From Actinomycetes bacterium (GTDB lineage Bacteria > Bacillota > Sulfobacillia > Sulfobacillales > JAIMBI01), in assembly GCA_023565505.1 (NCBI GenBank), contig JAIMBI010000002.1:124001-188000 (forward strand): a stretch of 64,000 nt of DNA, read 5' to 3'. The notes beneath the pieces are model-generated. The model saw only the letters and a list, made by a program, of their open reading frames with translations. It was not told the DNA's origin and did not search any database. A program made the translations under genes and the position numbers. Positions 1 through 64,000 of this stretch are shown piece after piece. Every line of letters begins with the position of its first letter. Positions within the stretch are counted from its first letter, which is position 1.

Positions 1-5
1 GGGAG

Positions 6-761
6 GTGGAGTCGGTGCTGCGGCGGCTGAAGCGCGCCACGGAGGTCGTGGCGCAGATCCAGGAGCGGATCCGGGCGGAGCGACTGGGTCCGGGCGCGAG
101 CCTGGGGACGCTCAAGGACCTGTGTCGGGCGTATGAGGTGAGCCTGCCCACGATGCGCAACGCCCTCTACCTGCTTCAGCAGGACGGGACCGTGGTCGTC
201 CGGGCGGGCCAGCAGGGCGGGGTGTTCGTGGCCCGCCCCGAGGCCCGCCCGGTGGTGCGGGCCTTCCGGCAGCTGTTGGTCAACGACCAGGTGCCGCTCG
301 AGGACGTCCTGGAGCTGCGGGGCGTCATCGAGGGCGAGGCGGCGCGGCTCGCGGCGCTCAGGGCGCGGCCGGCGGAGGTGGCGGCCCTGGAGGCGTCGGT
401 GGACCACCTCCGGGCGACCGTGGGCGAGCTCCAGAGCCCGTTCCTGGAGGAGAACCTCCGGTTCCACGGGCTGGTGGCCCGGGCGAGCCGGAACCGGCTG
501 CTGTACCGCATGTTCCAGTGCGTGGAGTCGCTCCTGTACGAGTCCACGCGGGTCCGCTACCCGATCGCCGTCCAGGAGGCGGTGGTGGCGGCGCACGCCA
601 AGATCGTGGAGGCCATCGCGGCTCGCGACGGAGCGCGGGCGCGGGGGCGGATGTTGGCCCACCTGGAGGCGTTCGCGCGCTACCGCCTGGAGGTCGCGGA
701 GGCCCAACCCTGGCCGCCGGAGGAGATCCCGGACACGCCGTGGATTGACACAGCCCCTTAA
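6..761 (+). CDS. GntR/FadR-type (FCD) transcriptional regulator
   Basis: DNA-binding regulator with an N-terminal winged helix (about residues 10-75) and a C-terminal all-helical FCD ligand domain. The FCD histidines that usually bind a metal are visible in 'NLRFHGLVA' and in the late 'AAHAKIVEAI ... MLAHLEAF' segment. Regulators of this family usually bind a carboxylic acid and control an adjacent catabolic operon, so the CoA-linked genes starting at 840 are the natural target (inference). The GTG at 6 has no properly spaced ribosome binding site inside the window, and the winged helix begins slightly short, so the true start may lie upstream of base 1. Confidence 0.85.
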   Translation: MESVLRRLKRATEVVAQIQERIRAERLGPGASLGTLKDLCRAYEVSLPTMRNALYLLQQDGTVVVRAGQQGGVFVARPEARPVVRAFRQLLVNDQVPLEDVLELRGVIEGEAARLAALRARPAEVAALEASVDHLRATVGELQSPFLEENLRFHGLVARASRNRLLYRMFQCVESLLYESTRVRYPIAVQEAVVAAHAKIVEAIAARDGARARGRMLAHLEAFARYRLEVAEAQPWPPEEIPDTPWIDTAP

Positions 762-773
762 ATCTTCTCAAAT
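745..773 (+). promoter_or_regulatory. sigma-A-like promoter before the catabolic operon
   Basis: TTGACA at 745-750, a 17-base spacer and TCAAAT at 768-773, in an AT-rich patch that stands out from the GC-rich surroundings. It overlaps the end of the GntR regulator gene and precedes the acyl-CoA dehydrogenase gene by about 65 bases. This is the best candidate start for the long co-directional run and a likely site of action of the regulator. Confidence 0.6.
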
Positions 774-839
774 ATCGACAGGAATAAAAGCAGGGTCATC
801 GACGCCGGTGCGCGGCGGGGAACGGGAGGCGGGCGGCGC

Positions 840-2006
840 ATGGATTTCTCCTTCACGCCGGAGCAGGAGCGCATCCGGGAGAGTACCCGGGCGCTCGTGG
901 GGCGGTTTCCGCCGGAGTACTGGCGGCGCTGCGACCAGGAGGAGCGCTTTCCGCAGGAGTTCTGGGACGCCTGCGCGGAGGCCGGCATCCTCGGGGTCAT
1001 GATTCCCGAGGAGTACGGAGGCTCGGGGCTCGGGGTGACCGAGGCGTGCCTCATCCTCCAGGAGGTGGCCCGGTCCGACGCGGGCATGGACGGCTCGTCG
1101 ACGGTGCACCTGTCCATCTTCGGGCTGAACCCGGTCGTCAAACACGGCAGCGAGGCGCAGAAGCGGCGGTACCTGCCGGATGCGGCAGCCGGCCGGCTGC
1201 ACGTGTCCTTCGCCGTCACCGAACCGAACGCGGGGACGGACACCACCCGCATCGAGACGTTCGCCGAGCGGCGGGGCGACCGCTACGTCGTCCACGGCCG
1301 CAAGGTCTTCATCACCAAGGCCCAGGAGGCGCACCGGCTCCTGTTGCTGGCGCGCACGACGCCCTACGACGCGGTGCGCAAGAAGACGGACGGCATGAGC
1401 CTGTTCCTGGCCCCGGTGGACCCGGCCCACGTGCGCGTCAAGCCCATCCCCAAGATGGGGCGCAACGCCGTCGACACCAACGAGGTCTTCATCGAGGGCC
1501 TCGAGGTCGACGCGGAGGACCTCGTCGGGACCGAAGGCCGGGGCTTCTACCACCTCCTCGACGGCCTCAACCCGGAGCGGATCATGATCGCCGTGGAGGC
1601 CCTCGGCATCGGTCTCGGCGCCATCGAGCGGGCGGTGGCCTACGCCAACCAACGGGTGGTGTTCGGGCGGCCCATCGGGGCGAACCAGGGCATCCAGATG
1701 CCGCTCGCCGACGCTTACGCGCAGCTCAAGGCGGCGGAGCTCCTGGTCTACCAGGCCGCGTGGCTGTACGACCACGGCCGGCCGTGCGGTGCGGAGGCCA
1801 ACATGGCCAAGCTCAGGGCGTCGGAGGCGGCGTGCTACGCCGTGGACGTGGCGTTCCAGACCTTCGGCGGGTACGCCTACGCGCGCGAGTACGACATCGA
1901 GCGCCTGTACCGGCAGGTGCGGATGACCCGCATCGCGCCGGTCAGCAACGAGATGGTCAAGAACTACATCGGGGAGCACGTCCTGGGCCTGCCGCGGTCG
2001 TACTGA
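840..2006 (+). CDS. acyl-CoA dehydrogenase
   Basis: FAD-dependent alpha,beta-dehydrogenation of an acyl-CoA, with electrons passed to an electron-transfer flavoprotein not encoded here. At 388 residues it has the full three-domain length: N-terminal helical domain, middle beta domain with 'FAVTEPNAGTDTT' (about residue 125), and C-terminal helical domain with 'FGRPIGANQGIQ' and 'FQTFGGYAYAREYDIERLYRQ'. A glutamate near residue 371 (in 'PVSNEM') sits where short-chain members carry the catalytic base. It is the first gene after the promoter at 745, and the MaoC gene starts 21 bases downstream. The substrate is not readable; a branched or dicarboxylic C5 acyl-CoA would fit the next two genes. 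Confidence 0.93.
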   Translation: MDFSFTPEQERIRESTRALVGRFPPEYWRRCDQEERFPQEFWDACAEAGILGVMIPEEYGGSGLGVTEACLILQEVARSDAGMDGSSTVHLSIFGLNPVVKHGSEAQKRRYLPDAAAGRLHVSFAVTEPNAGTDTTRIETFAERRGDRYVVHGRKVFITKAQEAHRLLLLARTTPYDAVRKKTDGMSLFLAPVDPAHVRVKPIPKMGRNAVDTNEVFIEGLEVDAEDLVGTEGRGFYHLLDGLNPERIMIAVEALGIGLGAIERAVAYANQRVVFGRPIGANQGIQMPLADAYAQLKAAELLVYQAAWLYDHGRPCGAEANMAKLRASEAACYAVDVAFQTFGGYAYAREYDIERLYRQVRMTRIAPVSNEMVKNYIGEHVLGLPRSY

Positions 2007-2027
2007 GGCGGGGACGGAGGGAGAGGC

Positions 2028-2504
2028 ATGCCCGGTCGGTACTTCGAGGAATTCACCGTGGGTCAGGTCTTCCGGCACGAGCCGGGGCGGACCGTGACCG
2101 AGATGGACAACGTGTTGTTCAGCACGCTCACCATGAACCCGCAGCCGCTGCACCTGGACCACGAATTCGCCAAGACCACCGTCTTCGGCCGACCCCTCGT
2201 CAACAGCCTGTTCACGCTGGGACTTCTGGTGGGGCTGAGCGTGCGGGACACCACGCTCGGGAGCACCGTCGGCAACCTGGGGTTCGAGCGGGTGGAGTTT
2301 CCGGCGCCGGTGTTCGCGGGCGACACGATCTACGCCGAGACGGAGGTGGTGGCGGTGCGGCCGTCGCGCTCGCACCCCGAGTGGGGCCTGGTGACCTTCG
2401 AGCACCGGGCGACCAACCAGCGCGGCGAGGTGGTGGCGCGCTGCCGGCGGGCGGCGATGATGCTCCGCCGGCCGGCGCCGACGGGGGCGGACCGCGATGG
2501 CTGA
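2028..2504 (+). CDS. MaoC-family (R)-specific hydratase
   Basis: Hot-dog-fold enoyl-CoA hydratase/dehydratase of 158 residues, the single-domain MaoC size. The hydratase 2 motif is recognisable in '[23 protein letters not shown]' (about residues 43-65), including the Asp and His expected to activate water. The ATG follows a GGAGGGAGAGG ribosome binding site. The downstream CoA lyase gene overlaps its end by 8 bases, so translation is probably coupled. A MaoC hydratase beside an HpcH/HpaI lyase is the arrangement seen for mesaconyl-CoA or itaconyl-CoA hydration followed by malyl- or citramalyl-CoA cleavage. That assignment is inferred from context. Confidence 0.88.
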
Positions 2505-3351
2505 GCGGGTGCGGTCCTGGCTGTTCTCCCCGGCGGACCGGCCGGATCGCTGTCTGAAGGCGCTGGCGTCGGAAGCCGACCAGGTGATCTGGGATCTGGA
2601 GGACGCCGTCGCTCCGGAGGCCAAGGAAGACGCCCGCCGCGCGGTGCGCGACCTCCTGGCGCGGACGGCGGACAGCCCGCGCGTGCCGTGGGTGCGGGTC
2701 AACGGGCTCTTCACCCCCTGGGGGGCGGAGGACCTGCTGTCGCTCCAGGACGCGGTGAGCGACGCCCGCGCTAGGTGGCTCGTCCCCAAGGCCGACGCCC
2801 GGACGGTGGCCCGCCTCGAGGCGTGGCGGGCGGAGGGCCGGATCCGGGGGCAGTGGCTGCTCCTCGTCGAGACGGCGCGCGGACTGGACGACCTGGCGCG
2901 GGCGGAGCGGCCCTGGCTGGCCGGCGAGGCGGTCCGGCTGGCGTTCGGGGCGCTCGACTACCAGGCGGACCTGGGCGCCGCGGCGCCGGGCCCGGACGAG
3001 GCGGAGCTCATCGTGCCGCGGCACCTCCTGACCCGCCGCAGCCGCGTCTTCGGATGGCCGGCCCCGGTGGACGCCGTCTATCCGGCCTACCGCGACCCGG
3101 AGGGCCTCCGCGCCGCCGCGGAGCGGGCGCGGCGGTTCGGCTTCGCCGGCAAGATGGTGATCCATCCGGACCAGATCGGACCGGTGCACGCGGCGTTCAG
3201 CCCCACCCCGGCGGAGCGGGAGTGGGCCGAGCGGGTGCTCGCGGCGAGCCAGGCCGGCGGGGCGGCCGCGGTGGACGGGGCGATGGTTGACCGGCCGGTG
3301 GTGGAGCGCGCCCGGCAGATCCTGGCGTTCTTCGAGGCGGACGAGACGTAG
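2497..3351 (+). CDS. HpcH/HpaI (CitE-like) CoA-ester lyase
   Basis: TIM-barrel lyase of 284 residues that cleaves or forms the C-C bond of a 3-hydroxyacyl-CoA such as malyl-, methylmalyl- or citramalyl-CoA. It has the family start '[18 protein letters not shown]', the substrate segment '[17 protein letters not shown]', a metal-binding Glu in '[10 protein letters not shown]' and Asp in '[13 protein letters not shown]', and the C-terminal '[10 protein letters not shown]' typical of CitE-like lyases. It overlaps the MaoC gene by 8 bases. Together the pair suggests an unsaturated C4/C5 acyl-CoA broken down to acetyl-CoA plus an oxoacid (inference). Confidence 0.9.
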
Positions 3352-3369
3352 GGACGGGAGGGGACGCCG

Positions 3370-4152
3370 GTGGGGGCGAGGCCCGAAGACCTGGAGGCGA
3401 CGTGGCGGAGCATCCGCCATGCGGCGACGGTCCTGCTGGTGCGGCCAGGGGCGGACGGCCGGCCGGAGTTCTACTTCATGCGCCGACCCGACACCATGCG
3501 GGCGTTCGCCGGCGTCTGGGCGTTCGCGGGGGGGGCGGTGGAGCCGGGAGACCGCGCCCTCGCGGCGGAGTGGATCGATCCGGGGCGCGCGACGGCGCTC
3601 GCCGAGGCCTGGGAGAAGGATCCGGCCAGCGTCGAGATGGAGCGCTTCCTGGCCTGGGCCGCCCCGCGCTTCCGGGAGCGGTCCGGTCGGGTCCCCGAGG
3701 CCGTGGTGCCGCCGCTCGGGTTTGATCCCCCGGCCAACGCCGCCGTCTGGGTGACGGCGGTCCGGGAGCTTTACGAGGAGACCGGCATCTGGCTCGGCGA
3801 CGGCGCGACACCGGCCGCCTTCGACCGCCTCGGCGCCGCCGAGTTGGGGCCGGCCGTGGGCCGCTTGCGGTTCCTGGGCCGACTGGTGACGCCGTCCCAC
3901 CAGCCGGTGCGGTTCAACACGCGGTTCTTCCTGGCGCGGCTCGAGGCGGGCGACGAGCCGGCGGCGGACGGCGCGGACCGGGACAGGGAGGTGGCCGCCA
4001 CGACGTGGCGCCCGGCCGCGGAGGCCCTGGCCGCCCAGGCCGCGGGGGGGTTCCCGATGGCCTTCCCGACCCGCTTCGTGTTGGAGCGGCTCGCCGCCTA
4101 CGCGACGGTGGACGCCCTCTGGGCGGCCTACGCCGGCCGCCGCCTGGACTGA
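3370..4152 (+). CDS. NUDT19-like Nudix hydrolase
   Basis: Nudix hydrolase of 260 residues. The Nudix box is split. The front half, with 'FAGGAVEPGD', lies near residues 52-61, and the back half 'RELYEETGIW' lies at 132-141, with about 70 inserted residues between. This split box is characteristic of the NUDT19/RP2 branch, whose studied members hydrolyse CoA and acyl-CoA at the diphosphate. Its place between a CoA lyase and a CoA ligase gene agrees with a CoA-related substrate, but other nucleotide diphosphates remain possible. The GTG start at 3370 follows a GGGAGGGGA ribosome binding site, 18 bases after the lyase stop. Confidence 0.82.
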   Translation: MGARPEDLEATWRSIRHAATVLLVRPGADGRPEFYFMRRPDTMRAFAGVWAFAGGAVEPGDRALAAEWIDPGRATALAEAWEKDPASVEMERFLAWAAPRFRERSGRVPEAVVPPLGFDPPANAAVWVTAVRELYEETGIWLGDGATPAAFDRLGAAELGPAVGRLRFLGRLVTPSHQPVRFNTRFFLARLEAGDEPAADGADRDREVAATTWRPAAEALAAQAAGGFPMAFPTRFVLERLAAYATVDALWAAYAGRRLD

Positions 4153-4184
4153 ACCCGGCGGCGGGACGGAAGGAGGACGAACGG

Positions 4185-5612
4185 GTGGAAGCGACCGAGT
4201 TGTTCCGGCGTTGGGCCGCGCCGCGGGGCGTGGCCGTGGTGGGGGCCTCGGCGGACCCCTCGACCATCGGCGGCAAGCCCCTGGTGTACCTCAGGCGCCA
4301 CGGCTACGCCGGCCGCGTGTGGCCGGTCAATCCGAAGTATCCCAGCGTCCAGGGCCTGAAGGCGTATCCGGACATCGAGTCGGTTCCGGATCCGGTGGAC
4401 GTGGCCGTCATCGCCGTCGGCGCGGCGCGCGTGCCGGAGATGCTGGAGCGGACCGCTGCACGGGGGATCCCGCTCGCGGTGGTCTTCAGCTCGGGGTTCG
4501 CGGAGACGGGACCGGAGGGCGCGGCACTCCAGGCGGAAGTGACCGCCATCGCCCGCCGGACCGGGATCCGGGTGCTGGGGCCGAACTGCCAGGGTTACGC
4601 CGCCTTTCCGGCGGGGGCCGCGGTCGGGTTCAGCATGGCCCTCGAGGAGCGGGGACCGGTAGGAGACCTGGCCCTGGTGTCCCAGAGCGGCGCCCTGGGC
4701 TTCTCTCTGTTCAACCAGCTGCTCGAGCGCCAGGAGGCGTTCCGCTACGTCACGTCCACCGGCAACGAGGCCGACCTGACGGTGGCGGACGTGCTGGGGT
4801 GGTACGGCGCGGACCCCGAGGTCGGCCGGATCATGGTGTACCTCGAGGGCGTGCGCCGGCCCGAGGCGTTCTACGGCGCCCTCGAGGAGGCCCGGCGGCG
4901 GGGGGTGCCGGTGGTGGTGCTGAAGGGGGGGCGCACCGCGGTGGGGCGGACCGCCGCCCGGGCCCACACCGGGGCGGACGCGGGCGACTACGACGCCTTC
5001 CGCACGGCGATGCGGGAAGTCGGGGCCATCCTGGTGGAGGACGTCGAGGAGGCCGCCGACGTGCTGGCCGTGCTCCGCGCCACCCCGCCGCCGCGCGCGG
5101 CCGGCGTGGGCGTGGTGTCCACGTCGGGCGGCGCGGGAGTGCTGCTGGCGGACGGCCTCCTGGCCCAGGGGTTCGACGTGCCCGCGCTCGCGCCCGCGAC
5201 CCGGGCGCGTCTCAAAGAGGTGATCCCGCCGTTCGGGTCGCCCGACAACCCCGTGGACGTGACGGCCCAGGTCATCGGCGACACGGCGGCGGTCCGGGAG
5301 GCGCTGGGGGCGGTGGCCGACGACCCCGGGGTCGCCGTGCTCGCCGTGGCCCTCACCATGGTGACGGGCATCACGGCCACCCGCCTGGTCGACGTCCTGC
5401 TGGAGCTCAAGAGCCGCGTGGCCAAGCCGGTGGTGCTCCTGTGGACGGCGTCACGCCGGGTGACCGGACCGGAGGAGGAGCGCCTGGCCGCGGCCGGCAT
5501 CCCGCTGCTCCGCAGCCCCGGCGCGCTGGCGCGGGCCTTGGGGCACTGGTACCGTTGGCACTGGGCGCACCACAATCACCACGCGGGCCCGGGGGGGCCG
5601 GGCACCCCCTGA
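4185..5612 (+). CDS. ADP-forming acyl-CoA ligase, alpha-type subunit
   Basis: 475-residue protein with an N-terminal CoA-binding Rossmann domain ('VAVVGASADPSTIGGKPL', from about residue 14) and two succinyl-CoA-ligase-like domains ('SQSGALGFSLFNQL', 'HTGADAGDYDAFR'). The His in 'AHTGADAG' matches the residue phosphorylated in the alpha subunit of NDP-forming acetyl-CoA synthetases. No ATP-grasp (beta) domain follows in the protein or in the next genes, so it needs a partner encoded elsewhere or works as a lone CoA-binding protein. The frame is open from 4005, but GTG at 4185 follows GGAAGGAGG at ideal spacing and matches the family start. Confidence 0.85.
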   Translation: MEATELFRRWAAPRGVAVVGASADPSTIGGKPLVYLRRHGYAGRVWPVNPKYPSVQGLKAYPDIESVPDPVDVAVIAVGAARVPEMLERTAARGIPLAVVFSSGFAETGPEGAALQAEVTAIARRTGIRVLGPNCQGYAAFPAGAAVGFSMALEERGPVGDLALVSQSGALGFSLFNQLLERQEAFRYVTSTGNEADLTVADVLGWYGADPEVGRIMVYLEGVRRPEAFYGALEEARRRGVPVVVLKGGRTAVGRTAARAHTGADAGDYDAFRTAMREVGAILVEDVEEAADVLAVLRATPPPRAAGVGVVSTSGGAGVLLADGLLAQGFDVPALAPATRARLKEVIPPFGSPDNPVDVTAQVIGDTAAVREALGAVADDPGVAVLAVALTMVTGITATRLVDVLLELKSRVAKPVVLLWTASRRVTGPEEERLAAAGIPLLRSPGALARALGHWYRWHWAHHNHHAGPGGPGTP

Positions 5613-5650
5613 CCCGGGCGGATCCGACAACCGAAAGCGAGGCGCACGGC

Positions 5651-6433
5651 ATGGCGGATATCGAAGTCCAACGGGACGGACGGGTCACCATCGTCACCCT
5701 CAACCGTCCGGAACACCTCAACGCCTTCACCCTGCCGATGATCGACCGGTGGGTGGAGATCCTGCGCGAAGCGGGCGACGACCCGGAATGCCGGGTCATC
5801 GTGCTCACCGGGGCCGGCCGGGGCTTCTGCAGCGGCGTGGAACTGGGCCACCTGGAACAGGAGCAGTCCACGCCGCTCGCCAGCAAGGACATGCTGTGGC
5901 GGCACATCCACCACATCCCGCTCACCCTCGAGGCCCTCGACAAGCCCGTCATCGCGGCCATCAACGGCGTCGCGGTGGGCGCCGGGCTCGACATGGCGCT
6001 CATGTGCGACGTCCGGCTCGCCGCGCGGTCGGCGCGCCTCTCGGAGGGCTACGTGCGGGTCGGCCTGGTGCCCGGCGACGGCGGGGCCTACTACCTCCCC
6101 CGCCTGGTGGGGCCCGCCCGGGCGCTCGAGCTGTTCTGGACCGGGGACTTCCTTTCCGCCGAGGAGGCCGAGCGCATCGGCATGGTCAACCGGGTGGTGC
6201 CCGACGAGGAACTCATGGACCGCACGCTCGACCTCGCCCGGCGTATCGCGGCGCAGCCGCCCCTCGTGGTCCAGACGACCAAGCGCCTGGTCTACCAGAG
6301 CCTCCGGATCGATCTCCGGACCTCGCTCGACCTCGTCTCCTCCCACATGGGGGTGCTGAGCAGCACCGAGGACAGCCGGGAGGCGCGCCGGGCCTTCCTG
6401 GAGAAGCGTTCCGCCGAATACCACGGCCGGTAG
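5651..6433 (+). CDS. enoyl-CoA hydratase/isomerase (crotonase) family protein
   Basis: 260-residue crotonase-fold enzyme acting on an acyl-CoA thioester. It shows 'VTLNRPEHLNAF' near the N-terminus, the first oxyanion-hole segment 'GAGRGFCSGVEL', and the second 'NGVAVGAGLDMALMCD' followed by 'LVPGDGGAYYLPRLVG'. Crotonases range from hydratases to isomerases, thioesterases and C-C hydrolases, so the exact reaction is open. The frame is open far upstream through the CoA ligase region; ATG 5651 is chosen because the conserved domain starts within a few residues of it. Confidence 0.9.
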   Translation: MADIEVQRDGRVTIVTLNRPEHLNAFTLPMIDRWVEILREAGDDPECRVIVLTGAGRGFCSGVELGHLEQEQSTPLASKDMLWRHIHHIPLTLEALDKPVIAAINGVAVGAGLDMALMCDVRLAARSARLSEGYVRVGLVPGDGGAYYLPRLVGPARALELFWTGDFLSAEEAERIGMVNRVVPDEELMDRTLDLARRIAAQPPLVVQTTKRLVYQSLRIDLRTSLDLVSSHMGVLSSTEDSREARRAFLEKRSAEYHGR

Positions 6434-6466
6434 TGGGCGCCGGCCCGGAGAGAAAAGAGGCGCACG

Positions 6467-7822
6467 ATGTTCGCGGAAAACGTGCCGGATCTGACGGCCG
6501 CGGTCGAGGCGATCCGCCGGGGCGACACCTCGCCCGAGGCGCTGTGGGACCTCGCCGAGACCCGTTTCCGTCGTTTCGAACCCCGACTGCAGGCCTTCGT
6601 CTACGCCGACTGGGAGGGGGCCCGGATCCGGCTGCCCCAGGCGCCGCCCGGTCCCCTTGGGGGCATGCCGGTGGGCATCAAGGACCTGGTCGACGTGGCC
6701 GGGATGCCGACCACCGGGGGCTCGCGGGCGTACCGGTGGATCCCCGAGACCGACGCGCCGGCCGTCGCCCGCCTGAAGGCAGCCGGGGCCGTGGTGGTGG
6801 GCAAGACCAACACCCACGAGCTGGCCTACGGGGTCATCACCCCGCCCACCCGCAATCCCTATGATCCGGAGCGGATCCCCGGCGGCTCCAGCGGGGGGTC
6901 CGCCGCGGCGCTGGCGGCCGGGATGGTCCTCGCTGCCCTCGGCTCCGACACGGGGGGTTCCATTCGCATCCCGGCCGCCTGCTGCGGCGTGGTCGGGTTC
7001 AAGCCGACCACCGGGCGCGTGCCCGCCGCCGGGGTGATGCCCCTCAGCTGGACCCTGGACCACGTGGGGCCCTTGGCCCACTCGGTGCGCGACGCCGCCC
7101 GCCTGTATGCCGTCCTGGCCGGCGAGCCGGCCGTGCCGTCGCTCCACCCGCCCGCCCGGGTCCGGGTGGCCGTGCCCGAAGGCTACCTGGACGGCACCCT
7201 GGACGACGGGGTGCGCCAGGTGTTCGAACGGGCCCTCGCCGTCCTGCGCGACCTGGGGTGGACGGTCGGCGGCATCGCGATGGAGCCCTGGCCGCGCTGG
7301 CGCCAACTGTTCGCGGACATCCGCGGGCCGGAGGCGTTCGTGTACCACCAGCCCCTGCTCGACAGTCCCGGCGCCGAGGCGCTCGGGCCGGCGGTGCGCC
7401 AGAACCTGGAGAACAGCCGACACACGCCGGCGGCGACCTACATCCGGGCTCTCCGCGAGCGGGCCGCGCTGGCGGCCGCGTGGGCCGAGCGCATGCGGGA
7501 CCTCGACGCGGTGGTGCTTCCCACCATCCCCGTGCCGGCACCCCCGGTGGGGGCGGACACCGTCGTGGTGGCCGGCCGGACCCAGCGGGTGTGGGAGACC
7601 CTCCTGTCGTACACCGCTCCGTGGAACATCCTCGGGTACCCGGCCGTGTCGGTCCCGGCGGGGCTGACGCCCGAGGGCCTCCCGGTGGGGCTGCAAATCG
7701 TGGGGCCGAGCGGCGCCGACCACGCCGTCCTGGCCCTCGGCGCAGCCTTCGAGGCGGCCTCCGGCTGGGACGCGCTGCCGCCCCCCTGGACGCGGCTGGA
7801 GGAGGGAGGCCGCGGCGCATGA
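6467..7822 (+). CDS. amidase (amidase signature family)
   Basis: 451-residue amidase signature hydrolase that cleaves a carboxamide to acid plus ammonia or amine. The Ser-cisSer-Lys triad is visible: Lys in '[13 protein letters not shown]', the cis-Ser in '[13 protein letters not shown]' and the nucleophilic Ser in '[16 protein letters not shown]'. The close relative GatA also has this signature, but no gatB or gatC is adjacent, and the catabolic setting argues for a metabolic amidase. Its stop overlaps the ATG of the next gene (ATGA at 7819-7822), so it is translationally coupled to the first of the two paralogous proteins of unknown function. Confidence 0.92.
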
Positions 7823-8895
7823 GTCGGTTCGAGACGTGGGAGAGCTGGGGGCCCGCCCTGACGGACGCCGACTTCGCGGCCTTCAACGCCACGGCTTGGG
7901 CGGAGGGATTCACCGACGGGCTGCCGCTCGCCGTGCCGACGCCGGCGCGCGTCGCGGCGGTGCTGGGCGGGATCCCGCCGGACCGCCCGGTGGGGCGGAT
8001 CCCGGTGCGGCGCCGCCCCGTGACGGCGCACGACGTGGCCGTGCAGGGCGCCATGGCCGGCCTGGGCCCCGGCGCCCTCGGCGTCGTTATCGCTGCCTTG
8101 GAAGCCATGCAGGTGCCGGAGTTCAACCTGCTGGGCATCGGGACGACCACCGGCTCGGCCACGCCGGCCCTGGTGGTGAGCGGGCCGGTGCGGCACCGGG
8201 CCCGCATCCAGGGCGGGGCCAACGCGTTGGGACCGGGGCCGTGGGCCAACGCGGCGGTGGGCCGGACGGTCCGGCTGGTGCTCCAGAACCTCGGGGGTCT
8301 TGCGCCGGGCACGGTGGACATGGCCACCCTGGGCCAGCCGGGGAAGTTCACTTTCTGCTTCGGGGAGAACAGCGAGGAGAGCCCGTGGCCCAGTTTCGCC
8401 GAGGCCCGCGGGTTCGCCCCGGACGACGACGTGGTGACGGTCGTGGGCGTCGCGGGCTCGCTGGAGGTGGTGCCCCACGCGGACACGGACCCCAAGGACC
8501 TCCTGGACACGTATGCGCTCGCCGGGCGGGCGGCGGGGAGCCTATCCGTCGGCGGGACCACGCTGGGCAGCGGCCAGGTGGTGGTGATCCTGCCCCCGGA
8601 GGCGGCGGCGATTCTCGACCGGGCGGGCTGGTCGCGGGCCGACGTCCAGGCCTACCTGTACGAGGCGCTGGTCGTCCCCGTGGAGGCGTTGGCCCCAGGG
8701 CAGCGTCGGCTGTGGGAGGACGCGCAGGCGGCGGCGGGCCTCGCGCCGGAGCCGGTGGTGCGGGCCGCCGCCCAGCCCGAGGACGTCCTCGTCGTCGTGG
8801 CCGGGGGGACCGGCATCAAGGGGGCCGTCCTGCCCACGTGGGGGGCGCCGACGCGGGCGGTCAGCCGGGCCCTCGACCCGGTCCTGCGCGCCTGA
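7819..8895 (+). CDS. unknown protein, paralogue of the selenoprotein C-terminal domain
   Basis: 358-residue soluble protein that I cannot assign to a characterised enzyme. It is clearly homologous to residues about 205-550 of the next gene product. Shared blocks include 'DGLPL' against 'DGLPV', 'GQPGK', and 'ENSEESPWPSF' against 'ENEAESPWPPF', plus a shared overall order and a Pro/Gly-rich C-terminus ending in 'PTWG...SRALD' against 'PTFG...TRPLVD'. No transmembrane segment or signal peptide is seen. It probably forms a complex or heteromer with its paralogue. The ATG overlaps the amidase stop. Nothing resembling it carries a Sec or Cys redox motif, so the redox role would lie in the neighbouring protein. 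Confidence 0.85.
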   Translation: MSRFETWESWGPALTDADFAAFNATAWAEGFTDGLPLAVPTPARVAAVLGGIPPDRPVGRIPVRRRPVTAHDVAVQGAMAGLGPGALGVVIAALEAMQVPEFNLLGIGTTTGSATPALVVSGPVRHRARIQGGANALGPGPWANAAVGRTVRLVLQNLGGLAPGTVDMATLGQPGKFTFCFGENSEESPWPSFAEARGFAPDDDVVTVVGVAGSLEVVPHADTDPKDLLDTYALAGRAAGSLSVGGTTLGSGQVVVILPPEAAAILDRAGWSRADVQAYLYEALVVPVEALAPGQRRLWEDAQAAAGLAPEPVVRAAAQPEDVLVVVAGGTGIKGAVLPTWGAPTRAVSRALDPVLRA

Positions 8896-8966
8896 CGCAA
8901 GCGGAACGGACAACCATGGCGGGCGCGGCGACGCGGCCGCGCCGGACGAGGGAGGAGACCAGAACC

Positions 8967-10625
8967 ATGGCAGAAGAAACGGTCATCGTCAACCCCGCGC
9001 GGGCGCGCGCGGAGACCCACCGGCACCGGGCGGCCCCGCGGGCCCCGGAGCTGGCCGGCCACAAGGTGGTGCTGTTCAGCAACAACAAGCCGAACGTCGA
9101 CCCGTTCCACGACGAGCTGGCCGCGTTCTTCCGCACCCTGCCCGGGGTGGCGGACGTCGCGGTCCTGCGCAAGCGGTCGGCCGCCCTGCCGGCCGACGAG
9201 GCGGTGGTGGAGCAGGTCCGGGACTTCGCCTTCGCGGTCAACGCCATCGCCGACTGAGGGGCGTGCACGTCGTGGAGTATCCACGACGCGGTGACGTTCG
9301 AGGAGGCCGGGGTGGCCACCTTGACCGTCGTGACCGACCGGTTCGTCAACCTCGCTCAGGCCGAGGCGGAGGCGTTGGGTCGGCCGGACCTGCGGCTCGT
9401 CGTCGTGCCGCATCCCTTCGGCGGCGTGCCCGAGGCGACCATTCGGGAGCGGGCGCGCGCGCTGGCGCCGGAGATCGCGGCGCGGCTGGTCCAACCGGAC
9501 GCGGCGCCGGCCGCCGAGCCGGACCGGTCGGCGGAACCCGAACCGCCTCCGGAGCTGGTGCTCCGGAAGGACCCGGACGAGGAGTGGGCCTGGGCGGTCG
9601 CCCGGCTGGAGCTCTCCGACGGGTTGCCGGTGGTGCTGCCCACGGCCGACCGGGTGCGGCGCATGCTCCGGTACTGCGACCGGGATCCCGAGACGCCCGT
9701 CGGCCCCGTGCCGCCCCGCTGGGCGACGGCGACCATCGCGACGCTCGCGGCCAACGCGGTCATGGCGGGATGCCGGCCGGAGCAGTTTCCGGTCGTGCTG
9801 GCGGCCGTCGAGGCCATGCTGGACCCGGTCTTCAACCTGTACGGGATCCAGGCCACGACGCACCCGGTGGGGCCGCTGGTCCTGCTGTCCGGGCCGCTCG
9901 CGGCGGCCGTGGGCGTGGCGTCGGGGGCGGGGTGTCTGGGCCCCGGGTGGCAGGCGAATCTGTCCATCGGGCGGGCCATCCGCCTCATCCTGATGAACAT
10001 CGGGGGCGCGCGGCCGGGCGTCTTGGACAAGGCGACGATGGGCCAGCCGGGGAAAATCGCGGCGGTGCTGGCGGAGAACGAGGCCGAGTCGCCGTGGCCG
10101 CCCTTCCGGGCGGACTTCGGCTACGGGCCGGAGGTAACCACCATCTCCGTGTTCGGGGCGGAAGCGCCGCACAACATCAACGACCACGGCAGCACCACGG
10201 CGGAGGGCATCCTGCGGACGGTGGCCGGCACCATGGCCACGACGGGGAACAACAACCTCTACTGGCAGGGCGACACGCTGGTGCTGTTCGGGCCGGAGCA
10301 CGCCGCCACCCTGGCGCGTGAGGGCCTGGGCAAGGAGGACGTGCGGCGGGAACTCCACCGGCGGGCCCGGGTGCCCGTGGCGGCCATGTCGGCCGAGCAG
10401 TTCGAGCACACGCGGGGCTGGGCCGTCGGCGACCGGTACGTGGACGACGCGGGGCGCGTGGCGGTGACGGCCAAGCCGGAGGAGATCCGGATCGCGGTGG
10501 CCGGCGGACCCGGCAAGCACTCCATGTGGGTGCCCACCTTCGGGCTGACCTATTCCGTGACCCGGCCGCTGGTCGACCGCACCGGCCGGCCCATCCGGTC
10601 CCTGGAGGAGGTCCGGCAATGGTAG
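8967..10625 (+). CDS. UGSC-type selenoprotein fused to partner domain (TGA at 9255 read as Sec)
   Basis: One frame of 552 residues if TGA at 9255-9257 is decoded as selenocysteine (Sec97). Residues 1-96 ('KVVLFSNNKPNVDPFHDEL' region) and the segment after the TGA (Gly-Ala-Cys-Thr-Ser-Trp-Ser-Ile-His-Asp, then 'LRLVVVPHPFGG') together form one domain matching my recollection of the 'UGSC family (seleno)protein', here with motif Sec-Gly-Ala-Cys. Residues about 205-552 are a paralogue of the upstream gene product. Support for recoding: the frame is identical on both sides of the TGA, conserved motif residues continue directly after it, a SECIS-like hairpin follows, and there is no ribosome binding site for a separate gene starting at 9291. 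ATG 8967 has GAGGGAGGAG at good spacing; ATG 8916 is an in-frame alternative. The function is unknown; Sec97-x-x-Cys100 suggests thiol/selenol redox chemistry. The Sec machinery genes are not in this window. Confidence 0.85.
9255..9288 (+). promoter_or_regulatory. recoded TGA plus bacterial SECIS-like hairpin
   Basis: The TGA at 9255-9257 is followed by a perfect inverted repeat: CGTCGTGGA at 9268-9276, a three-base loop GTA at 9277-9279, and TCCACGACG at 9280-9288. The loop starts 19 bases after the TGA and its first base is G. Both features match what is known for bacterial SECIS elements recognised by SelB (apical loop roughly 16-37 bases from the UGA, with a guanosine in its first two positions). 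The hairpin lies in coding sequence that encodes the conserved Thr-Ser-Trp-Ser-Ile-His-Asp. Confidence 0.78.
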
Positions 10626-11530
10626 GAGAGGAGGCGTCCCCGTCCCTCCCGACCCTGTCCGACCGCGACTGGGAGCGGGTCCGCGGGGCCCTGGACGGCC
10701 ACGTCCACGCCGCCCCGAGCCTGGCGCCGCGCTGGGGCGACGACCGGGAGCTCGCGCAGGCGGCCCGGGCGGCGGGGATGGCCGGCTTCGTGCTCAAGGC
10801 GCACGAGGGCGACAGCGCCGCCCGCGCGGATCTCCTGCGCCGGGAGTTCCCGGGGCTTGGGGTCCTCGGCGGGGTGGTGCTGAACCCCCCGGCGGGGGGC
10901 CTCAACCCCGCGGCGGTGGAGACGACGCTGCGCCTGGGCGGACGGGTCGTGTGGCTGCCGACGATGTTCGCGCGGGCCCACGTGGAGCACGTGGGGGACA
11001 CCAGCGGCATCCCCGGCACGGGCCGCGTACCGGGGCGGGATCCGGTGGCCCTCGTCGACGAGACGGGCCGGCCGGTGCCGGCGCTCCGGGAGATCCTGGA
11101 TCTCATCCGGCAGTACGACGCCGTCCTGGCCACCGGCCACGTGGCCGGCGCCGAGCTCGAGGCGGCGGTGCGGGCGGGACGGGAGGCCGGGGTGCGGATC
11201 GTCGTCACCCATCCCGAGTACCACGTGCCGAACCTCTCGGCCGCGGCGCAGCGGGAGCTCGCCCAGGCCGGGGTGTGGCTGGAGAAGTGCTATCTGACGA
11301 CGTTTCCCGGCCAGGGCGCGGGGGATCTGGCCGACATGGCCGCGCGCATCGCGCACATCGGCCCGGAGCGCCTGGTCCTGGTGACCGACTTCGGGCAGGC
11401 CCCCCGGGGATCCCCGGTGGAGGGGCTCGCCCGCTTCCTCAAGGGATTGGCCGAGGCGGGCGTCCCCGAGGCGTGGATCGCGCGCATGGCGCGGGACAAC
11501 CCGCGGGAGCTGTTCGCCGCGGATCGCTGA
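10619..11530 (+). CDS. DUF6282-like amidohydrolase/PHP-type metal-dependent hydrolase
   Basis: 303-residue protein resembling the metallo-dependent hydrolase fold: 'DGHVHAAPSLAPRWGD' near the N-terminus supplies an HxH metal pair, and later segments include 'ATGHVAGAE', 'VVTHPEYHVP' and 'LVLVTDFGQ', the expected downstream His/Asp ligands. I recall this pattern as DUF6282; no reaction is established to my knowledge. The ATG at 10619 overlaps the end of the selenoprotein frame by 7 bases, so the two are likely co-translated and functionally linked. A hydrolase acting on a cyclic or acylated nitrogen compound would fit the amidase and oxoprolinase genes nearby (inference). Confidence 0.75.
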   Translation: MVGEEASPSLPTLSDRDWERVRGALDGHVHAAPSLAPRWGDDRELAQAARAAGMAGFVLKAHEGDSAARADLLRREFPGLGVLGGVVLNPPAGGLNPAAVETTLRLGGRVVWLPTMFARAHVEHVGDTSGIPGTGRVPGRDPVALVDETGRPVPALREILDLIRQYDAVLATGHVAGAELEAAVRAGREAGVRIVVTHPEYHVPNLSAAAQRELAQAGVWLEKCYLTTFPGQGAGDLADMAARIAHIGPERLVLVTDFGQAPRGSPVEGLARFLKGLAEAGVPEAWIARMARDNPRELFAADR

Positions 11531-11569
11531 CGGCGCCGGAGGTTCGGCGTCGGGAGAGGAGCGCATGTC

Positions 11570-12235
11570 ATGATCGTCGCCACGCCGGACGGCGTGCTGA
11601 CCCTGGACGAGAGCTGGCGGTACGCCTGTGCCGGCTACACCGGCCGCGACCGGGCGGTGGTGCTGGCCCACATCGCCGAACTGGAGCGCATCGGGGTCGC
11701 GCCGCCGCCCACCGTCCCGACGTTCTACCGCATCCCCCCGTACCTCGTGACCGGTGCCGACCGCGTGTGGGCGCCCCACGAGGCCACGAGCGGGGAGATC
11801 GAGCCGGTGTTCATCATCCGGGCCCCGGACCGGATCTACGTGAGCGTCGGCAGCGACCACACCGACCGGCGGCTTGAGGCCCACGACGTCGACGCGAGCA
11901 AGTGGCTGGGCCAGAAGGTGATGGCCTCCGCCGCCTGGGCCTGGGCCGACGTCGGCGCCGAGTGGGACCGGACGCGCATCAGGTCCTGGGTGGAACCGGC
12001 GGGCGGGGGGGAGCCGGTGCCGTTCCAGGACGGCCGGCCCGCCGACCTGCTCGATCCCGGTTACTGGGTGGACACCTTGATCCGTCGCTACGGGTCGGCG
12101 GAGCGCTGGGTGCTCTTCGGCGGGACCATTCCCCACGCGGAGGTGGAGGGGCCGTTCCGCGCCTTCGCGGGGGAGATGGTGCGGCCCTCGGGGGATCGGC
12201 TCGCCTTCCGCTACACCGTCTCGATTCTGGACTGA
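11570..12235 (+). CDS. DUF2848 family protein
   Basis: 221-residue protein of the DUF2848 family, related in fold to fumarylacetoacetate hydrolases. Typical segments are 'YTGRDRAVVLAHIAELERIGV', 'PTFYRIPPYLVT' and 'IYVSVGSDHTDRRLE', with 'ASKWLGQKVMASAAW' following. FAH-like enzymes hydrolyse or decarboxylate oxo-acids with a divalent metal; the substrate of DUF2848 proteins is not known to me. The ATG at 11570 follows GGGAGAGGAG. It lies between the DUF6282-like gene and the oxoprolinase genes, which suggests a shared pathway. Confidence 0.82.
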   Translation: MIVATPDGVLTLDESWRYACAGYTGRDRAVVLAHIAELERIGVAPPPTVPTFYRIPPYLVTGADRVWAPHEATSGEIEPVFIIRAPDRIYVSVGSDHTDRRLEAHDVDASKWLGQKVMASAAWAWADVGAEWDRTRIRSWVEPAGGGEPVPFQDGRPADLLDPGYWVDTLIRRYGSAERWVLFGGTIPHAEVEGPFRAFAGEMVRPSGDRLAFRYTVSILD

Positions 12236-12300
12236 CGCGCCGGCGCGCCGGGGGGCGGTCCGGCGGCGCCGGCCGTACGGAAGGAGGCTCGCAAGCGGCT

Positions 12301-13050
12301 TTGGCCACGACAGCGTCGGAGCCGCCGGTGCCCTGGACGCGGGCCCTGCCCGCGGGGGATGCGGCGGTGCTGCTCGAATTCGGTACCACCATCGACCCGG
12401 AGACCAACGCCGCGGTGCACCGGGTGTTTCGAACCCTGGCGGCGGACCCGCCCGCGGGGGTGACGGGCCTCATCCCCGCCTACGCCACGCTCCTGGTGGA
12501 ATTCGATCCCACCGTCACAACGCGGGCGCAGGTGCTGGCGGACCTGGCCGGGCGGCGCTACACGGGCGGCGTGGAGGCCGGCCGGCGGGTGGTGCTGCCG
12601 GTTCTCTACGGAGGCGAGGGCGGCCCGGACCTCGAGGAGGTGGCCCGGGCGGCCGGGATCTCGCCCGACGAGGTGGTGCGCCTGCACGCCGGCCAGGACT
12701 ACCGGGTCTACGCCGTCGGGTTCTCGCCGGGCTTCCCGTTCCTGGGGATCGTCCCGGAGGCCATCCAGCTGCCCCGGCGGGCCTCCCCCCGCACGCGCGT
12801 GCCGAAGGGCTCGGTGGCCATCGCGGGCCGGCAGACGGGCGTCTACCCGGCCGACAGCCCCGGGGGCTGGCATCTCATCGGGCGGACCCCGGTCCCGCTG
12901 TTCGAGCTCGGGCGGACCCCGCCGGTGCCTTACCAGGTGGGGGACCGCGTGCGCTTCCGCCCCGTCGACGCCGCCACCTACGCGGAGTTGGCGGAGCGGT
13001 GGCGGTCCGGACAACTGTCGTGGGAGGCGCTGGTCGATGGGGTGGATTGA
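12301..13050 (+). CDS. pxpB: 5-oxoprolinase subunit B (PxpB/KipI-like, AHS1)
   Basis: About 249 residues of the allophanate-hydrolase subunit 1 (AHS1) family. With PxpA and PxpC it hydrolyses 5-oxoproline (pyroglutamate) to glutamate at the cost of ATP. Family marks are 'LPAGDAAVLLEFG' at the start and 'YAVGFSPGFPFLG' and 'PKGSVAIAGRQTGVYP' later. The start is uncertain. TTG at 12301 lies 12 bases after GGAAGGAGG, and a GTG at 12331 is the next option. The frame overlaps pxpC by 14 bases. Confidence 0.88.
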   Translation: MATTASEPPVPWTRALPAGDAAVLLEFGTTIDPETNAAVHRVFRTLAADPPAGVTGLIPAYATLLVEFDPTVTTRAQVLADLAGRRYTGGVEAGRRVVLPVLYGGEGGPDLEEVARAAGISPDEVVRLHAGQDYRVYAVGFSPGFPFLGIVPEAIQLPRRASPRTRVPKGSVAIAGRQTGVYPADSPGGWHLIGRTPVPLFELGRTPPVPYQVGDRVRFRPVDAATYAELAERWRSGQLSWEALVDGVD

Positions 13051-14254
13051 GGTCCAGGCGCCGGGGCTCCTGACCACGGTGCAGGATCGGGGCCGGCGCG
13101 GGTACGAGCACCTGGGCGTCATGGTGGGCGGCGTCCTGGACGACTACGCCGCCGCGTGGGCCAACCGCCTGCTGGGCAACCCGCCCGAGGCCGCGGTGCT
13201 GGAGATGACGCTGGTGGGGCCGACGCTGGCGGTCGTCGAAGGCGGCTGGGCGGCCCTGGCGGGGGCGGACCTGGGCGCCCGGGTGGACGGGGAGCCCTGG
13301 CCGCCGGGGACGGCGCGCCGGCTGGCGGCGGGCAGCGTCGTGCGCTTCGGGCGGGCGGTCCGGGGCGCGCGGGCCTATCTCGCCTTCGCCGGGGGACTCG
13401 ACGTGCCGCCGGTGCTGGGCAGCCGGGCCACCGACCTCGTCTCCGGCTTCGGCGGGGTGGAAGGCCGAGCACTGGTCGCCGGGGACCGGCTCCGTTTCGG
13501 GGACCAGGAGGCCGAGCCGGCCCGGGCCCCGGTCGACACCTGTCTGGTCCGCGACGTCGTGCGGGTGCTGCCCGGGGTGCGCCTGGAGCGCTTTCCCCCG
13601 ACGGCGCTGGAGCGCCTGGCCCAGGGCGTCTGGCGCGTCTCGCCCCGATCCGACCGCGTGGGGCTCCGGCTCGAAGGGCCGCCCGTGGTCGACACGCCGA
13701 TGCCGAGCGACGCCATCTCGGAGGCGATGGCGATCGGGGCGGTGGAAGTCCCTCCGAGCGGCGAGCTGCTCGTGCTGTTGAAGGCGCGCGGGACGATAGG
13801 GGGATACGCGACCCTGGCCCACGTCGTCACCGCGGATCTGCCCGTCCTGGCGCAGCTCCGGCCGGGCGAGAGCGTGCGCTTCCGGGTGGTGGGGGAGGAC
13901 GAGGCACTCGAGGCGGTGCGCCGGCTCTGGGCCACCTTGACCTGGCCGCTCGAGCGGCCCGAGGCGGAGGGCCCCGCAGCCGCCGAACCGGCAGCCGCCG
14001 CCCCGGAACGGCTCGTGGTGCCGGCGCCCAGTTGGTGCGTCGTCTGGCGGGCCAACGCGCCCGGGGAACGCCCGCTGGTGGAGGTCGGCGACCGGGTGGA
14101 GGCAGGGCAGCCGCTCGCCCTCGTCGAAGTCATGAAAGTGTTCACGCCGCTCGCGAGTCCGGCCCGGGGCACGGTCACGGCGATCCACTTCGCGGACGGC
14201 GCCGTGGTGGAGGAGGGCGCCCCCCTGGTGGAACTCGCGGTCGAGCGGACGTAG
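13037..14254 (+). CDS. pxpC: 5-oxoprolinase subunit C (AHS2) fused to a biotinyl domain
   Basis: 405-residue protein. Residues 1 to about 310 are the AHS2 domain ('VQAPGLLTTVQDRGRRGYEHLGV', 'FGRAVRGARAYLAFAGG', 'RSDRVGLRLEG', 'IGGYATLAHVVTADLP'), the PxpC part of ATP-dependent 5-oxoprolinase. An Ala/Pro-rich linker (about 325-340) leads to a C-terminal biotinyl/lipoyl-like domain with 'VEVMKVFTPL', where Lys367 would be the biotinylated lysine (canonical motif AMKM). E. coli PxpC is shorter and lacks this domain; in urea amidolyase AHS1, AHS2 and a biotin carrier occur together. No biotin carboxylase gene is present here. It overlaps pxpB by 14 bases. Confidence 0.87.
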   Translation: MGWIEVQAPGLLTTVQDRGRRGYEHLGVMVGGVLDDYAAAWANRLLGNPPEAAVLEMTLVGPTLAVVEGGWAALAGADLGARVDGEPWPPGTARRLAAGSVVRFGRAVRGARAYLAFAGGLDVPPVLGSRATDLVSGFGGVEGRALVAGDRLRFGDQEAEPARAPVDTCLVRDVVRVLPGVRLERFPPTALERLAQGVWRVSPRSDRVGLRLEGPPVVDTPMPSDAISEAMAIGAVEVPPSGELLVLLKARGTIGGYATLAHVVTADLPVLAQLRPGESVRFRVVGEDEALEAVRRLWATLTWPLERPEAEGPAAAEPAAAAPERLVVPAPSWCVVWRANAPGERPLVEVGDRVEAGQPLALVEVMKVFTPLASPARGTVTAIHFADGAVVEEGAPLVELAVERT

Positions 14255-14300
14255 AGGCGTTGTCGGGCCAAGACCGATACGGAGAGAGGGGACGGACACG

Positions 14301-15080
14301 ATGGCGACGCGCAAGGTCGACCTCAACTGCGACATGGGCGAGAGTTTCGGGGCCTGGCGGATGGGCGACGACGAGCACGTGCTGCCGCATATCACGTCGG
14401 CCAACGTCGCCTGCGGCTTCCACGCGGGCGATCCCCGCGTGATGGCCCGGACGGTGCGGCGGGCCCGGGAGCTGGGCGTGGCCGTGGGCGCGCACCCCAG
14501 TTTTCCCGATCTGGTGGGCTTCGGCCGGCGCAACCTGGACGTCACGCCCGAGGAGGCGCGGACCGACGTCCTGTACCAGATCGGGGCGCTGTCCGCGTTC
14601 TGCCGGGCCGAAGGCGTCCCACTCCAGCACGTCAAGCCCCACGGCCAGCTCAACAACCTCGCGCTCGAGAACCGGACCCTGGCCGAGGCCATCGTCGACG
14701 GGGTTCTGGCCTACGACCCGAGCCTCATCTTCGTCGCCTACGGCGGGGAGTTGGCCCGGGTGGCAGAGGCCAAGGGACTCCGGGTCGGGCACGAGGTGTT
14801 CGCCGACCGGGCCTACAACCCCGACGGCACGCTGGTGTCGCGGCGGATTCCCGGCGCCGTCCTGCACGACCCCGACCGGGTGGTGGAGCGCGCCGTGCAG
14901 ATGGTGCTCGACGGACGGGTGCGCGCCCACGACGGCAGCTGGCTCGAGCTGCAGGTGGACACCATCTGCGTCCACGGCGACACCCCCGGGGCGGCGGACC
15001 TGGTGCAAAAGCTCCGGGCGGCCCTGGAGGCGGCCGGCGTCGCGGTCGTCCCCCTCGCCCAGGTCCTGGCCGACCGGTAG
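14301..15080 (+). CDS. pxpA: 5-oxoprolinase subunit A (LamB/YcsF family)
   Basis: 259-residue LamB/YcsF-family protein that completes the PxpA-PxpB-PxpC 5-oxoprolinase. It starts with the family pattern 'VDLNCDMGESFGAWRMGDDEHVLPHITSAN', then 'ACGFHAGDPRVM', 'GAHPSFPDLVGFGRR', 'HVKPHGQLNN' and 'HGDTPGA' near the end, giving the carboxylate and histidine residues expected for ring-opening hydrolysis. ATG 14301 follows GGAGAGAGGGG. The three genes are contiguous in the order B-C-A and probably cotranscribed. Confidence 0.93.
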   Translation: MATRKVDLNCDMGESFGAWRMGDDEHVLPHITSANVACGFHAGDPRVMARTVRRARELGVAVGAHPSFPDLVGFGRRNLDVTPEEARTDVLYQIGALSAFCRAEGVPLQHVKPHGQLNNLALENRTLAEAIVDGVLAYDPSLIFVAYGGELARVAEAKGLRVGHEVFADRAYNPDGTLVSRRIPGAVLHDPDRVVERAVQMVLDGRVRAHDGSWLELQVDTICVHGDTPGAADLVQKLRAALEAAGVAVVPLAQVLADR

Positions 15081-15089
15081 GGGCGCGTC

Positions 15090-16664
15090 GTGGGCCTGTT
15101 GTTCGTCGGGGCCCGCGTCCTGACGGGGGATCCCGAACGGCCCGAGGCCGAGGCGGTCTGGGTCGAGGGGGACCGGATCCGGGCCGTGGGCCCTGAGTCC
15201 GTACTCCGGCGCATGGCCTCCCCGGCGCCGGAGGTGATCGACGGGACGGGCGCCACTCTCCTGCCGGGGTTCATCGACGCCCACGTCCACCTCGCCCTCC
15301 TGGGCGGGCAGCTGAACGGCGTCGCGCTCAAACCGCTCCGGTCGGTGGCCGCCGTCCGCGAGGCGGTGCGGGCGCGGGCGGCCGCGACCCCGCCGGGAAC
15401 CTGGATCCGGGGCTTCGGTTACAACCAGCTGTGGCTCGCGGAGCGGCGGCATCCCACCCGGGACGACCTCGATCCCGTCAGCCCGCGCCATCCGGTCCTG
15501 CTCACGCGGACCTGCGGGCACATCGCCGTGGCCAATACGGCGGCGCTCCGGGCGGCGGGGCTGGCCGAGCGCGAGCCTGACCCGCCCGGCGGGCGCTTCG
15601 GCCGTCGGCCCGACGGCACGTTGGACGGCGTGCTCTACGACCAGGCGCTCGAGGCGGTGCAGACGGTCTCGCGGCCCGGCCCGGAGGAGCTCCGCCGCGA
15701 CTTGGCCCAAGCCGGCCGGGTCCTGGCCGAGGCCGGGGTGGTGAGCGTGCACGACGCCGGCGGGCCGCCCGATTACTTCCCCACGCTCATCGCGGCGGTG
15801 GACGCGGGGGACGTGCCCCAGACGGTGCACGCCATGGTGTGGAACGGCCTCGGCATCCGGCAACTCGACGCCTTCCTCCCCGCCGGCTTGGCCACCGGCT
15901 TCCGCCGGGGGCGGGTCGTCCTCGGCGCCGCCAAGGTGATGGTGGACGGCAGCTCGAGCGGACCGACGGCGGCCACGCGGGAGGGGTACGCCCACGACCC
16001 GGCCGACCACGGCATCCTCTACCTCGGGGCGGAGGCGCTCGAAGCCGTCCTGGGGCGTGCGGCCGCCCTGGGATTCCAGATCACCACGCACGCGGTCGGG
16101 GACCGGGCGGTGGCGCTCGCGGCGGAGGTCATCGGCCGGGTGGGACGGCCGGAACGCCGCCCGCGGATCGAGCACGCGGCGATGTGTCCGCCGGACCTGG
16201 TGCCGGCCCTGGCGGCGGCGGGGATCACGCCGGTCGCCCAGCCCCGGTTTCTGGTGGAATTCGGCGACGGCTACGTGGAGCACTACGGTCCGGAACGGGG
16301 GGCGCGCCTGTTCCCCCTGGCCTCTTGGCTGAAGGCGGGGCTCAGGGTGGCGGGCAGTTCCGACAGCCCCGTGGCCGACTGGCGCCCGCTACGGGGGGTC
16401 GCCGCCGCCATGACCCGGCGGACGACCGCCGGGCGGGTGCTCGCCCCCGAGGAGCGGCTCGACTTCCCCGCGGCCTTGGCCTTGTACACCCAGCATGCGG
16501 CCTGGGTGGGGTTCGAAGAGGCGGAGCGGGGGCGGATCGCTCCGGGCTTCGCGGCCGACCTGGTCCTGGTGGAGGGGGACCTCCCCCGAATGGCGCCGGA
16601 CGAGATTGCGGAGGTGCCGGTGCGGTTGACGGTCATCGGCGGGACGGTGGTCTTCGGGCGCTAG
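15090..16664 (+). CDS. YtcJ-like amidohydrolase family 3 protein
   Basis: 524-residue metal-dependent hydrolase of the YtcJ type. The N-terminal beta domain leads to the HxH metal site in 'LLPGFIDAHVHLALLG'; later come 'AKVMVDGSSSGPTA' (carboxylated-Lys or ligand region), 'TTHAVGDRAVALA', 'RIEHAAMCPP' and 'VAGSSDSPVADWRPL', which hold the remaining His and Asp ligands. YtcJ-like enzymes hydrolyse amides or imines of varied substrates. The GTG start lies 9 bases after pxpA. The context suggests deacylation or ring opening of an amino-acid-derived amide (inference). Confidence 0.88.
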   Translation: MGLLFVGARVLTGDPERPEAEAVWVEGDRIRAVGPESVLRRMASPAPEVIDGTGATLLPGFIDAHVHLALLGGQLNGVALKPLRSVAAVREAVRARAAATPPGTWIRGFGYNQLWLAERRHPTRDDLDPVSPRHPVLLTRTCGHIAVANTAALRAAGLAEREPDPPGGRFGRRPDGTLDGVLYDQALEAVQTVSRPGPEELRRDLAQAGRVLAEAGVVSVHDAGGPPDYFPTLIAAVDAGDVPQTVHAMVWNGLGIRQLDAFLPAGLATGFRRGRVVLGAAKVMVDGSSSGPTAATREGYAHDPADHGILYLGAEALEAVLGRAAALGFQITTHAVGDRAVALAAEVIGRVGRPERRPRIEHAAMCPPDLVPALAAAGITPVAQPRFLVEFGDGYVEHYGPERGARLFPLASWLKAGLRVAGSSDSPVADWRPLRGVAAAMTRRTTAGRVLAPEERLDFPAALALYTQHAAWVGFEEAERGRIAPGFAADLVLVEGDLPRMAPDEIAEVPVRLTVIGGTVVFGR

Positions 16665-16726
16665 GCGCCGGGAAAGGCGGCCGGGGCGTGAGCCCGGCTC
16701 CGGCCGGGCAGGAGGGGGGCGGAAGG

Positions 16727-18160
16727 ATGCTTGAGGGACGACGGCCCCACTTCATCGGGGGCGCATGGCGCGAGCCGGCGGAGGGGGCTTGGTTTCCAAC
16801 CTATGACCCCGCGGACGGGAGTGTCCTCGCGGAGGTGGCTCGGGGCGGGGAGGCGGACGTCGCCGCCGCCGTCGCGGCCGCCCGCGCGGCCTTCCCGGCG
16901 TGGGCGGACCGGTTCGGCGCCGAGCGCGGGCGCATCTTGTGGGACATCGCCCGGCGCATCCGGGCGGAGGCGGAGGCGCTGGCGGCGCTGGAGACGCGCA
17001 ACACCGGCAAACCCCTGCGGCAGGCCCGCGCCGACGTCGAGGTGGCGGCACGGTACTTCGAGTTCTACGCCGGCGCGGCGGACAAGTGGGGCGGCCGCAC
17101 CATTCCGGTTCCCAGCCCGTTCCTGGACTACACCCTGCGCGAGCCGCTGGGGGTGTGTGCGGAGATCATCCCGTGGAACTATCCCCTCCAGATCGGGGCC
17201 CGGGCCATCGCCGCCCCCCTCGCGGTGGGCAACACGGTGGTCCTGAAGCCGGCCGAGGAGGCGCCCCTCACGGTCCTCGAGCTGGCGCGCATCGCCGCCG
17301 AGGCGGGCGTGCCGCCGGGGGTGCTGAACGTCGTCGCCGGCTACGGCCCGGAGGCCGGCGCGGCCTTGGCCCGGAACCCGGGCATCGACCATCTCACGTT
17401 TACCGGTTCGGTGGAGGTGGGCCGGGAGGTGATGGCCGCCGCGGCGCGGAACATCGTGCCTGTCCTGCTGGAACTCGGCGGCAAGTCGCCCAACGTCGTG
17501 TTCCCGTCGGCGGACCTGGAGCGGGCCATCCCCATCATCGCCAACGCCGTGGTGCAGAATGCCGGGCAGACGTGCTCGGCCGGATCGCGCCTGTTGGTGC
17601 ACCGGGCGGTGCACGACGAGGTGGTTGAGCGCTTGGCGGCGCACTTCCGGCGGCTGTCGGTGGGTCCCGGCCTGGCGGACCCGGACGTCGGGCCGCTCAT
17701 CTCCGCCGCCCAGTACGCCCGGGTACGGGGCTTCCTGGAGCAGGCCGAGCGGGAGGGCGTACGGGTCCGAGCGGATACCCCGGTGCCGGCGGCGGGCTGG
17801 TTCGTGCCGCCGACGGTGCTCGACGGCGTGGCGCCCGCCAGCGTGCTGTTCCGGGAGGAGATCTTCGGACCGGTGGTGGCCGTGACCCCCTTTGCGGACG
17901 AGGAGGAGGCCGTGCGTCTCGCCAACGGGACGCCCTACGGCCTGGTGGCGGCCGTCTGGACGCGGGATTTGGGCCAGGGACACCGGGTGGCGCGTCGGAT
18001 CCGGGCCGGGCAGGTCTTCCTCAACGCCTACGGGGCCGGCGGGGGCGTCGAGATGCCGTTCGGCGGGTTCGGGCAGAGCGGGTTCGGGCGGCAGAAGGGT
18101 CTCGAGGCGCTGGAGCACTACACGCAGGTCAAGAACGTCGCCGTCTGGTGGGGCGACTAG
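16727..18160 (+). CDS. NAD(P)+-dependent aldehyde dehydrogenase
   Basis: 477-residue aldehyde dehydrogenase that oxidises an aldehyde to a carboxylate. It shows the cofactor segment 'IIPWNYPLQIGARAIAAPLAVGNTVVLKPAE', 'FTGSVEVGREV', the general base in 'LLELGGKSPNVVF' and the nucleophilic Cys in 'NAGQTCSAGSRL'. The C-terminal 'EMPFGGFGQSGFGRQKG' resembles betaine-aldehyde and gamma-aminobutyraldehyde dehydrogenases, but the substrate cannot be fixed. The frame is open upstream; ATG 16727 follows GGAGGGGGGCGGAAGG and fits the family start. Confidence 0.93.
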   Translation: MLEGRRPHFIGGAWREPAEGAWFPTYDPADGSVLAEVARGGEADVAAAVAAARAAFPAWADRFGAERGRILWDIARRIRAEAEALAALETRNTGKPLRQARADVEVAARYFEFYAGAADKWGGRTIPVPSPFLDYTLREPLGVCAEIIPWNYPLQIGARAIAAPLAVGNTVVLKPAEEAPLTVLELARIAAEAGVPPGVLNVVAGYGPEAGAALARNPGIDHLTFTGSVEVGREVMAAAARNIVPVLLELGGKSPNVVFPSADLERAIPIIANAVVQNAGQTCSAGSRLLVHRAVHDEVVERLAAHFRRLSVGPGLADPDVGPLISAAQYARVRGFLEQAEREGVRVRADTPVPAAGWFVPPTVLDGVAPASVLFREEIFGPVVAVTPFADEEEAVRLANGTPYGLVAAVWTRDLGQGHRVARRIRAGQVFLNAYGAGGGVEMPFGGFGQSGFGRQKGLEALEHYTQVKNVAVWWGD

Positions 18161-18179
18161 GCGGGCCACGGAGGCGGAC

Positions 18180-18947
18180 ATGCGACTGAAGGACAAGGTG
18201 GCCATCATCACGGGGGCGGGGTCCGGATTCGGGCGGGGGACGGCGCTGGTGTTCGCGCGGGAGGGAGCCCGGGTCGTGGTGGCGGACCGCGACGGGCCGG
18301 CGGCCCACGCGACGGCGGAGGCCATCCGGGAGGCCGGCGGGGAAGCGACGGCGACGACGGTCGACGTCACCGACCCCAAGGGCGTCGAGGCGCTCGTGGC
18401 CGAAACGGCCGCGCGGTACGGGCGCATCGACGTCCTGCACAACAACGCCGGCGTCCCCATGCCCTTCACGCCCCTCGAGGACGTGTCCCTGGAGCAGTGG
18501 GAGACCATCTTTCGGGTCAACGTCACCGGCGTGTTCCTCGGCTGCCGCGCCGTCATCCCCGTGATGAAACGGCAGGGGGGCGGGGTGATTCTGAACACCG
18601 CCTCGACCGCGGCGGTCCGGCCCCGTCCGGGACTGGCCCCGTACAACGCCTCCAAGGGCGCGGTCGCCGTGCTGACGCGCACGCTCGCGCTGGAGCTCGC
18701 CCCCTACCGCATCCGCGTCAACGCGATCAATCCGGTCGCGGGGGACACGCCCATGCTGCGGGGATTCATCGGGGCGGGGGAGGGCGAGGCCTACGAGGCC
18801 GGCCGGCGCCGGTTCGCGGAATCTGTGCCGCTCGGGCGCCTGGCGACACCCGAGGACGTGGCCTACGCCGCGCTCTATCTGTGTTCCGACGAGGCCGCGC
18901 TGGTGACCGGAGTGCTCCTCGACGTCGACGGGGGCCGGGACGTCTAG
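18180..18947 (+). CDS. SDR-family oxidoreductase
   Basis: 255-residue classical short-chain dehydrogenase. NAD(P) binding is given by 'VAIITGAGSGFGRGTALVFA' near the N-terminus and 'HNNAGVP' in the middle. The catalytic Ser lies in 'NTASTAAV' and the YxxxK in 'YNASKGAVAVLTR'. An acidic residue after beta-2 ('VVVADRDG') favours NAD over NADP. It follows the aldehyde dehydrogenase gene by 19 bases and ends the long co-directional run; about 125 bases without any gene follow before the GH15 gene. Confidence 0.92.
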   Translation: MRLKDKVAIITGAGSGFGRGTALVFAREGARVVVADRDGPAAHATAEAIREAGGEATATTVDVTDPKGVEALVAETAARYGRIDVLHNNAGVPMPFTPLEDVSLEQWETIFRVNVTGVFLGCRAVIPVMKRQGGGVILNTASTAAVRPRPGLAPYNASKGAVAVLTRTLALELAPYRIRVNAINPVAGDTPMLRGFIGAGEGEAYEAGRRRFAESVPLGRLATPEDVAYAALYLCSDEAALVTGVLLDVDGGRDV

Positions 18948-19071
18948 GCGTCGGGCGGCGGGCGCCCGGAGGCGGCGGGGGGCACGCCGAGCCTGGAGCC
19001 GTCGCGCGACGCCCCGGAGCTCCGCCGCCGGCCCGGGGTCCGGACTCACCACGGGGCGAGGGGGCGCGAGG

Positions 19072-20883
19072 GTGCGATTCTACGGCTTTCTCTCCAACGC
19101 GACGACGGCGGCGTTGGTGGGACCCGACGGCTCGGTGGACTGGCTTCCCCTGCCGCGCTTCGACTCGCCGTCGGTGTTCACGCGGCTGTTGGGGGACGAC
19201 CGGCACGGCTGCTTCCGCATCGAGGTGCCGGGAGCCGAAGTGGTCGCCCAGCGCTACCTCGACGGCACCAACGTGCTCGAGACGGTGTTCGAGGGGCCGG
19301 GCGGGCAAGCCGTCGTCCGCGACTATCTGACCATCGGCCGCCCGGAGCTGCGCCGCCTGGTCGAGACGACGCTGCCCGTGACGGCGGTGGTCCGACCGGT
19401 CTTCGGTTACGGGCTGGTGACCGCCGCGGCCGTCCCCGCGGGGCGGGGGGCCGTCTTCCAGAATCCGTTGCAGCCGGAGGTCCTGGTCTTCGCCGTGTGC
19501 GGCGCACCGGCAGCCGGCGGGGCGGTGGCGGCGGACCCGGAGGAGGGGCGGTGGCGGTTGCCGGCCGGCCGGTACGAGCTCATCCTCCACTATGTGGCGG
19601 ACGACCGGCGGGAGGGCGGTCAGACCCAGGCGGCGCTGGCCCGGGAGGCCGCGGAGGTGGAGCGGGAGTTGGAGCAGGAGCCGACCCAGTCGTCCCTGCT
19701 GCGGACGATGGAGTACTGGCGCTCCCGCCCCGAGACGGACTACGGCGGGCCGTACGCCGACGCGTTCCGCCGCTCGCTCCTGGTGCTGTACGGGCTGACC
19801 TACCGGACCAACGGCGCCATCGTCGCGGCGCCGACCACCTCGCTGCCCGAGGTGGTGGGTGGAACCCGGCAGTGGGACTACCGTTTCGCCTGGGTCCGGG
19901 ACGGGTCGTACGCGGCCGAGGCCCTGCTGGAGGCGGGCGACGTGGTGAGCGCCCGGCGGTTCCTGGAGTTCCTGCTCAACGCCGTCGACCTGCAGGGCAA
20001 GCCGTTTCCGGCCCCCTTCTTCCACGTCGACGGCACGCTCATCCGCGGGGAGCGCGAACTCCTGTGGCTGACCGGCTTCCGCGGGTCCCGGCCCTGTCGG
20101 GAAGGCAACGCCGCCACCAACCAGACCCAGCTCGACATCGAGGGCGACTTCCTGTGGGTCTTCTGGCGCTACGTGGTCCTGACGGGCGACCATGCCTTTG
20201 CCCGCTTCTACTGGAGCATCCTCCGCGCCGTCGTCGACTGGGTGGCCGAGAACTGGATGCAGAAGGACGCGAGCCTGTGGGAGTTCCGGGGGCAGGACGA
20301 CCACTACACCCACTCCAAGCTCATGTGCTGGGTGGCGCTCCACTACGGAGCCGAGCTGGCGCGCCTGGTGGGACGGTCCGGCGACGCGGAGCGGTGGCGG
20401 CGGGCGGCGGACGACGTCCGCCAGGCCATCGAGAGCCAGGGATTCAACGGGCGCCGGGGCCACTACGTGCAGACGTTCGGGGGCGAGCGGCTCGACGCGG
20501 CCCTCCTGACGTTGCCGCTCTACGGATACTGCGAGGCGGCCGATCCCCGCTTTCTCGGCACCCTGGGCGCCATCGAGCGGCGCCTGGTGCGGGGTCCGTG
20601 GGTCTTCCGCTACGAGGCGGACATGCTCGGCCCGACCGCCCATCCCTTCGTCCTGGCTTCCTCCTGGCTGGCCCGGGTGTACGTGCGGCAGGGGGAGTTG
20701 GGCCGCGCCCGGGGGATCATCGAGGGCCTCCTGGCCCGGCGCACGGACCTGGGCCTGCTCGGGGAGCACGTGGACGTCGCCAGCGGCGAGCCGCGCGGAA
20801 ACTTCCCCCAGGCCTTCTCCCACCTGGGCGTGGTGATGGCGCTGGCCGAGTACAGCCGGGCCCTGCGCGAGCGCGCCGGCTGA
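19072..20883 (+). CDS. GH15-family glucoamylase/trehalase-like glycosidase
   Basis: 603-residue glycoside hydrolase family 15 protein. The N-terminal beta-sandwich ('FYGFLSNATTAALVGPDGSVDWLPLPRFDSPSVFTRLL') is followed by an (alpha/alpha)6 barrel with 'GTRQWDYRFAWVRDGSYAAEALL', 'IEGDFLWVFW', and a C-terminal 'RYEADMLGP ... AFSHLGVVMALAEYS'. Bacterial members hydrolyse alpha-1,4- or alpha-1,1-glucosides, including trehalose, with inversion. No signal peptide is seen, so it is probably cytoplasmic. The start is GTG at 19072. It is not obviously connected to its neighbours. Confidence 0.92.
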   Translation: MRFYGFLSNATTAALVGPDGSVDWLPLPRFDSPSVFTRLLGDDRHGCFRIEVPGAEVVAQRYLDGTNVLETVFEGPGGQAVVRDYLTIGRPELRRLVETTLPVTAVVRPVFGYGLVTAAAVPAGRGAVFQNPLQPEVLVFAVCGAPAAGGAVAADPEEGRWRLPAGRYELILHYVADDRREGGQTQAALAREAAEVERELEQEPTQSSLLRTMEYWRSRPETDYGGPYADAFRRSLLVLYGLTYRTNGAIVAAPTTSLPEVVGGTRQWDYRFAWVRDGSYAAEALLEAGDVVSARRFLEFLLNAVDLQGKPFPAPFFHVDGTLIRGERELLWLTGFRGSRPCREGNAATNQTQLDIEGDFLWVFWRYVVLTGDHAFARFYWSILRAVVDWVAENWMQKDASLWEFRGQDDHYTHSKLMCWVALHYGAELARLVGRSGDAERWRRAADDVRQAIESQGFNGRRGHYVQTFGGERLDAALLTLPLYGYCEAADPRFLGTLGAIERRLVRGPWVFRYEADMLGPTAHPFVLASSWLARVYVRQGELGRARGIIEGLLARRTDLGLLGEHVDVASGEPRGNFPQAFSHLGVVMALAEYSRALRERAG

Positions 20884-20903
20884 GCAAGGGAGGCGCACGA
20901 CCC

Positions 20904-22415
20904 GTGAGCGCGATGACGATGGGGGTGGCCCTGGCCGTCGGGGCGGCGGTCGTCGCGGCGGCATGGCTGGCGTGGGGCGGACGCGTGCGGCTGCTCGAAC
21001 GGGAGCGGGAGCAGCTGGCCGCGCGCGTCGCCGGGCTGGAGGCCGAGCGGACAGGCCTCGCGGAGCGGCTCGAGCAGGCTCTGGCCCGCCTCGAGGGCGA
21101 GGTGGCCCGGCGGGCGGCGGCGGAGCGGGAGGCGGCGCGCGTCGGCCCGCTGGAAGAGGAACGGACCCGGCTTCTGGCCGAGCGGGATCTGCTGGCCGCC
21201 CGGGCGGCGGGCCTCGAGGCGCAAGTCGATGCGGAACGGCGGGCCCTGGCGGAGAAGCTGGACCTGCTGCACCGGGCGCGGGAGGCGCTGGGCGACGCGT
21301 TCGCGGCGCTGGCGGCGGAGGCGCTCCACCGGAACAACGAAGCGTTCCTGGCGCTGGCCCGCGAGGCCCTGGGGGCGTTCCAAGCGGCGGCCCAGGGGGA
21401 CCTGGAGCAGCGGCAACAGGCCATCGGCGCGTTGCTCCACCCGGTGCGCGAGACGCTCGAGCGTCTCGCGCAGGAGGTCCAGGCCATCGAGACGGCGCGC
21501 GCGGGGGCCTATGCCGCGCTGTCGGAGCAGGTGCGGGCCTTGGCCGACGCGGAGCAGCAGCTCCGGGCGGAGACGGCGCAACTGGCGCAGGCGCTCAGGA
21601 CCCCGGCGGTGCGCGGGCGGTGGGGCGAGATCCAGCTCCGGCGCGTGGTCGAATTGGCGGGCATGGTGCCGCACGTCGACTTCGTGGAGCAGATGGGGGT
21701 GGCCACCGAGGAGGGGTTGCGCCGTCCGGACCTCGTCGTCCGGCTTCCCGGCGGCAAGTCCGTCGTGGTGGATGCCAAAGTACCCCTGTCCGCGTACCTG
21801 GAGGCCGTCGCGGCCTCGGACGAGCGGACCCGCGCCGAGCGGCTCAAGCAGCATGCCCGCCAGGTGCGGGAGCACGTCCAGGCGCTGGGCCGGCGGCAGT
21901 ACTGGGAGGCGCTCGAGCCGACGCCCGAGTTCGTGGTGCTGTTCCTGCCCGGCGAGGCGTTCCTCAGCGCCGCGGTGGCGGAGGACCCGGGGCTCATCGA
22001 GGACGGCGCCCAAGCCCGGGTCATTCTGGCGACGCCTACGACGCTCATCGCCCTGCTCAAGGCGGTGGCGTACGGCTGGCGGCAGGTCGCGGTCGAGGAG
22101 AACGCCCGCCGGGTGGGGGAGTTGGGGCGCGAGCTGTACAAGCGGCTGGGCGACCTGGGCGAGCATCTGGCCCGCCTGGGCAAGAACCTCGGCCAGGCGG
22201 TGGCCGCCTACAACCGTGCCGTGGGTTCGGCCGAGGCCCGGGTCCTGGTCACCGCCCGGAAACTCCGGGACTTGGCGGACAGTGGGCTCGAGCCGCTACC
22301 GCCGCTGGAGCCGGTGGAGGCGGCGGCGCGGGCGCTCACGGCCCCCGAGTGGCGGGCCTCAGCCGAGGCGGTGGGCGACGAGACCGAACCCGAGGCCGAG
22401 GAGGCCGCCCAGTAG
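20904..22415 (+). CDS. rmuC: RmuC-family DNA recombination protein
   Basis: 503-residue RmuC-family protein: one N-terminal membrane anchor (about residues 5-24), a long charged coiled coil (about 28-200) and a C-terminal nuclease-like domain with 'GRWGEIQLRRVVELAGM', 'RRPDLVVRLPGGKSVVVDAKVPLSAYL' and 'ATPTTLIALLKAVAYGWRQ'. The family limits inversions at short repeats; the biochemical role is inferred from its PD-(D/E)xK-like fold. GTG 20904 follows GGGAGGCG. The last 57 bases overlap the end of the convergent PAP2-like gene. Confidence 0.92.
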   Translation: MSAMTMGVALAVGAAVVAAAWLAWGGRVRLLEREREQLAARVAGLEAERTGLAERLEQALARLEGEVARRAAAEREAARVGPLEEERTRLLAERDLLAARAAGLEAQVDAERRALAEKLDLLHRAREALGDAFAALAAEALHRNNEAFLALAREALGAFQAAAQGDLEQRQQAIGALLHPVRETLERLAQEVQAIETARAGAYAALSEQVRALADAEQQLRAETAQLAQALRTPAVRGRWGEIQLRRVVELAGMVPHVDFVEQMGVATEEGLRRPDLVVRLPGGKSVVVDAKVPLSAYLEAVAASDERTRAERLKQHARQVREHVQALGRRQYWEALEPTPEFVVLFLPGEAFLSAAVAEDPGLIEDGAQARVILATPTTLIALLKAVAYGWRQVAVEENARRVGELGRELYKRLGDLGEHLARLGKNLGQAVAAYNRAVGSAEARVLVTARKLRDLADSGLEPLPPLEPVEAAARALTAPEWRASAEAVGDETEPEAEEAAQ

Positions 22416-23009
22416 CCAGCCGGCGACGACCTGGGCGGTGGTATGCCGGCCCAACACGCGGCGGGACCATCCCACCCCGAGGGCGAGGAGCAGGAAGGCC
22501 AACGGAGCCGGTCTTCCGGTCCACACGGCGGTGAACACCGGGAGACCCACCGCGGCGCCCGCGTGCAGGCTCACCTTCCACCAGAAGGTGATGACCCAGT
22601 CGACGGCCAGCCAGGTCGCGATGAGGGTCAGGACGGTACCGACCACCGCGTGCGGGCCGAGCCGGGTCACCACCGCTCGGGCCGCCAGGCTCGCCCCCAG
22701 GGCGACGGGCAAGAAGCCCCACCGCTCGCGGCGGTCGGGGAGGTCGAGGTCCGACCACCAGCCGCGGGCCCGGCCCACGGCCAGGGCCACGGCCGGCACG
22801 CCCAGGAGGACCAGGGCCGCCGCGACGGCCGCGGGGCGCTCGGGGGGGCGGACCCAGGCCAGGACCGCCAGAAAGGCGGCCAGCAGGGTGACGGGGTGAC
22901 CGAGTGCCGACAGCGCCAGGGCCAAGCGGACCACGGGGTCCCTCTCGGGGTGCCGGAGCGTCGCCTCCACCCCCTGTCCCGGCGGGCATCCGGGGAAATC
23001 TGGTACCAT
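22359..23009 (-). CDS. PAP2-like membrane protein
   Basis: 216-residue integral membrane protein with about six hydrophobic segments and a C-terminal region resembling the PAP2 (type 2 phosphatidic acid phosphatase) superfamily: 'TFWWKVSLHAGAAVGLPVF', with a His in the position of the second catalytic motif, and 'WSRRVLGRHTTAQVVAGWLLGG', matching the SRxxxxxHxxxD motif except that the final Asp is replaced. It may act on an isoprenoid or lipid phosphate, or may be a catalytically impaired relative. The frame is open upstream to 23348; the ATG at 23009 is chosen because the hydrophobic core begins soon after it. It converges on and overlaps rmuC. Confidence 0.72.
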   Translation of the reverse strand: MVPDFPGCPPGQGVEATLRHPERDPVVRLALALSALGHPVTLLAAFLAVLAWVRPPERPAAVAAALVLLGVPAVALAVGRARGWWSDLDLPDRRERWGFLPVALGASLAARAVVTRLGPHAVVGTVLTLIATWLAVDWVITFWWKVSLHAGAAVGLPVFTAVWTGRPAPLAFLLLALGVGWSRRVLGRHTTAQVVAGWLLGGLLGLGFGLVAHRLG

Positions 23010-23136
23010 GACATAGTGTACACGGTTCGCGCCCGGGCCGTCGGAGGAGCGGCCCCGGCCCGGGGGATGGCGTGGGCGGGAGCGTCGCGGCGCCGTGGTC
23101 GGGACGCCCCGAGCGGAAGGATAAGGAGCGGATAGG

Positions 23137-25377
23137 ATGGCCGAGTTGCGGTATATCGGGCGGTCGATTCGACGACCGGAGGGGCCCCAGAAGCTGCGCG
23201 GGCGGGCCCCGTTCGTGGCCGACGTCAAGCGGCCTGGGATGACGTACGCGCGCCTCGTCTTGAGCCCGCATCCACACGCCCGCATCCGGGGGATCGCGAC
23301 GGAGGAGGCGGCGGCGGTGCCGGGCGTCGTGGCGGTCCTCACCGGCAAGGAGCTCGCGCGGACGCGCTTCGTGGCCCAGGACGAGGTGTACTACGTGGGG
23401 GAGCCGGTCGCAGTCGTGGTCGCCGAGGACCCGGCGACGGCGGAGGACGCGGCGGAGCTGGTCGCGGTGGACTACGAGGAGCTGCCGGCCGTCCTCGACC
23501 CCATCGCGGCGATGGCGCCGGACGCGCCCCTGGTCCGGCCTGCCAACCAGATGGAGCAGGCGGCCGACGCGGGGGCCCACGGCGAGGGAGGCGGCGGCGC
23601 CCTGGCCGGGGACGTCAAGCCGCGCAACGTGCATGAACTGGTCCACTTCCGTCGCGGGGACGTGGACCGGGCGCTGGCCGAGGCGGACGTGGTGGTCGAG
23701 CAGGAGTACGAGGTCGCGCGGGTCTACCAGGCCTTCCTCGAGACGCTCGGGGCCGCGGGCGAGCCGGAGCCCGACGGGCGGATGACGGTCTGGACGACGA
23801 CCCAGGGCCAGTTCATCGTGCGACAGCAGACCGCGCGACGGCTCGGCGTGCCGGAACAGGACGTCCGGGTGGTGCCGATGACCGTCGGGGGCGGCTTCGG
23901 CGGCAAGATCCTGAATCTCGAACCCCTGGTGGCGGCCGTCTCCCGGCACGTGGGGCGCCCGGTGAGCCTCGTGCTGGACCGCCAGCAGGACTTCCTGGTG
24001 GCGCATCCCGCCCCCTGGGCCAAGATCTCGGTCCGCCTCGGTGCCCGGCGGGACGGGACCCTTACGGCCTTGGCGGCGAAGCTCGTCTTCGACGCCGGCG
24101 CCCGGTCCGGGGCCCCCGTAGGGATTGCGGCCATCCTGTTGGGCGGTACCTACCGCGTGCCGCACCTCGACGTGGTGTCCATGGAGGTGCTCACCCACAA
24201 GGTGCCCGTCGGCGCGTATCGCGCCCCCGGCGCCCCCCAGGCCTACTTCGCGCTCGAGTCCACCATGGACATGCTGGCCGAACGGCTCGGCATGGATCCC
24301 ATCGACCTGCGGCTGAAGAACGCGTCGCGGGAGGGTGACCCGCGGCCCGACGGGGGGACGTGGGGACGGATCGGCCTGGTGGAGTGCCTGGAGCGCCTGA
24401 AGACGCATCCGCTGTGGACCCGCCGGCCGGAGAACCCCGACGAGGGGGTGGGCGTCGCGGTCGGCGGCTGGGGCGGCGGCCTGGAGCCGGCAGCCGCGGC
24501 GTGCCAGATCCAGGGCGACGGCACGGTGACGGTGCAGGTCGGCTCGGTGGACATCACCGGGGCGCACGCCAGCATGGCTCTCATCGCGGCGGAGGTGCTG
24601 GGAATCCCGGTGGAGCAGGTGCGGGTCGTCGCCAGCGACACGTCCCAGGCACCCTACGCCGGCATGTCGGGCGGGAGCAAGATCACCTACACGGTGGGGG
24701 CGGCCGTGCAGCAGGCGGCCATGGAGGTGCGGCGGCAGCTCCTCGAACTGGCCGCCGAACGGCTGGAGGCCGCGGTGGAGGACCTCGAGATCGTGGACGG
24801 GCGCGTAGGCGTCCGCGGGGTCCCGGCCAAGAGCGTGTCGGTGGCCGAACTGGCTCGCCTGACCAACGGCATGGGGGCGCCCTACGCGCCGCTGTACGGC
24901 CACGGCCGGAGCTCCATCACGCAGCAGTCGCCGGCGTTCACCGCCCACATCGCCCGGGTCAAGGTGGACCGGGAGACCGGGGTCGTGCGCGTCGTGGGCT
25001 ACGCGGCGGCCCAGGACGTGGGGCGGGCCATCAACCCGGCGGAGGTCGTCGGGCAGATCCAGGGCGGCGTCGCCCAGGGGATCGGCCGGGCGTTGCTGGA
25101 GCGCATGGCCTACGACCCGGCGGGCCAGCTCACCAGCACGAGCTTCATGGACTACCTGCTGCCGACGGTCCACGACGTGCCGCCGGTGTCAGTGGAGCTG
25201 GTCGAGGTCGGGTCGCCCTACGGCCCCTTTGGGGCCAAGGGGGTCGGCGAGCCGCCGGCCGTGCCCGGCGGCGCGGCCATCGCCAACGCCGTCTACGACG
25301 CCGTGGGCGTCCGGTTGACGAAGCTGCCCATCTCCCCCGACGACGTGCTCGCCGCGTTGACGCCGGTCACGGTCTGA
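23137..25377 (+). CDS. xanthine dehydrogenase/CO dehydrogenase-type molybdopterin-binding subunit
   Basis: 746-residue large (molybdenum) subunit of the xanthine oxidase family. The fused a/b hammerhead domain lies at about residues 15-130, then the molybdopterin domain with 'TTQGQFIVRQQ', 'VGGGFGGKI', 'GAYRAPGAPQAYFALESTMDMLAERLGMDPIDLRLKN', and a C-terminal 'GPFGAKGVGEPPAVPGGAAIANAV' with the catalytic Glu conserved in this family. It hydroxylates an aromatic, aldehyde or purine substrate with water as oxygen donor. The FAD and 2Fe-2S subunit genes that usually accompany it are absent nearby. ATG 23137 follows AAGGAGCGG. A strong terminator lies directly downstream. Confidence 0.92.
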   Translation: MAELRYIGRSIRRPEGPQKLRGRAPFVADVKRPGMTYARLVLSPHPHARIRGIATEEAAAVPGVVAVLTGKELARTRFVAQDEVYYVGEPVAVVVAEDPATAEDAAELVAVDYEELPAVLDPIAAMAPDAPLVRPANQMEQAADAGAHGEGGGGALAGDVKPRNVHELVHFRRGDVDRALAEADVVVEQEYEVARVYQAFLETLGAAGEPEPDGRMTVWTTTQGQFIVRQQTARRLGVPEQDVRVVPMTVGGGFGGKILNLEPLVAAVSRHVGRPVSLVLDRQQDFLVAHPAPWAKISVRLGARRDGTLTALAAKLVFDAGARSGAPVGIAAILLGGTYRVPHLDVVSMEVLTHKVPVGAYRAPGAPQAYFALESTMDMLAERLGMDPIDLRLKNASREGDPRPDGGTWGRIGLVECLERLKTHPLWTRRPENPDEGVGVAVGGWGGGLEPAAAACQIQGDGTVTVQVGSVDITGAHASMALIAAEVLGIPVEQVRVVASDTSQAPYAGMSGGSKITYTVGAAVQQAAMEVRRQLLELAAERLEAAVEDLEIVDGRVGVRGVPAKSVSVAELARLTNGMGAPYAPLYGHGRSSITQQSPAFTAHIARVKVDRETGVVRVVGYAAAQDVGRAINPAEVVGQIQGGVAQGIGRALLERMAYDPAGQLTSTSFMDYLLPTVHDVPPVSVELVEVGSPYGPFGAKGVGEPPAVPGGAAIANAVYDAVGVRLTKLPISPDDVLAALTPVTV

Positions 25378-25380
25378 CGG

Positions 25381-25416
25381 CGCAAAACGCCGGGGCGACG
25401 GCCCCGGCGTTTTGCG
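25381..25416 (+). terminator. strong stem-loop terminator after the molybdopterin subunit gene
   Basis: Perfect 16-base inverted repeat, CGCAAAACGCCGGGGC at 25381-25396 and its complement at 25401-25416, with the four-base loop GACG. It starts four bases after the stop codon. The A-rich left side and T-rich right side make it a plausible terminator in both directions, although the T run is short. Confidence 0.85.
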
Positions 25417-25514
25417 TTGGCCCGGCCGCCGGGCCAGGCGGGCCGGGAGGAGTTTGGCCGCGCGTCGGGAAGAGGTTCATGACCCGCGAGGAACGACGAC
25501 GAGGGGGAATGGCG

Positions 25515-25916
25515 ATGGCCGAGCAGGACACAAGCCGGTTCGCGGCGGGCCTTCAGGTGCGCCGCGAGGTACTGGGGGCGGAGTACGTCGACCGGTCGTT
25601 GAGCCAGGCGACCGAGTTCACCCGCCCGATGCAGGAATTGACCACCGAATGGGCCTGGGGCACGATCTGGACCCGTCCGGGGCTGCCGCGCAAGACCCGC
25701 AGCCTCATCAACCTGGCCATGCTGACGGCGCTCAACCGCCCGCACGAGTTGCGCCTGCACCTCCGCGCAGCGCTGCGCAACGGCTGCACGCCCGAGGAGA
25801 TCCGCGAGACGCTGTTGCAGGCCGCCGTGTATTGCGGCGTGCCGGCCGGGATGGACAGCTTCCGGATCGCCCAGGAGGTGTTGGCGGAGGCCGCCGGTTC
25901 AGACGGCTCCGCCTGA
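25515..25916 (+). CDS. carboxymuconolactone decarboxylase family protein
   Basis: 133-residue all-helical protein of the 4-carboxymuconolactone decarboxylase (PcaC) size class. Typical segments are 'ATEFTRPMQELTTEWAWGTIWTRPGL', 'RKTRSLINLAMLTALNRPHELRLHLRAALRNGCTPEEI' and 'ETLLQAAVYCGVPAGMD'. True PcaC decarboxylates gamma-carboxymuconolactone in protocatechuate breakdown, but no other protocatechuate genes are present and the family is broad. ATG 25515 has GAGGGGG seven bases upstream; ATG 25509 or 25480 are possible alternatives. Confidence 0.88.
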   Translation: MAEQDTSRFAAGLQVRREVLGAEYVDRSLSQATEFTRPMQELTTEWAWGTIWTRPGLPRKTRSLINLAMLTALNRPHELRLHLRAALRNGCTPEEIRETLLQAAVYCGVPAGMDSFRIAQEVLAEAAGSDGSA

Positions 25917-25929
25917 GGAGGGCGCCGGC

Positions 25930-26838
25930 ATGGGGGAGCGGGTCGGATTCGTCGGACTGGGCAACATGGGACGCCCCATGGCCCAGCGGCTTCTCGAGCG
26001 CGGCTACGAGCTGGCGGTGTGCGACGTCCGCCCGGAGGCCGTGGAACCGTTCCGGGGCCGGGCCCGGATCTGCGGCTCAGCGGCCGAGGTGGCGCGCTGG
26101 GCGCCGGTGGTGTTCGGCAGCCTGCCCACGCCGGACGCGGTGCGGGCGGTCGTCGCCGGGCCGGGCGGCTTGGCGGAGGCCGAGGGTCTCGACGTCTACG
26201 TTGACCTGTCGACGGCGGGTTCGCGAACGGCGCGCGCCGTTGCCGAGACGCTCCGCGCACGGGGCGCGGGCATGCTGGACGCCCCGGTGAGCGGCGGGGT
26301 GAGCGGGGCCGAACGGGGCACGCTGGCGGTCATGGTCGCCGGTCCCCCGGACCTGGTCGCCCGCTGCCGACCCTACCTGGAGACCTTCGGGCGCGTCTTC
26401 GTGGTGGGCGAGGAGCCGGGCCAGGCACAGATCGTGAAACTGGCCAACAACCTGCTGTCGGGCGCGGCGCTGGCGTTGACGTCGGAAGTCATGGTGCTGG
26501 GGGTCAAGGCCGGCGTCGATCCGGCCCGCATGCTGGAGGCCATCAACGCCGGTACCGGGCGCAACTCCGCGACGGCGGACAAGTTCCCGCGGCAGGTCCT
26601 GCCGCGACGGTTCCAGGCGGGGTTCAAGACCGCGCTGATGTATAAGGACCTCTCGCTGTGCCTGGCCGAGGCCGAGGCCGCCGGCGTGCCCATGTGGCTG
26701 GGCAGCGCGGTGCACCAGTTCTGGCGCTACGTGGTGGCGCGGGGGGGCGGCGACGAGGACTTCTCCGCCGTGGTGCGCTACGTCGAGGAATGGGCGGGCG
26801 TCCAGGTGGCGGGGGCGGCTGCCGCGGAAAGCGTCTAG
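25930..26838 (+). CDS. NAD(P)-dependent 3-hydroxyisobutyrate dehydrogenase-like oxidoreductase
   Basis: 302-residue beta-hydroxyacid dehydrogenase. The Rossmann start is 'VGFVGLGNMGRPMAQRLLERGYEL'; the substrate-binding segment is 'DAPVSGGVSGAERGTLAVMVAG', and the catalytic Lys lies in 'IVKLANNLL'. The family includes 3-hydroxyisobutyrate, tartronate semialdehyde, 6-phosphogluconate-like and succinic semialdehyde reductases; I cannot separate these. It follows the carboxymuconolactone decarboxylase-like gene by 13 bases. Confidence 0.92.
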   Translation: MGERVGFVGLGNMGRPMAQRLLERGYELAVCDVRPEAVEPFRGRARICGSAAEVARWAPVVFGSLPTPDAVRAVVAGPGGLAEAEGLDVYVDLSTAGSRTARAVAETLRARGAGMLDAPVSGGVSGAERGTLAVMVAGPPDLVARCRPYLETFGRVFVVGEEPGQAQIVKLANNLLSGAALALTSEVMVLGVKAGVDPARMLEAINAGTGRNSATADKFPRQVLPRRFQAGFKTALMYKDLSLCLAEAEAAGVPMWLGSAVHQFWRYVVARGGGDEDFSAVVRYVEEWAGVQVAGAAAAESV

Positions 26839-26866
26839 GCGGCGGGAACGACAGACGGACGGGAGG

Positions 26867-27895
26867 ATGTCGGTGAGACGGGCGACCCTGGATCAGGTGG
26901 AACATCTGGTGGTCGAGACGGTGGAGCCTCTGCCGCTGGGGCCGGGCGAGGTGCGCGTAGCGGTCGAGGCGTGCGGGATCTGCGGCTCGGACCTGCACAT
27001 GTACAAGGGGCGGCATCCGGTGCTGCGACCGCCGCTGGTGATGGGGCACGAGTTCGTGGGGCGGGTCGTGGACCGGGCTCCCGACGTGCCCCCGGAGGCG
27101 GAGGGACGCCGGGTCGTGGCCATCGCCGGCCGGGGCTGCGGCACCTGCGCCGCCTGCCGGTCGGGCGCGTTCAACCGGTGCGCGTCGCTGAAGGTGATCG
27201 GGGGGCACATCCCGGGCGGACTGGCCGAGTTCGTCACCCTGCCCTGGGACCAGTTCGTGCCGGTGCCGGACGCTTGGCCCGCGGAGACGGCGGCCCTGGT
27301 GGAGGTAGCGGCGGTCGGGGTGCACACCGCCGAGCGGTACGGCTCCGTGGCCGGCCGCGACGCCCTGGTTCTGGGCGCGGGACCCATCGGCTTGGTCCTG
27401 ATCCGGGTGCTCAAGGCGCTCGGGGCGGGCCGGGTCGCGGCGGCGGACGTCAACCCCTTCCGGCGCCGGATGGCGCACGCCTCGGGCGCCGACATGGTCT
27501 ACGACCTGAGCCACCCCGAGGCGGAAGCCATGTTCCGGTCGGTCTGGCCGGAGGGTGTGGACGCGGTGTTCGACTGCGCCGGGCGGCCGGAGACGGTGGT
27601 CCGGGGACTGGAACTCAGCGCGCGCGGCGGGACGGTGGTGTTGACGGCCATCTTCGAAGAGGACGCGCGGATCCCGATGACGGTGTTGCAGCGGGGCGAG
27701 CGGCGCCTCGTCGGCGTGCAGATGTACCACCGCGAGGATTTCGACCGGGTCATCGCCCTGATCGAGTCGGGCCGGCTCGACCTGTCCGGCTTGGTCACGC
27801 ACCAGTTCAGCCTCGAGGAGACCCCGGCGGCGTTCCGGCTGCTCGCGACGCCCGGCGCGGAGGCCGTCAAGGTGCTGGTGCGCCCGGGCGGGTAA
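26867..27895 (+). CDS. zinc-dependent alcohol dehydrogenase (MDR family)
   Basis: 342-residue medium-chain dehydrogenase. Catalytic zinc ligands lie in 'CGICGSDLHMYKG' and 'MGHEFVG'. The structural zinc loop 'CGTCAACRSGAFNRC' is complete, and the Rossmann segment 'DALVLGAGPIGLVLIRVLKALGAGRV' follows. The pattern resembles threonine, sorbitol and 2,3-butanediol dehydrogenases. Its position among a hydroxyacid dehydrogenase and an SDR gene suggests oxidation of a polyol or hydroxy acid (inference). Confidence 0.92.
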   Translation: MSVRRATLDQVEHLVVETVEPLPLGPGEVRVAVEACGICGSDLHMYKGRHPVLRPPLVMGHEFVGRVVDRAPDVPPEAEGRRVVAIAGRGCGTCAACRSGAFNRCASLKVIGGHIPGGLAEFVTLPWDQFVPVPDAWPAETAALVEVAAVGVHTAERYGSVAGRDALVLGAGPIGLVLIRVLKALGAGRVAAADVNPFRRRMAHASGADMVYDLSHPEAEAMFRSVWPEGVDAVFDCAGRPETVVRGLELSARGGTVVLTAIFEEDARIPMTVLQRGERRLVGVQMYHREDFDRVIALIESGRLDLSGLVTHQFSLEETPAAFRLLATPGAEAVKVLVRPGG

Positions 27896-28011
27896 GGACG
27901 AGCCGAGCCGCCGGCGGCGGAGCGGGACGGGCGGGATGAAGCCGGGTGTCCGGCGGGGGAGACCATGACCCGCGGCCGGGGCGGCGGCCGCGCCGGAGCG
28001 AGGGGAAGAGC

Positions 28012-28791
28012 ATGCGGATTCCGGACAAGGTGTGCCTCATCACGGGGGGCGGCTCGGGTATCGGAGAGGCGACGGCCCGCCTGTTCGCGGCGGAAGGGGC
28101 GCGGGTCGCCGTCGTCGACGTCGATGCCGTCAACGGGGAGCGGGTCGTCGCGCAGATCCGGGAGACGGGCCGGCCGGCCCTGTTCGTCGCGGCCGACGTG
28201 GCCGACGAGGCGGCGGCGGCCGCCGCCGTCGACCAAGTGGCGGCCCACTTCGGGCGGATCGACGTGCTGTTCAACAACGCCGGCGTCAGCGCCGTCGGCG
28301 ACGTGGCCCAGTGCGAGCCGGCGGACTGGGACCGGGTGATGCGGGTCAACGTCCGGGGCGTCTACCTGATGAGCCACTACGTGGTGCCGGTGATGCGGCG
28401 CCAGGGGGGCGGCGTCATCATCAACATGTCGTCCACCATCGCCGTGGTGGGGCTCGAGAGCCGGGCCGCCTACGCCGCCAGCAAGGGGGCGGTGTTGGCG
28501 CTCACGCGGGCGATGGCGGCGGACCACTCGCGGGAGAACATCCGGGTTGCGGCCCTGCTGCCGGGGACGGTGTACACGCCGTTCGTGGAAGGTTATCTCC
28601 GCCGGCACTACGCCGACCGGATGGACGAGGCGGTCGCCCAGCTCAAGCGGCGGCAGCTCAACAACGAGTTGATGCGCCCCGAGGACGTCGCCTATGCGGC
28701 GCTGTACCTCGCTTCCGACGAGGCGCGCTTTGCCTTGGGGACGGCCCTGGTCATCGACGGCGGCGTCTCGGCGGCCAAAGTGTTCGCCTGA
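28012..28791 (+). CDS. SDR-family oxidoreductase
   Basis: 259-residue short-chain dehydrogenase with 'VCLITGGGSGIGEATARLFAAEGARVAVVDVD', 'FNNAGVS', catalytic Ser in 'NMSSTIAVVG' and 'YAASKGAVLALTRAMA'. The Asp after beta-2 favours NAD. It is the last gene of the small oxidoreductase cluster. ATG 28012 follows GAGGGGAAGAG and is preferred over an upstream in-frame start because the Rossmann fold begins right after it. Confidence 0.92.
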   Translation: MRIPDKVCLITGGGSGIGEATARLFAAEGARVAVVDVDAVNGERVVAQIRETGRPALFVAADVADEAAAAAAVDQVAAHFGRIDVLFNNAGVSAVGDVAQCEPADWDRVMRVNVRGVYLMSHYVVPVMRRQGGGVIINMSSTIAVVGLESRAAYAASKGAVLALTRAMAADHSRENIRVAALLPGTVYTPFVEGYLRRHYADRMDEAVAQLKRRQLNNELMRPEDVAYAALYLASDEARFALGTALVIDGGVSAAKVFA

Positions 28792-28810
28792 ACACCGGGA
28801 CGGCGCGGGC

Positions 28811-28826
28811 GCCCGGGGCCCCGGGC
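28811..28826. terminator. possible bidirectional terminator between convergent genes
   Basis: A perfect 16-base palindrome, GCCCGGGGCCCCGGGC, in the 40-base gap between the SDR gene and the convergent TSUP gene. It has no loop of its own and no T run, so its terminator role is only suggested by location. Confidence 0.3.
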
Positions 28827-28831
28827 CCCCG

Positions 28832-29611
28832 TCACAAGAGGGCCAGTCCGCTCAGCAGGACGAACCCCGACATCATGACGCGCAGCGGGCGGTTCGGGAC
28901 CCGGAGCGCAAGGCGACTGCCGACCCAGGCTCCGGGAAGAGACCCTGCGACCAGGTTCAGGACAAGCGGGAGGCTCACCGTCCCGCCGCCCAGGTGGGTC
29001 AGTCCCGCGGCGGCGGTCAGGAACAGGCCGGTGGCCACGTCCGTGCCCACGAGTTTGCGGGGCGCTAGGCGCGTGCCGAGCAGTAGGGCGGGCGCCAGAA
29101 GCGATCCGGCGCCGATGGAGGTCAGGCCCACCAGAAAACCGATGCCGGCGCCGAGCGCCACGAGGGCGAACGGTCGTTCGGGGGCCGGGGTCGGGGCGGC
29201 GTCGGCGTGGCGGGCCTCCTGACGTCTCGCGGCGATGCGCCGGAGAACCGGCTTCAGGGCGGTCGCCAGGCTGGCGACAACCAAGGTGGCACCCAGGACG
29301 TGCCGGAGCAGGTGCGTGGTCGGCTCGCCCGGGGCTATGAGCGTCGCCGTCAGGCTGCCGGCGACGGCGGTCGGGACCCCGCCGCCGGCGAGCGGCAGGA
29401 CCCGGCGCCAGTCGACGCCGCCCTGGCGACCGTGCTGCCAGGCCCCGACCAGCTTGGTGCCGATGTTGTAGACCAGGTCCGTGCCCACGGCGGTGGGGAC
29501 GGAGATCCCCGCGAGGACCAAGGCAGGGGTCAAGAGGCTACCGCCCCCGACGCCGGTCAGACCGACCATGGTGCCGACGACGAAGCCCAACGCCGCGACA
29601 AGCGGGTCCAT
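28832..29611 (-). CDS. TSUP (TauE/SafE) family permease
   Basis: 259-residue integral membrane protein with about eight hydrophobic helices arranged as two repeats. Each repeat opens with the family pattern: 'FVVGTMVGLTGVGGGSLLTPALVL' at the N-terminus and 'GFLVGLTSIGAGSLLAPALLLG' in the second half. TSUP proteins are thought to export sulfite, sulfoacetate or related organosulfur anions. No sulfur genes are adjacent, so the substrate is open. The ATG at 29611 is followed at once by the first membrane span. Confidence 0.9.
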   Translation of the reverse strand: MDPLVAALGFVVGTMVGLTGVGGGSLLTPALVLAGISVPTAVGTDLVYNIGTKLVGAWQHGRQGGVDWRRVLPLAGGGVPTAVAGSLTATLIAPGEPTTHLLRHVLGATLVVASLATALKPVLRRIAARRQEARHADAAPTPAPERPFALVALGAGIGFLVGLTSIGAGSLLAPALLLGTRLAPRKLVGTDVATGLFLTAAAGLTHLGGGTVSLPLVLNLVAGSLPGAWVGSRLALRVPNRPLRVMMSGFVLLSGLALL

Positions 29612-30224
29612 GCGCCACCTCCCGGGGCGTCGTGCCCCGGCTCACACTATGAGCGGCGGTGCAGTTTGGCCCGGGGCGTCGCGGCGCCCGAAGGCGCCCG
29701 CGAGGGGCCATAGTGATGTGCGCCTCGTGCATGCGTGGTTAACCGCATTGGGTCATTCGACCCTACCTGGGGTCGGCGGGTCCGTACCGGCAATGTGCAT
29801 CCATGCCCCGCCTCAGCCGTGCCGGTCCGCATAATCCGGCTCCAGGGTTATCGGATAGCTGGCGGCGATTTCCCGTCGTCCTGATCGCTTTTTGACCGGC
29901 CGGCGGCAGATGCGCCAAGTAGACCCGTGGGACAAGCTGAGTGTGCCTGGAATGGGCGGCTACCCCGATACAGGCCGAGGGCCGGACAGCATCGTGACCT
30001 TAGGCCGCGTGGCGTTGACGCCGGATCGGGCTCTGTCGCTTGAGGGGTGCCGGGAGCCGGGCGGGCTCGCCGCCCAAGAAGCGTGGCACGTGCCGGCGCA
30101 TCGTCCCGTCCGCAGGGTTTCCGCCTGACCGCTCTCCCAAACCTGCACAAATCTCACTGTGCGCAGAAGCTGGGTTTGGAGCTGTCATGCTCCGCATTTA
30201 ATTTCTTGGCGGCTGGCGGCGCGA
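29612..30224. other. gene-poor stretch with decayed sequence
   Basis: No convincing intact gene. The stretch is noticeably less GC-rich in places than the surrounding DNA. The minus-strand reading around 30030-30125 ('CGRDDAPARATLLGRRARPAPGTPQ') resembles the extreme C-terminal tail often found downstream of the catalytic part of TnpB, and may be a right-end remnant of an IS200/IS605-type element. No clear terminal hairpin or target motif can be placed by eye. Confidence 0.4.
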
Positions 30225-30794
30225 TCAACCCACCCGCCCGCCGACGGCCCCCGGCATCTCTTGGATGCCTAGACCGTCGAATCGCCAAGCCCGCCTGGTC
30301 CATACGGCCTTTCGGCCTCCCGGACGGCCCGAGCAGGGCACCTCGACTTTCTTCAGTATGTGCGCCAGGCCGTTCATGGCGGCGTTTTCATCCCGGAGAT
30401 GGTGCGCTCCGCAGCTGGGACAGGTCCACTCCCGTATCGCAGGAGCAATCCCGCCCAGCACCTTATACCCGCAAGTCCGGGTCGAACCCTCCTCGTCCCA
30501 TTCGCCGTAAACCTTCCCCGACCGGGCCGCCATCCATGCCAAGGTCTCCTTGAACCGGCCTATGAGCGACTGGTTGTTCATCGCCCGGCGCATCCCCCGG
30601 CGGATTCCCCCGCCGTGCGGCGCGTAATCTCCCACGAACACCGCGTCATACTCCCGGTACAGGCGCGCTGGCGCATCAACGGCGCAGCGCGTGAGCATGC
30701 CGCAGGGCGCGTCAGGGCGGGAGGCATCCGGCGGTGACGGCGGGAAGTCCTGGCGCACGGGGACCAGCCCGCGGCACTGGCCGAACGGCCTCAT
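30225..30794 (-). pseudogene. TnpB (IS200/IS605 OrfB) C-terminal remnant
   Basis: 189-residue frame whose middle matches the end of TnpB-type RNA-guided nucleases: 'NNQSLIGRFKETLAWMAARSGKVYGEWDEEGSTRTC', then 'REWTCPSCGAHHLRDENAAMNGL' with the second CxxC of the zinc ribbon and the conserved RDxNAAxN containing the last RuvC Asp. The first half of the zinc finger is damaged: one Cys and a few residues are missing from the expected CxxCG. The N-terminal two thirds, including the first RuvC Asp and the Glu, are absent, so it cannot be an active nuclease. The extreme N-terminus of this frame is unrelated to TnpB. Confidence 0.75.
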
Positions 30795-30918
30795 CGAGGG
30801 GCTGCACAGCCAAATTCAGCCGCTCAAGCGGATGCGTTACGGCTTTCAGACTCAAGACCGCCACCGCCGGCCGATGCGGCTCGGTTTCTTGTCCCCGTCA
30901 AGGATCCCGCCGCACTGA
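30770..30918 (+). pseudogene. ISL3-type transposase C-terminal fragment
   Basis: Short + strand reading with 'NGLIEGLHSQIQPLKRMRYGFQTQDRHRRPMRLGF', which matches the conserved C-terminal end of DDE transposases of the ISL3 group (pattern N..IEG.N..I..LKR..YGF....F..R). The rest of the transposase is missing and the fragment stops near the tRNA promoter. It abuts the TnpB remnant on the opposite strand, so at least two element families have decayed here. Confidence 0.65.
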
Positions 30919-30952
30919 TTGTTTGACGTAGAGCCGCAGCGCCGCGGTGCCG

Positions 30953-30981
30953 TTGACAGCTCGTCGTGGGGCCGCTAAAAT
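30953..30981 (+). promoter_or_regulatory. sigma-A-type promoter of tRNA-Ala
   Basis: TTGACA at 30953-30958, a 17-base spacer and TAAAAT at 30976-30981, ending 33 bases before the first base of the tRNA. A near-consensus promoter is expected for a single tRNA transcription unit. Confidence 0.8.
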
Positions 30982-31014
30982 CGAGCCTGCGGATGCCGGA
31001 CGACGGCACCACAC

Positions 31015-31089
31015 GGGGATGTAGCTCAGTGGGAGAGCACCGCGTTCGCATCGCGGGGGTCAGGGGTTCAAATCCCCTCATCTCCACCA
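31015..31089 (+). tRNA. tRNA-Ala (anticodon CGC)
   Basis: Complete cloverleaf of 75 bases with encoded CCA. The acceptor GGGGATG pairs with CATCTCC; the D-arm is GCTC/GAGC and the anticodon stem CCGCG/CGCGG. The loop TTCGCAT gives anticodon CGC, which reads GCG (Ala). The T-arm is AGGGG-TTCAAAT-CCCCT, with discriminator A and CCA at 31087-31089. It stands alone with its own promoter and terminator, beside transposase remnants. Confidence 0.97.
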
Positions 31090-31099
31090 AAGATTTGAA

Positions 31100-31130
31100 G
31101 GCGCCCGGCGCATGCGGGTGCCGTTTTTTT
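31100..31130 (+). terminator. intrinsic terminator of tRNA-Ala
   Basis: Stem GGCGCCCG (31100-31107) with CGGGTGCC (31115-31122, one G-T pair), a 7-base loop, then G and a run of seven T at 31124-31130. It starts ten bases after the tRNA CCA end. Confidence 0.9.
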
Positions 31131-31506
31131 CGCTTTCGTAAGGATGGGCGCCTCCCAGGGGACTGAAGGGGGGCCGAGGTGTCGGTCGCGCCCGGGCGGG
31201 GGAGCCAGGCTGGACATGATGGCCGCCGGAGACGGGCGGACGGTTCAGGGCGCCGAGAAGACCGCCCGAGCCGGGGCTCCACCGGCCGCAGACTGCCTTC
31301 CGGCCCGCGGCCCCCGCGGCTCCGGCCGGTCGCCCGAGGCGGTACGAGGCCGAGTCCCGGGTATTGCACTCGAGTCGTCTCCGCCACGGGGCCAGGCGGC
31401 GGATGTGCCCAGGCGGAAGCGGTCCACCGGACTGTCAGGACGGGGTGGCGGGCGAGGACGGCGGGAAGACCCCGCCGCCCAACCCCGCCGCGGATCGCCG
31501 CCACGG
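31131..31506. other. intergenic stretch without a recognisable gene
   Basis: Lies between the tRNA terminator and the 3' end of the malic enzyme gene. Open frames exist on both strands but are low-complexity Gly/Arg/Pro readings of GC-rich DNA, with no ribosome binding sites or motifs. No repeat or hairpin stands out. Confidence 0.6.
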
Positions 31507-32922
<1,416 letters not shown>

Positions 32923-33206
32923 TCCGCGGCCTCCTCGCGTCACCGGCCGGGACGGCGGCGGCAGGAGCACCGCACCGGACCCGGCTGATCTCGATTCATG
33001 ATAATAGCGGCCGCACGCCGTGCGGCACCCGATAAGTTCCCCCCCGGGCCGGCCGATCCCTGCCGGCCGCCGTCGCCGCGCGCGGGACCGGGCGGACCTT
33101 GGGGCACGGGGGCGGCGGAAGCGCCGCGAGGCTTGACGGACCTTGGCGGATGTGACATCGTAGCAGTGCTTTGGAACGGAGTAGCAGGCATTACGCCGAC
33201 GACCAC

Positions 33207-33944
33207 ATGACCCTCGTGGCCAAGCTCCGCGAGATGGGGTTCACCGAGGTCGAAGCCAAGGCCTACCTCGCCCTGGTGGAGGCCGGACAGCCGCTGTCCG
33301 GTTACGAGGTGGCCAAGTTGGCGGGCGTGCCGCGCCCCAACATCTACCCGGCCCTCCAACACCTGGCCCGGCGGGGGGCGGTGGTGGAAGCCGTGGGGGA
33401 AGGACCGCCGCGGTACCGCGCCACGCCCTTCGGCGCCATCGCCCGCGCGGCGCTGGCGCGCCTGGCGGACAACATCCGCGCCGTCGAGGCGGCGCTCGAC
33501 CGCCCGTGGGACCGGTCCGACACCTGCCACGCCCGCGGCCCCGAGGCGCTGTGGGTGCACGCCACCGACTTGATCCGGCGTGCGCAGGCCACCCTCACGG
33601 TGGGAGCCACTCCGCTCTTGGCGCGTTTTGCCCCCGCGTTGCACGAGGCCCGGGCCCGCGGGCTGGCGGTCCGCTATTTGTGCTTGGCGGGCTGCCCGCC
33701 CGAAGGCTGCGGCGTCTGCGGCACGCCGCGGGGGCACATCGATCCGCCGGGCGGGCGGGTGCCCGAATGGCTCGTCCTGGTCCGCGACGGCGAGGAGATG
33801 CTGGCGGCGTCGGGACCGTCCGACGCCCCCGACATCGTGATGACCCGCCTGGCCCCCATCGTCTTCAGCCTGGAGCACCTGGTCCGCCTGGCCGGCGCCC
33901 AGCCGCCCCCGTCGACGGGGCCGGCCGACCGTGTCACGTCCTAG
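33207..33944 (+). CDS. TrmB-family transcriptional regulator
   Basis: 245-residue regulator. The N-terminal winged helix matches TrmB ('LREMGFTEVEAKAYLALVEAGQPLSGYEVAKLAGVPRPNIYPALQHLARRGAVVE', about residues 5-60), and the C-terminal part is a PLD-like ligand domain. An unusual cluster of four Cys in 'CLAGCPPEGCGVCG' (about residues 155-170) could bind a metal or cluster. It is immediately followed by folE2 and divergent from the malic enzyme gene, so it may control either. ATG 33207 is preferred to a TTG at 33171. Confidence 0.82.
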   Translation: MTLVAKLREMGFTEVEAKAYLALVEAGQPLSGYEVAKLAGVPRPNIYPALQHLARRGAVVEAVGEGPPRYRATPFGAIARAALARLADNIRAVEAALDRPWDRSDTCHARGPEALWVHATDLIRRAQATLTVGATPLLARFAPALHEARARGLAVRYLCLAGCPPEGCGVCGTPRGHIDPPGGRVPEWLVLVRDGEEMLAASGPSDAPDIVMTRLAPIVFSLEHLVRLAGAQPPPSTGPADRVTS

Positions 33945-33963
33945 AAAGGGGCTCGACGTCGCC

Positions 33964-34794
33964 ATGAATCTGCCCGATGTGCAAAGCCAGCCCGACCTGC
34001 GCCAGATCCCGATCCCGGCGGTGGGGATCGCCCCGGTGGAAGTGCCGATTCGGTTCGGAGACGGGCGTGCGCCCGCCTCGGCCTCGGTCGGGCTGTTCAC
34101 GGACCTGGCGCCGGACGTCAAAGGGACCCACATGTCCCGCATGGTGGAACTCATCATGGCCTGGCGCCGGGAACCGGTCACGGCCGCCACGCTGTTCGCC
34201 CTCCTGGACGAAACGCGGAGCCGCCTCGGGGCTCGCACGGCCCGGGTGTCGGTCGCCTTCCGCCACTTCGTCGAAAAAGGTGCGCCCGTCACCGGCAAGG
34301 CCGCCCTGGTGCCGTACGACGTCGAACTGTTGGCGGGGGTGGAGGACGACGAGCGGCAGCTCGGATGGCGCCTCGGGGCCGTCGTGACGACGCTCTGCCC
34401 GTGCAGCGAAGCCATCTCGGACTACGGGGCGCACAACCAGCGCGGCACATTGTCGGTCGCCACGGCCTTCCGCGACACGCGGGAGCTTCCGTTGGTGGAC
34501 GGCTTCCTCGAGCAGCTGGAGCAGCTGGGCAGCTGCCCGCTCTACACGTTGCTCAAGCGGCCCGACGAGAAGTGGGTCACGGAGGCGGCCTACCGCACGC
34601 CCAAGTTCGTGGAGGACGTGCTGCGCGACGCGGTGCTGTGGTTGCAGGCGCAGCCGGAGATCGGGTGGTTTGCGGTGAAGGTCTCCAACGACGAGTCGAT
34701 CCATCCCCACAACGCCGTGGCCTACTACGACCGGGCCCTGGTCGATCCGCAGTGGACCCGGCCGGCGCTCTTCTGGTGGGATCACCGCCTCTGA
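33964..34794 (+). CDS. folE2: GTP cyclohydrolase FolE2 (type IB)
   Basis: 276-residue GTP cyclohydrolase I of the alternative (FolE2, type IB) family. It converts GTP to 7,8-dihydroneopterin triphosphate, the first step toward folate and queuosine. It has 'SVGLFTDLAPDVKGTHMSRM', the metal-site Cys in 'TTLCPCSEAISDYGAHNQRG', and the late 'KVSNDESIHPHNAVAYYD'. FolE2 tolerates metals other than zinc and often serves zinc-poor conditions. ATG 33964 follows AGAAAGGGG; GTG 33931, which overlaps the regulator gene, is an alternative. Confidence 0.94.
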   Translation: MNLPDVQSQPDLRQIPIPAVGIAPVEVPIRFGDGRAPASASVGLFTDLAPDVKGTHMSRMVELIMAWRREPVTAATLFALLDETRSRLGARTARVSVAFRHFVEKGAPVTGKAALVPYDVELLAGVEDDERQLGWRLGAVVTTLCPCSEAISDYGAHNQRGTLSVATAFRDTRELPLVDGFLEQLEQLGSCPLYTLLKRPDEKWVTEAAYRTPKFVEDVLRDAVLWLQAQPEIGWFAVKVSNDESIHPHNAVAYYDRALVDPQWTRPALFWWDHRL

Positions 34795-34803
34795 GCCGCC
34801 GGG

Positions 34804-34838
34804 GCGGTCCCGGGACGCCGGCCGGCGCCCGGGACCGC
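34804..34838. terminator. bidirectional terminator between folE2 and the convergent oxidoreductase gene
   Basis: Perfect 11-base inverted repeat: GCGGTCCCGGG at 34804-34814 and CCCGGGACCGC at 34828-34838, with a 13-base self-complementary centre. It fills the 51-base gap between two convergent stop codons, so it can serve both. There is no T run. Confidence 0.6.
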
Positions 34839-34845
34839 AGCCGGC

Positions 34846-35859
34846 CTACGCTTCGGGGATGGCCAGGACGATCTTGCCGAACTGGTGCCCCTCTTCCATG
34901 TACTGTTCGGCAGGGCCCGCCTCGGCCAGGGGGAAGACGCGGTCGACGACCGGCCGGAGCCGGTGGGCCTCGCAGAACGCCAGCATGTTGCGGAAGTCGT
35001 CCGGACTGCCCATGGTGGAACCGAGCACGTCCAACTGCTTGAAGAACAGCCGCGGCATCACCAGTTCGCGCACGGGGCCGGCCGTGGCGCCGAAGGTCAC
35101 GATTCGGCTGCCGGGCTTGGCGAGGTAGATGAGGTCGTTGAACGTCGACCCCCCGACGCTGTCGACGCTCAGGTCGACCCCTCCCGTCTCGTTCCGGAGC
35201 GTGCGCGCCCACTGGGTGTCGGTACGGTAGTTCACACCGCCGGCCGCCCCGAGAGCGCGGGCGCGTTCGAGTTTCGCGTCGCTGCTGGAACTGACGTAGA
35301 CCCGGGCCCCCGCAGCCACGGCCATCTGGAGCGCCACGGTGGCCACCCCGCCCCCGACGCCCGGAATGAAGACGGTTTCCCCCGCCGCCAGCCGCCCCCG
35401 GGTAAAGAGCGCCCGGTAGGCCGTCAGCCCCGCCAGCGGCAGGGCGGCCGCTTCCTCCCAACTGAGGTAGGCCGGCTTGGGCAGGACGTTCTCGGCGGGT
35501 ACGACCACGAACTGGGCGAAGGTTCCGTTCGTGGGGATGCCCAGGATGGAGTAGTCCGGGCCGTAGAAACGCGGATTGTCGCCCCACTTGAGGGCCGGAT
35601 TGATCACCACGGCCTGTCCAACGGCCAACCCTTCGACGCCGGCTCCGAGCGCCGCCACCTCTCCGGCGCCGTCCGAACCGGGGATGGCTGGCAACTTGAT
35701 GCCCGGGTACTGGCCTACCCGGGCCCACGCGTCGCGCCGGTTCAACGCGGCCGCCTTGAGCCGCACCAGCACCTCGCCCGGCCCGGGGACGGGGTCGGGG
35801 ACGGTCTCGAGGCGCAGCTGCTCAGGACCGCCGAGTTCTCGCAGCATGATGGCCAGCAC
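34846..35859 (-). CDS. zinc-independent quinone oxidoreductase-like dehydrogenase (MDR family)
   Basis: 337-residue medium-chain reductase. The GroES-like part has 'DPVPGPGEVLVRLKAAALNRRDAWARVGQYPGIKLPAIPGSDGAGEV' without the catalytic Cys/His zinc set; the NADPH fold has 'ETVFIPGVGGGVATVALQMAVAAGARVYVSSSSDAKLERARALGA'. It likely reduces quinones or enones with NADPH. The GTG at 35859 follows AAGGAGG with ten bases between; the ATG four codons later is the alternative. It is transcribed away from mraZ. Confidence 0.88.
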   Translation of the reverse strand: MLAIMLRELGGPEQLRLETVPDPVPGPGEVLVRLKAAALNRRDAWARVGQYPGIKLPAIPGSDGAGEVAALGAGVEGLAVGQAVVINPALKWGDNPRFYGPDYSILGIPTNGTFAQFVVVPAENVLPKPAYLSWEEAAALPLAGLTAYRALFTRGRLAAGETVFIPGVGGGVATVALQMAVAAGARVYVSSSSDAKLERARALGAAGGVNYRTDTQWARTLRNETGGVDLSVDSVGGSTFNDLIYLAKPGSRIVTFGATAGPVRELVMPRLFFKQLDVLGSTMGSPDDFRNMLAFCEAHRLRPVVDRVFPLAEAGPAEQYMEEGHQFGKIVLAIPEA

Positions 35860-36152
35860 GGTAGCCCACCCTCCTTGAGGGATCCCTGGGGATCCCGCGT
35901 CGGGACCGCCCGATGGGCCGCCGGGAGCCGCCCGGGGCACCGTCCCGGGGGATCCGGCGACGACGCACCGTCGCCAGGCCGCATGCGGGGCGGCGCGAAG
36001 CCGCCACGGCCCCGGTGCGTCCGGTCCGCTTGCTCCACTGTGGCACAGGCTGGACGCGGGGACAAGCGGTGCCGGTCCCGGCTCCGGGTCAGGAAAATGC
36101 CGCCAAATATTTGACCAGGCCGGGAGGAAGGTGGACGATGGAAGCGAATTAG
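35860..36152. other. divergent intergenic region before the dcw cluster
   Basis: No coding capacity is recognised. It holds two nearby GGGATCCC copies (about 35879-35896) of unknown meaning and, at its right end, the promoter and operator of mraZ, listed separately. Confidence 0.6.
36111..36139 (+). promoter_or_regulatory. candidate promoter of the mraZ/dcw operon
   Basis: TTGACC at 36111-36116, 17 bases, then GACGAT at 36134-36139 (three of six -10 matches). A start near 36147 would place the MraZ operator repeats at the transcription start, a logical place for autorepression. Confidence 0.45.
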
Positions 36153-36178
36153 GTGGGGCAAAGTGGGGGGAAGTGGGG
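36153..36178 (+). promoter_or_regulatory. MraZ operator: three GTGGGG direct repeats
   Basis: GTGGGG occurs at 36153, 36163 and 36173, exactly ten bases apart (one helical turn), directly upstream of mraZ. Characterised MraZ proteins bind sets of short (T/G)GGG direct repeats with about ten-base period before their own gene, so this is very probably the autoregulatory site. Confidence 0.85.
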
Positions 36179-36193
36179 AGGAGGGGACGTCGC

Positions 36194-36625
36194 CTGCTGA
36201 TCGGGGAGTATGCCCACACGCTCGACGGCAAGGGGCGTCTGACCGTTCCCGCCCGGTTCCGGGAGGACCTGGGGGACCGGTTCATCGTGACCCTGGGCCT
36301 CGACGGCTGCCTGGCGGGCTACGCGTACGCGGAGTGGTCCCGCCTGACGGAGCGGCTGAAGGCGCTGCCTATGACCAGCCGGGATGCCCGCGCGTTCCTG
36401 CGGCTGCTCCTGGCCGGAGCGACGGAGGTCGAGGTGGATCGTCAGGGGCGGGTCCTCATCCCCCCTCGGCTTCGGGCGGCGGCGGAGATCACGGATGAGG
36501 TGGTGCTGGTGGGGCTGGACACCCGCATGGAGATCTGGGCCCGCGCCCGCTGGGAGGCGTACCAGGCGGAAGCCCGGGCCGTCTTCGAAGCGACGGCGGA
36601 AAAGCTGGTGGACCAGGGTCTATGA
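36194..36625 (+). CDS. mraZ: transcriptional regulator MraZ
   Basis: AbrB-fold DNA-binding regulator of the division and cell-wall operon; two MraZ repeats are visible ('YAHTLDGKGRLTVPARFREDL' and 'VEVDRQGRVLIPPRLRAAA'). Family members start with about 'MxIGEYxHTLDxKGR', and here that position is a CTG (36194), with GGAGGAGGGG about eight bases upstream, giving 143 residues, the normal length. The only nearby standard start in frame, GTG 36173, is part of the third operator repeat and has a poor ribosome binding site; ATG 36131 would add 21 unrelated residues. The stop overlaps the ATG of rsmH. Confidence 0.9.
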   Translation: MLIGEYAHTLDGKGRLTVPARFREDLGDRFIVTLGLDGCLAGYAYAEWSRLTERLKALPMTSRDARAFLRLLLAGATEVEVDRQGRVLIPPRLRAAAEITDEVVLVGLDTRMEIWARARWEAYQAEARAVFEATAEKLVDQGL

Positions 36626-37524
36626 ACGCCGTCTTCTCGCATCGGCCCGTCCTGCGCGACCAGGTCGTCGCCTGGCTGACCCAGAACGGCGGCGAGCGCT
36701 ACGTCGACGCCACGGTCGGGGGCGGGGGGCACGCCGAGGCGTTGCTGGCCGCCCGGCCGGCGATTCGCGTATGGGCCGTGGACCAGGACCCCGAGGCCGT
36801 AGCGGCGGCCCGCGAGCGGCTCCGGCCTTACGGGGAGCGCGTGCAGGTGGTGCAGGGCAACTTCCGGCACCTCGCCGCGCTCGTGCCAGCGGCCTTCCGA
36901 CCGGTGGACGGCGTGCTGTTCGACCTCGGCGTCTCGCAATGGCAGTTGGAACGGCCGGAGCGAGGGTTCTCCTACCAGCACGACGCCCCGCTGGACATGC
37001 GCATGGATCCGGCCGGCGACCGGAGCGCCTTCCAGTTGGTGAACATGGGCAGCTTCGAGGAGTTGACCCGGGTGATCCGGGAGTGGGGGGAGGAGCGGTG
37101 GGCGGGCCGCATCGCCGCCTTCATCGTGGAAGCGCGGCGGCGGGAACCCATCCGGACCACGGGCCAACTGGTGGACGTCATCAAGGCCGCCGTGCCCGCC
37201 GCTGCCCGGCGGACGGGCGGGCACCCCGCCCGTCGCACCTTCCAGGCGTTGCGCATCTGGGTCAACCAGGAACTCGAGGCCCTGGAGGAGGGTCTGGACG
37301 CCGCCCGGGATCTTCTGGCACCGGGGGGGCGGATCGCCGTGCTGAGCTTCCACTCGCTGGAAGACCGCATCGTCAAAGTCCGGTTGCGGCAGTGGCAGGA
37401 GGCGGGGTGGGGAACGGTGCTGACCCGCCACCCGGTCGTCCCCGAACCCGCCGAGCGGGCCGAGAACCCCCGCAGCCGCTCCGCCAAGCTGCGGGTGTTC
37501 GCGCGGCGAGCGGAGTCGTCGTGA
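36622..37524 (+). CDS. rsmH: 16S rRNA (cytosine1402-N4)-methyltransferase RsmH
   Basis: 300-residue SAM-dependent methyltransferase (MraW) that N4-methylates C1402 of 16S rRNA. It has 'HRPVLRDQVVAWL', the SAM site 'YVDATVGGGGHAEALL', 'GVLFDLGVSQWQL', 'RGFSYQHDAPLDMRMD' and 'LSFHSLEDRIVKVRLR'. The start overlaps the mraZ stop (ATGA), indicating coupling. Confidence 0.96.
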   Translation: MNAVFSHRPVLRDQVVAWLTQNGGERYVDATVGGGGHAEALLAARPAIRVWAVDQDPEAVAAARERLRPYGERVQVVQGNFRHLAALVPAAFRPVDGVLFDLGVSQWQLERPERGFSYQHDAPLDMRMDPAGDRSAFQLVNMGSFEELTRVIREWGEERWAGRIAAFIVEARRREPIRTTGQLVDVIKAAVPAAARRTGGHPARRTFQALRIWVNQELEALEEGLDAARDLLAPGGRIAVLSFHSLEDRIVKVRLRQWQEAGWGTVLTRHPVVPEPAERAENPRSRSAKLRVFARRAESS

Positions 37525-37621
37525 GGGTGGGGGCGGTCCGGTCGCTTCCCGCCCGGTCCCCGAGGTTCCCCGAGAGAGAGGAGGTCGGCGCGTCCGGTGG
37601 ACGGTCCGGGCGCGCGACGCC

Positions 37622-38101
37622 ATGACGGTGACGGAAATCCGACACGAGTTCGAGCCACGGCCCCGCACGACGGCGCCGCCCCCGCGTCTGCCGCGTTACG
37701 CCATTGACCGCGAGGCGGTCGCCCGGGCGCGGGCCGCCCAACGCCTCCGCCGCCTCGTCGCGACGGTGGGCTTGCTGTGGCTGCTCGGCGTGGGAGGGGC
37801 GGCGCTGGGTTCGGCCATGGCGGGATTGGGGTTCCAGGTGGACCGCCTCCAGGCGCGTCTGGCCACGGACCAACGCCAGCAGCAGGCCTTGGCGGGCGAA
37901 GTGGCCCGCCTGACGGCCGCCCCCGCCCTCGCCCAGGACGCCCAGCGGCTCGGTGTCGCCCTGGCCCCCGTCGACGTGGCGTCGCCGGCACCTCCTCCGG
38001 TCGTGCGTTCGGGCGGGTCAACGGGGGACTTCTCCCTGGCCGCCGCCATCGCGCACTGGTTCGCGGCATTGAAGCAGCTGGAGGCGGCGAAAGGGCGGTG
38101 A
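37622..38101 (+). CDS. FtsL-like septum protein
   Basis: 159-residue bitopic membrane protein: a basic cytoplasmic N-terminus (about 1-44), one membrane span (about 45-68, 'LVATVGLLWLLGVGGAALGSAMAGL') and an external coiled-coil-like segment, then an unusual Pro/Ala tail. Position between rsmH and the PBP genes plus topology point to FtsL, which scaffolds septal PBPs; sequence similarity alone is weak. About 100 bases separate it from rsmH. Confidence 0.75.
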   Translation: MTVTEIRHEFEPRPRTTAPPPRLPRYAIDREAVARARAAQRLRRLVATVGLLWLLGVGGAALGSAMAGLGFQVDRLQARLATDQRQQQALAGEVARLTAAPALAQDAQRLGVALAPVDVASPAPPPVVRSGGSTGDFSLAAAIAHWFAALKQLEAAKGR

Positions 38102-38108
38102 GCGGTCG

Positions 38109-39836
38109 GTGAGCCGGCGCCGGTATCTCCGGCGCGTCCTGCTCGTCCTGACCGGGATGGCCGCCTGGACCCTCTGGCTGGTCTGGCGGGTCGTCGACGT
38201 CCAGGTGGTGCAGGCCTCCCGGCTCGACCAGGTGGCCTCGAGCCTGCATGAACACACGTTCGTCGTGCCGGCTCCCCGGGGAGCCATCCTCGACCGCCAC
38301 GGTCACGTATTGGCGCTGGACGTGCCCGCCTACGAGGTGGTGGCCGCCCCGACCGCCATCGCGCAAGCGGCGGCCACCGTGCCCCATCTCCGGACCCGGG
38401 AGGCGGACCTGTTGGCCCGCTACCTGCCGTACCCGGCCGCCCGCATCCGCCAGGCCCTGAGCGGGCACGGGTGGTACCGGGTGCTCGACGCGGATCTGCC
38501 GGCCCCGGCCGGGGCCGCCCTCGCCCGGCAGGCGGGCAACCTGCCGGGCATCAGCGTCGTCCCGGTGTCCCGGCGGAGCTACCCGGACGGCTCGCTCGCG
38601 GCGCAGGTGCTGGGTTTCGTCGGCGCCGACGGCAAGGGCCTCGGGGGGATCGAATACGCGGAGAACGCCGTGCTGGCCGGCCGCCCGGGCCGCTGGACCG
38701 TGGCCACGGACGCCCAGGGCACGCCGCTTCCGGCCTGGCAGGTGTCGCGGACCGCGCCGGTCCCCGGGGACGACGTGGAACTCACGCTGGACAGCCAGGT
38801 GCAGCTCATCGTGGAGCGGGCCTTGGCCGCCGCCATGAAGACGACGCACGCCGTGTCGGGCACGGTCATCGTGATGGATCCCGCCACGGGCGCCGTGCTC
38901 GCGCTCGCGAACGCACCCGGGTTCAATCCCGCGGACGTCGCCCGCGCGTCGCCGACGGCCCTCACCGACTGGGCCGTGGAGGACCCGGTGCCGCCCGGGT
39001 CGATCTTCAAGCCGGTGACGGCCGCCGCCGCCCTGACCGAGGGGATCGTCACCCCGGGCACGATGTTCGACACCCGGGGGTACAAGATCGTGAACGGCGT
39101 CCGCATCAACGACTGGAACCTGACCGGGTGGGGCTGGATCTCGTTCGCGCAGGCGTTCGCCCTCTCCTCGGACCAGGTCTTCATGGATCTCGGCCTGAAG
39201 CTCGGGGTGGCCACGCTCTACCGGTACATCCGGGCGTTCGGCCTGATGCAGCCGAGCGGCGTCGGGCTGCCCGGCGATTCGAACAGCATCTTCCTGCCGG
39301 CGAGCCAGGTCAACGCCGTCGACCTCGCGACCATCGCCTTCGGCCAGGGCTTCGCCGTGACACCGATGCAGATGCTCAAGGCCGTCGCCGCGATCGCCAA
39401 CGACGGCACCATGATGGAGCCGCGCATCGTGCGGGCCGTTCTGGCGCCGGACGGTCGCGTCCTCCACCGCTACGGGCCGGTGGTGGCGGGACACCCCATA
39501 AGTCCGGCGATTGCCGCCCAGGTCCAGCAGTTAATGGAACAGGAGGTGACCTCGGGGACGGGGATCAAGGCGGCCGTGCCGGGCTACGTCCTGGCCGGCA
39601 AGACGGGGACGGCCCAGAAGGTCGTGGGCGGGCGCACCTCCTCGACCCGCTTCATCTCGTCGTTCATCGGCTACGGGCCGATGCCGCACCCCCGCTTCGC
39701 CATGCTGGTGATGATCAACCAGCCGGTGGGACAGTACTACGGCGGCGACGTGGCCGCCCCCGTCTTCGGGGCCATCGCCCGGCAACTGCTGGCGTACTGG
39801 CACATTCCGCCCTCCGCGGCCGCGCCCACGCCCTGA
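38109..39836 (+). CDS. class B penicillin-binding protein (FtsI/PbpB-type transpeptidase)
   Basis: 575-residue peptidoglycan transpeptidase: N-terminal membrane anchor (about 8-30), dimerisation domain starting 'VVPAPRGAILDRHGHVLA', and transpeptidase domain with the active Ser298 in 'PPGSIFKPV', 'ALSSDQVFMDLG' in the SxN region (SSD) and 'AGKTGTAQK' (Lys near 498). No PASTA domain follows, unlike the next gene product. It is the usual septal PBP position, eight bases after the FtsL-like gene. GTG start. Confidence 0.92.
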   Translation: MSRRRYLRRVLLVLTGMAAWTLWLVWRVVDVQVVQASRLDQVASSLHEHTFVVPAPRGAILDRHGHVLALDVPAYEVVAAPTAIAQAAATVPHLRTREADLLARYLPYPAARIRQALSGHGWYRVLDADLPAPAGAALARQAGNLPGISVVPVSRRSYPDGSLAAQVLGFVGADGKGLGGIEYAENAVLAGRPGRWTVATDAQGTPLPAWQVSRTAPVPGDDVELTLDSQVQLIVERALAAAMKTTHAVSGTVIVMDPATGAVLALANAPGFNPADVARASPTALTDWAVEDPVPPGSIFKPVTAAAALTEGIVTPGTMFDTRGYKIVNGVRINDWNLTGWGWISFAQAFALSSDQVFMDLGLKLGVATLYRYIRAFGLMQPSGVGLPGDSNSIFLPASQVNAVDLATIAFGQGFAVTPMQMLKAVAAIANDGTMMEPRIVRAVLAPDGRVLHRYGPVVAGHPISPAIAAQVQQLMEQEVTSGTGIKAAVPGYVLAGKTGTAQKVVGGRTSSTRFISSFIGYGPMPHPRFAMLVMINQPVGQYYGGDVAAPVFGAIARQLLAYWHIPPSAAAPTP

Positions 39837-39935
39837 CGGCGCCCGCGGACAACGGTCTGGAACCCGGTCCAAGCGTCATACCGTAGGACGTGGGTCACGG
39901 CCGCGGGCCGGACCCGGACCGGGAGGGCGAAGGCC

Positions 39936-42029
39936 ATGTTCAACCGTCCCCCGCTGCTTTTGCGCCGGCGGGCGTTCCTGGCCTGGGCGGGCCTGACCGC
40001 CTTCGATCTCCTCCTCTTCGGGCGGGCGGTGTTCATCGAGGCCGGGATGGCGGATCGGCTGCGCGCCGCCGCCGAGGCGATGCACTTGCGCGGGGTGCCG
40101 CTCGCGCCGCTCCGCGGGCCCATCGTGGACCGGGAGGGGAAGGTGTTGGCCGAGAGCTACCACCGTTACTCGGCCTACGCGGTGCCGGTCCAGGTGGCGC
40201 GGCCGTCCGAAGAGGCCCGCATCCTGGCCCTGCTGTTGGGGCTGCCGGCGGAGACGATCCGGCGGCGGCTCACCCGTCGCCTGGGCTTCGTCTGGATCAA
40301 GCGGCGGCTGACGGATGCGGAGACCCAGGCGCTCCGGACCCAGGCCGGCGCCCTGCCCGGGGTCTTCCTGGCGCCGGAGTCGCAGCGCCTCTATCCCCAC
40401 GGGGAGTTCGGCGGGCTGGTGCTGGGGTTCTGCGGCGTCGACGAACAGGGTCTGGCCGGCCTGGAGTACACGTACAACCGGGCGATCGCCGGGACGCGGG
40501 GCTACGTGCTCCGGGAGTACGACGTCGCCGGGCTCCCGGTGCCGCACGCGGCGTCGCACCTCGACCCGCCCAAGCCCGGCAACACGCTCGTGACGACGCT
40601 CGACGCCAACATCCAGGGCATGGCCGAGCGGGCGGCGGAGGAAGCGCGGCTCGAGCACGGGGCCAAGCAGGTGATGGTGACAGTGATGGACCCGCGGACG
40701 GGCGGCATCCTGGCCCTGGCCGTCCGCCCCGGCCTGGATCCCAACCGCTACCAAGACGTTCCGGCGAGTCGCTGGCGCGACCCCGTGGTTTCCGACACCA
40801 TGCCGCCCGGGTCGATCTTCAAGCCCGTGACGCTGGCCGCGGCCCTGGCGACGGGGGCGACCCGGCCCGGGGCGGGCTTCTTCTGCCCGGGGTTCAAGGT
40901 GGTGCTGGGCCGGCGCGTGAACTGTTGGCGGCGCGGCGGCCACGGCGCGGAGTCCTTGTCCGACGTGGTCAAGAACTCGTGCAACGTGGGCTTCATGGAG
41001 CTGGGCCTCGCCCTCGGCCTGGACCGGTTCTACGACGCCTTGAGCCGGTTCCGCGCCCTCGGCCCGACGGGGGTGGACCTCCCGGGCGAGGCGCGGGGCA
41101 TCCTGCCCGCCAAGTCGCGGGCCACGGCCCTCGACCTGGCGGTCATGGCCTTCGGCCAAACGCTCACGACCACGCCCGTGGCCATCCTGAACGCCATCGC
41201 CATGGTGGCCAACGGCGGCCGGTTGAACCGACCCCACGTGGGCGACCGCATCCTGGCGCCGGACGGGCGGCTGGTGCGGTCGGTGGCGCCCCCGCCCGGC
41301 GCCGCGGTGATCCCCGCCCACGTGGCGGAGCTGGTGCAGCAGATGATGACGCGGGTCGTGCGCGAGGGCACCGGCAAGTTGGCCCAGGTGCCGGGCTACC
41401 GGGTGGCGGGCAAGACCGGGACGGCCCAGAAGGTGGTGGGGGGCCGGGTGGCGGAGGGGACGTACATCGCCTCGTTCGTCGGGTTCGCGCCTGTCCCCGA
41501 CCCGCGGGTGGCGGTGCTGGTGTCGGTGGACGAACCCCAGGGCGCGTATTACGGCGGACAGGTCGCGGCGCCGGTCGTGGGCCGGCTGCTCCGCCAGATC
41601 CTGGAGTACCTCGGCGTGCCCCCCCAGGAGGCGGTCCGCCCACCGGCGCCCGGCACTCCGGCCCTGGTGCCCAACCTGGTCAACCTGTCCCCGGCGGAGG
41701 CGGAGCGCGACGCGCGGGACTTCGGGTTCGCGGTCCGTTTTTCGGGGTCGGGTCCGATTGTGATCGACCAGTCCGTGGAGTATGGTGGATATCGCCCGGC
41801 TGGCTCCACGATCTTCCTGACGTTGGGCGATCATCCCCGCATCTACCTCGACTGGGTGGCGGTACCGTCCGTGGTCGGGCTGCCCGTGGCCGACGCCCGG
41901 CGCGTCGCTTTTGACATCGGTCTCAACCTTCATGTAGAAGGGAACTTGAATGGCCGGGTGACCTGGCAGGCGTGGCCTCCCAACCGCGAGGTGCGGGCCG
42001 GCCAGACGATGGCGGTGCGCGCCCGGTGA
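39936..42029 (+). CDS. class B penicillin-binding protein with two PASTA domains
   Basis: 697-residue transpeptidase paralogous to the preceding PBP: membrane anchor (about 10-33), 'LRGPIVDREGKVLAESYHRY', active Ser293 in 'PPGSIFKPVT', 'VKNSCNVGF' (SxN) and 'AGKTGTAQKVV'. Two C-terminal PASTA domains start near 'PALVPNLVNLSPAEAERDARDFGF' and 'VAVPSVVGLPVADARRVAFDIGL'. Paired PBPs here are typical of spore formers (PbpB and SpoVD); this one may be the SpoVD-like spore cortex enzyme or the PASTA-bearing division PBP. Confidence 0.92.
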   Translation: MFNRPPLLLRRRAFLAWAGLTAFDLLLFGRAVFIEAGMADRLRAAAEAMHLRGVPLAPLRGPIVDREGKVLAESYHRYSAYAVPVQVARPSEEARILALLLGLPAETIRRRLTRRLGFVWIKRRLTDAETQALRTQAGALPGVFLAPESQRLYPHGEFGGLVLGFCGVDEQGLAGLEYTYNRAIAGTRGYVLREYDVAGLPVPHAASHLDPPKPGNTLVTTLDANIQGMAERAAEEARLEHGAKQVMVTVMDPRTGGILALAVRPGLDPNRYQDVPASRWRDPVVSDTMPPGSIFKPVTLAAALATGATRPGAGFFCPGFKVVLGRRVNCWRRGGHGAESLSDVVKNSCNVGFMELGLALGLDRFYDALSRFRALGPTGVDLPGEARGILPAKSRATALDLAVMAFGQTLTTTPVAILNAIAMVANGGRLNRPHVGDRILAPDGRLVRSVAPPPGAAVIPAHVAELVQQMMTRVVREGTGKLAQVPGYRVAGKTGTAQKVVGGRVAEGTYIASFVGFAPVPDPRVAVLVSVDEPQGAYYGGQVAAPVVGRLLRQILEYLGVPPQEAVRPPAPGTPALVPNLVNLSPAEAERDARDFGFAVRFSGSGPIVIDQSVEYGGYRPAGSTIFLTLGDHPRIYLDWVAVPSVVGLPVADARRVAFDIGLNLHVEGNLNGRVTWQAWPPNREVRAGQTMAVRAR

Positions 42030-42055
42030 GGCGCGCGAAACGGAGGCGACAGGTC

Positions 42056-43543
42056 ATGGAAGGCAAGCACCTGGCGGATCTGGCGGCGGCGGCCGGGGGC
42101 GAGGTGCGGGGCGCCGCCTGGGTGACGGGGGTGGCCTACGACTCGCGGCGGGTGCGCCCGGGCGATCTGTTCTGCGCCGTGCGCGGGTTCCGGACCGACG
42201 GCCACCGCTACGTCGCCGACGCCCGCGCGCGGGGGGCCGTGGCGGCCCTGGTGGAAGACTGGGAGGCGGTGCCGGCGGACCTGCCCGCCATCCGGGTGCC
42301 GAACTCCCGCGTCGCCATGGCCCGCGTGGCCGCCGCGTTCTGGGACCATCCCAGCCGGCACCTGTGGACCATCGGCGTCACCGGCACCAACGGCAAGACC
42401 ACCACCACCCACCTGATCCGGACCATCCTGGAGGCCGGCGGCATTCCCACCGGGCTGACCGGGACCGTGCACACGCTCGTCGGCGCCGAGGAGTGGCCCG
42501 TCGAGCGGACCACCCCTGAGGCCCCCGACCTGCAGGCGACCTTGGCGCGAATGGTGGAGCGCGGCATGCGGGCCGTCGTCATGGAGGTCTCGTCCCACGC
42601 GCTCGCGCTCGCCCGCGTGGACGGGGTGCTGTACGACGTCGGGGTCTTCACCAATCTCACCCAGGATCACCTGGACTTCCACGCCGACTTCGAGGCCTAC
42701 TTCGCCGCCAAGGCCCGCCTCTTCGAGCGGCTGCCGGGGTCCGCCCAGAAGGGACCGGTGGCGGCCGTGCTGAACGCCGACGATCTCTGGGCGGGGCGGC
42801 TGGTGGGGCTGACCCGGGCCCCGGTGCTGACCTACGGCTTGGGCGGCACCGGGGACGCGCGGGCCGAGGACATCCGTCTGGAGGACACCGGGACGGCCTT
42901 CCGCGCCATCCTGCCGGACGGCGCAGCGGTGCCCGTCCGCATTCCGCTGGCGGGCCGGTTCAACGTGGCCAACGCCCTGGCGGCGCTCGCCGTCGGCCAC
43001 CTGGCGGGCATCGAGCCGGAGCGCATGGCCGCGGCCTTGGCCGGAATGAGCGGCGTGCCCGGGCGCTTCGAGCGCATCGACTGCGGGCAGCCGTTCGCCG
43101 TAGTGGTGGACTACGCCCACAGTCCCGACGGCATCCAGAATGTGCTGCGGGCGGCCCGGGAGGTGACGCGGGGCCGGGTCGTGGCCGTGTTTGGCGCGGG
43201 CGGGGACCGTGACCGGACCAAGCGGCCGCTCATGGGACGGGCCGCGGGCGCCGTCGCGGACCTGGTGGTACTCACCTCCGACAATCCCCGCAGCGAGGAT
43301 CCGCTGGCCATCCTGGCCGACATCGAGGCCGGCGTGCGCGAGACGGCGGCGCAGTACCTGGTCGAGCCGGATCGCCGGGAGGCGATCCGCCGGGCGTTCG
43401 CCGGGGCCGCGCCCGGCGACATCGTGCTCATCCTGGGCAAGGGACACGAGACGTATCAGATTTTCCGGGACCGGACGATCCACTTCGATGATCGGGAGGT
43501 CAGCCGGGAGATTCTGGGAGAGCAGGGATACCGGTGCCGGTGA
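42056..43543 (+). CDS. murE: UDP-MurNAc-tripeptide synthetase MurE
   Basis: 495-residue Mur ligase that adds the third amino acid to UDP-MurNAc-L-Ala-D-Glu. The ATP site is 'IGVTGTNGKTTTTHLI', then 'VMEVSSHALALARVDGV', 'YAHSPDGIQNVL' and 'GAGGDRDRTKRPLMG'. The DNPR motif at residues 409-412 predicts meso-diaminopimelate rather than lysine as substrate. ATG 42056 follows CGGAGGCGACAGG. It overlaps murF by ten bases. Confidence 0.96.
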   Translation: MEGKHLADLAAAAGGEVRGAAWVTGVAYDSRRVRPGDLFCAVRGFRTDGHRYVADARARGAVAALVEDWEAVPADLPAIRVPNSRVAMARVAAAFWDHPSRHLWTIGVTGTNGKTTTTHLIRTILEAGGIPTGLTGTVHTLVGAEEWPVERTTPEAPDLQATLARMVERGMRAVVMEVSSHALALARVDGVLYDVGVFTNLTQDHLDFHADFEAYFAAKARLFERLPGSAQKGPVAAVLNADDLWAGRLVGLTRAPVLTYGLGGTGDARAEDIRLEDTGTAFRAILPDGAAVPVRIPLAGRFNVANALAALAVGHLAGIEPERMAAALAGMSGVPGRFERIDCGQPFAVVVDYAHSPDGIQNVLRAAREVTRGRVVAVFGAGGDRDRTKRPLMGRAAGAVADLVVLTSDNPRSEDPLAILADIEAGVRETAAQYLVEPDRREAIRRAFAGAAPGDIVLILGKGHETYQIFRDRTIHFDDREVSREILGEQGYRCR

Positions 43544-44892
43544 CGGTGACGCTTGCTGACGCGGTGGGATGGGCCGGCGGCAGGCTCAGCGGCGTGGACC
43601 CCGCCGCGGCCTTCGCGGGGGCGACGGTGGACAGCCGCTCCGTGCAGCCCGGACAGCTTTTCGTGGCCCTGCCGGGGACCCGCACCCACGGCCGCCGCTT
43701 CGCGGCGGACGCCGTGCGGCAGGGCGCTCGGGTGGTGCTCGCCGAGGGACCCCCGCTCCCCGACGTCCCCCACTGGGTGCACGACGCGCCGCTCGAGGCC
43801 CTGGGGACGGTGGCCCGGCGTGCCTTGGCGCGCGTTGGCGCCCGGGTGGTCGGCATCACCGGCAGCGTGGGCAAGACCTCGACCAAGACCCTGGTCGCGG
43901 CGGTGCTCCGGCAGGACGGGCCGACCCAGGCGACGCCGAAGAACTTCAACACGGCCATCGGGTTGCCGTTGGCCATGCTGGACCTGGAGCCGGGGACGCG
44001 CTGGTTCGTGGCCGAGATGGGCATGCGGGGACCGGGGGAGATCCGCGCCCTGGTCCGGCTGGCGCCGCCCACCGTGGCGGTCATTACCAACGTGGGGACG
44101 GCTCACCTGGAGCGGTTGGGGTCGGTCGCCGCCATCCGGGAGGCTAAGGCGGAGATCCTCGAAGGCCTGGGACGCGACGGGGTGGCGGTGCTCAACGCGG
44201 CCGACGAGGCGGTGTGGTCGCTCCGCGACCGCGTGGCCGGGCGGGTGGTCGGATACGGACGGTCCGACCAGGCGGTGTGGGCCGACGACGTGGCGACCCG
44301 GCCGGGGTCGGTCCGCTTCCGCCTCCACGGCCCGGACGGGACGTTCGCCGTCACGCTTCCCTGGGACGGTGCCCACCAGGTGGCCAACGCCTGCGCGGCC
44401 GCGGCCGTGGGTTACGCCCTCGGACTGGACGGCCCGCGCATCGTGCGCGGTCTCGAGAGCGTGGACCCCGCACCCCACTTCCGGCGCCTTGCCGTGGGGG
44501 GGATCACCGTCCTCGACGACAGCTACAACGCCAGCCCCGCCTCCATGGCGGCCGGCCTGGCCCTCTTGGCCGCCGAGAACGGCCGAAGGGTGGCGGTGTT
44601 GGGCGACATGCTGGAGCTGGGCCCGGTGGAGGCTTCGGCGCACCGCGAGATGGGCGAGGCTGCGGCCCGGGCGGCGGACGTGGTCCTGGCGGTGGGGCCG
44701 CGGGCCCGGATGCTGTACGAGGCGGCCCGGGCGGCGGGCGCGGCGGCGGCGCACGTGGAGGACGCGGCGGCGGCGGTCCGGTGGCTGAAGGATCACGTGC
44801 GGGCGGGGGACGTGATCTACGTGAAGGGCAGCCGGGCCGTGGGCCTGGACGCGGTGGTGCAGGCGCTCGCCGGGGACGGTCCGGCCCCGTGA
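43534..44892 (+). CDS. murF: UDP-MurNAc-tripeptide--D-Ala-D-Ala ligase MurF
   Basis: 452-residue Mur ligase adding D-Ala-D-Ala to the tripeptide precursor. It has 'GATVDSRSVQPGQLFVALPG', the ATP site 'VVGITGSVGKTSTKTLVAAVL', 'TPKNFNTAIGLPLAML', 'NVGTAHLERLGSV' and 'VLDDSYNASPASM'. GTG start, overlapping murE; its stop overlaps the GTG of mraY. Confidence 0.96.
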   Translation: MPVTVTLADAVGWAGGRLSGVDPAAAFAGATVDSRSVQPGQLFVALPGTRTHGRRFAADAVRQGARVVLAEGPPLPDVPHWVHDAPLEALGTVARRALARVGARVVGITGSVGKTSTKTLVAAVLRQDGPTQATPKNFNTAIGLPLAMLDLEPGTRWFVAEMGMRGPGEIRALVRLAPPTVAVITNVGTAHLERLGSVAAIREAKAEILEGLGRDGVAVLNAADEAVWSLRDRVAGRVVGYGRSDQAVWADDVATRPGSVRFRLHGPDGTFAVTLPWDGAHQVANACAAAAVGYALGLDGPRIVRGLESVDPAPHFRRLAVGGITVLDDSYNASPASMAAGLALLAAENGRRVAVLGDMLELGPVEASAHREMGEAAARAADVVLAVGPRARMLYEAARAAGAAAAHVEDAAAAVRWLKDHVRAGDVIYVKGSRAVGLDAVVQALAGDGPAP

Positions 44893-45824
44893 CCCTGGCG
44901 ACGGGAGCCGCCGCGAGCCTCGTCGTGGCGTGGCTTCTGGGATGGGTGCTCATCCCTTGGCTCCGCCGGCTCAAGGTAGGACAGGTCGTGCGCGAGGTCG
45001 GGCCGCAGTCGCACCTGAGCAAGCAGGGCACCCCCACTATGGGCGGCCTCCTCTTCGTCCTGCCGGCGGCCGCCTTCACGCTGCTCACGTTTCCCCGCAG
45101 CGCGGCGGCCTGGGACCTGGCGGGACTCTTGCTGGCATACGCGGCCATCGGCTTCGCCGACGACTACCTGAAGGTGGTCAAGCGCAGGCCGCTCGGCCTG
45201 CGCGCGCGGCAGAAGCTGGCCTTCCAGTTCCTGGCGGCGGGGATCTTCACCTGGCAGGCAATGCGCCTCGGCGCCGCGGACGTCCTCAAGGTGCCGTGGG
45301 ACGGGTGGTGGCATCCCGGGGTCTGGTTCGTGCCGCTCGCCTTGCTGGCCATCGTGGGCAGCAGCAACGCGGTCAACGAGACCGACGGCCTGGACGGCCT
45401 CGCCGGGGGCGCGGCGGTCATCGCGTTGGTGTTCTTCGCGGCCTACGCCGGCCGGGTCGGCGACCCGGTGGCTCTGTTCTTCGCCGCCGTGCTGGCCGCG
45501 GGCGTCGTGGGCTTTCTGCGCTACAACTGGCACCCGGCCGCCGTGTTCATGGGCGACACCGGGTCGCTGGCTCTGGGGGCGGCGCTGGCGGGGCTGGCGG
45601 TGCTCACCCGGTCCACGCTGCTCCTGCCGGTGGTGGGAGGCCTGTTCGTCCTCGAGACGCTCTCGGTGATCGTGCAGGTGGCCGCGTTCCGGGCCTTCGG
45701 GCGGCGCGTGCTGCGCATGTCGCCGCTGCACCACCACTTCGAACTGGCGGGATGGCCGGAGGCGCGGGTGGTGACGACGTTTTGGGCCGTGGCGCTGGTG
45801 TGCGCGCTGGTGGCCTGGATCTGA
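44889..45824 (+). CDS. mraY: phospho-MurNAc-pentapeptide transferase MraY
   Basis: 311-residue polytopic membrane enzyme that makes lipid I from UDP-MurNAc-pentapeptide and undecaprenyl phosphate. Conserved loops include 'SKQGTPTMGGLLFVLP', 'GFADDYLKV' with the metal-binding Asp pair, 'SSNAVNETDGLDGLAGG', 'NWHPAAVFMGDTGSLALG' and 'PLHHHFELAGWPEARVVTTFW'. GTG 44889 overlaps the murF stop. murD, the usual next gene, is absent here. Confidence 0.96.
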   Translation: MTLATGAAASLVVAWLLGWVLIPWLRRLKVGQVVREVGPQSHLSKQGTPTMGGLLFVLPAAAFTLLTFPRSAAAWDLAGLLLAYAAIGFADDYLKVVKRRPLGLRARQKLAFQFLAAGIFTWQAMRLGAADVLKVPWDGWWHPGVWFVPLALLAIVGSSNAVNETDGLDGLAGGAAVIALVFFAAYAGRVGDPVALFFAAVLAAGVVGFLRYNWHPAAVFMGDTGSLALGAALAGLAVLTRSTLLLPVVGGLFVLETLSVIVQVAAFRAFGRRVLRMSPLHHHFELAGWPEARVVTTFWAVALVCALVAWI

Positions 45825-45841
45825 ACCGAGGGGGGACACGC

Positions 45842-46984
45842 ATGCCGTCGGAGCCGGTTCCGGGGACCCGGGCGGGGGGCGTCCCCGTGCGCCTCAAGGG
45901 GGGCGAGCCCGACTACGTCCTCTTGGGGGCGGTGCTGGCCCTCCTGGCGATCGGGACGGTCATGGTGTTCTCCGCCAGCGCCTCCGAGGCGCTCGAGCGG
46001 TTCCAGAACCCGTACCACTTCTTCGAGCTGCAGCTGATGTGGGCCGGGCTAGGCCTCCTGGCGATGTGGTTCTTCAGCCGCTTCGACTACTGGCGCTGGC
46101 CGCGGTGGGCGCTGCCGCTGTTCGGCGCCGCCTGCGCCGGGTTGGTGGCCGTGATGGTGCCCCACGTGGGCCTCGACATCAACGGCGCCCGACGTTGGAT
46201 CAAGCTGGGGCCCCTGGTGATCCAGCCTTCCGAGCTAGGCAAGCTCGCGCTGGTGCTGCTCTTCGCCTGGCTGTTCGCCCGCCACCAGGACCGCATCGGC
46301 GACTTCTGGCGCGGCGTCGTGCCGCACCTGGCGCTGGCCGCCGTACCCCTCCTGCTGGTCCTGGCCGAACCCGACCTGGGCACCACGGTGGCGATGGGGG
46401 GCACCTTTCTGGTGATGCTCTTCGCGGCGGGCGTACGCAAGCGGCACCTGGCCGGGCTCGGTCTGTTGGCGTTGCCGGCGCTGGCCTGGGCCATCTTCGC
46501 CGAAGGCTACCGTCGCCAACGCATCTTCGCGTTCCTCGATCCCTGGAAGGACCCCCTCGGCGCGGGCTTCCACACGATCCAGGCCCTGCTCGCGCTGGGC
46601 TCGGGAGGCCTCTTCGGCGTCGGCCTCGGCCACTCCCTGCAGGCCTTCGGCTACCTGCCGGAGGACTACACCGACTTCATCTTCGCCATCCTCGGCGAGG
46701 AGCTGGGTCTGCTCGGCACGCTCACCGTCATCGTCCTCTTCATGGTCGTGGCCTGGCGGGGCTACCGGCTCGCCATGCGGGCACCGGACACCTTCTCCGG
46801 ACTCCTGGCCCTCGGTCTGACCACGATGATCGTGCTGCAGGCGGCCATCAACATCGGGGTGGTGACGGCCACCCTGCCGGTCACCGGCATCACCCTCCCG
46901 TTCATCAGCTACGGCGGCTCGTCGCTGGTGCTGAGCCTGGCCAGCGTCGGCGTGCTGCTCAACATCAGCCGGCACACGGGATGA
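45842..46984 (+). CDS. ftsW: SEDS peptidoglycan polymerase FtsW (SpoVE-like)
   Basis: 380-residue SEDS-family glycosyltransferase with about ten membrane spans that polymerises lipid II with a cognate class B PBP. It has 'DINGARRWIKLGPLVIQPSELGKLALVL', 'LAEPDLGTTVAMG', the catalytic loop Asp region 'YRRQRIFAFLDPWKDPLGAGFHTIQALLALGSGG', 'EDYTDFIFAILGEELG' and 'GITLPFISYGGSSL'. In spore formers it could serve septation or cortex synthesis (SpoVE). The stop overlaps the murG start. Confidence 0.95.
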   Translation: MPSEPVPGTRAGGVPVRLKGGEPDYVLLGAVLALLAIGTVMVFSASASEALERFQNPYHFFELQLMWAGLGLLAMWFFSRFDYWRWPRWALPLFGAACAGLVAVMVPHVGLDINGARRWIKLGPLVIQPSELGKLALVLLFAWLFARHQDRIGDFWRGVVPHLALAAVPLLLVLAEPDLGTTVAMGGTFLVMLFAAGVRKRHLAGLGLLALPALAWAIFAEGYRRQRIFAFLDPWKDPLGAGFHTIQALLALGSGGLFGVGLGHSLQAFGYLPEDYTDFIFAILGEELGLLGTLTVIVLFMVVAWRGYRLAMRAPDTFSGLLALGLTTMIVLQAAINIGVVTATLPVTGITLPFISYGGSSLVLSLASVGVLLNISRHTG

Positions 46985-48120
46985 CGGCGCGGCGGGACCA
47001 CGCGCCCCTGGTGGTGGTCTTCGCCGGGGGCGGGACGGGCGGCCACATCTATCCGGCCCTGGCGCTGGCCGAAGGGCTCCGGGCGCGGCTGGGCGACGGC
47101 GTGGCCGTGCACTTCGTGGGATCGCCCCGCGGCTTGGAGCGGGACCTCGTGCCGCGCGCCGGATGGCCGCTCCACCTCATCCCGGCCGGGGGGCTTTTGG
47201 CCCCGGGCCTCAGGGCGAAGCTCGGCGGCGCGCTCAGGACGGTCGCCGGAGCGGCGGCGGCATGGCGGCTCCTCGGTCGGCTCGGACCCGACGTCGTGGT
47301 CGGCACGGGCGGCTACGTGTCCGGACCGGCGGGTCTGGCGGCCGTGGTCCGGGGCGTGCCCCTGGTGCTGCAGGAGCAGAACGTCTGGCCGGGTCTGGCG
47401 AACCGGATGCTCGCCCGCTGGGCCGCCGCGGTCCTGGTCCCGTTCGCGGAGGCGGCGCGCCATCTGCCCCAGGCCCGGGCGGTGCGGGTGGTGGGGAACC
47501 CCGTGCGGCCCGACCTGTTGCGCCTGTCGCGGGCGGAAGCACGGCGCCGACTGGGCCTCGCGGAGGGCTGGACCGTGGTCCTGGCGACCGGCGGCAGCCA
47601 GGGGGCCCCGGCGATTAACCGGCTGATGGCCGGGGCGTGGCCGGCGCTCGCGGCCCGGCCGGACGTGGCCGTGTTGTGGGCGACCGGCCGCCGCCACCAC
47701 GCCGCCGTGCGGCCCCTCCTGGAACCGGCTCCGGACGGGTCGCGGCTTCGGGTCGTCGAGTATTTTTATGAGATGGATGCGGCGCTCCGGGCGGCCGACG
47801 TCATGGTCGGGCGGGCGGGCGCGATGACGTGCGCCGAGGCGGTCGCCGTGGGGCTGCCCGCCCTCTTGGTGCCGTCGGCCCACGTGGCCGAGGACCATCA
47901 GACGAAGAACGCCCGGTATCTCGCCGGGCAGGGGGCAGCCGTGGTCGTCGCGGAGGACCGGGTCGAGGTCGACGGGCCCAAGACGCTGATGGCGTTGGTC
48001 GACGATCCCGTCCGGCGGCAGGCCATGAGCGCGCGGGCCCGGGCCTTGTTCCGGGCCGACGCGCTCGCGCGGGCCGTGGACGCCATCGTGGACGCGGCCA
48101 CGGCGGGAAGGAGGGCGTAA
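46981..48120 (+). CDS. murG: GlcNAc transferase MurG
   Basis: 379-residue GT28 enzyme that adds GlcNAc to lipid I to make lipid II. The N-terminal loop 'AGGGTGGHIYPALALAE', 'GTGGYVSGPAGLAAV', 'LQEQNVWPGLANR' and the C-terminal 'VMVGRAGAMTCAEAVAVGLPALLVPSAHVAEDHQTKNARYL' are diagnostic. ATG 46981 overlaps the ftsW stop; the murG stop shares bases with the murB start. Confidence 0.95.
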   Translation: MTARRDHAPLVVVFAGGGTGGHIYPALALAEGLRARLGDGVAVHFVGSPRGLERDLVPRAGWPLHLIPAGGLLAPGLRAKLGGALRTVAGAAAAWRLLGRLGPDVVVGTGGYVSGPAGLAAVVRGVPLVLQEQNVWPGLANRMLARWAAAVLVPFAEAARHLPQARAVRVVGNPVRPDLLRLSRAEARRRLGLAEGWTVVLATGGSQGAPAINRLMAGAWPALAARPDVAVLWATGRRHHAAVRPLLEPAPDGSRLRVVEYFYEMDAALRAADVMVGRAGAMTCAEAVAVGLPALLVPSAHVAEDHQTKNARYLAGQGAAVVVAEDRVEVDGPKTLMALVDDPVRRQAMSARARALFRADALARAVDAIVDAATAGRRA

Positions 48121-49097
48121 TGGGGGAGGGCACGGAGGCGCTGGCACCGCTCGCCGACCGGCTGCGTACCTTGGGAGTGCCGCACCTGGCGGGCGAGCCG
48201 CTCCGGCGGCACACCACCTTCGGCATCGGGGGGCCGGCGGGGCTGTTCGTGGAGCCGGACACCACGGCCGCGCTGGCGGCCGCGCTCGACGCGCTGCGCG
48301 AGGCGGGCGTGCCGTGGTTCGTGGTCGGACTCGGGTCCAACCTCCTGGTCTCCGACCGCGGGTATCCGGGCGTGGTGCTCTCCCTGCTGCGGGCCGGCCG
48401 CGAGCTCGCGGTGCGCGGCGACCGGCTCGAGGCCGGAGCGGGGGTGCCGCTGGCCAAGGCGGCCCATGCCGCCCAGGCGGCCGGGCTGTCGGGACTGGAG
48501 TACGCCATCAGCATCCCCGGCAGCGTCGGCGGGGCGGTGGCGATGAACGCGGGGGCCCACGGCGCCGCGACCGCGGACGTGCTCGAGGCCGTCACCCTCT
48601 GGAGCCCCGAGGACGGCGTGGTGGAGCTCGCGGCCGACGCGCTCGGCTTCGCCTACCGTTACAGCCGGGTCCATGAACGGCCCTGGGTGGTGCTCGCGGC
48701 CCGGTTCCGCCTGGTGCCGGCCGACCCGGGCCGGGTGCTGGCGCTGATGCGGCGGCACATGGCCTACCGCAAGGCCACCCAGCCGGTCGGGGAACGCAAC
48801 GCCGGCAGCATGTTCAAGAATCCGCCGGAAGGGCGGGCGGGAGCGCTCATCGAGGCGGTCGGCGCGAAGGGATGGACCGAGGGCGGGGCCCACGTGTCGC
48901 GGCTGCACGCCAATTTCATCATCAACACAGGCGATGCAACCGCGCGGGACGTGCTGACGTTAATGCGTCGGGTACGCCGCGCGGTGATGGAGCGGTTCGG
49001 CGCGGTGCTCCGGCCGGAAGTGCGCTGGGTCGGACCACCGGAAGGGGAGGCGGGCACGTCGTGGGAGACTTTGTGGTTGAGGGAGGACAGCGGCTGA
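48120..49097 (+). CDS. murB: UDP-N-acetylenolpyruvoylglucosamine reductase MurB
   Basis: 325-residue FAD enzyme that reduces UDP-GlcNAc-enolpyruvate to UDP-MurNAc with NADPH. It has 'HTTFGIGGPAGLFVEP', 'VVGLGSNLLVSDRGYPG', 'LEYAISIPGSVGGAVAMNAGAHG', 'GERNAGSMFKNPPEGRAGALIEAVG' (type II MurB with active Ser) and 'VSRLHANFIINTGDATA'. It follows murG directly; murC, usually nearby, is absent. It overlaps murA by 37 bases. Confidence 0.95.
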   Translation: MGEGTEALAPLADRLRTLGVPHLAGEPLRRHTTFGIGGPAGLFVEPDTTAALAAALDALREAGVPWFVVGLGSNLLVSDRGYPGVVLSLLRAGRELAVRGDRLEAGAGVPLAKAAHAAQAAGLSGLEYAISIPGSVGGAVAMNAGAHGAATADVLEAVTLWSPEDGVVELAADALGFAYRYSRVHERPWVVLAARFRLVPADPGRVLALMRRHMAYRKATQPVGERNAGSMFKNPPEGRAGALIEAVGAKGWTEGGAHVSRLHANFIINTGDATARDVLTLMRRVRRAVMERFGAVLRPEVRWVGPPEGEAGTSWETLWLREDSG

Positions 49098-50323
49098 CCG
49101 GCACCTTTGCCGTCAACGGCGCGAAGAACGCGGCGTTGCCGCTGCTGGCGGCCGCGACGCTGGCCGACGGCCCGGTGGTGGTGCACAACATCCCCCTCGG
49201 CATCCGGGACGTCCAATTAATGTTGCAGATCCTCAGGACGCTCGGGATGCGGCTTCACAGCCCGGCGCCTCATGTCCTCGAGATTCAGCCGCCGACCCGT
49301 CTGGAGACCACCATTCCCGAGGCCCTCATGCGCCAGATGCGGGCCTCGCTCTTCCTCGCCGGGCCGTTGGTGGCGCGCACGGGGCGGGTCACCGTCTCCC
49401 GTCCGGGAGGGTGCGACATCGGCGTGCGGCCCATCGACCTCCACCTCAAGGGCCTCAAGGCGCTCGGGGCCGAGCTGGAGGACCTCCCCGGCGGGCGGTT
49501 GGTCGTGTCCGCCCCGCGGCTCGTCGGCCGCAAGATTTACCTCGACTTCCCCTCCGTCGGCGCCACCGAGAACATCATGATGGCCGCCGTGCTGGCGGAC
49601 GGCGAGACGGTGATCGACAACGCCGCGCGCGAGCCGGAGATCGTGGACCTGGCCCAGTTTCTCACCGGACTCGGGGCCCGCATCTACGGCGCCGGCACCG
49701 ACACCATCCGCATCGTGGGGGTCCGGCGGCTCTCCGGCGGCGAGCACACCATCGTTCCCGACCGCATCGAGGCCGGCACCGTGGCCATCGCCGCCGCCAT
49801 CACCCACGGAGACGTGGAGATCACGGACATGGTGCCTGAGCATCTGGTCCCCCTCTGGCGCAAGCTGGAGGAGATGGGCGTGGAACTCATCTGGCAGCCG
49901 GGGGGCGACCGGGTGCGGGTGCGGGCGGGGCCGCGGCTGCGCGCCACAACGGCCCGGACCGGACCCCATCCGGGCTTTCCGACCGACCTGCAGCCGCAGA
50001 TGGTGGCCCTCATGACGCAGGCCTACGGCGTGAGCACCATGGTGGAGACCATCTTCGAGAACCGGCTCAAGCACGCCGGCGAGCTCGGCCGCATGGGCGC
50101 GCGCATCCTGACCGATGGCCGCATGGCCGTCATCTACGGCCCGACGCCCCTGGAAAGCGCGACGGTCGAGGCGACGGACCTGCGCGCCGGGGCCGCCCTC
50201 ATCCTCGCCGGCCTGGCGGCGACGGGGACGACGCGGGTGGTGGGCGCCGAGCAGGTGGAACGCGGTTACGAGGACCTGCCGCGCCGGTTGGCGGCGCTGG
50301 GGGCCTTGGTGCGCGCCGCCTGA
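49061..50323 (+). CDS. murA: UDP-GlcNAc 1-carboxyvinyltransferase MurA
   Basis: 420-residue enolpyruvyl transferase, the first committed step of peptidoglycan synthesis and target of fosfomycin. It has 'LTGTFAVNGAKNAALPLLAA' (Lys/Asn pair), the catalytic Cys118 in 'PGGCDIGVRPIDLHL', 'PSVGATENIMMAAVLADG', 'EAGTVAIAAAIT' and 'FPTDLQPQMVALMTQA'. The presence of Cys rather than Asp predicts fosfomycin sensitivity. GTG 49061 follows GGAAGGGGAGG inside the murB end. Confidence 0.95.
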   Translation: MGDFVVEGGQRLTGTFAVNGAKNAALPLLAAATLADGPVVVHNIPLGIRDVQLMLQILRTLGMRLHSPAPHVLEIQPPTRLETTIPEALMRQMRASLFLAGPLVARTGRVTVSRPGGCDIGVRPIDLHLKGLKALGAELEDLPGGRLVVSAPRLVGRKIYLDFPSVGATENIMMAAVLADGETVIDNAAREPEIVDLAQFLTGLGARIYGAGTDTIRIVGVRRLSGGEHTIVPDRIEAGTVAIAAAITHGDVEITDMVPEHLVPLWRKLEEMGVELIWQPGGDRVRVRAGPRLRATTARTGPHPGFPTDLQPQMVALMTQAYGVSTMVETIFENRLKHAGELGRMGARILTDGRMAVIYGPTPLESATVEATDLRAGAALILAGLAATGTTRVVGAEQVERGYEDLPRRLAALGALVRAA

Positions 50324-50335
50324 GCCGGTCCCCCG

Positions 50336-50344
50336 TGCTATACT
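50336..50344 (+). promoter_or_regulatory. candidate extended -10 promoter before the DUF881 gene
   Basis: TGCTATACT at 50336-50344 is an extended -10 (TGn plus TATACT) 50 bases before the next ATG, with no good -35. It could add transcription for the DUF881-sbp-ftsA-ftsZ part of the cluster. Confidence 0.45.
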
Positions 50345-50393
50345 GGGGGAGACCTTTGGGGCCACCAATCTCTACGAGTCATGGTGAACGGGA

Positions 50394-51155
50394 ATGCTGA
50401 GCGTGCCCCCGCGCGGGGTCCAGGCACCCCGGTGGACGGTGGTGTCGCTGGGTCTCGTGGCTGGTTTCTTGGCCTTCTGGCTGGTTCAGGAGATCCGTGT
50501 GCAGGCGCTTTTGCTCCAGACGGCGGCCATCCAGCGCGGTCAGACGCTCAGCTACTTGGTGGGCCAGGCCACGCAGCAGACGGCGGCCCTTCAGGCCCAG
50601 GTGGACCGGCTGCGACGTGAGCTGGCCGCCGCGCCGGAGCCAGCGGCGGTGCCCCGTTCGCTCGCGGCCCTGGAGGCGGAGGCCGGTTTGACGGCCGTGT
50701 CGGGGCCCGGCGTCACGGTCGCGCTCGCCGACAGTCCGCGCCCGACCTATCCCGGCGAACCCGCCGACTACCAGCTGGTCCACGACCAGTACGTGTTGCA
50801 CGTCGTAGGGATCCTCTTCCGGGCCGGGGCCACGGCCGTCGCCATCAACGGCCAGCGCTACGTCTCGCGGACGGCCATCTTCTGCGCCGGGCCCACCATC
50901 CGGGTCAACGGGGTGGTCAGCGGGTCCCCCTTCGTCGTGACCGCCCTGGGGCCCCCGGGCCCGATGCTGGCAGCGTTGGCCAACGACCCCGACATCCAGG
51001 GCTGGGGCCAGCTGGTCCGGATCCGCTACCGGGCGGCGACGTCGCTCACGGTACCGCCGTACCGCGGGGCGGTGGCCTTCCGCTACGCCCGGCCGGCGGC
51101 CGGGGGAGGCGGCGTCGCCCCTGAGACCGGCACGGCGGCACGCCAGGGGGGGTAG
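50394..51155 (+). CDS. DUF881 family membrane-anchored protein (YlxW/YlxX type)
   Basis: 253-residue protein: one N-terminal membrane span (about 15-35), a short coiled coil (about 50-85) and an external DUF881 domain ('AVSGPGVTVALADSP', 'LVHDQYVLHVVGILFRAGATAVAINGQRYVSRTAIFCAGPTIRVNG'). Relatives sit between divIB/ftsQ and ftsA in Bacillus; function unknown. Here it occupies the place of ftsQ/divIB, which is missing. Confidence 0.85.
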   Translation: MLSVPPRGVQAPRWTVVSLGLVAGFLAFWLVQEIRVQALLLQTAAIQRGQTLSYLVGQATQQTAALQAQVDRLRRELAAAPEPAAVPRSLAALEAEAGLTAVSGPGVTVALADSPRPTYPGEPADYQLVHDQYVLHVVGILFRAGATAVAINGQRYVSRTAIFCAGPTIRVNGVVSGSPFVVTALGPPGPMLAALANDPDIQGWGQLVRIRYRAATSLTVPPYRGAVAFRYARPAAGGGGVAPETGTAARQGG

Positions 51156-51160
51156 GGCAG

Positions 51161-51532
51161 ATGTGGGTCGTCCTTGTCGGGCTGGCGCTGGGCTTGCTGA
51201 TTGGTCTCACCTTCCCGGTCGTGTTGCCGCTGGCCTTGGCACGGTATCTCTCCATCGCCCTGCTGGCCGCCCTCGACTCCGTCTTCGGGGGACTGCGAGC
51301 CAGCCTCGAAGGGCATTTCGATCCCGTCACGTTCGCCACCGGGCTGGTGTCCAACGCCATCCTGGCGGCCGGGCTCACGCTGTTGGGGGACAAGCTGGGC
51401 GTGCCGCTCTACTATGCCGCCCTGTTCGCCCTGGGCTACCGGATGTTCCAGAACCTGGGCCGCATCCGCCACCTGCTGCAGGGCCGCATCCGCGGCCAGA
51501 AGATGCCCTACGTGCCCCCTCCGCCGCCTTGA
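51161..51532 (+). CDS. sbp: small basic protein (DUF1290, Sbp)
   Basis: 123-residue membrane protein of the DUF1290 family, next to the DUF881 gene as in Bacillus. Three hydrophobic segments are seen, with the conserved 'LALARYLSIALLAALDSVFGGLRASLEGHFDPVTFATGLVSNAILAAGLTLLGDKLGV'. Its role in division or envelope is not established. Confidence 0.88.
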   Translation: MWVVLVGLALGLLIGLTFPVVLPLALARYLSIALLAALDSVFGGLRASLEGHFDPVTFATGLVSNAILAAGLTLLGDKLGVPLYYAALFALGYRMFQNLGRIRHLLQGRIRGQKMPYVPPPPP

Positions 51533-51631
51533 CAACTTTTCCAAAACCGTCCAAACCTCCCCGGTGAGTTGGAAGGGAATTGGGGCGAGGGCCGAGAACT
51601 GAGCCCGGGAAAGGGGTCGCGGGAGACGGAC

Positions 51632-52828
51632 ATGCCCAGGCGGCAGCTGGTGTTGGCGGTGGATGTGGGAACGACCAAGGCCGCCGCCCTGGTGGCGGAG
51701 GGCCGGGCTGACGCGGAACTCGCCGTGCTCGGCATCGCGGCCACGCCGGTGATGGGCGTCAAGCGGGGTCTGGTGGTGGACGTGGAGCGCGCCGCCCAGT
51801 CGCTTCGGGACGCCGTCAACCGGGCCGTCAGCATGGCGGGGGTGGAACCCACGGACGTCGTCGGGGCCGTCAACGGCGAGCACGTCCGGGCACGGGTGGC
51901 CTCCGCCGAAGTCGACCTGGGCGGGCGGGCGGTGCACGACACGGACATCGAGGCGTTGGTCAACCGCGCCGCCCGGAGCGCTGCCGAACCCGGGCGGGAA
52001 GTCGTCCGGGTGGTGCGGGGCCCCTTCCGGGTCGACGGCCTGCCGACCGGCGGGAGTCCCCAAGGACTGTCGGTGCACCGGCTGGGGGTCGAGGTGGTCG
52101 TCATCTCCGCGGAGAGCCAGCCGCTCCGGAACCTCCGCCGGACCGTCCAGCTGGCGGAACTGCGTCGGGTGCGATGGATCCCGGCCGGCTTGGCCGCCTC
52201 CTACGGCGCCCTCTCGGAGGACGAGCGCATGGTGGGGGCCGTGTTGCTCGACGTGGGCGGCGGGACCACGCAGGTGGTCGTCTGGAACGGCGGTGTCCCG
52301 CGCTTGATGGCCGTCGTGCCGGTCGGCGGCGAGCTCGTCACCTCGGACCTCGCGGTGGGGCTGGGCGTGGTGGCCGCCCAGGCCGAGCGCCTCAAGGTGG
52401 AGCGGGGACACGTGGTCGAGGCGCCGGAGGGCACGGTGGAACTGCGCGGCGTGACCGGCCAGGCCGCCAAGACGGTGGCCCTGCGCGAAGTGCGGGACAT
52501 CATCGCCGCCCGCGTCGACGAGTGGTTGGGGTTGTTGGAACAGGCGCTGGCGCAGATCACGTGGACGAAGGCGCCGGCGGCCGGGGTCGTGATGACCGGC
52601 GGTGGGGCGCTGCTGCGGGGCCTCGAGCGGCGGGTGGAGGAAGCGTGGGGCTGGCCCGTCCGGCTGGGCGCGCCGACCGGCCTGGCGGGCCTGTCGGACC
52701 TGGCCCGCAGTCCGGGGTATTCGGTCGTGGTGGGTCTCGCCAAGCTGGCGCTGGCGGATGGCATGGGATTTCGTCGCGACACGGCCTGGACGCGCATCGC
52801 CCAGGCGTGGTTGCGCACCTGGAGTTAG
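51632..52828 (+). CDS. ftsA: cell division protein FtsA
   Basis: 398-residue actin-fold protein that tethers FtsZ to the membrane. It has 'VLAVDVGTTKAAALVAE' (phosphate 1), the SHS2 domain ('LSVHRLGVEVVVISAESQPLRNLRRTVQLA'), 'GAVLLDVGGGTTQVVVWNGG' (phosphate 2) and 'GVVMTGGGALLRGLERRVEEAWG' (adenosine motif). The C-terminus ends with an amphipathic basic segment ('WTRIAQAWLRTWS') suited to membrane binding. ATG 51632 follows GGGAGACGG. Confidence 0.9.
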   Translation: MPRRQLVLAVDVGTTKAAALVAEGRADAELAVLGIAATPVMGVKRGLVVDVERAAQSLRDAVNRAVSMAGVEPTDVVGAVNGEHVRARVASAEVDLGGRAVHDTDIEALVNRAARSAAEPGREVVRVVRGPFRVDGLPTGGSPQGLSVHRLGVEVVVISAESQPLRNLRRTVQLAELRRVRWIPAGLAASYGALSEDERMVGAVLLDVGGGTTQVVVWNGGVPRLMAVVPVGGELVTSDLAVGLGVVAAQAERLKVERGHVVEAPEGTVELRGVTGQAAKTVALREVRDIIAARVDEWLGLLEQALAQITWTKAPAAGVVMTGGGALLRGLERRVEEAWGWPVRLGAPTGLAGLSDLARSPGYSVVVGLAKLALADGMGFRRDTAWTRIAQAWLRTWS

Positions 52829-52861
52829 GCCGGCACCGTGGGGGCCAAGGGAGGAAGCCGC

Positions 52862-53923
52862 ATGCTGGAGTTTGATCAATCGGCCGAGAACTTCGCCGTC
52901 ATCAAGGTCGTCGGCGTGGGCGGTGGCGGCACCAACGCCGTCAACCGCATGATCCAGGCGGGGCTGAAGGGCGTCGAGTTCATTGCCGTGAACACGGACG
53001 CGCAGGCCTTGAGCCTGTGCCAGGCGCCGGTGCGGTTGCAGATTGGCGCCAAGCTGACCAAAGGTCTCGGCGCCGGGGCGAACCCGGAGATCGGGCAGAA
53101 GGCGGCGGAAGAGAGCCGCGACCAGATCGCCGACGCGCTGCGGGGGGCGGACATGGTCTTCGTCACGGCCGGCATGGGCGGCGGGACGGGGACCGGGGCG
53201 GCGCCGGTCATCGCCGAGGTCGCCAAGGAAGTCGGGGCGCTGTCGGTCGGCGTCGTCACCAAGCCGTTCACCTTCGAGGGGCGGCGCCGCGCGGCCTACG
53301 CGGAAAGCGGGACGGCCACGCTCAAGAGCAAGGTCGACACGCTCATCACCATCCCGAACGACCGGCTGTTGCAGGTGGTCGAGAAGCGCACCACCATCGT
53401 CGACGCGTTCCGGATCGCCGACGACGTGCTGCGGCAGGGCGTCCAGGGCATCTCGGACCTCATCGCGGTGCCGGGCCTCATCAACCTCGACTTCGCCGAC
53501 GTCAAGACGATCATGTCGGAGATGGGGTCCGCCCTCATGGGCGTGGGGGTGGCCCAGGGGGAGAACCGGGCCGCCGTGGCGGCGAAGGCCGCCATCTCCA
53601 GTCCGCTCCTGGAGACGGCCATCGACGGCGCCCGGGGCGTCCTGCTCAACATCACCGGCGGCAGCGACCTCGCCCTGTTCGAGGTCAACGAGGCGGCCGA
53701 GATCGTTATCCAGGCGGCCGACCCGGAGGCCAACATCATCTTCGGCGCCGTCATCGACGACAGTCTGCGCGACGAAGTGCGGGTGACGGTGATCGCCACC
53801 GGCTTCTCCGGCGAGCGGGGGGCCGAGAAAGCCGCCGCCGTCCGCGGTCGGGAGGACATCGAAGTCCGTTCGTTCACGAGCGACGAACTCGACATCCCGG
53901 CCTTCCTCCGCCGCCGGTCGTAG
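52862..53923 (+). CDS. ftsZ: cell division protein FtsZ
   Basis: 353-residue tubulin-like GTPase that forms the division ring. It has '[19 protein letters not shown]', the tubulin signature GGGTGTG at about residues 106-112, T7 loop '[14 protein letters not shown]' and a C-terminal peptide '[10 protein letters not shown]' that binds FtsA and SepF. The C-terminal linker is short for the family. ATG 52862 has AAGGGAGG seven bases upstream; GTG 52838 is less likely. Confidence 0.97.
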
Positions 53924-53983
53924 CCTGTCCCCGGCCGAACGCCGTCGGCAACCGCATCGAACTGACACCGCGGCCCGACACGA

Positions 53984-54007
53984 TTTGCCGAAGGCCTTGC
54001 CTAGAAT
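53984..54007 (+). promoter_or_regulatory. candidate spoIIG promoter with Spo0A-like box
   Basis: TTTGCCGAA at 53984-53992 matches the Spo0A box (TGTCGAA) except for one base, and TAGAAT at 54002-54007 resembles a -10. No correctly spaced -35 is found. In Bacillus the spoIIG promoter also depends on Spo0A bound between widely spaced elements, which fits the location but is not proven here. Confidence 0.3.
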
Positions 54008-54030
54008 CAGGCTGCCGGGACACCCCAGAG

Positions 54031-54063
54031 GACCGCTCGGGCGATGCCCGGGCGGTCTTATTG
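54031..54063 (+). terminator. intrinsic terminator after ftsZ
   Basis: Stem GACCGCTCGGGC (54031-54042) with GCCCGGGCGGTC (54046-54057, one G-T pair), loop GAT, followed by TTATTGT. It separates the division genes from the sporulation genes. If the promoter at 53984-54007 is used, the hairpin falls in the leader of the spoIIG transcript. Confidence 0.75.
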
Positions 54064-54090
54064 TACGTGGCGGGCCGGGGAGGGACCACG

Positions 54091-54945
54091 GTGGTCGGGG
54101 AAATCGTCAACGGGGATGCCACCCTGGCGGTGAGCCTGGGCATGGACGCGGCGGTCCTGGGGCTCGCCGGACGGATGGCCGGGCTGGCCCTGCCGGCCCG
54201 GCGATGGGGGCTCGGCGCGGCCGTGGCCACCTTGCCGACGGCCGCCGGGCTGGCCGGCGGACCGCACATCGTCCTGCCGCTGGCCTGGGCGTGGCCGGTG
54301 GTGGTGAGCGCCGTGGCCTTCGGACCCTCCCCGCGGGCGACGATCCGGGGGGCCGGGGCCGTCTACGCCGTCTCGGTCGCCCTCGGCGGGACGGTGCTGG
54401 CGCTCGCCGGCGCGGGCGTGCCGCTGTTCGCCGCGCTCGGGGGCAGCCTGGCGGCCGCCGTGGGCCTGGGCCGCTTCTGGCGACGGCGCGTCGCCCGGCC
54501 CTGGCTGGCGGCCCGCGGGCGGGTACCGGTCCGCGTCGTGGCCGGCGGCCGACCCGTGGAACTGGTCGCGCTCTGGGATTCCGGCAATCTCCTCCGGGAC
54601 CCGGTCGAAGGGCGGCCCGTGCTGCTGGCCGGCCTCGCAGCGGTCGAGGCCGCCCTCCATCCCGCACTGAGGGCGTGGGCGGCCGGCGTGCTGGCCGGTC
54701 GGGAGGAGCGGCCGCCGGCGGGCTATGAGCGATCGGCCGGCACGCTCCGGGCCAGGACGGCCGCCGGCCAGGGCCGGATTCCGGTGGTGCACGCGGACGC
54801 CGCGCAAGTGGAGGTGGATGGTCGATGGCAAGCGCTCTCTCCGTTGGCGATCGGGATGGTGGCCGAGCCGATCGACCCGGACGCAGCGTTCAACGCCCTC
54901 CTGCACCCGGACTGCCTGGAGACCTTCCGCTCGATGGGCGCCTGA
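54091..54945 (+). CDS. spoIIGA: pro-sigma-E processing protease SpoIIGA
   Basis: 284-residue sporulation protease: N-terminal membrane domain with about five spans (residues 10-130) and C-terminal aspartic-protease-like domain with active Asp163 in '[12 protein letters not shown]'. It cuts the pro-sequence of SigE at the asymmetric septum after activation by SpoIIR (encoded at 58161). Sequence drift is large but the position before sigE is diagnostic. GTG 54091 has GGGGAGGG six bases upstream; TTG 54061 is possible. Confidence 0.85.
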
Positions 54946-55667
54946 ACCCGTGGTGGCGGCGGGCCCTGGGGCGCGTCCGGGCGCTCTGGTACCGCTGGTG
55001 CGGAGTCGGACGGGGCACCGCGGTCCATTACGTCGGGTCCAGCGAGGCCCTGCCCCCGCCGCTGTCCCAGGACGAGGAGACCCAACTCCTGGATCGGCTC
55101 CGGGCCGGCCAGCACCAGGTGCGGTCGACCCTCATCGAGCGCAATCTCCGGCTGGTCGTCTACATCGCCCGCAAGTTCGAGAACACGGGGGTCGGCATCG
55201 AGGACCTGGTGTCCATCGGGACCATCGGGCTCATCAAGGCGGTCAACACGTTCAACGTGGAGAAACGGATCAAGCTGGCGACCTACGCCTCCAAATGCAT
55301 CGAGAACGAGATCCTCATGTTCCTCCGGCGCAACAGCCGGGTGCGCGCCGAGGTGTCGTTCGAGGAGCCGCTCAACGTGGATTGGGACGGCAACGAACTT
55401 TTACTCTCCGACGTGCTCGGCACGGACCACGACATCATCTACAAGCGCCTGGAGGAGGAGGTCGACCGGACGCTCCTCCGGCGGGCGCTCGCCAAGCTCT
55501 CAGGACGCGAACGCCGGATCATGGAACTCCGCTTCGGCCTGGGGGACGGACGCGAGCGCACCCAGAAGGAGGTCGCCGACTCCCTGGGCATCAGCCAGTC
55601 GTACATCTCGCGACTCGAGAAGCGCATCATCAAACGCCTCCGGCGGGAGATGTACCGGATGGAGTAG
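54942..55667 (+). CDS. sigE: mother-cell sigma factor SigE (pro-sigma-E)
   Basis: About 241 residues: a basic, Trp-rich pro-sequence ('[22 protein letters not shown]'), then '[19 protein letters not shown]', region 2 '[39 protein letters not shown]', '[24 protein letters not shown]' and region 4 '[27 protein letters not shown]'. It directs early mother-cell transcription after cleavage by SpoIIGA. No ATG, GTG or TTG exists in frame at the expected start; CTG 54942 overlaps the spoIIGA stop as CTGA and gives the normal length. ATG 54825, deep inside spoIIGA, would add 39 unrelated residues. Confidence 0.92.
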
Positions 55668-55680
55668 GGGCCGGAGAAGG

Positions 55681-55710
55681 CGCCCGCCCGGCTCCCCGGC
55701 GGGCGGGGAT
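55681..55710 (+). terminator. possible terminator after sigE
   Basis: GC-rich imperfect inverted repeat (CGCCCGCCCGG against CCGGCGGGCG, one bulged base) just after the sigE stop, without a clear T run. Position supports termination before the independently promoted MFS gene. Confidence 0.35.
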
Positions 55711-55749
55711 TCCGCCGGACTCATCGCGCTGCCGGCAACTCAGCGTGTC

Positions 55750-55778
55750 TTGGCAAACCCCAGAACTGCCAGTATAAT
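55750..55778 (+). promoter_or_regulatory. strong sigma-A promoter of the MFS gene
   Basis: TTGGCA at 55750-55755, a 17-base spacer and a perfect TATAAT at 55773-55778, about 80 bases before the MFS start. It is among the best promoters in the window and shows the transporter has its own, probably vegetative, expression. Confidence 0.8.
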
Positions 55779-55856
55779 GACAACACCATACGCGCCCGCG
55801 CCGAGCCCGGGTTGCGCGCCCGGGCGGCTCGGAGGCAAGGGGAGGGGTGGCCGGAC

Positions 55857-57221
55857 ATGGCGGACGGCCGAGGCCTCGTCCAATGGTTGCAGCGGCGGGA
55901 GATCGCCGTCTATCCCCGCGGGTGGCTGCAGGTTTGGCTGCTGACGCTCGTCGTCGTCGCCAACCTCATCCACAGCTACGAGGGGCAGCTCGGGCCGGTC
56001 GTGCCGCTCTTGGTGCCGGCCCTCCATCTGAGTCTCAACGCCTACGGCTACATTGTCGCGGCCACCACCGTCGTCTCGGGTGCGGCGGCGGTGGCGGCCG
56101 GGCCGTGGATCGACCGGTACGGGCGCACCGCCTTCGTCATCGGGGGCACGGTGGTCACGGCGCTGGCCGTCCTGGCCATGGCGTTGGTCCACACCGCCGC
56201 CGCGTTCGTGGTGGTGCGGGTGATCCTGGCCATCGGATACGGCGTGGCCTATCCGGCCACGTCGGGCTTGGTCCGCGACTTCACGCCGCGTGTCGGCCGG
56301 GCCTTGGGGTTCGGCCTGTGGACCCTGGGGCCGGTCGGCGCCGACTTCCTGGCCGCCTGGGTGGCCGGCTGGAGCTTGCCGCTGTTCCACGACGCCTGGC
56401 AGTCCCAGTTCGTGATCATGGGCGGGTTCTGCTTGGTCACGGGTCTGGTGGTCGCCGCCTTCATCCGGGATCTCAGCCCCGCTCTCCGGTCGCAGGTCGT
56501 CCGGGACCGTCGGGAGGCCGAAGAGGCGGACCGGCGTGCCCGCCAGACGCCGACGGTGATGGCGCACCCCCGGCTGGTGTTCCGGGCTTGGCACGTGTGG
56601 GCGTTGGCGGTGGGTCAGAATCTCTTCCTGCTGATCTACTTCTTCACCACCGCGTTCGGACCGCTCTACCTCGTGCAGGTGTTCCACTACCCGCCGGCCG
56701 TGGCGGCGCAGATCGCCAGCACGTTCTGGCTCGCCGACCTCGGCGCGCTCATCCTCATCGGGTGGGTGTCCGATCGCGCCCGCCTGCGGAAGCCCTTCTC
56801 CATGGCCGGGGTCGTGGGCATGACGATCTTCATGTACTTCTGGATCCACCTCATCGGCCAACGGCCCGCGCCTTCGGTCATGGTGCTCTACACCTCCCTC
56901 CAGGGCGTCCTGCTGGCCTTGGGCTACGGGCCCTGGATGGCCCTGTACTCGGAGACGCTGGAGGACATCCATCCGAGCCTGGTGGGGACCGGCTGGGCCA
57001 TTTCGGGGCTGGTGGTGTTCGTGGTGGCCGCGCTCGCCGACGCGCTGACCTTTCCCGTCGTCGGTCGCATCGGCTACGCCGGGTGGCTCACCGTGTGCTG
57101 GATCGGCATCGTGGTCTACGGGGTGGTGCTGCTGGTAGTGCCGGGAGCGTGGCGGCACGCCGGACGGGCCGCCGGGGAGGTGGAACCGAAGGCGGTCGGT
57201 TGGCCGTCGCAGCAGCCCTGA
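55857..57221 (+). CDS. MFS transporter
   Basis: 454-residue major facilitator with about twelve membrane spans and a central cytoplasmic loop (about 215-255). The A-like motif between spans 2 and 3 appears as 'GPWIDRYGRTAF', and its second-half counterpart as 'GWVSDRARLRKPF'. It resembles metabolite:H+ symporters for organic acids or sugars; the substrate is unknown. It has its own promoter and is flanked by terminators, so it looks like an insertion between sigE and sigG, which are adjacent in Bacillus. Confidence 0.9.
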   Translation: MADGRGLVQWLQRREIAVYPRGWLQVWLLTLVVVANLIHSYEGQLGPVVPLLVPALHLSLNAYGYIVAATTVVSGAAAVAAGPWIDRYGRTAFVIGGTVVTALAVLAMALVHTAAAFVVVRVILAIGYGVAYPATSGLVRDFTPRVGRALGFGLWTLGPVGADFLAAWVAGWSLPLFHDAWQSQFVIMGGFCLVTGLVVAAFIRDLSPALRSQVVRDRREAEEADRRARQTPTVMAHPRLVFRAWHVWALAVGQNLFLLIYFFTTAFGPLYLVQVFHYPPAVAAQIASTFWLADLGALILIGWVSDRARLRKPFSMAGVVGMTIFMYFWIHLIGQRPAPSVMVLYTSLQGVLLALGYGPWMALYSETLEDIHPSLVGTGWAISGLVVFVVAALADALTFPVVGRIGYAGWLTVCWIGIVVYGVVLLVVPGAWRHAGRAAGEVEPKAVGWPSQQP

Positions 57222-57280
57222 GCGCAGGGACAGGGCGGGGCCGGCCGTCGCCGACGGGGCCGGCGCCGGACCCCCAGCTT

Positions 57281-57308
57281 GCCGCCGGATGCGGCGGCTT
57301 TTTATTTT
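57281..57308 (+). terminator. intrinsic terminator after the MFS gene
   Basis: Stem GCCGCC (57281-57286) with GGCGGC (57293-57298), loop GGATGC, then TTTTTATTTT. It insulates sigG from the vegetative MFS transcript. Confidence 0.85.
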
Positions 57309-57330
57309 GGAAAAATGTGGGCGTCTTCCC

Positions 57331-57359
57331 GTATACGGCGGGTGCCGCCGGGAATACTG
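57331..57359 (+). promoter_or_regulatory. candidate sporulation-sigma promoter of sigG
   Basis: GTATA at 57331-57335, a 17-base spacer and AATACTG at 57353-57359 resemble the SigF/SigG -35 and -10 elements (GYATA, CATnnTA). The spacer is a perfect hairpin, CGGCGG-GTG-CCGCCG (57336-57350). It lies between a terminator and the sigG ribosome binding site, where forespore control is expected. Confidence 0.35.
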
Positions 57360-57384
57360 ACATCGGCAAGGAGGCGACCAGCCG

Positions 57385-58158
57385 ATGCCGGTGAACAAGG
57401 TGGAGATTCCCGGGGTCAACACCGCCAAGCTTCCGGTGCTGACCAACGCCCGGATGCGGGAGCTGTTCGCCGCGATGCGCGCGGGCGACCCGACCGCGCG
57501 CGAGCAGCTCATCTCCGGGAACCTTCGCCTCGTCCTGAGCGTCATCCAGCGCTTTCAGAACCGCGGGGAGAACAGCGACGACCTGTTCCAGGTCGGGTGC
57601 ATCGGGCTGATGAAGGCCATCGACAACTTCGACCTGTCGCAGAACGTGAAGTTCTCCACGTATGCGGTCCCGATGATCATCGGCGAGATCCGGCGGTACC
57701 TGCGCGACAACAACCCCATCCGGGTCAGCCGTTCCCTGCGCGATGTGGCCTACAAGGCGCTGCAGGTGCGGGACGCCTTGGTGCACCGCTATGCCAAGGA
57801 GCCGACCATCAGCGAGATCGCGGAGGAGTTGGCCCTGCCCCGCGAGGAGGTCATCTACGCCCTGGATGCCATCCAGGAGCCGATGTCGCTCTTCGAGCCC
57901 ATCTACCACGACGGGGGCGACCCCATCTACGTCATGGACCAAATCTCGGACGAGGGCCACCAGGACCACCACTGGCTCGAGAGCATCGCCATCCGAGAGG
58001 CAATGCGGCGGTTGTCGGACCGGGAGAAGCTCATCCTCACCATGCGGTTCTTCGAGGGCAAGACGCAGATGGAGGTGGCCGACGAGATCGGCATCTCCCA
58101 GGCGCAGGTGTCGCGTCTCGAGAAAGCCGCGCTGGCCCACATGCGGAAGTGGGTGTGA
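57385..58158 (+). CDS. sigG: late forespore sigma factor SigG
   Basis: 257-residue sigma factor for late forespore genes. The N-terminal 'NKVEIPGVNTAKLPVLTNARMRELF' is the SigG hallmark (anti-sigma contact region), with region 2 'SGNLRLVLSVIQRFQNRGENSDDLFQVGCIGLMKAIDNFDLSQNVKFSTYAVPMIIGEIRRYLRDN' and region 4 'TQMEVADEIGISQAQVSRLEKAALAHMRK'. The Cys often found as 'EICGV' is Pro here. ATG 57385 follows AAGGAGG. Confidence 0.96.
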   Translation: MPVNKVEIPGVNTAKLPVLTNARMRELFAAMRAGDPTAREQLISGNLRLVLSVIQRFQNRGENSDDLFQVGCIGLMKAIDNFDLSQNVKFSTYAVPMIIGEIRRYLRDNNPIRVSRSLRDVAYKALQVRDALVHRYAKEPTISEIAEELALPREEVIYALDAIQEPMSLFEPIYHDGGDPIYVMDQISDEGHQDHHWLESIAIREAMRRLSDREKLILTMRFFEGKTQMEVADEIGISQAQVSRLEKAALAHMRKWV

Positions 58159-58160
58159 GG

Positions 58161-58763
58161 ATGACCGGATCCGCGCGCTGGGCCGTACGGTTAGGGGCGC
58201 TGGGACTGGCACTGGCCGTGTGGGCTCCGGGAGCCGCCGCCGGCGCGGCGCCCGCGGCCCGGGTCCCCGACGTCCTCCGCTTCCGGGTGATCGCGAACAG
58301 CGACAGCCCCTGGGACCAGGCGGTCAAGAACGCCGTGCGCGATGCCGTGCTCGCCCGGCTCGATCCCGCGCTGGCCCGGGTCCGCACCACAGCGGCGGCC
58401 GAACGCGTCGTGCGGTCCCGCCTGGCGTCCATCCGGACCGCGGTGGACGCCGTCCTGCGCACCGACGGCGCCCCCTACGGGGCCACCGTGCGCCTCGGCC
58501 CGACCCTGTTCCCCCCCAAGGCCTACGGGACCTGGTTGCTGCCCGGGGGCGACTACGAGGCGCTGGTGATCCGCCTCGGGCGGGGTGCGGGCCACAACTG
58601 GTGGTGCGTCCTGTTCCCGACCCTGTGCTTCGTCGACATGGGGTCGGGGTTGGCGGTCCCGCCCCCCGCCCCGCGACGGCCGGCGGCCCGGCCTCGGCCG
58701 GCTCCCGTCCGCGTGTTCTGGTGGTTGCCGGACTGGTTGATCGGCTGGCTGGCGCGTCTTTAA
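58161..58763 (+). CDS. spoIIR: SpoIIR, forespore signal that activates SpoIIGA
   Basis: 200-residue secreted sporulation protein: signal peptide (about 1-30, 'VRLGALGLALAVWAPGAAAGAAPA'), then 'LRFRVIANSDSPWDQAVKNAVRDAVL' and 'GHNWWCVLFPTLCFVDMG', the two diagnostic segments. Made in the forespore, it crosses to the intermembrane space and triggers SpoIIGA to process SigE. It starts two bases after the sigG stop. A Pro/Arg-rich tail ends in a hydrophobic 'WWLPDWLIGWLARL'. Confidence 0.92.
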   Translation: MTGSARWAVRLGALGLALAVWAPGAAAGAAPAARVPDVLRFRVIANSDSPWDQAVKNAVRDAVLARLDPALARVRTTAAAERVVRSRLASIRTAVDAVLRTDGAPYGATVRLGPTLFPPKAYGTWLLPGGDYEALVIRLGRGAGHNWWCVLFPTLCFVDMGSGLAVPPPAPRRPAARPRPAPVRVFWWLPDWLIGWLARL

Positions 58764-58795
58764 CCCCCCCGCCCCTCATAGGCTGATGGCGGGAG

Positions 58796-59044
58796 ATGAG
58801 CGCCATCAGGGTCTCCGAACTCCGTCAGAAGGACGTCGTGAACGTGGCGGACGGCCGGCGCCTCGGCCTCATCAGCGACCTCGAGCTGGACCTGGAGGCG
58901 GGGCGGGTGACGGCCCTGGTGATCGCCGGCCCGGCCCGCCTCTTCGGCCTCCTGGGACGCGAGCGGGACGTGGTCATCCCCTGGCCGGCGATCCAGAAGA
59001 TTGGCCAGGACGTCATCCTGGTCCGACTCGAGGCATCGGGCTGA
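58796..59044 (+). CDS. ylmC: YlmC/YmxH-family PRC-barrel protein
   Basis: 82-residue PRC-barrel protein of the YlmC/YmxH sporulation-associated family: 'RVSELRQKDVVNVADGRRLGLISDLELDLEAGRVTALVI' and 'DVVIPWPAIQKIGQDVILV'. The function is unknown; in Bacillus and Clostridia it sits beside sigG and pgeF, as here. Confidence 0.9.
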   Translation: MSAIRVSELRQKDVVNVADGRRLGLISDLELDLEAGRVTALVIAGPARLFGLLGRERDVVIPWPAIQKIGQDVILVRLEASG

Positions 59045-59086
59045 CCGGCGAGAGGAGATCGCCGGTCGGTCTGCGAAGTGTGTCCC

Positions 59087-59860
59087 ATGCCGTACTGGAA
59101 GATGATCGACCACCCCTTCCGCCACTGGCGCCTGGAAGGCTGGCCGGGGGCCGTGGCGTGGTTCACGGGGCGGCAAGGGGGCGTCAGCCCGCCTCCCTTC
59201 GCCACGCTGAACGTGGGTCGGTCGGTGCGGGATCTGGAACCGGCCGTCCGCGAGAACCGCCGCCGGGCCGAGGCGCTGGGGGCGGCGGGGCGACCCGTCC
59301 GCTACATGCGGCTGGAGCACGGCGCCACGGTCCGGTGGCTCGGCCCGGACGCGGACCCGCCGGTAGCCGACGCGGTGTTCGTCGGGGATGCGGCGGGTGT
59401 GCTCGCCGTGACGTTCGCCGACTGCCTGCCCATCTGGCTCAAGGTGTCCGGGCGGCCTTGGGGCGGCTTGGTGCACGCGGGCTGGCGGGGCACGGTGGCG
59501 GACGTCGCCGGGCGGGCGGTCCGGTTCCTCCGGCACCAGGGCGTCCCGCCCCAGGACGTGCTGGCGGCCCTGGGACCGGGGATAGGGCCGTGCTGCTACG
59601 AGGTGGACGAGCCCGTCGCCGCGGCCGTCCGGGCCCTTCCCGGCGGCGCCCCCTTCCTCCTCCCCGGCGGGGGCGGGCGGTACCGGCTGGACCTGCCGGG
59701 ACTCAACCGCCACCTCCTGGAACAGGCCGGCGTGCGCCCGGAGCACATCACCGCGTCCGGGCTCTGCACCGGCTGCCGCACCGACTGGTTCTTCTCCCAT
59801 CGGCGGGAGGGCGGGCGGACCGGACGGATGGGAGGATACCTGTGGTTGACTGGGAGCTGA
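59087..59860 (+). CDS. pgeF: PgeF/YlmD laccase-domain protein
   Basis: 257-residue member of the DUF152/YfiH family (purine nucleoside phosphorylase/peptidoglycan editing factor). It has 'AVAWFTGRQGGVSPPPFATLNVGRSV', 'LEHGATVRWLG', 'TFADCLPIWLKVSGRPWGGLVHAGWRGTVADV' and 'ALGPGIGPCCYEVDEPV', giving the His/Cys metal ligands, and 'SGLCTGCRTDWFFSHRREGGRTGRMG'. GTG 59078 is a slightly earlier alternative start. It overlaps ylmE by 19 bases. Confidence 0.93.
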   Translation: MPYWKMIDHPFRHWRLEGWPGAVAWFTGRQGGVSPPPFATLNVGRSVRDLEPAVRENRRRAEALGAAGRPVRYMRLEHGATVRWLGPDADPPVADAVFVGDAAGVLAVTFADCLPIWLKVSGRPWGGLVHAGWRGTVADVAGRAVRFLRHQGVPPQDVLAALGPGIGPCCYEVDEPVAAAVRALPGGAPFLLPGGGGRYRLDLPGLNRHLLEQAGVRPEHITASGLCTGCRTDWFFSHRREGGRTGRMGGYLWLTGS

Positions 59861-60579
59861 AGGACCGGGCCGAGGCGATCCGCCAGCGGGTGGCCGAGGC
59901 GGCGCGGGCATCCGGCCGCGATCCCGAGGCGGTCCGGATCCTCGCCGTGACCAAGGGGCACGACCGCCGACGGGTGCTGGATCTCATCGCCCTGGGCTTC
60001 ACCCTGTTCGGCGAGAACCGGGTCCAGGAGGCGGCGCGGAAGTACGTGGACATGCCGCCGGGGATATCCCTTCATCTTATTGGACATCTCCAGACCAACA
60101 AGGTAAAATCGGCGCTAGGTATATTCCAGGTCATCCAGAGTCTGGACAGCCCCCGGCTGGCGGAGGCGCTCGACCGCCGCAGCACGGGGACGGTCCCCGT
60201 CATGGTGGAGGTCAACGCCGGACGGGAGCCGCAGAAACACGGACTCTGGCCCGAGGATGTCCCGGCCTTCGTGGAGAGCATCCGTCAGTGGCCGCACCTG
60301 ACGGTGGTGGGACTGATGGTGATGGTGCCGGCGGAGGGGTCGCCGGTCCGTCCCATGGCGGAAGCGGCCGACCTGTGGCGGTCGCTCCGGCGGAAGGCGT
60401 GGCCGTGGGCACCGCTGGACGACCTGTCGATGGGGATGAGTGCGGACTTCGAGGAAGCCATCCGCCAGGGGAGCACCATGGTGCGCATCGGCACGGCTCT
60501 CGTCGGTCCGCGGGCGGAGGGGCCGGCGCCGGCGGAAGAGGCGCCCGGCCGCCGGCAACCGAAGGGGGAGGACGGATGA
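59842..60579 (+). CDS. ylmE: YggS/YlmE PLP-homeostasis protein
   Basis: 245-residue PLP-binding barrel protein (COG0325) that buffers pyridoxal phosphate. PLP Lys in 'ILAVTKGHDRRRV'; 'FGENRVQEAARKY', 'LHLIGHLQTNKVKSAL', 'GLMVMVPAEGSPVRPM' and 'LSMGMSADFEEAIRQGSTMVRIGTALVG' are typical. GTG 59842 has GGAGG six bases upstream. It overlaps pgeF and runs up to sepF. Confidence 0.95.
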   Translation: MVDWELKDRAEAIRQRVAEAARASGRDPEAVRILAVTKGHDRRRVLDLIALGFTLFGENRVQEAARKYVDMPPGISLHLIGHLQTNKVKSALGIFQVIQSLDSPRLAEALDRRSTGTVPVMVEVNAGREPQKHGLWPEDVPAFVESIRQWPHLTVVGLMVMVPAEGSPVRPMAEAADLWRSLRRKAWPWAPLDDLSMGMSADFEEAIRQGSTMVRIGTALVGPRAEGPAPAEEAPGRRQPKGEDG

Positions 60580-61010
60580 AGAACAACCTGGTCAGCAAGT
60601 TCCTCAACTTCGTCGGCGTTGAGGAAGTCGAGGACTACGCGCAGGCGAACGAAGAGCCGGAGGCGGAGTGGGAGTCGGAGGTGCCCAAGCGGCGCCGCAC
60701 TCCCGTGGTCAGCTTGGCCGGGGCCCAGCGGGGGGCCGTCCGCGTGGTCGTCATGCATCCCCGGACCCTGGAGGACGGGCAGACGATCGCCGACCAGATC
60801 AAGAGTCGGCGCCCCGTCATCGTCAACCTGGACCTCGCCGACGAGCGGTCGGGCCAGCGCCTCCTGAATTTCCTGTCGGGCGTGGTCTACGCCCTGGACG
60901 GGACGCTCCGCAAAGTCGGCGACGGGATCTTCCTGGCGACGCCGAGCAACGTCGAGGTGGCGGCCGAAGAGCAGGACGACCCCGGCTGGGCCCGTAACCT
61001 CGGCAAGTGA
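60576..61010 (+). CDS. sepF: cell division protein SepF
   Basis: 144-residue FtsZ-binding protein: an N-terminal amphipathic membrane helix ('LVSKFLNFVG'), an acidic linker (about 14-42) and the SepF domain ('VVVMHPRTLEDGQTIADQIKSRRPVIVNLDLADERSGQRLLNFLSGVVYALDGTLRKVGDGIFLATPSNVEV'). It can anchor FtsZ in parallel with FtsA. It overlaps ylmE by four bases and the next gene by four. Confidence 0.95.
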   Translation: MKNNLVSKFLNFVGVEEVEDYAQANEEPEAEWESEVPKRRRTPVVSLAGAQRGAVRVVVMHPRTLEDGQTIADQIKSRRPVIVNLDLADERSGQRLLNFLSGVVYALDGTLRKVGDGIFLATPSNVEVAAEEQDDPGWARNLGK

Positions 61011-61300
61011 GTCTCGTCCTGTACAATCTGGCCACCTCCGTGGGCCTGGTCGTCGATGTGTTCTACATCATCCTCCTGGTCCGGGTCGTGGCCTCATTCT
61101 TTCCTCCGCGCCAAGCAGGGATCTGGGCGACCCTGGCTGGACTGGCGGAACGGTTGTCCGACCCGGTGTTGGCGCCCATTCGCCAACGGCTGCCGCTGTG
61201 GGGCGGACTGGACTTCTCGCCCCTGGTCGCCCTGCTGCTGGTCAACTTGGTGGGCAACGTCGTGAGCAGCGGGCTCATGTGGCTGGCCGCCCACGTGTAG
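61007..61300 (+). CDS. ylmG: YggT/YlmG membrane protein
   Basis: 97-residue YggT-family protein with two membrane segments (about 5-30 and 68-92) flanking 'ERLSDPVLAPIRQRLPLWGGLDFSPLVALLLV'. Linked to division or nucleoid distribution; molecular function unclear. GTG overlaps the sepF stop. Confidence 0.92.
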   Translation: MSLVLYNLATSVGLVVDVFYIILLVRVVASFFPPRQAGIWATLAGLAERLSDPVLAPIRQRLPLWGGLDFSPLVALLLVNLVGNVVSSGLMWLAAHV

Positions 61301-61345
61301 CCGCAGAACGGCGGGCGGCAGTGCCGCCACGGGAGGAGAGGAACG

Positions 61346-61837
61346 ATGCCCCTGACGCCGCTCGACATCTACAACAAGGAATTCCGCCGTGCGTTGCGCG
61401 GCTATCACGAGGACGAGGTCAACGAGTTCCTCGACGAGGTCGTGCGCGACTACGAGGCCGTGCTGCGCGAGAACGACGAGATGAAGCAGCAGCTGGCCGG
61501 CATCAACGAGCGGGTGGAGCAGTACAAGAAGCTCGAGGAGTCGGTCAAGAACGCGCTCATCGTCGCCCAGGCGACGGCCGACGAGGTGCGCCAGGCCGCC
61601 CGCAAGGAGGCCGAGCTCATCGTGCGGGAGGCCGAGGCGAAGGCCCAGGCCCTCATCGAGGCCGCCGAGCGGCGCGTCCGAGAACAGGAGGAGCAGCTCG
61701 AGGCCTTGCGCCGGGAGTGGGACATCTTCCGCGCGCGCATGCGGAGCATGCTCCAGACCCAATTGGCCCTCCTGAGCGACGACCCGGCGCCGGCGTCCCG
61801 CACGCCGCAAGTGGTCGACTTGACCGACCAACCGTAG
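61346..61837 (+). CDS. divIVA: DivIVA-domain protein
   Basis: 163-residue coiled-coil protein that senses curved membrane at poles and septa. The N-terminal lipid-binding domain 'LTPLDIYNKEFRRALRGYHEDEVNEFLDEVVRDYEAVLREN' is followed by a long coiled coil (about 45-140). In spore formers it also helps anchor the chromosome at the pole. ATG 61346 follows GGGAGGAGAGG. Confidence 0.95.
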   Translation: MPLTPLDIYNKEFRRALRGYHEDEVNEFLDEVVRDYEAVLRENDEMKQQLAGINERVEQYKKLEESVKNALIVAQATADEVRQAARKEAELIVREAEAKAQALIEAAERRVREQEEQLEALRREWDIFRARMRSMLQTQLALLSDDPAPASRTPQVVDLTDQP

Positions 61838-61854
61838 AGTTGGTAGGGTAGGGT

Positions 61855-62079
61855 CATCGAACGCGATGATCGGGACCGAAGCGGCGACGCCTTGCCCAGA
61901 GAGCCGGCGCGGGTGGGATGCCGGTCAAGGCGGCCGTGGAGATCGCCCGGGAGTGCCCGCGTGAACTCGCAGTAGCCGGGCCGGCTGACCCCGTTAACGG
62001 TCGTGGGAGCCCCCGGCGCGGGGAAACGAGGGTGGTACCGCGAGACGTCTCGCCCCTTGGCGGGGCGCATTCTTTTTGT
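61855..62079 (+). ncRNA. T-box riboswitch, Ile specifier, controlling ileS
   Basis: T-box leader that senses uncharged tRNA-Ile. Stem I closes with CGGG (61871-61874) and CCCG (61946-61949); the distal part holds AGAGAG (about 61899) and GGTG. The specifier loop contains ATC at 61942-61944, an isoleucine codon. The conserved antiterminator box GAGGGTGGTACCGCG lies at 62028-62042, with TGGT (62033-62036) complementary to ACCA of the tRNA. The terminator stem CGCCCC (62051-62056)/GGGGCG (62062-62067) is followed by a T run (62071-62077). Confidence 0.95.
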
Positions 62080-62090
62080 GGAGGGAATCC

Positions 62091-64000
62091 ATGGACTACC
62101 GCGAGACGCTCAACCTGCCCACGACGCCGTTCCCCATGCGGGCGGACCTGCCTCGGCGTGAGCCCGAGCGCCTCGCCGCCTGGCAGGCGGCGGACCTGTA
62201 CCGGGCGCTCCGGGCGGCTCGCCGCGGCCGGCCGAAATTTGTGCTGCACGACGGGCCGCCCTACGCCAACGGCGAGATCCACATGGGCACCACGCTCAAC
62301 AAGGTGCTGAAGGATCTCATCAACCGCTACCACCTGCTGGAGGGGCGGGACGTGGTGTTCGTGCCGGGCTACGACACGCACGGCCTGCCCATCGAGATGC
62401 GCGCGCTGCGCGAACTCGGCGTCTCCCAGCACGACCTGGATCCCGTGCGGCTCCGGGCGGAGTGCGCCCGGACGGCCCTCCACTACATCGGCGTCATGAC
62501 GGAGCAGTTCCGCCGCCTGGGCGTGCTGGGCGACTGGGAGCACAGTTACCGAACCCTCGACCCGGCCTTCGAGGCGGAGGAGCTCAGGCTCTTCGCCCGG
62601 CTGGTGGAACGGGGGCTCATCTACAAGGACTTCAAGACGGTGTACTGGTGCCCGGTCGACGAAACGGCCCTCGCCGAGGCGGAGATCGTGTACCAGGCCA
62701 AGACCTCCCCCTCGATCTGGGTCGCCTTCGCCGTGGCGCGCGATCCCTCGGGCAGACTGCCGGCGGGCACCCAGGCCGTCATCTGGACGACGACCCCGTG
62801 GACCATCCCCGCCAACGTGGCCATCGCCTACCACCCCGAGTTCGTGTACGTGGTCCTCGACACGGATCGGGGGCCGCTCCTGGTCGCCGAGGCCCTGGCG
62901 GAGCGTTTCCGCGAGGAGACCGGGGTCGTCGTGCGGGGACGGCTCGCCACCGTGCGGGGGGAGGACCTCGCAGGCGTGGTGGCGCGCCACCCGTACCTGG
63001 ACCGGGACGTGCCGCTGCTGCCCGCCGGCTACGTCACCGCGGAGCAGGGCACCGGGCTCGTCCACACGGCGCCGGGGCACGGCCTGGAAGACTTCGAGCT
63101 GGGCAAGGCGTTCGGCCTCCCCGTGCTGCAGCCGCTCGACGACGACGGGCGGTTCTACGCGGACACGCCGCACGTCGGCGGCCTGTTCTACGCCGACGCC
63201 AACGCCGTCGTCGTGGAGGTGCTCCGCCGGGCCGGGCGTCTCGTGCACCGGGCGGACATCGAGCACCAGTACGCCCACTGCTGGCGGTGCAAGAACCCGG
63301 TGGTCTTCCGGGCCACGGAACAGTGGTTCTTCCGCATCGAGGGCGTGCGGCAGGACCTGCTCGCCGCGGTCGACACGGTGGAGTGGGTCCCGGAGTGGGG
63401 CCGGGAGCGGATGCGCCTCATGATCGCCGACCGGAGCGACTGGTGCCTGTCCCGGCAGCGACACTGGGGAGTCCCCATCCCTGCCTTCGTCTGCCGGTCC
63501 TGCCGGGGCTCGGTCATGTCGGCGCCCTTCGTGGAGCATTTCGCCAACCTCGTGGCCCGGCACGGGTCGGGCATCTGGTGGGAGTGGTCGGTGGAGCAGC
63601 TCCTGCCGCCCGGGGGGCTGGCGTGCCCGGCCTGCGGGGGGACGGACCTGGAGAAGGAGTGGAACGTGTTCGACGTCTGGCTGGACTCCGGAGCCACGCA
63701 GGCGGCCGTCCTGGCGCCCGACCCCGAGTTGACGTGGCCGGCGGACATGGTGCTGGAGGGGGCGGATCAGTTCCGCGGGTGGTTCAACTCCCTGCTCACC
63801 ACCGCCGTGGGTTGGCGCGGCCAGGCGCCCTATCGCGCCGTGGTCACCCACGGCTGGGTGGTGGACGGGCAGGGGCGTCCGATGCACAAGTCGTTGGGGA
63901 ACGTCATCGACCCCTTCAGCCTGGTCGAGCAGTACGGCGCGGACGTGGTCCGCCTGTGGGTGGCCAGCAGCGACTTCCGGGGCGACGTGCGCGTCTCCCC
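62091..64000 (+). CDS. ileS: isoleucyl-tRNA synthetase (partial, runs off window)
   Basis: First 636 codons of class I isoleucyl-tRNA synthetase. The N-terminal 'YRETLNLPTTPFPMRADLPRREPERLAAW' is typical of the bacterial type, the HIGH site appears as HMGT in 'YANGEIHMGTTLNK', editing domain 'TTTPWTIPANVAIAY' and 'HTAPGHGLEDFELGKAFGL' follow, and the KMSKS loop is MHKSLGN near residue 602. The 3' end is beyond the window. ATG 62091 follows GTGGAGGG after the T-box terminator. Confidence 0.96.
   Translation, partial: MDYRETLNLPTTPFPMRADLPRREPERLAAWQAADLYRALRAARRGRPKFVLHDGPPYANGEIHMGTTLNKVLKDLINRYHLLEGRDVVFVPGYDTHGLPIEMRALRELGVSQHDLDPVRLRAECARTALHYIGVMTEQFRRLGVLGDWEHSYRTLDPAFEAEELRLFARLVERGLIYKDFKTVYWCPVDETALAEAEIVYQAKTSPSIWVAFAVARDPSGRLPAGTQAVIWTTTPWTIPANVAIAYHPEFVYVVLDTDRGPLLVAEALAERFREETGVVVRGRLATVRGEDLAGVVARHPYLDRDVPLLPAGYVTAEQGTGLVHTAPGHGLEDFELGKAFGLPVLQPLDDDGRFYADTPHVGGLFYADANAVVVEVLRRAGRLVHRADIEHQYAHCWRCKNPVVFRATEQWFFRIEGVRQDLLAAVDTVEWVPEWGRERMRLMIADRSDWCLSRQRHWGVPIPAFVCRSCRGSVMSAPFVEHFANLVARHGSGIWWEWSVEQLLPPGGLACPACGGTDLEKEWNVFDVWLDSGATQAAVLAPDPELTWPADMVLEGADQFRGWFNSLLTTAVGWRGQAPYRAVVTHGWVVDGQGRPMHKSLGNVIDPFSLVEQYGADVVRLWVASSDFRGDVRVS

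Follow-up and report, generated by a model that had tools for sequence, protein, structure and literature searches.

A UGSC-family selenoprotein fused to a conserved partner domain, and its distant relation to the selenoproteins PrdB and GrdB

Two apparent genes in the 64,000-nucleotide stretch of DNA analyzed here (the window) belong together as one selenoprotein gene, in which a UGSC domain carrying Sec97 and Cys100 is joined to a large C-terminal domain (the C-domain); the product may well carry out a reductive cleavage of the kind known from D-proline reductase (PrdB) and glycine/sarcosine reductase (GrdB/GrdF). UGSC is itself an established selenoprotein family, to which the gene in the window adds one member. 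In 2008 these selenoproteins were recognized in the Global Ocean Sampling (GOS) metagenome, a thioredoxin-like fold was suggested for them, and a fusion to a domain termed "Unknown_1" was reported (PMC2398784). A review of 2026 still presents the family without a function (PMC13188914). What is new to specialists is the relation to PrdB/GrdB and the near-constant partner domain, which together make a testable enzyme hypothesis out of a family that had been anonymous.

An initial annotation of this DNA had spoken of a "hidden" selenoprotein. The word is apt for gene annotation, but less so for the state of knowledge, since the family and a UGSC fusion had already been published (PMC2398784). 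Of the findings that it named as refuting its reading, none turned up. Overlooked at that stage were the SECIS hairpin, the identity of the C-domain and its pairing with UGSC, a C-domain paralogue at 7819-8895, and the relation to PrdB/GrdB.

One reading frame across an in-frame TGA

With TGA translated as selenocysteine, positions 8967-10625 of the forward strand form a single frame of 552 residues that contains one recoded codon, the TGA at 9255-9257 (U97), and ends at a TAG stop (10623-10625). A Shine-Dalgarno-like GGGAGGAG, read from the sequence at 8950-8957 of the same strand, lies 9 nt upstream of the ATG at 8967. The residues GACTSWSIHDA directly follow U97, producing the motif Sec97-Gly-Ala-Cys100 that the initial annotation had proposed, with Ala in place of Ser. 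Sec97 is the predicted nucleophile of this motif and Cys100 (9264-9266, forward strand), which is kept in nearly all homologues, the predicted resolving cysteine. The UGSC domain occupies residues 7-175 (8985-9491, forward strand) and the C-domain residues from about 200 to 552 (9564-10622, forward strand). The translation is continuous and the UGSC match spans the TGA, bearing out the earlier proposal that the two apparent genes are one frame. Judged from sequence, the protein is almost certainly a Sec-containing fusion.

Standard gene calling does split this locus, as had been anticipated: one protein of 96 residues stops at the TGA, and another, of 444 residues, starts at GTG 9291. That the cell does the same is highly improbable: the GTG has no visible ribosome-binding site and sits inside the UGSC domain (both points had been made in the initial annotation and both hold), the family match and the predicted fold cross the TGA, and both the TGA and the SECIS hairpin described below are conserved. 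Gene-annotation pipelines that break the gene there miss its active site.

An in-frame stop in a draft assembly, and nothing beyond it, would fit a pseudogene or a sequencing error for TGC or TGG, an explanation that is more improbable still. In the source genome the TGA stands at the same codon in four loci, each on its own contig, and it recurs in about 90 homologues; past codon 97 a further 455 codons stay open, with conserved residues among them. Because the same TGA occurs in four independent loci of one genome, sequencing error is excluded. Genome-wide reassignment of TGA, for instance to Trp, would likewise place an in-frame TGA within a conserved gene, but it is vanishingly unlikely. 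TGA otherwise serves as an ordinary stop in the source genome, where it terminates most open reading frames neighboring the UGSC loci; homologues have Cys, never Trp, at position 97; and the genome encodes tRNA-Sec along with SelA, SelB and SelD.

Selenocysteine machinery

The source genome (3.12 Mb in 49 contigs) contains all four of the genes, selA, selB, selC and selD, that the initial annotation had named for a genome search. The tRNA-Sec (selC) scores 74 bits and is called by ARAGORN as SeC(tca), while SelA, SelB and SelD score 490, 357 and 367 bits, respectively. SelD (L018; source genome G000, contig C41, 15678-16604, forward strand) has an in-frame TGA of its own that encodes Sec within the motif SGUGCK. 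A contamination of 6.6% is listed for the assembly; since the UGSC loci and the sel loci are alike in GC content (69-74%), neither are likely contaminants.

Within the genomes of the organism's phylum, selA accompanies TGA-bearing UGSC genes in 9 of 10 genomes and is present in just 1 of 9 genomes that have only TGA-free copies (Fisher p 0.0011). The exception among the former is G207, in which selA was not detectable despite a TGA-bearing UGSC gene. Of the UGSC copies in this genome (loci L029 and L046), one has the TGA and three lack it, and it is possible that Sec decoding was recently lost there or that selA falls in an assembly gap.

The source genome also encodes a PrdB/GrdB-like selenoprotein (L178; contig C7, 221355-222002, forward strand), with an in-frame TGA and the motif U-P-V-C. 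It scores 113 bits against TIGR04483, under the cut-off of 300.

The SECIS hairpin

Immediately after the UGA, and within the coding sequence, the transcript can form a SECIS-like hairpin (9268-9288, forward strand) with a 9-bp stem and a GUA loop at 9277-9279. The loop, A-GUA-U with its flanking bases, lies about 19 nt past the UGA, and the minimum free energy (MFE) is -22.8 kcal/mol. Over 46 nt the folding z-score is -3.4, and none of 200 shuffled sequences folded equally well; longer flanks weaken the z-score to between -1.3 and -2.4. The bacterial SECIS model set out in PMC13188914 calls for a loop of 3-9 nt with a G in its first two positions, a stem of 4-16 bp, a distance of 16-37 nt from the UGA, and an MFE of -7.5 or lower; the hairpin in the window falls within all four of these constraints.

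The pairing is also conserved. Among 26 distinct homologous sequences, selected by the authors to cover the breadth of the main group, pairing holds in 89.7% of cells, double changes occur at 5 of the 9 pairs, none of 500 shuffles matches the covariation score, and sliding the pairing partner destroys the signal. As the stem is coding sequence, a control by synonymous recoding was run on 90 sequences: on average 7.5 of 9 pairs are observed against 5.3 expected, and the window has 9 of 9. A minority UGSC subgroup that was left out of the covariation set (L026, L028, L030, L044, L045, L047 and L051) has a different hairpin after the UGA, in another register around GCTGGT...ACCAGC, possibly a different type of SECIS. 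An Rfam scan over 8900-9600 returned no element; evidently Rfam holds no bacterial SECIS model suited to this hairpin.

The UGSC family

Membership in the UGSC family, which the initial annotation had suggested, is borne out by a PF24696 match of 147.9 bits (gathering cut-off 25; E 4.2e-43) that runs over residues 7-175 and profile positions 2-171 of 172, with the TGA inside it. The Sec or Cys followed by G-x-C that marks the family is found as U97-G-A-C100. Against the equivalog model NF041046 (UGSC_fam) the fusion protein scores 111.8 bits, under the cut-off of 125, whereas another copy in the source genome, L021, passes with 136.2 bits; the fusion is filed under the Pfam family rather than the equivalog because of this sub-cut-off score. 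The likeness to described members (PF24696; NF041046; the "UGSC-containing protein" of PMC2398784) extends over the whole domain and includes Sec-G-x-C, the TGA with a SECIS downstream, and the N-x-K and HP motifs. The protein differs from them in having Sec-Gly-Ala-Cys instead of Sec-Gly-Ser-Cys, in its lower NF041046 score, and in the fused C-domain. The Ala at residue 99 recurs in homologues, namely L053, L104 and L110.

The four UGSC loci of the source genome, on four contigs, have one TGA each. Three are fusions (the window, L022 and L024), and in the fourth, L021, a separate UGSC gene lies beside a separate C-domain gene. The three UGSC selenoprotein loci outside the window correspond to L021/L195, L022/L196 and L024/L197.

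Beyond this genome, a scan with the C-domain over one genome per bacterial and archaeal species produced 80 loci, distributed over Rokubacteria, Chloroflexi including SAR202, Alpha-, Beta- and Gammaproteobacteria, Methylomirabilota, and others. With PF24696, UGSC turned up in 20 of the 398 genomes scanned from the organism's phylum, and several of these carry 3 to 7 copies. At the standard motif position, homologues from several phyla have Sec in 90 cases, Cys in 9, and Trp in none, in line with the check that the initial annotation had suggested. Divergent members have Sec within other motifs, such as GGU-TAC and GGU-DGC. In the organism's own class UGSC rises above the cut-off in only 2 of 122 genomes, and given this rarity the genes may have been acquired laterally, which would not affect their decoding.

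The C-domain

Residues from about 200 onward match no Pfam or NCBIfam family. The C-domain adjoins or is fused to UGSC in nearly all loci examined with the C-domain as bait, and in the phylum scan with PF24696 it accompanies UGSC in essentially all loci. For the converse, a C-domain with every UGSC, the latter scan is the basis, since the C-domain was itself the bait in the former. On the strength of this adjacency and fusion, the two are probably functional partners. The UGSC/Unknown_1 fusion from the GOS data, shown in Figure S1A of PMC2398784, likewise joins UGSC to a conserved domain with a conserved Cys, and Unknown_1 is a likely candidate for the same domain.

A second C-domain paralogue often follows in homologous loci; the one in the window lies ahead of the fusion and has a gene of its own (7819-8895, forward strand; 358 aa). 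The best-conserved C-domain positions, in the numbering of the fusion, are G219, P225, T256, G268, G309, N331, G335, R336, D354 and E370 (125/125), along with G513-G514. Cys269 was considered as an essential catalytic residue and is doubted in that role, being absent in about 14% of members, two from the source genome among them. The idea that the C-domain is a PrdA homologue was rejected after profile comparison with PrdA (P 0.59).

Predicted fold and relation to PrdB/GrdB

An AlphaFold2 model of the fusion (pLDDT 93.2, pTM 0.93) places five strand-helix units in the UGSC half, with Sec97 between a strand at 89-95 and a helix at 98-113. UGSC is thus predicted to be a five-stranded parallel alpha/beta domain, which is at odds with the thioredoxin fold that the literature assumes. 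Foldseek comparison of the two predicted models, of the fusion and of PrdB, against the PDB gave nothing below E 1e-3 for either, the weak matches of the fusion model being flavodoxin- and Rossmann-like domains, and searches of PDB sequences yielded no credible match for any of the four profiles used (fusion, C-domain, UGSC and PrdB).

At their Sec motif, divergent UGSC members weakly match NCBIfam models for PrdB (E 3e-5), GrdF (9e-4) and GrdB (0.005), and for this reason UGSC was compared with a PrdB/GrdB profile built from genomes of the organism's phylum. In this single pairwise comparison hhalign reports a probability of 97.4% and P 1.4e-11 over about 83 columns, from the Sec motif to the C-terminus, against P 0.004 to 0.013 for reversed-profile controls. 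The alignment sets Sec on Sec, Cys on Cys, and HPxGG on HPLG. The PrdB model has a strand at 141-145, Sec148, a helix at 149-164, and then strand, helix, strand and helix, the same order as the UGSC model. From the profile match, the matches of divergent members and the shared predicted order, we conclude that the Sec-bearing half of UGSC and the Sec domain of PrdB/GrdB are distant homologues. We have not seen this relation stated in UGSC passages of open-access papers that name UGSC together with glycine reductase.

The likeness to PrdB and GrdB/GrdF (TIGR04483, TIGR01917, PF07355) comprises Sec-G-[TS]-C after a strand and at the start of a 16-residue helix, frequent use of Sec, the E-x-x-GIP and HP-x-G motifs downstream, and one adjacent partner gene. 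As for differences, UGSC scores far under the family cut-offs (the fusion protein has no above-cut-off match to any of these three models), its N-terminal part is not alignable, and it is paired with the C-domain instead of PrdA/GrdE, which has a pyruvoyl-forming Cys.

The literature view would make the same selenoprotein a thioredoxin-fold thiol oxidoreductase that reduces disulfides or peroxides, with the C-domain as its redox partner. The UxxC motif agrees with this. Yet the confident model has five strand-helix repeats in parallel topology, which is not the thioredoxin order, no thioredoxin appears among the 50 best Foldseek matches, and the UGSC profile is related to PrdB/GrdB; moreover, the conserved C-domain Cys269 is missing from the members mentioned above. 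We therefore regard a thioredoxin-type enzyme as unlikely and favor the PrdB/GrdB-like reading.

Two groups of proteins bear mention beside this comparison. The Cys-containing UGSC fusions L033-L037, with the motif CGLCTxKETGSS, score best against PrdB/GrdF and are possible intermediates between UGSC and PrdB/GrdB. In L172 and L173 (genomes G052 and G091), PrdB lies in open frames of ~650 codons with an in-frame TGA, seemingly fused to a PrdA-like part.

Proposed mechanism

The substrate of D-proline and glycine reductase sits on a carbonyl group (pyruvoyl in PrdA); after Sec has attacked carbon, cleavage of the Se-C bond gives a selenenyl-sulfide (PMC10298544). Cleavage of the C-F bond of fluoroacetate has been proposed for a GrdB-like protein (PMC10838667). 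In the window, the SECIS hairpin would recruit SelB carrying Sec-tRNA, and the UGA would in this way be read as Sec. By analogy with the reductases, the Sec97 selenolate, at the N-terminal end of its helix, would attack a substrate held largely by the C-domain, Cys100 would resolve the adduct to a selenenyl-sulfide, and a cellular dithiol would reduce the latter. Overall, the reaction would be akin to the reductive C-N (or C-X) cleavage carried out by D-proline reductase and glycine reductase, and the C-domain would take the part of PrdA/GrdE. We give roughly even chances to the specific proposal that Sec97 and Cys100 reductively cleave a substrate bound to the C-domain.

A broader and more tentative view, which we hold to be possible rather than probable, is that UGSC with its C-domain constitutes a third class of selenium-dependent reductive cleavage beside glycine reductase and D-proline reductase. 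The C-domain would then be a new subunit that binds or activates the substrate and has no detectable relative of known fold. The class would extend across several phyla, among them groups commonly regarded as aerobic, and in some genomes it would have multiplied into copies specific for different substrates.

Gene neighborhood

Among 104 flanking proteins from 23 loci no constant third partner was found. The neighbors include alpha/beta hydrolases (7), CoA-transferase III (6), molybdopterin enzymes (4) and hydroxyisobutyrate-type dehydrogenases (4), and without a constant member the neighborhood does not name a substrate.

In the window, an amidase gene (6467-7822, forward strand; PF01425, E 1.8e-97) lies upstream, probably in the same operon, and its stop overlaps the ATG of the C-domain paralogue (ATGA). 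A DUF6282 gene (10619-11530, forward strand; PF19799, E 2.4e-64), whose ATG overlaps the end of the fusion gene, and a DUF2848 gene lie right downstream of the fusion (10619-12235), again probably in the same operon. Also in these surroundings are genes for a carboxyltransferase (CT_C_D/CT_A_B), LamB/YcsF, an amidohydrolase and an acyl-CoA dehydrogenase. This setting suggests catabolism of an amide or lactam, and the amidase, 5-oxoprolinase-type and acyl-CoA genes around the fusion make a small organic catabolite the probable substrate. CT_A_B and CT_C_D genes are also found near the separate UGSC and C-domain genes of L021.
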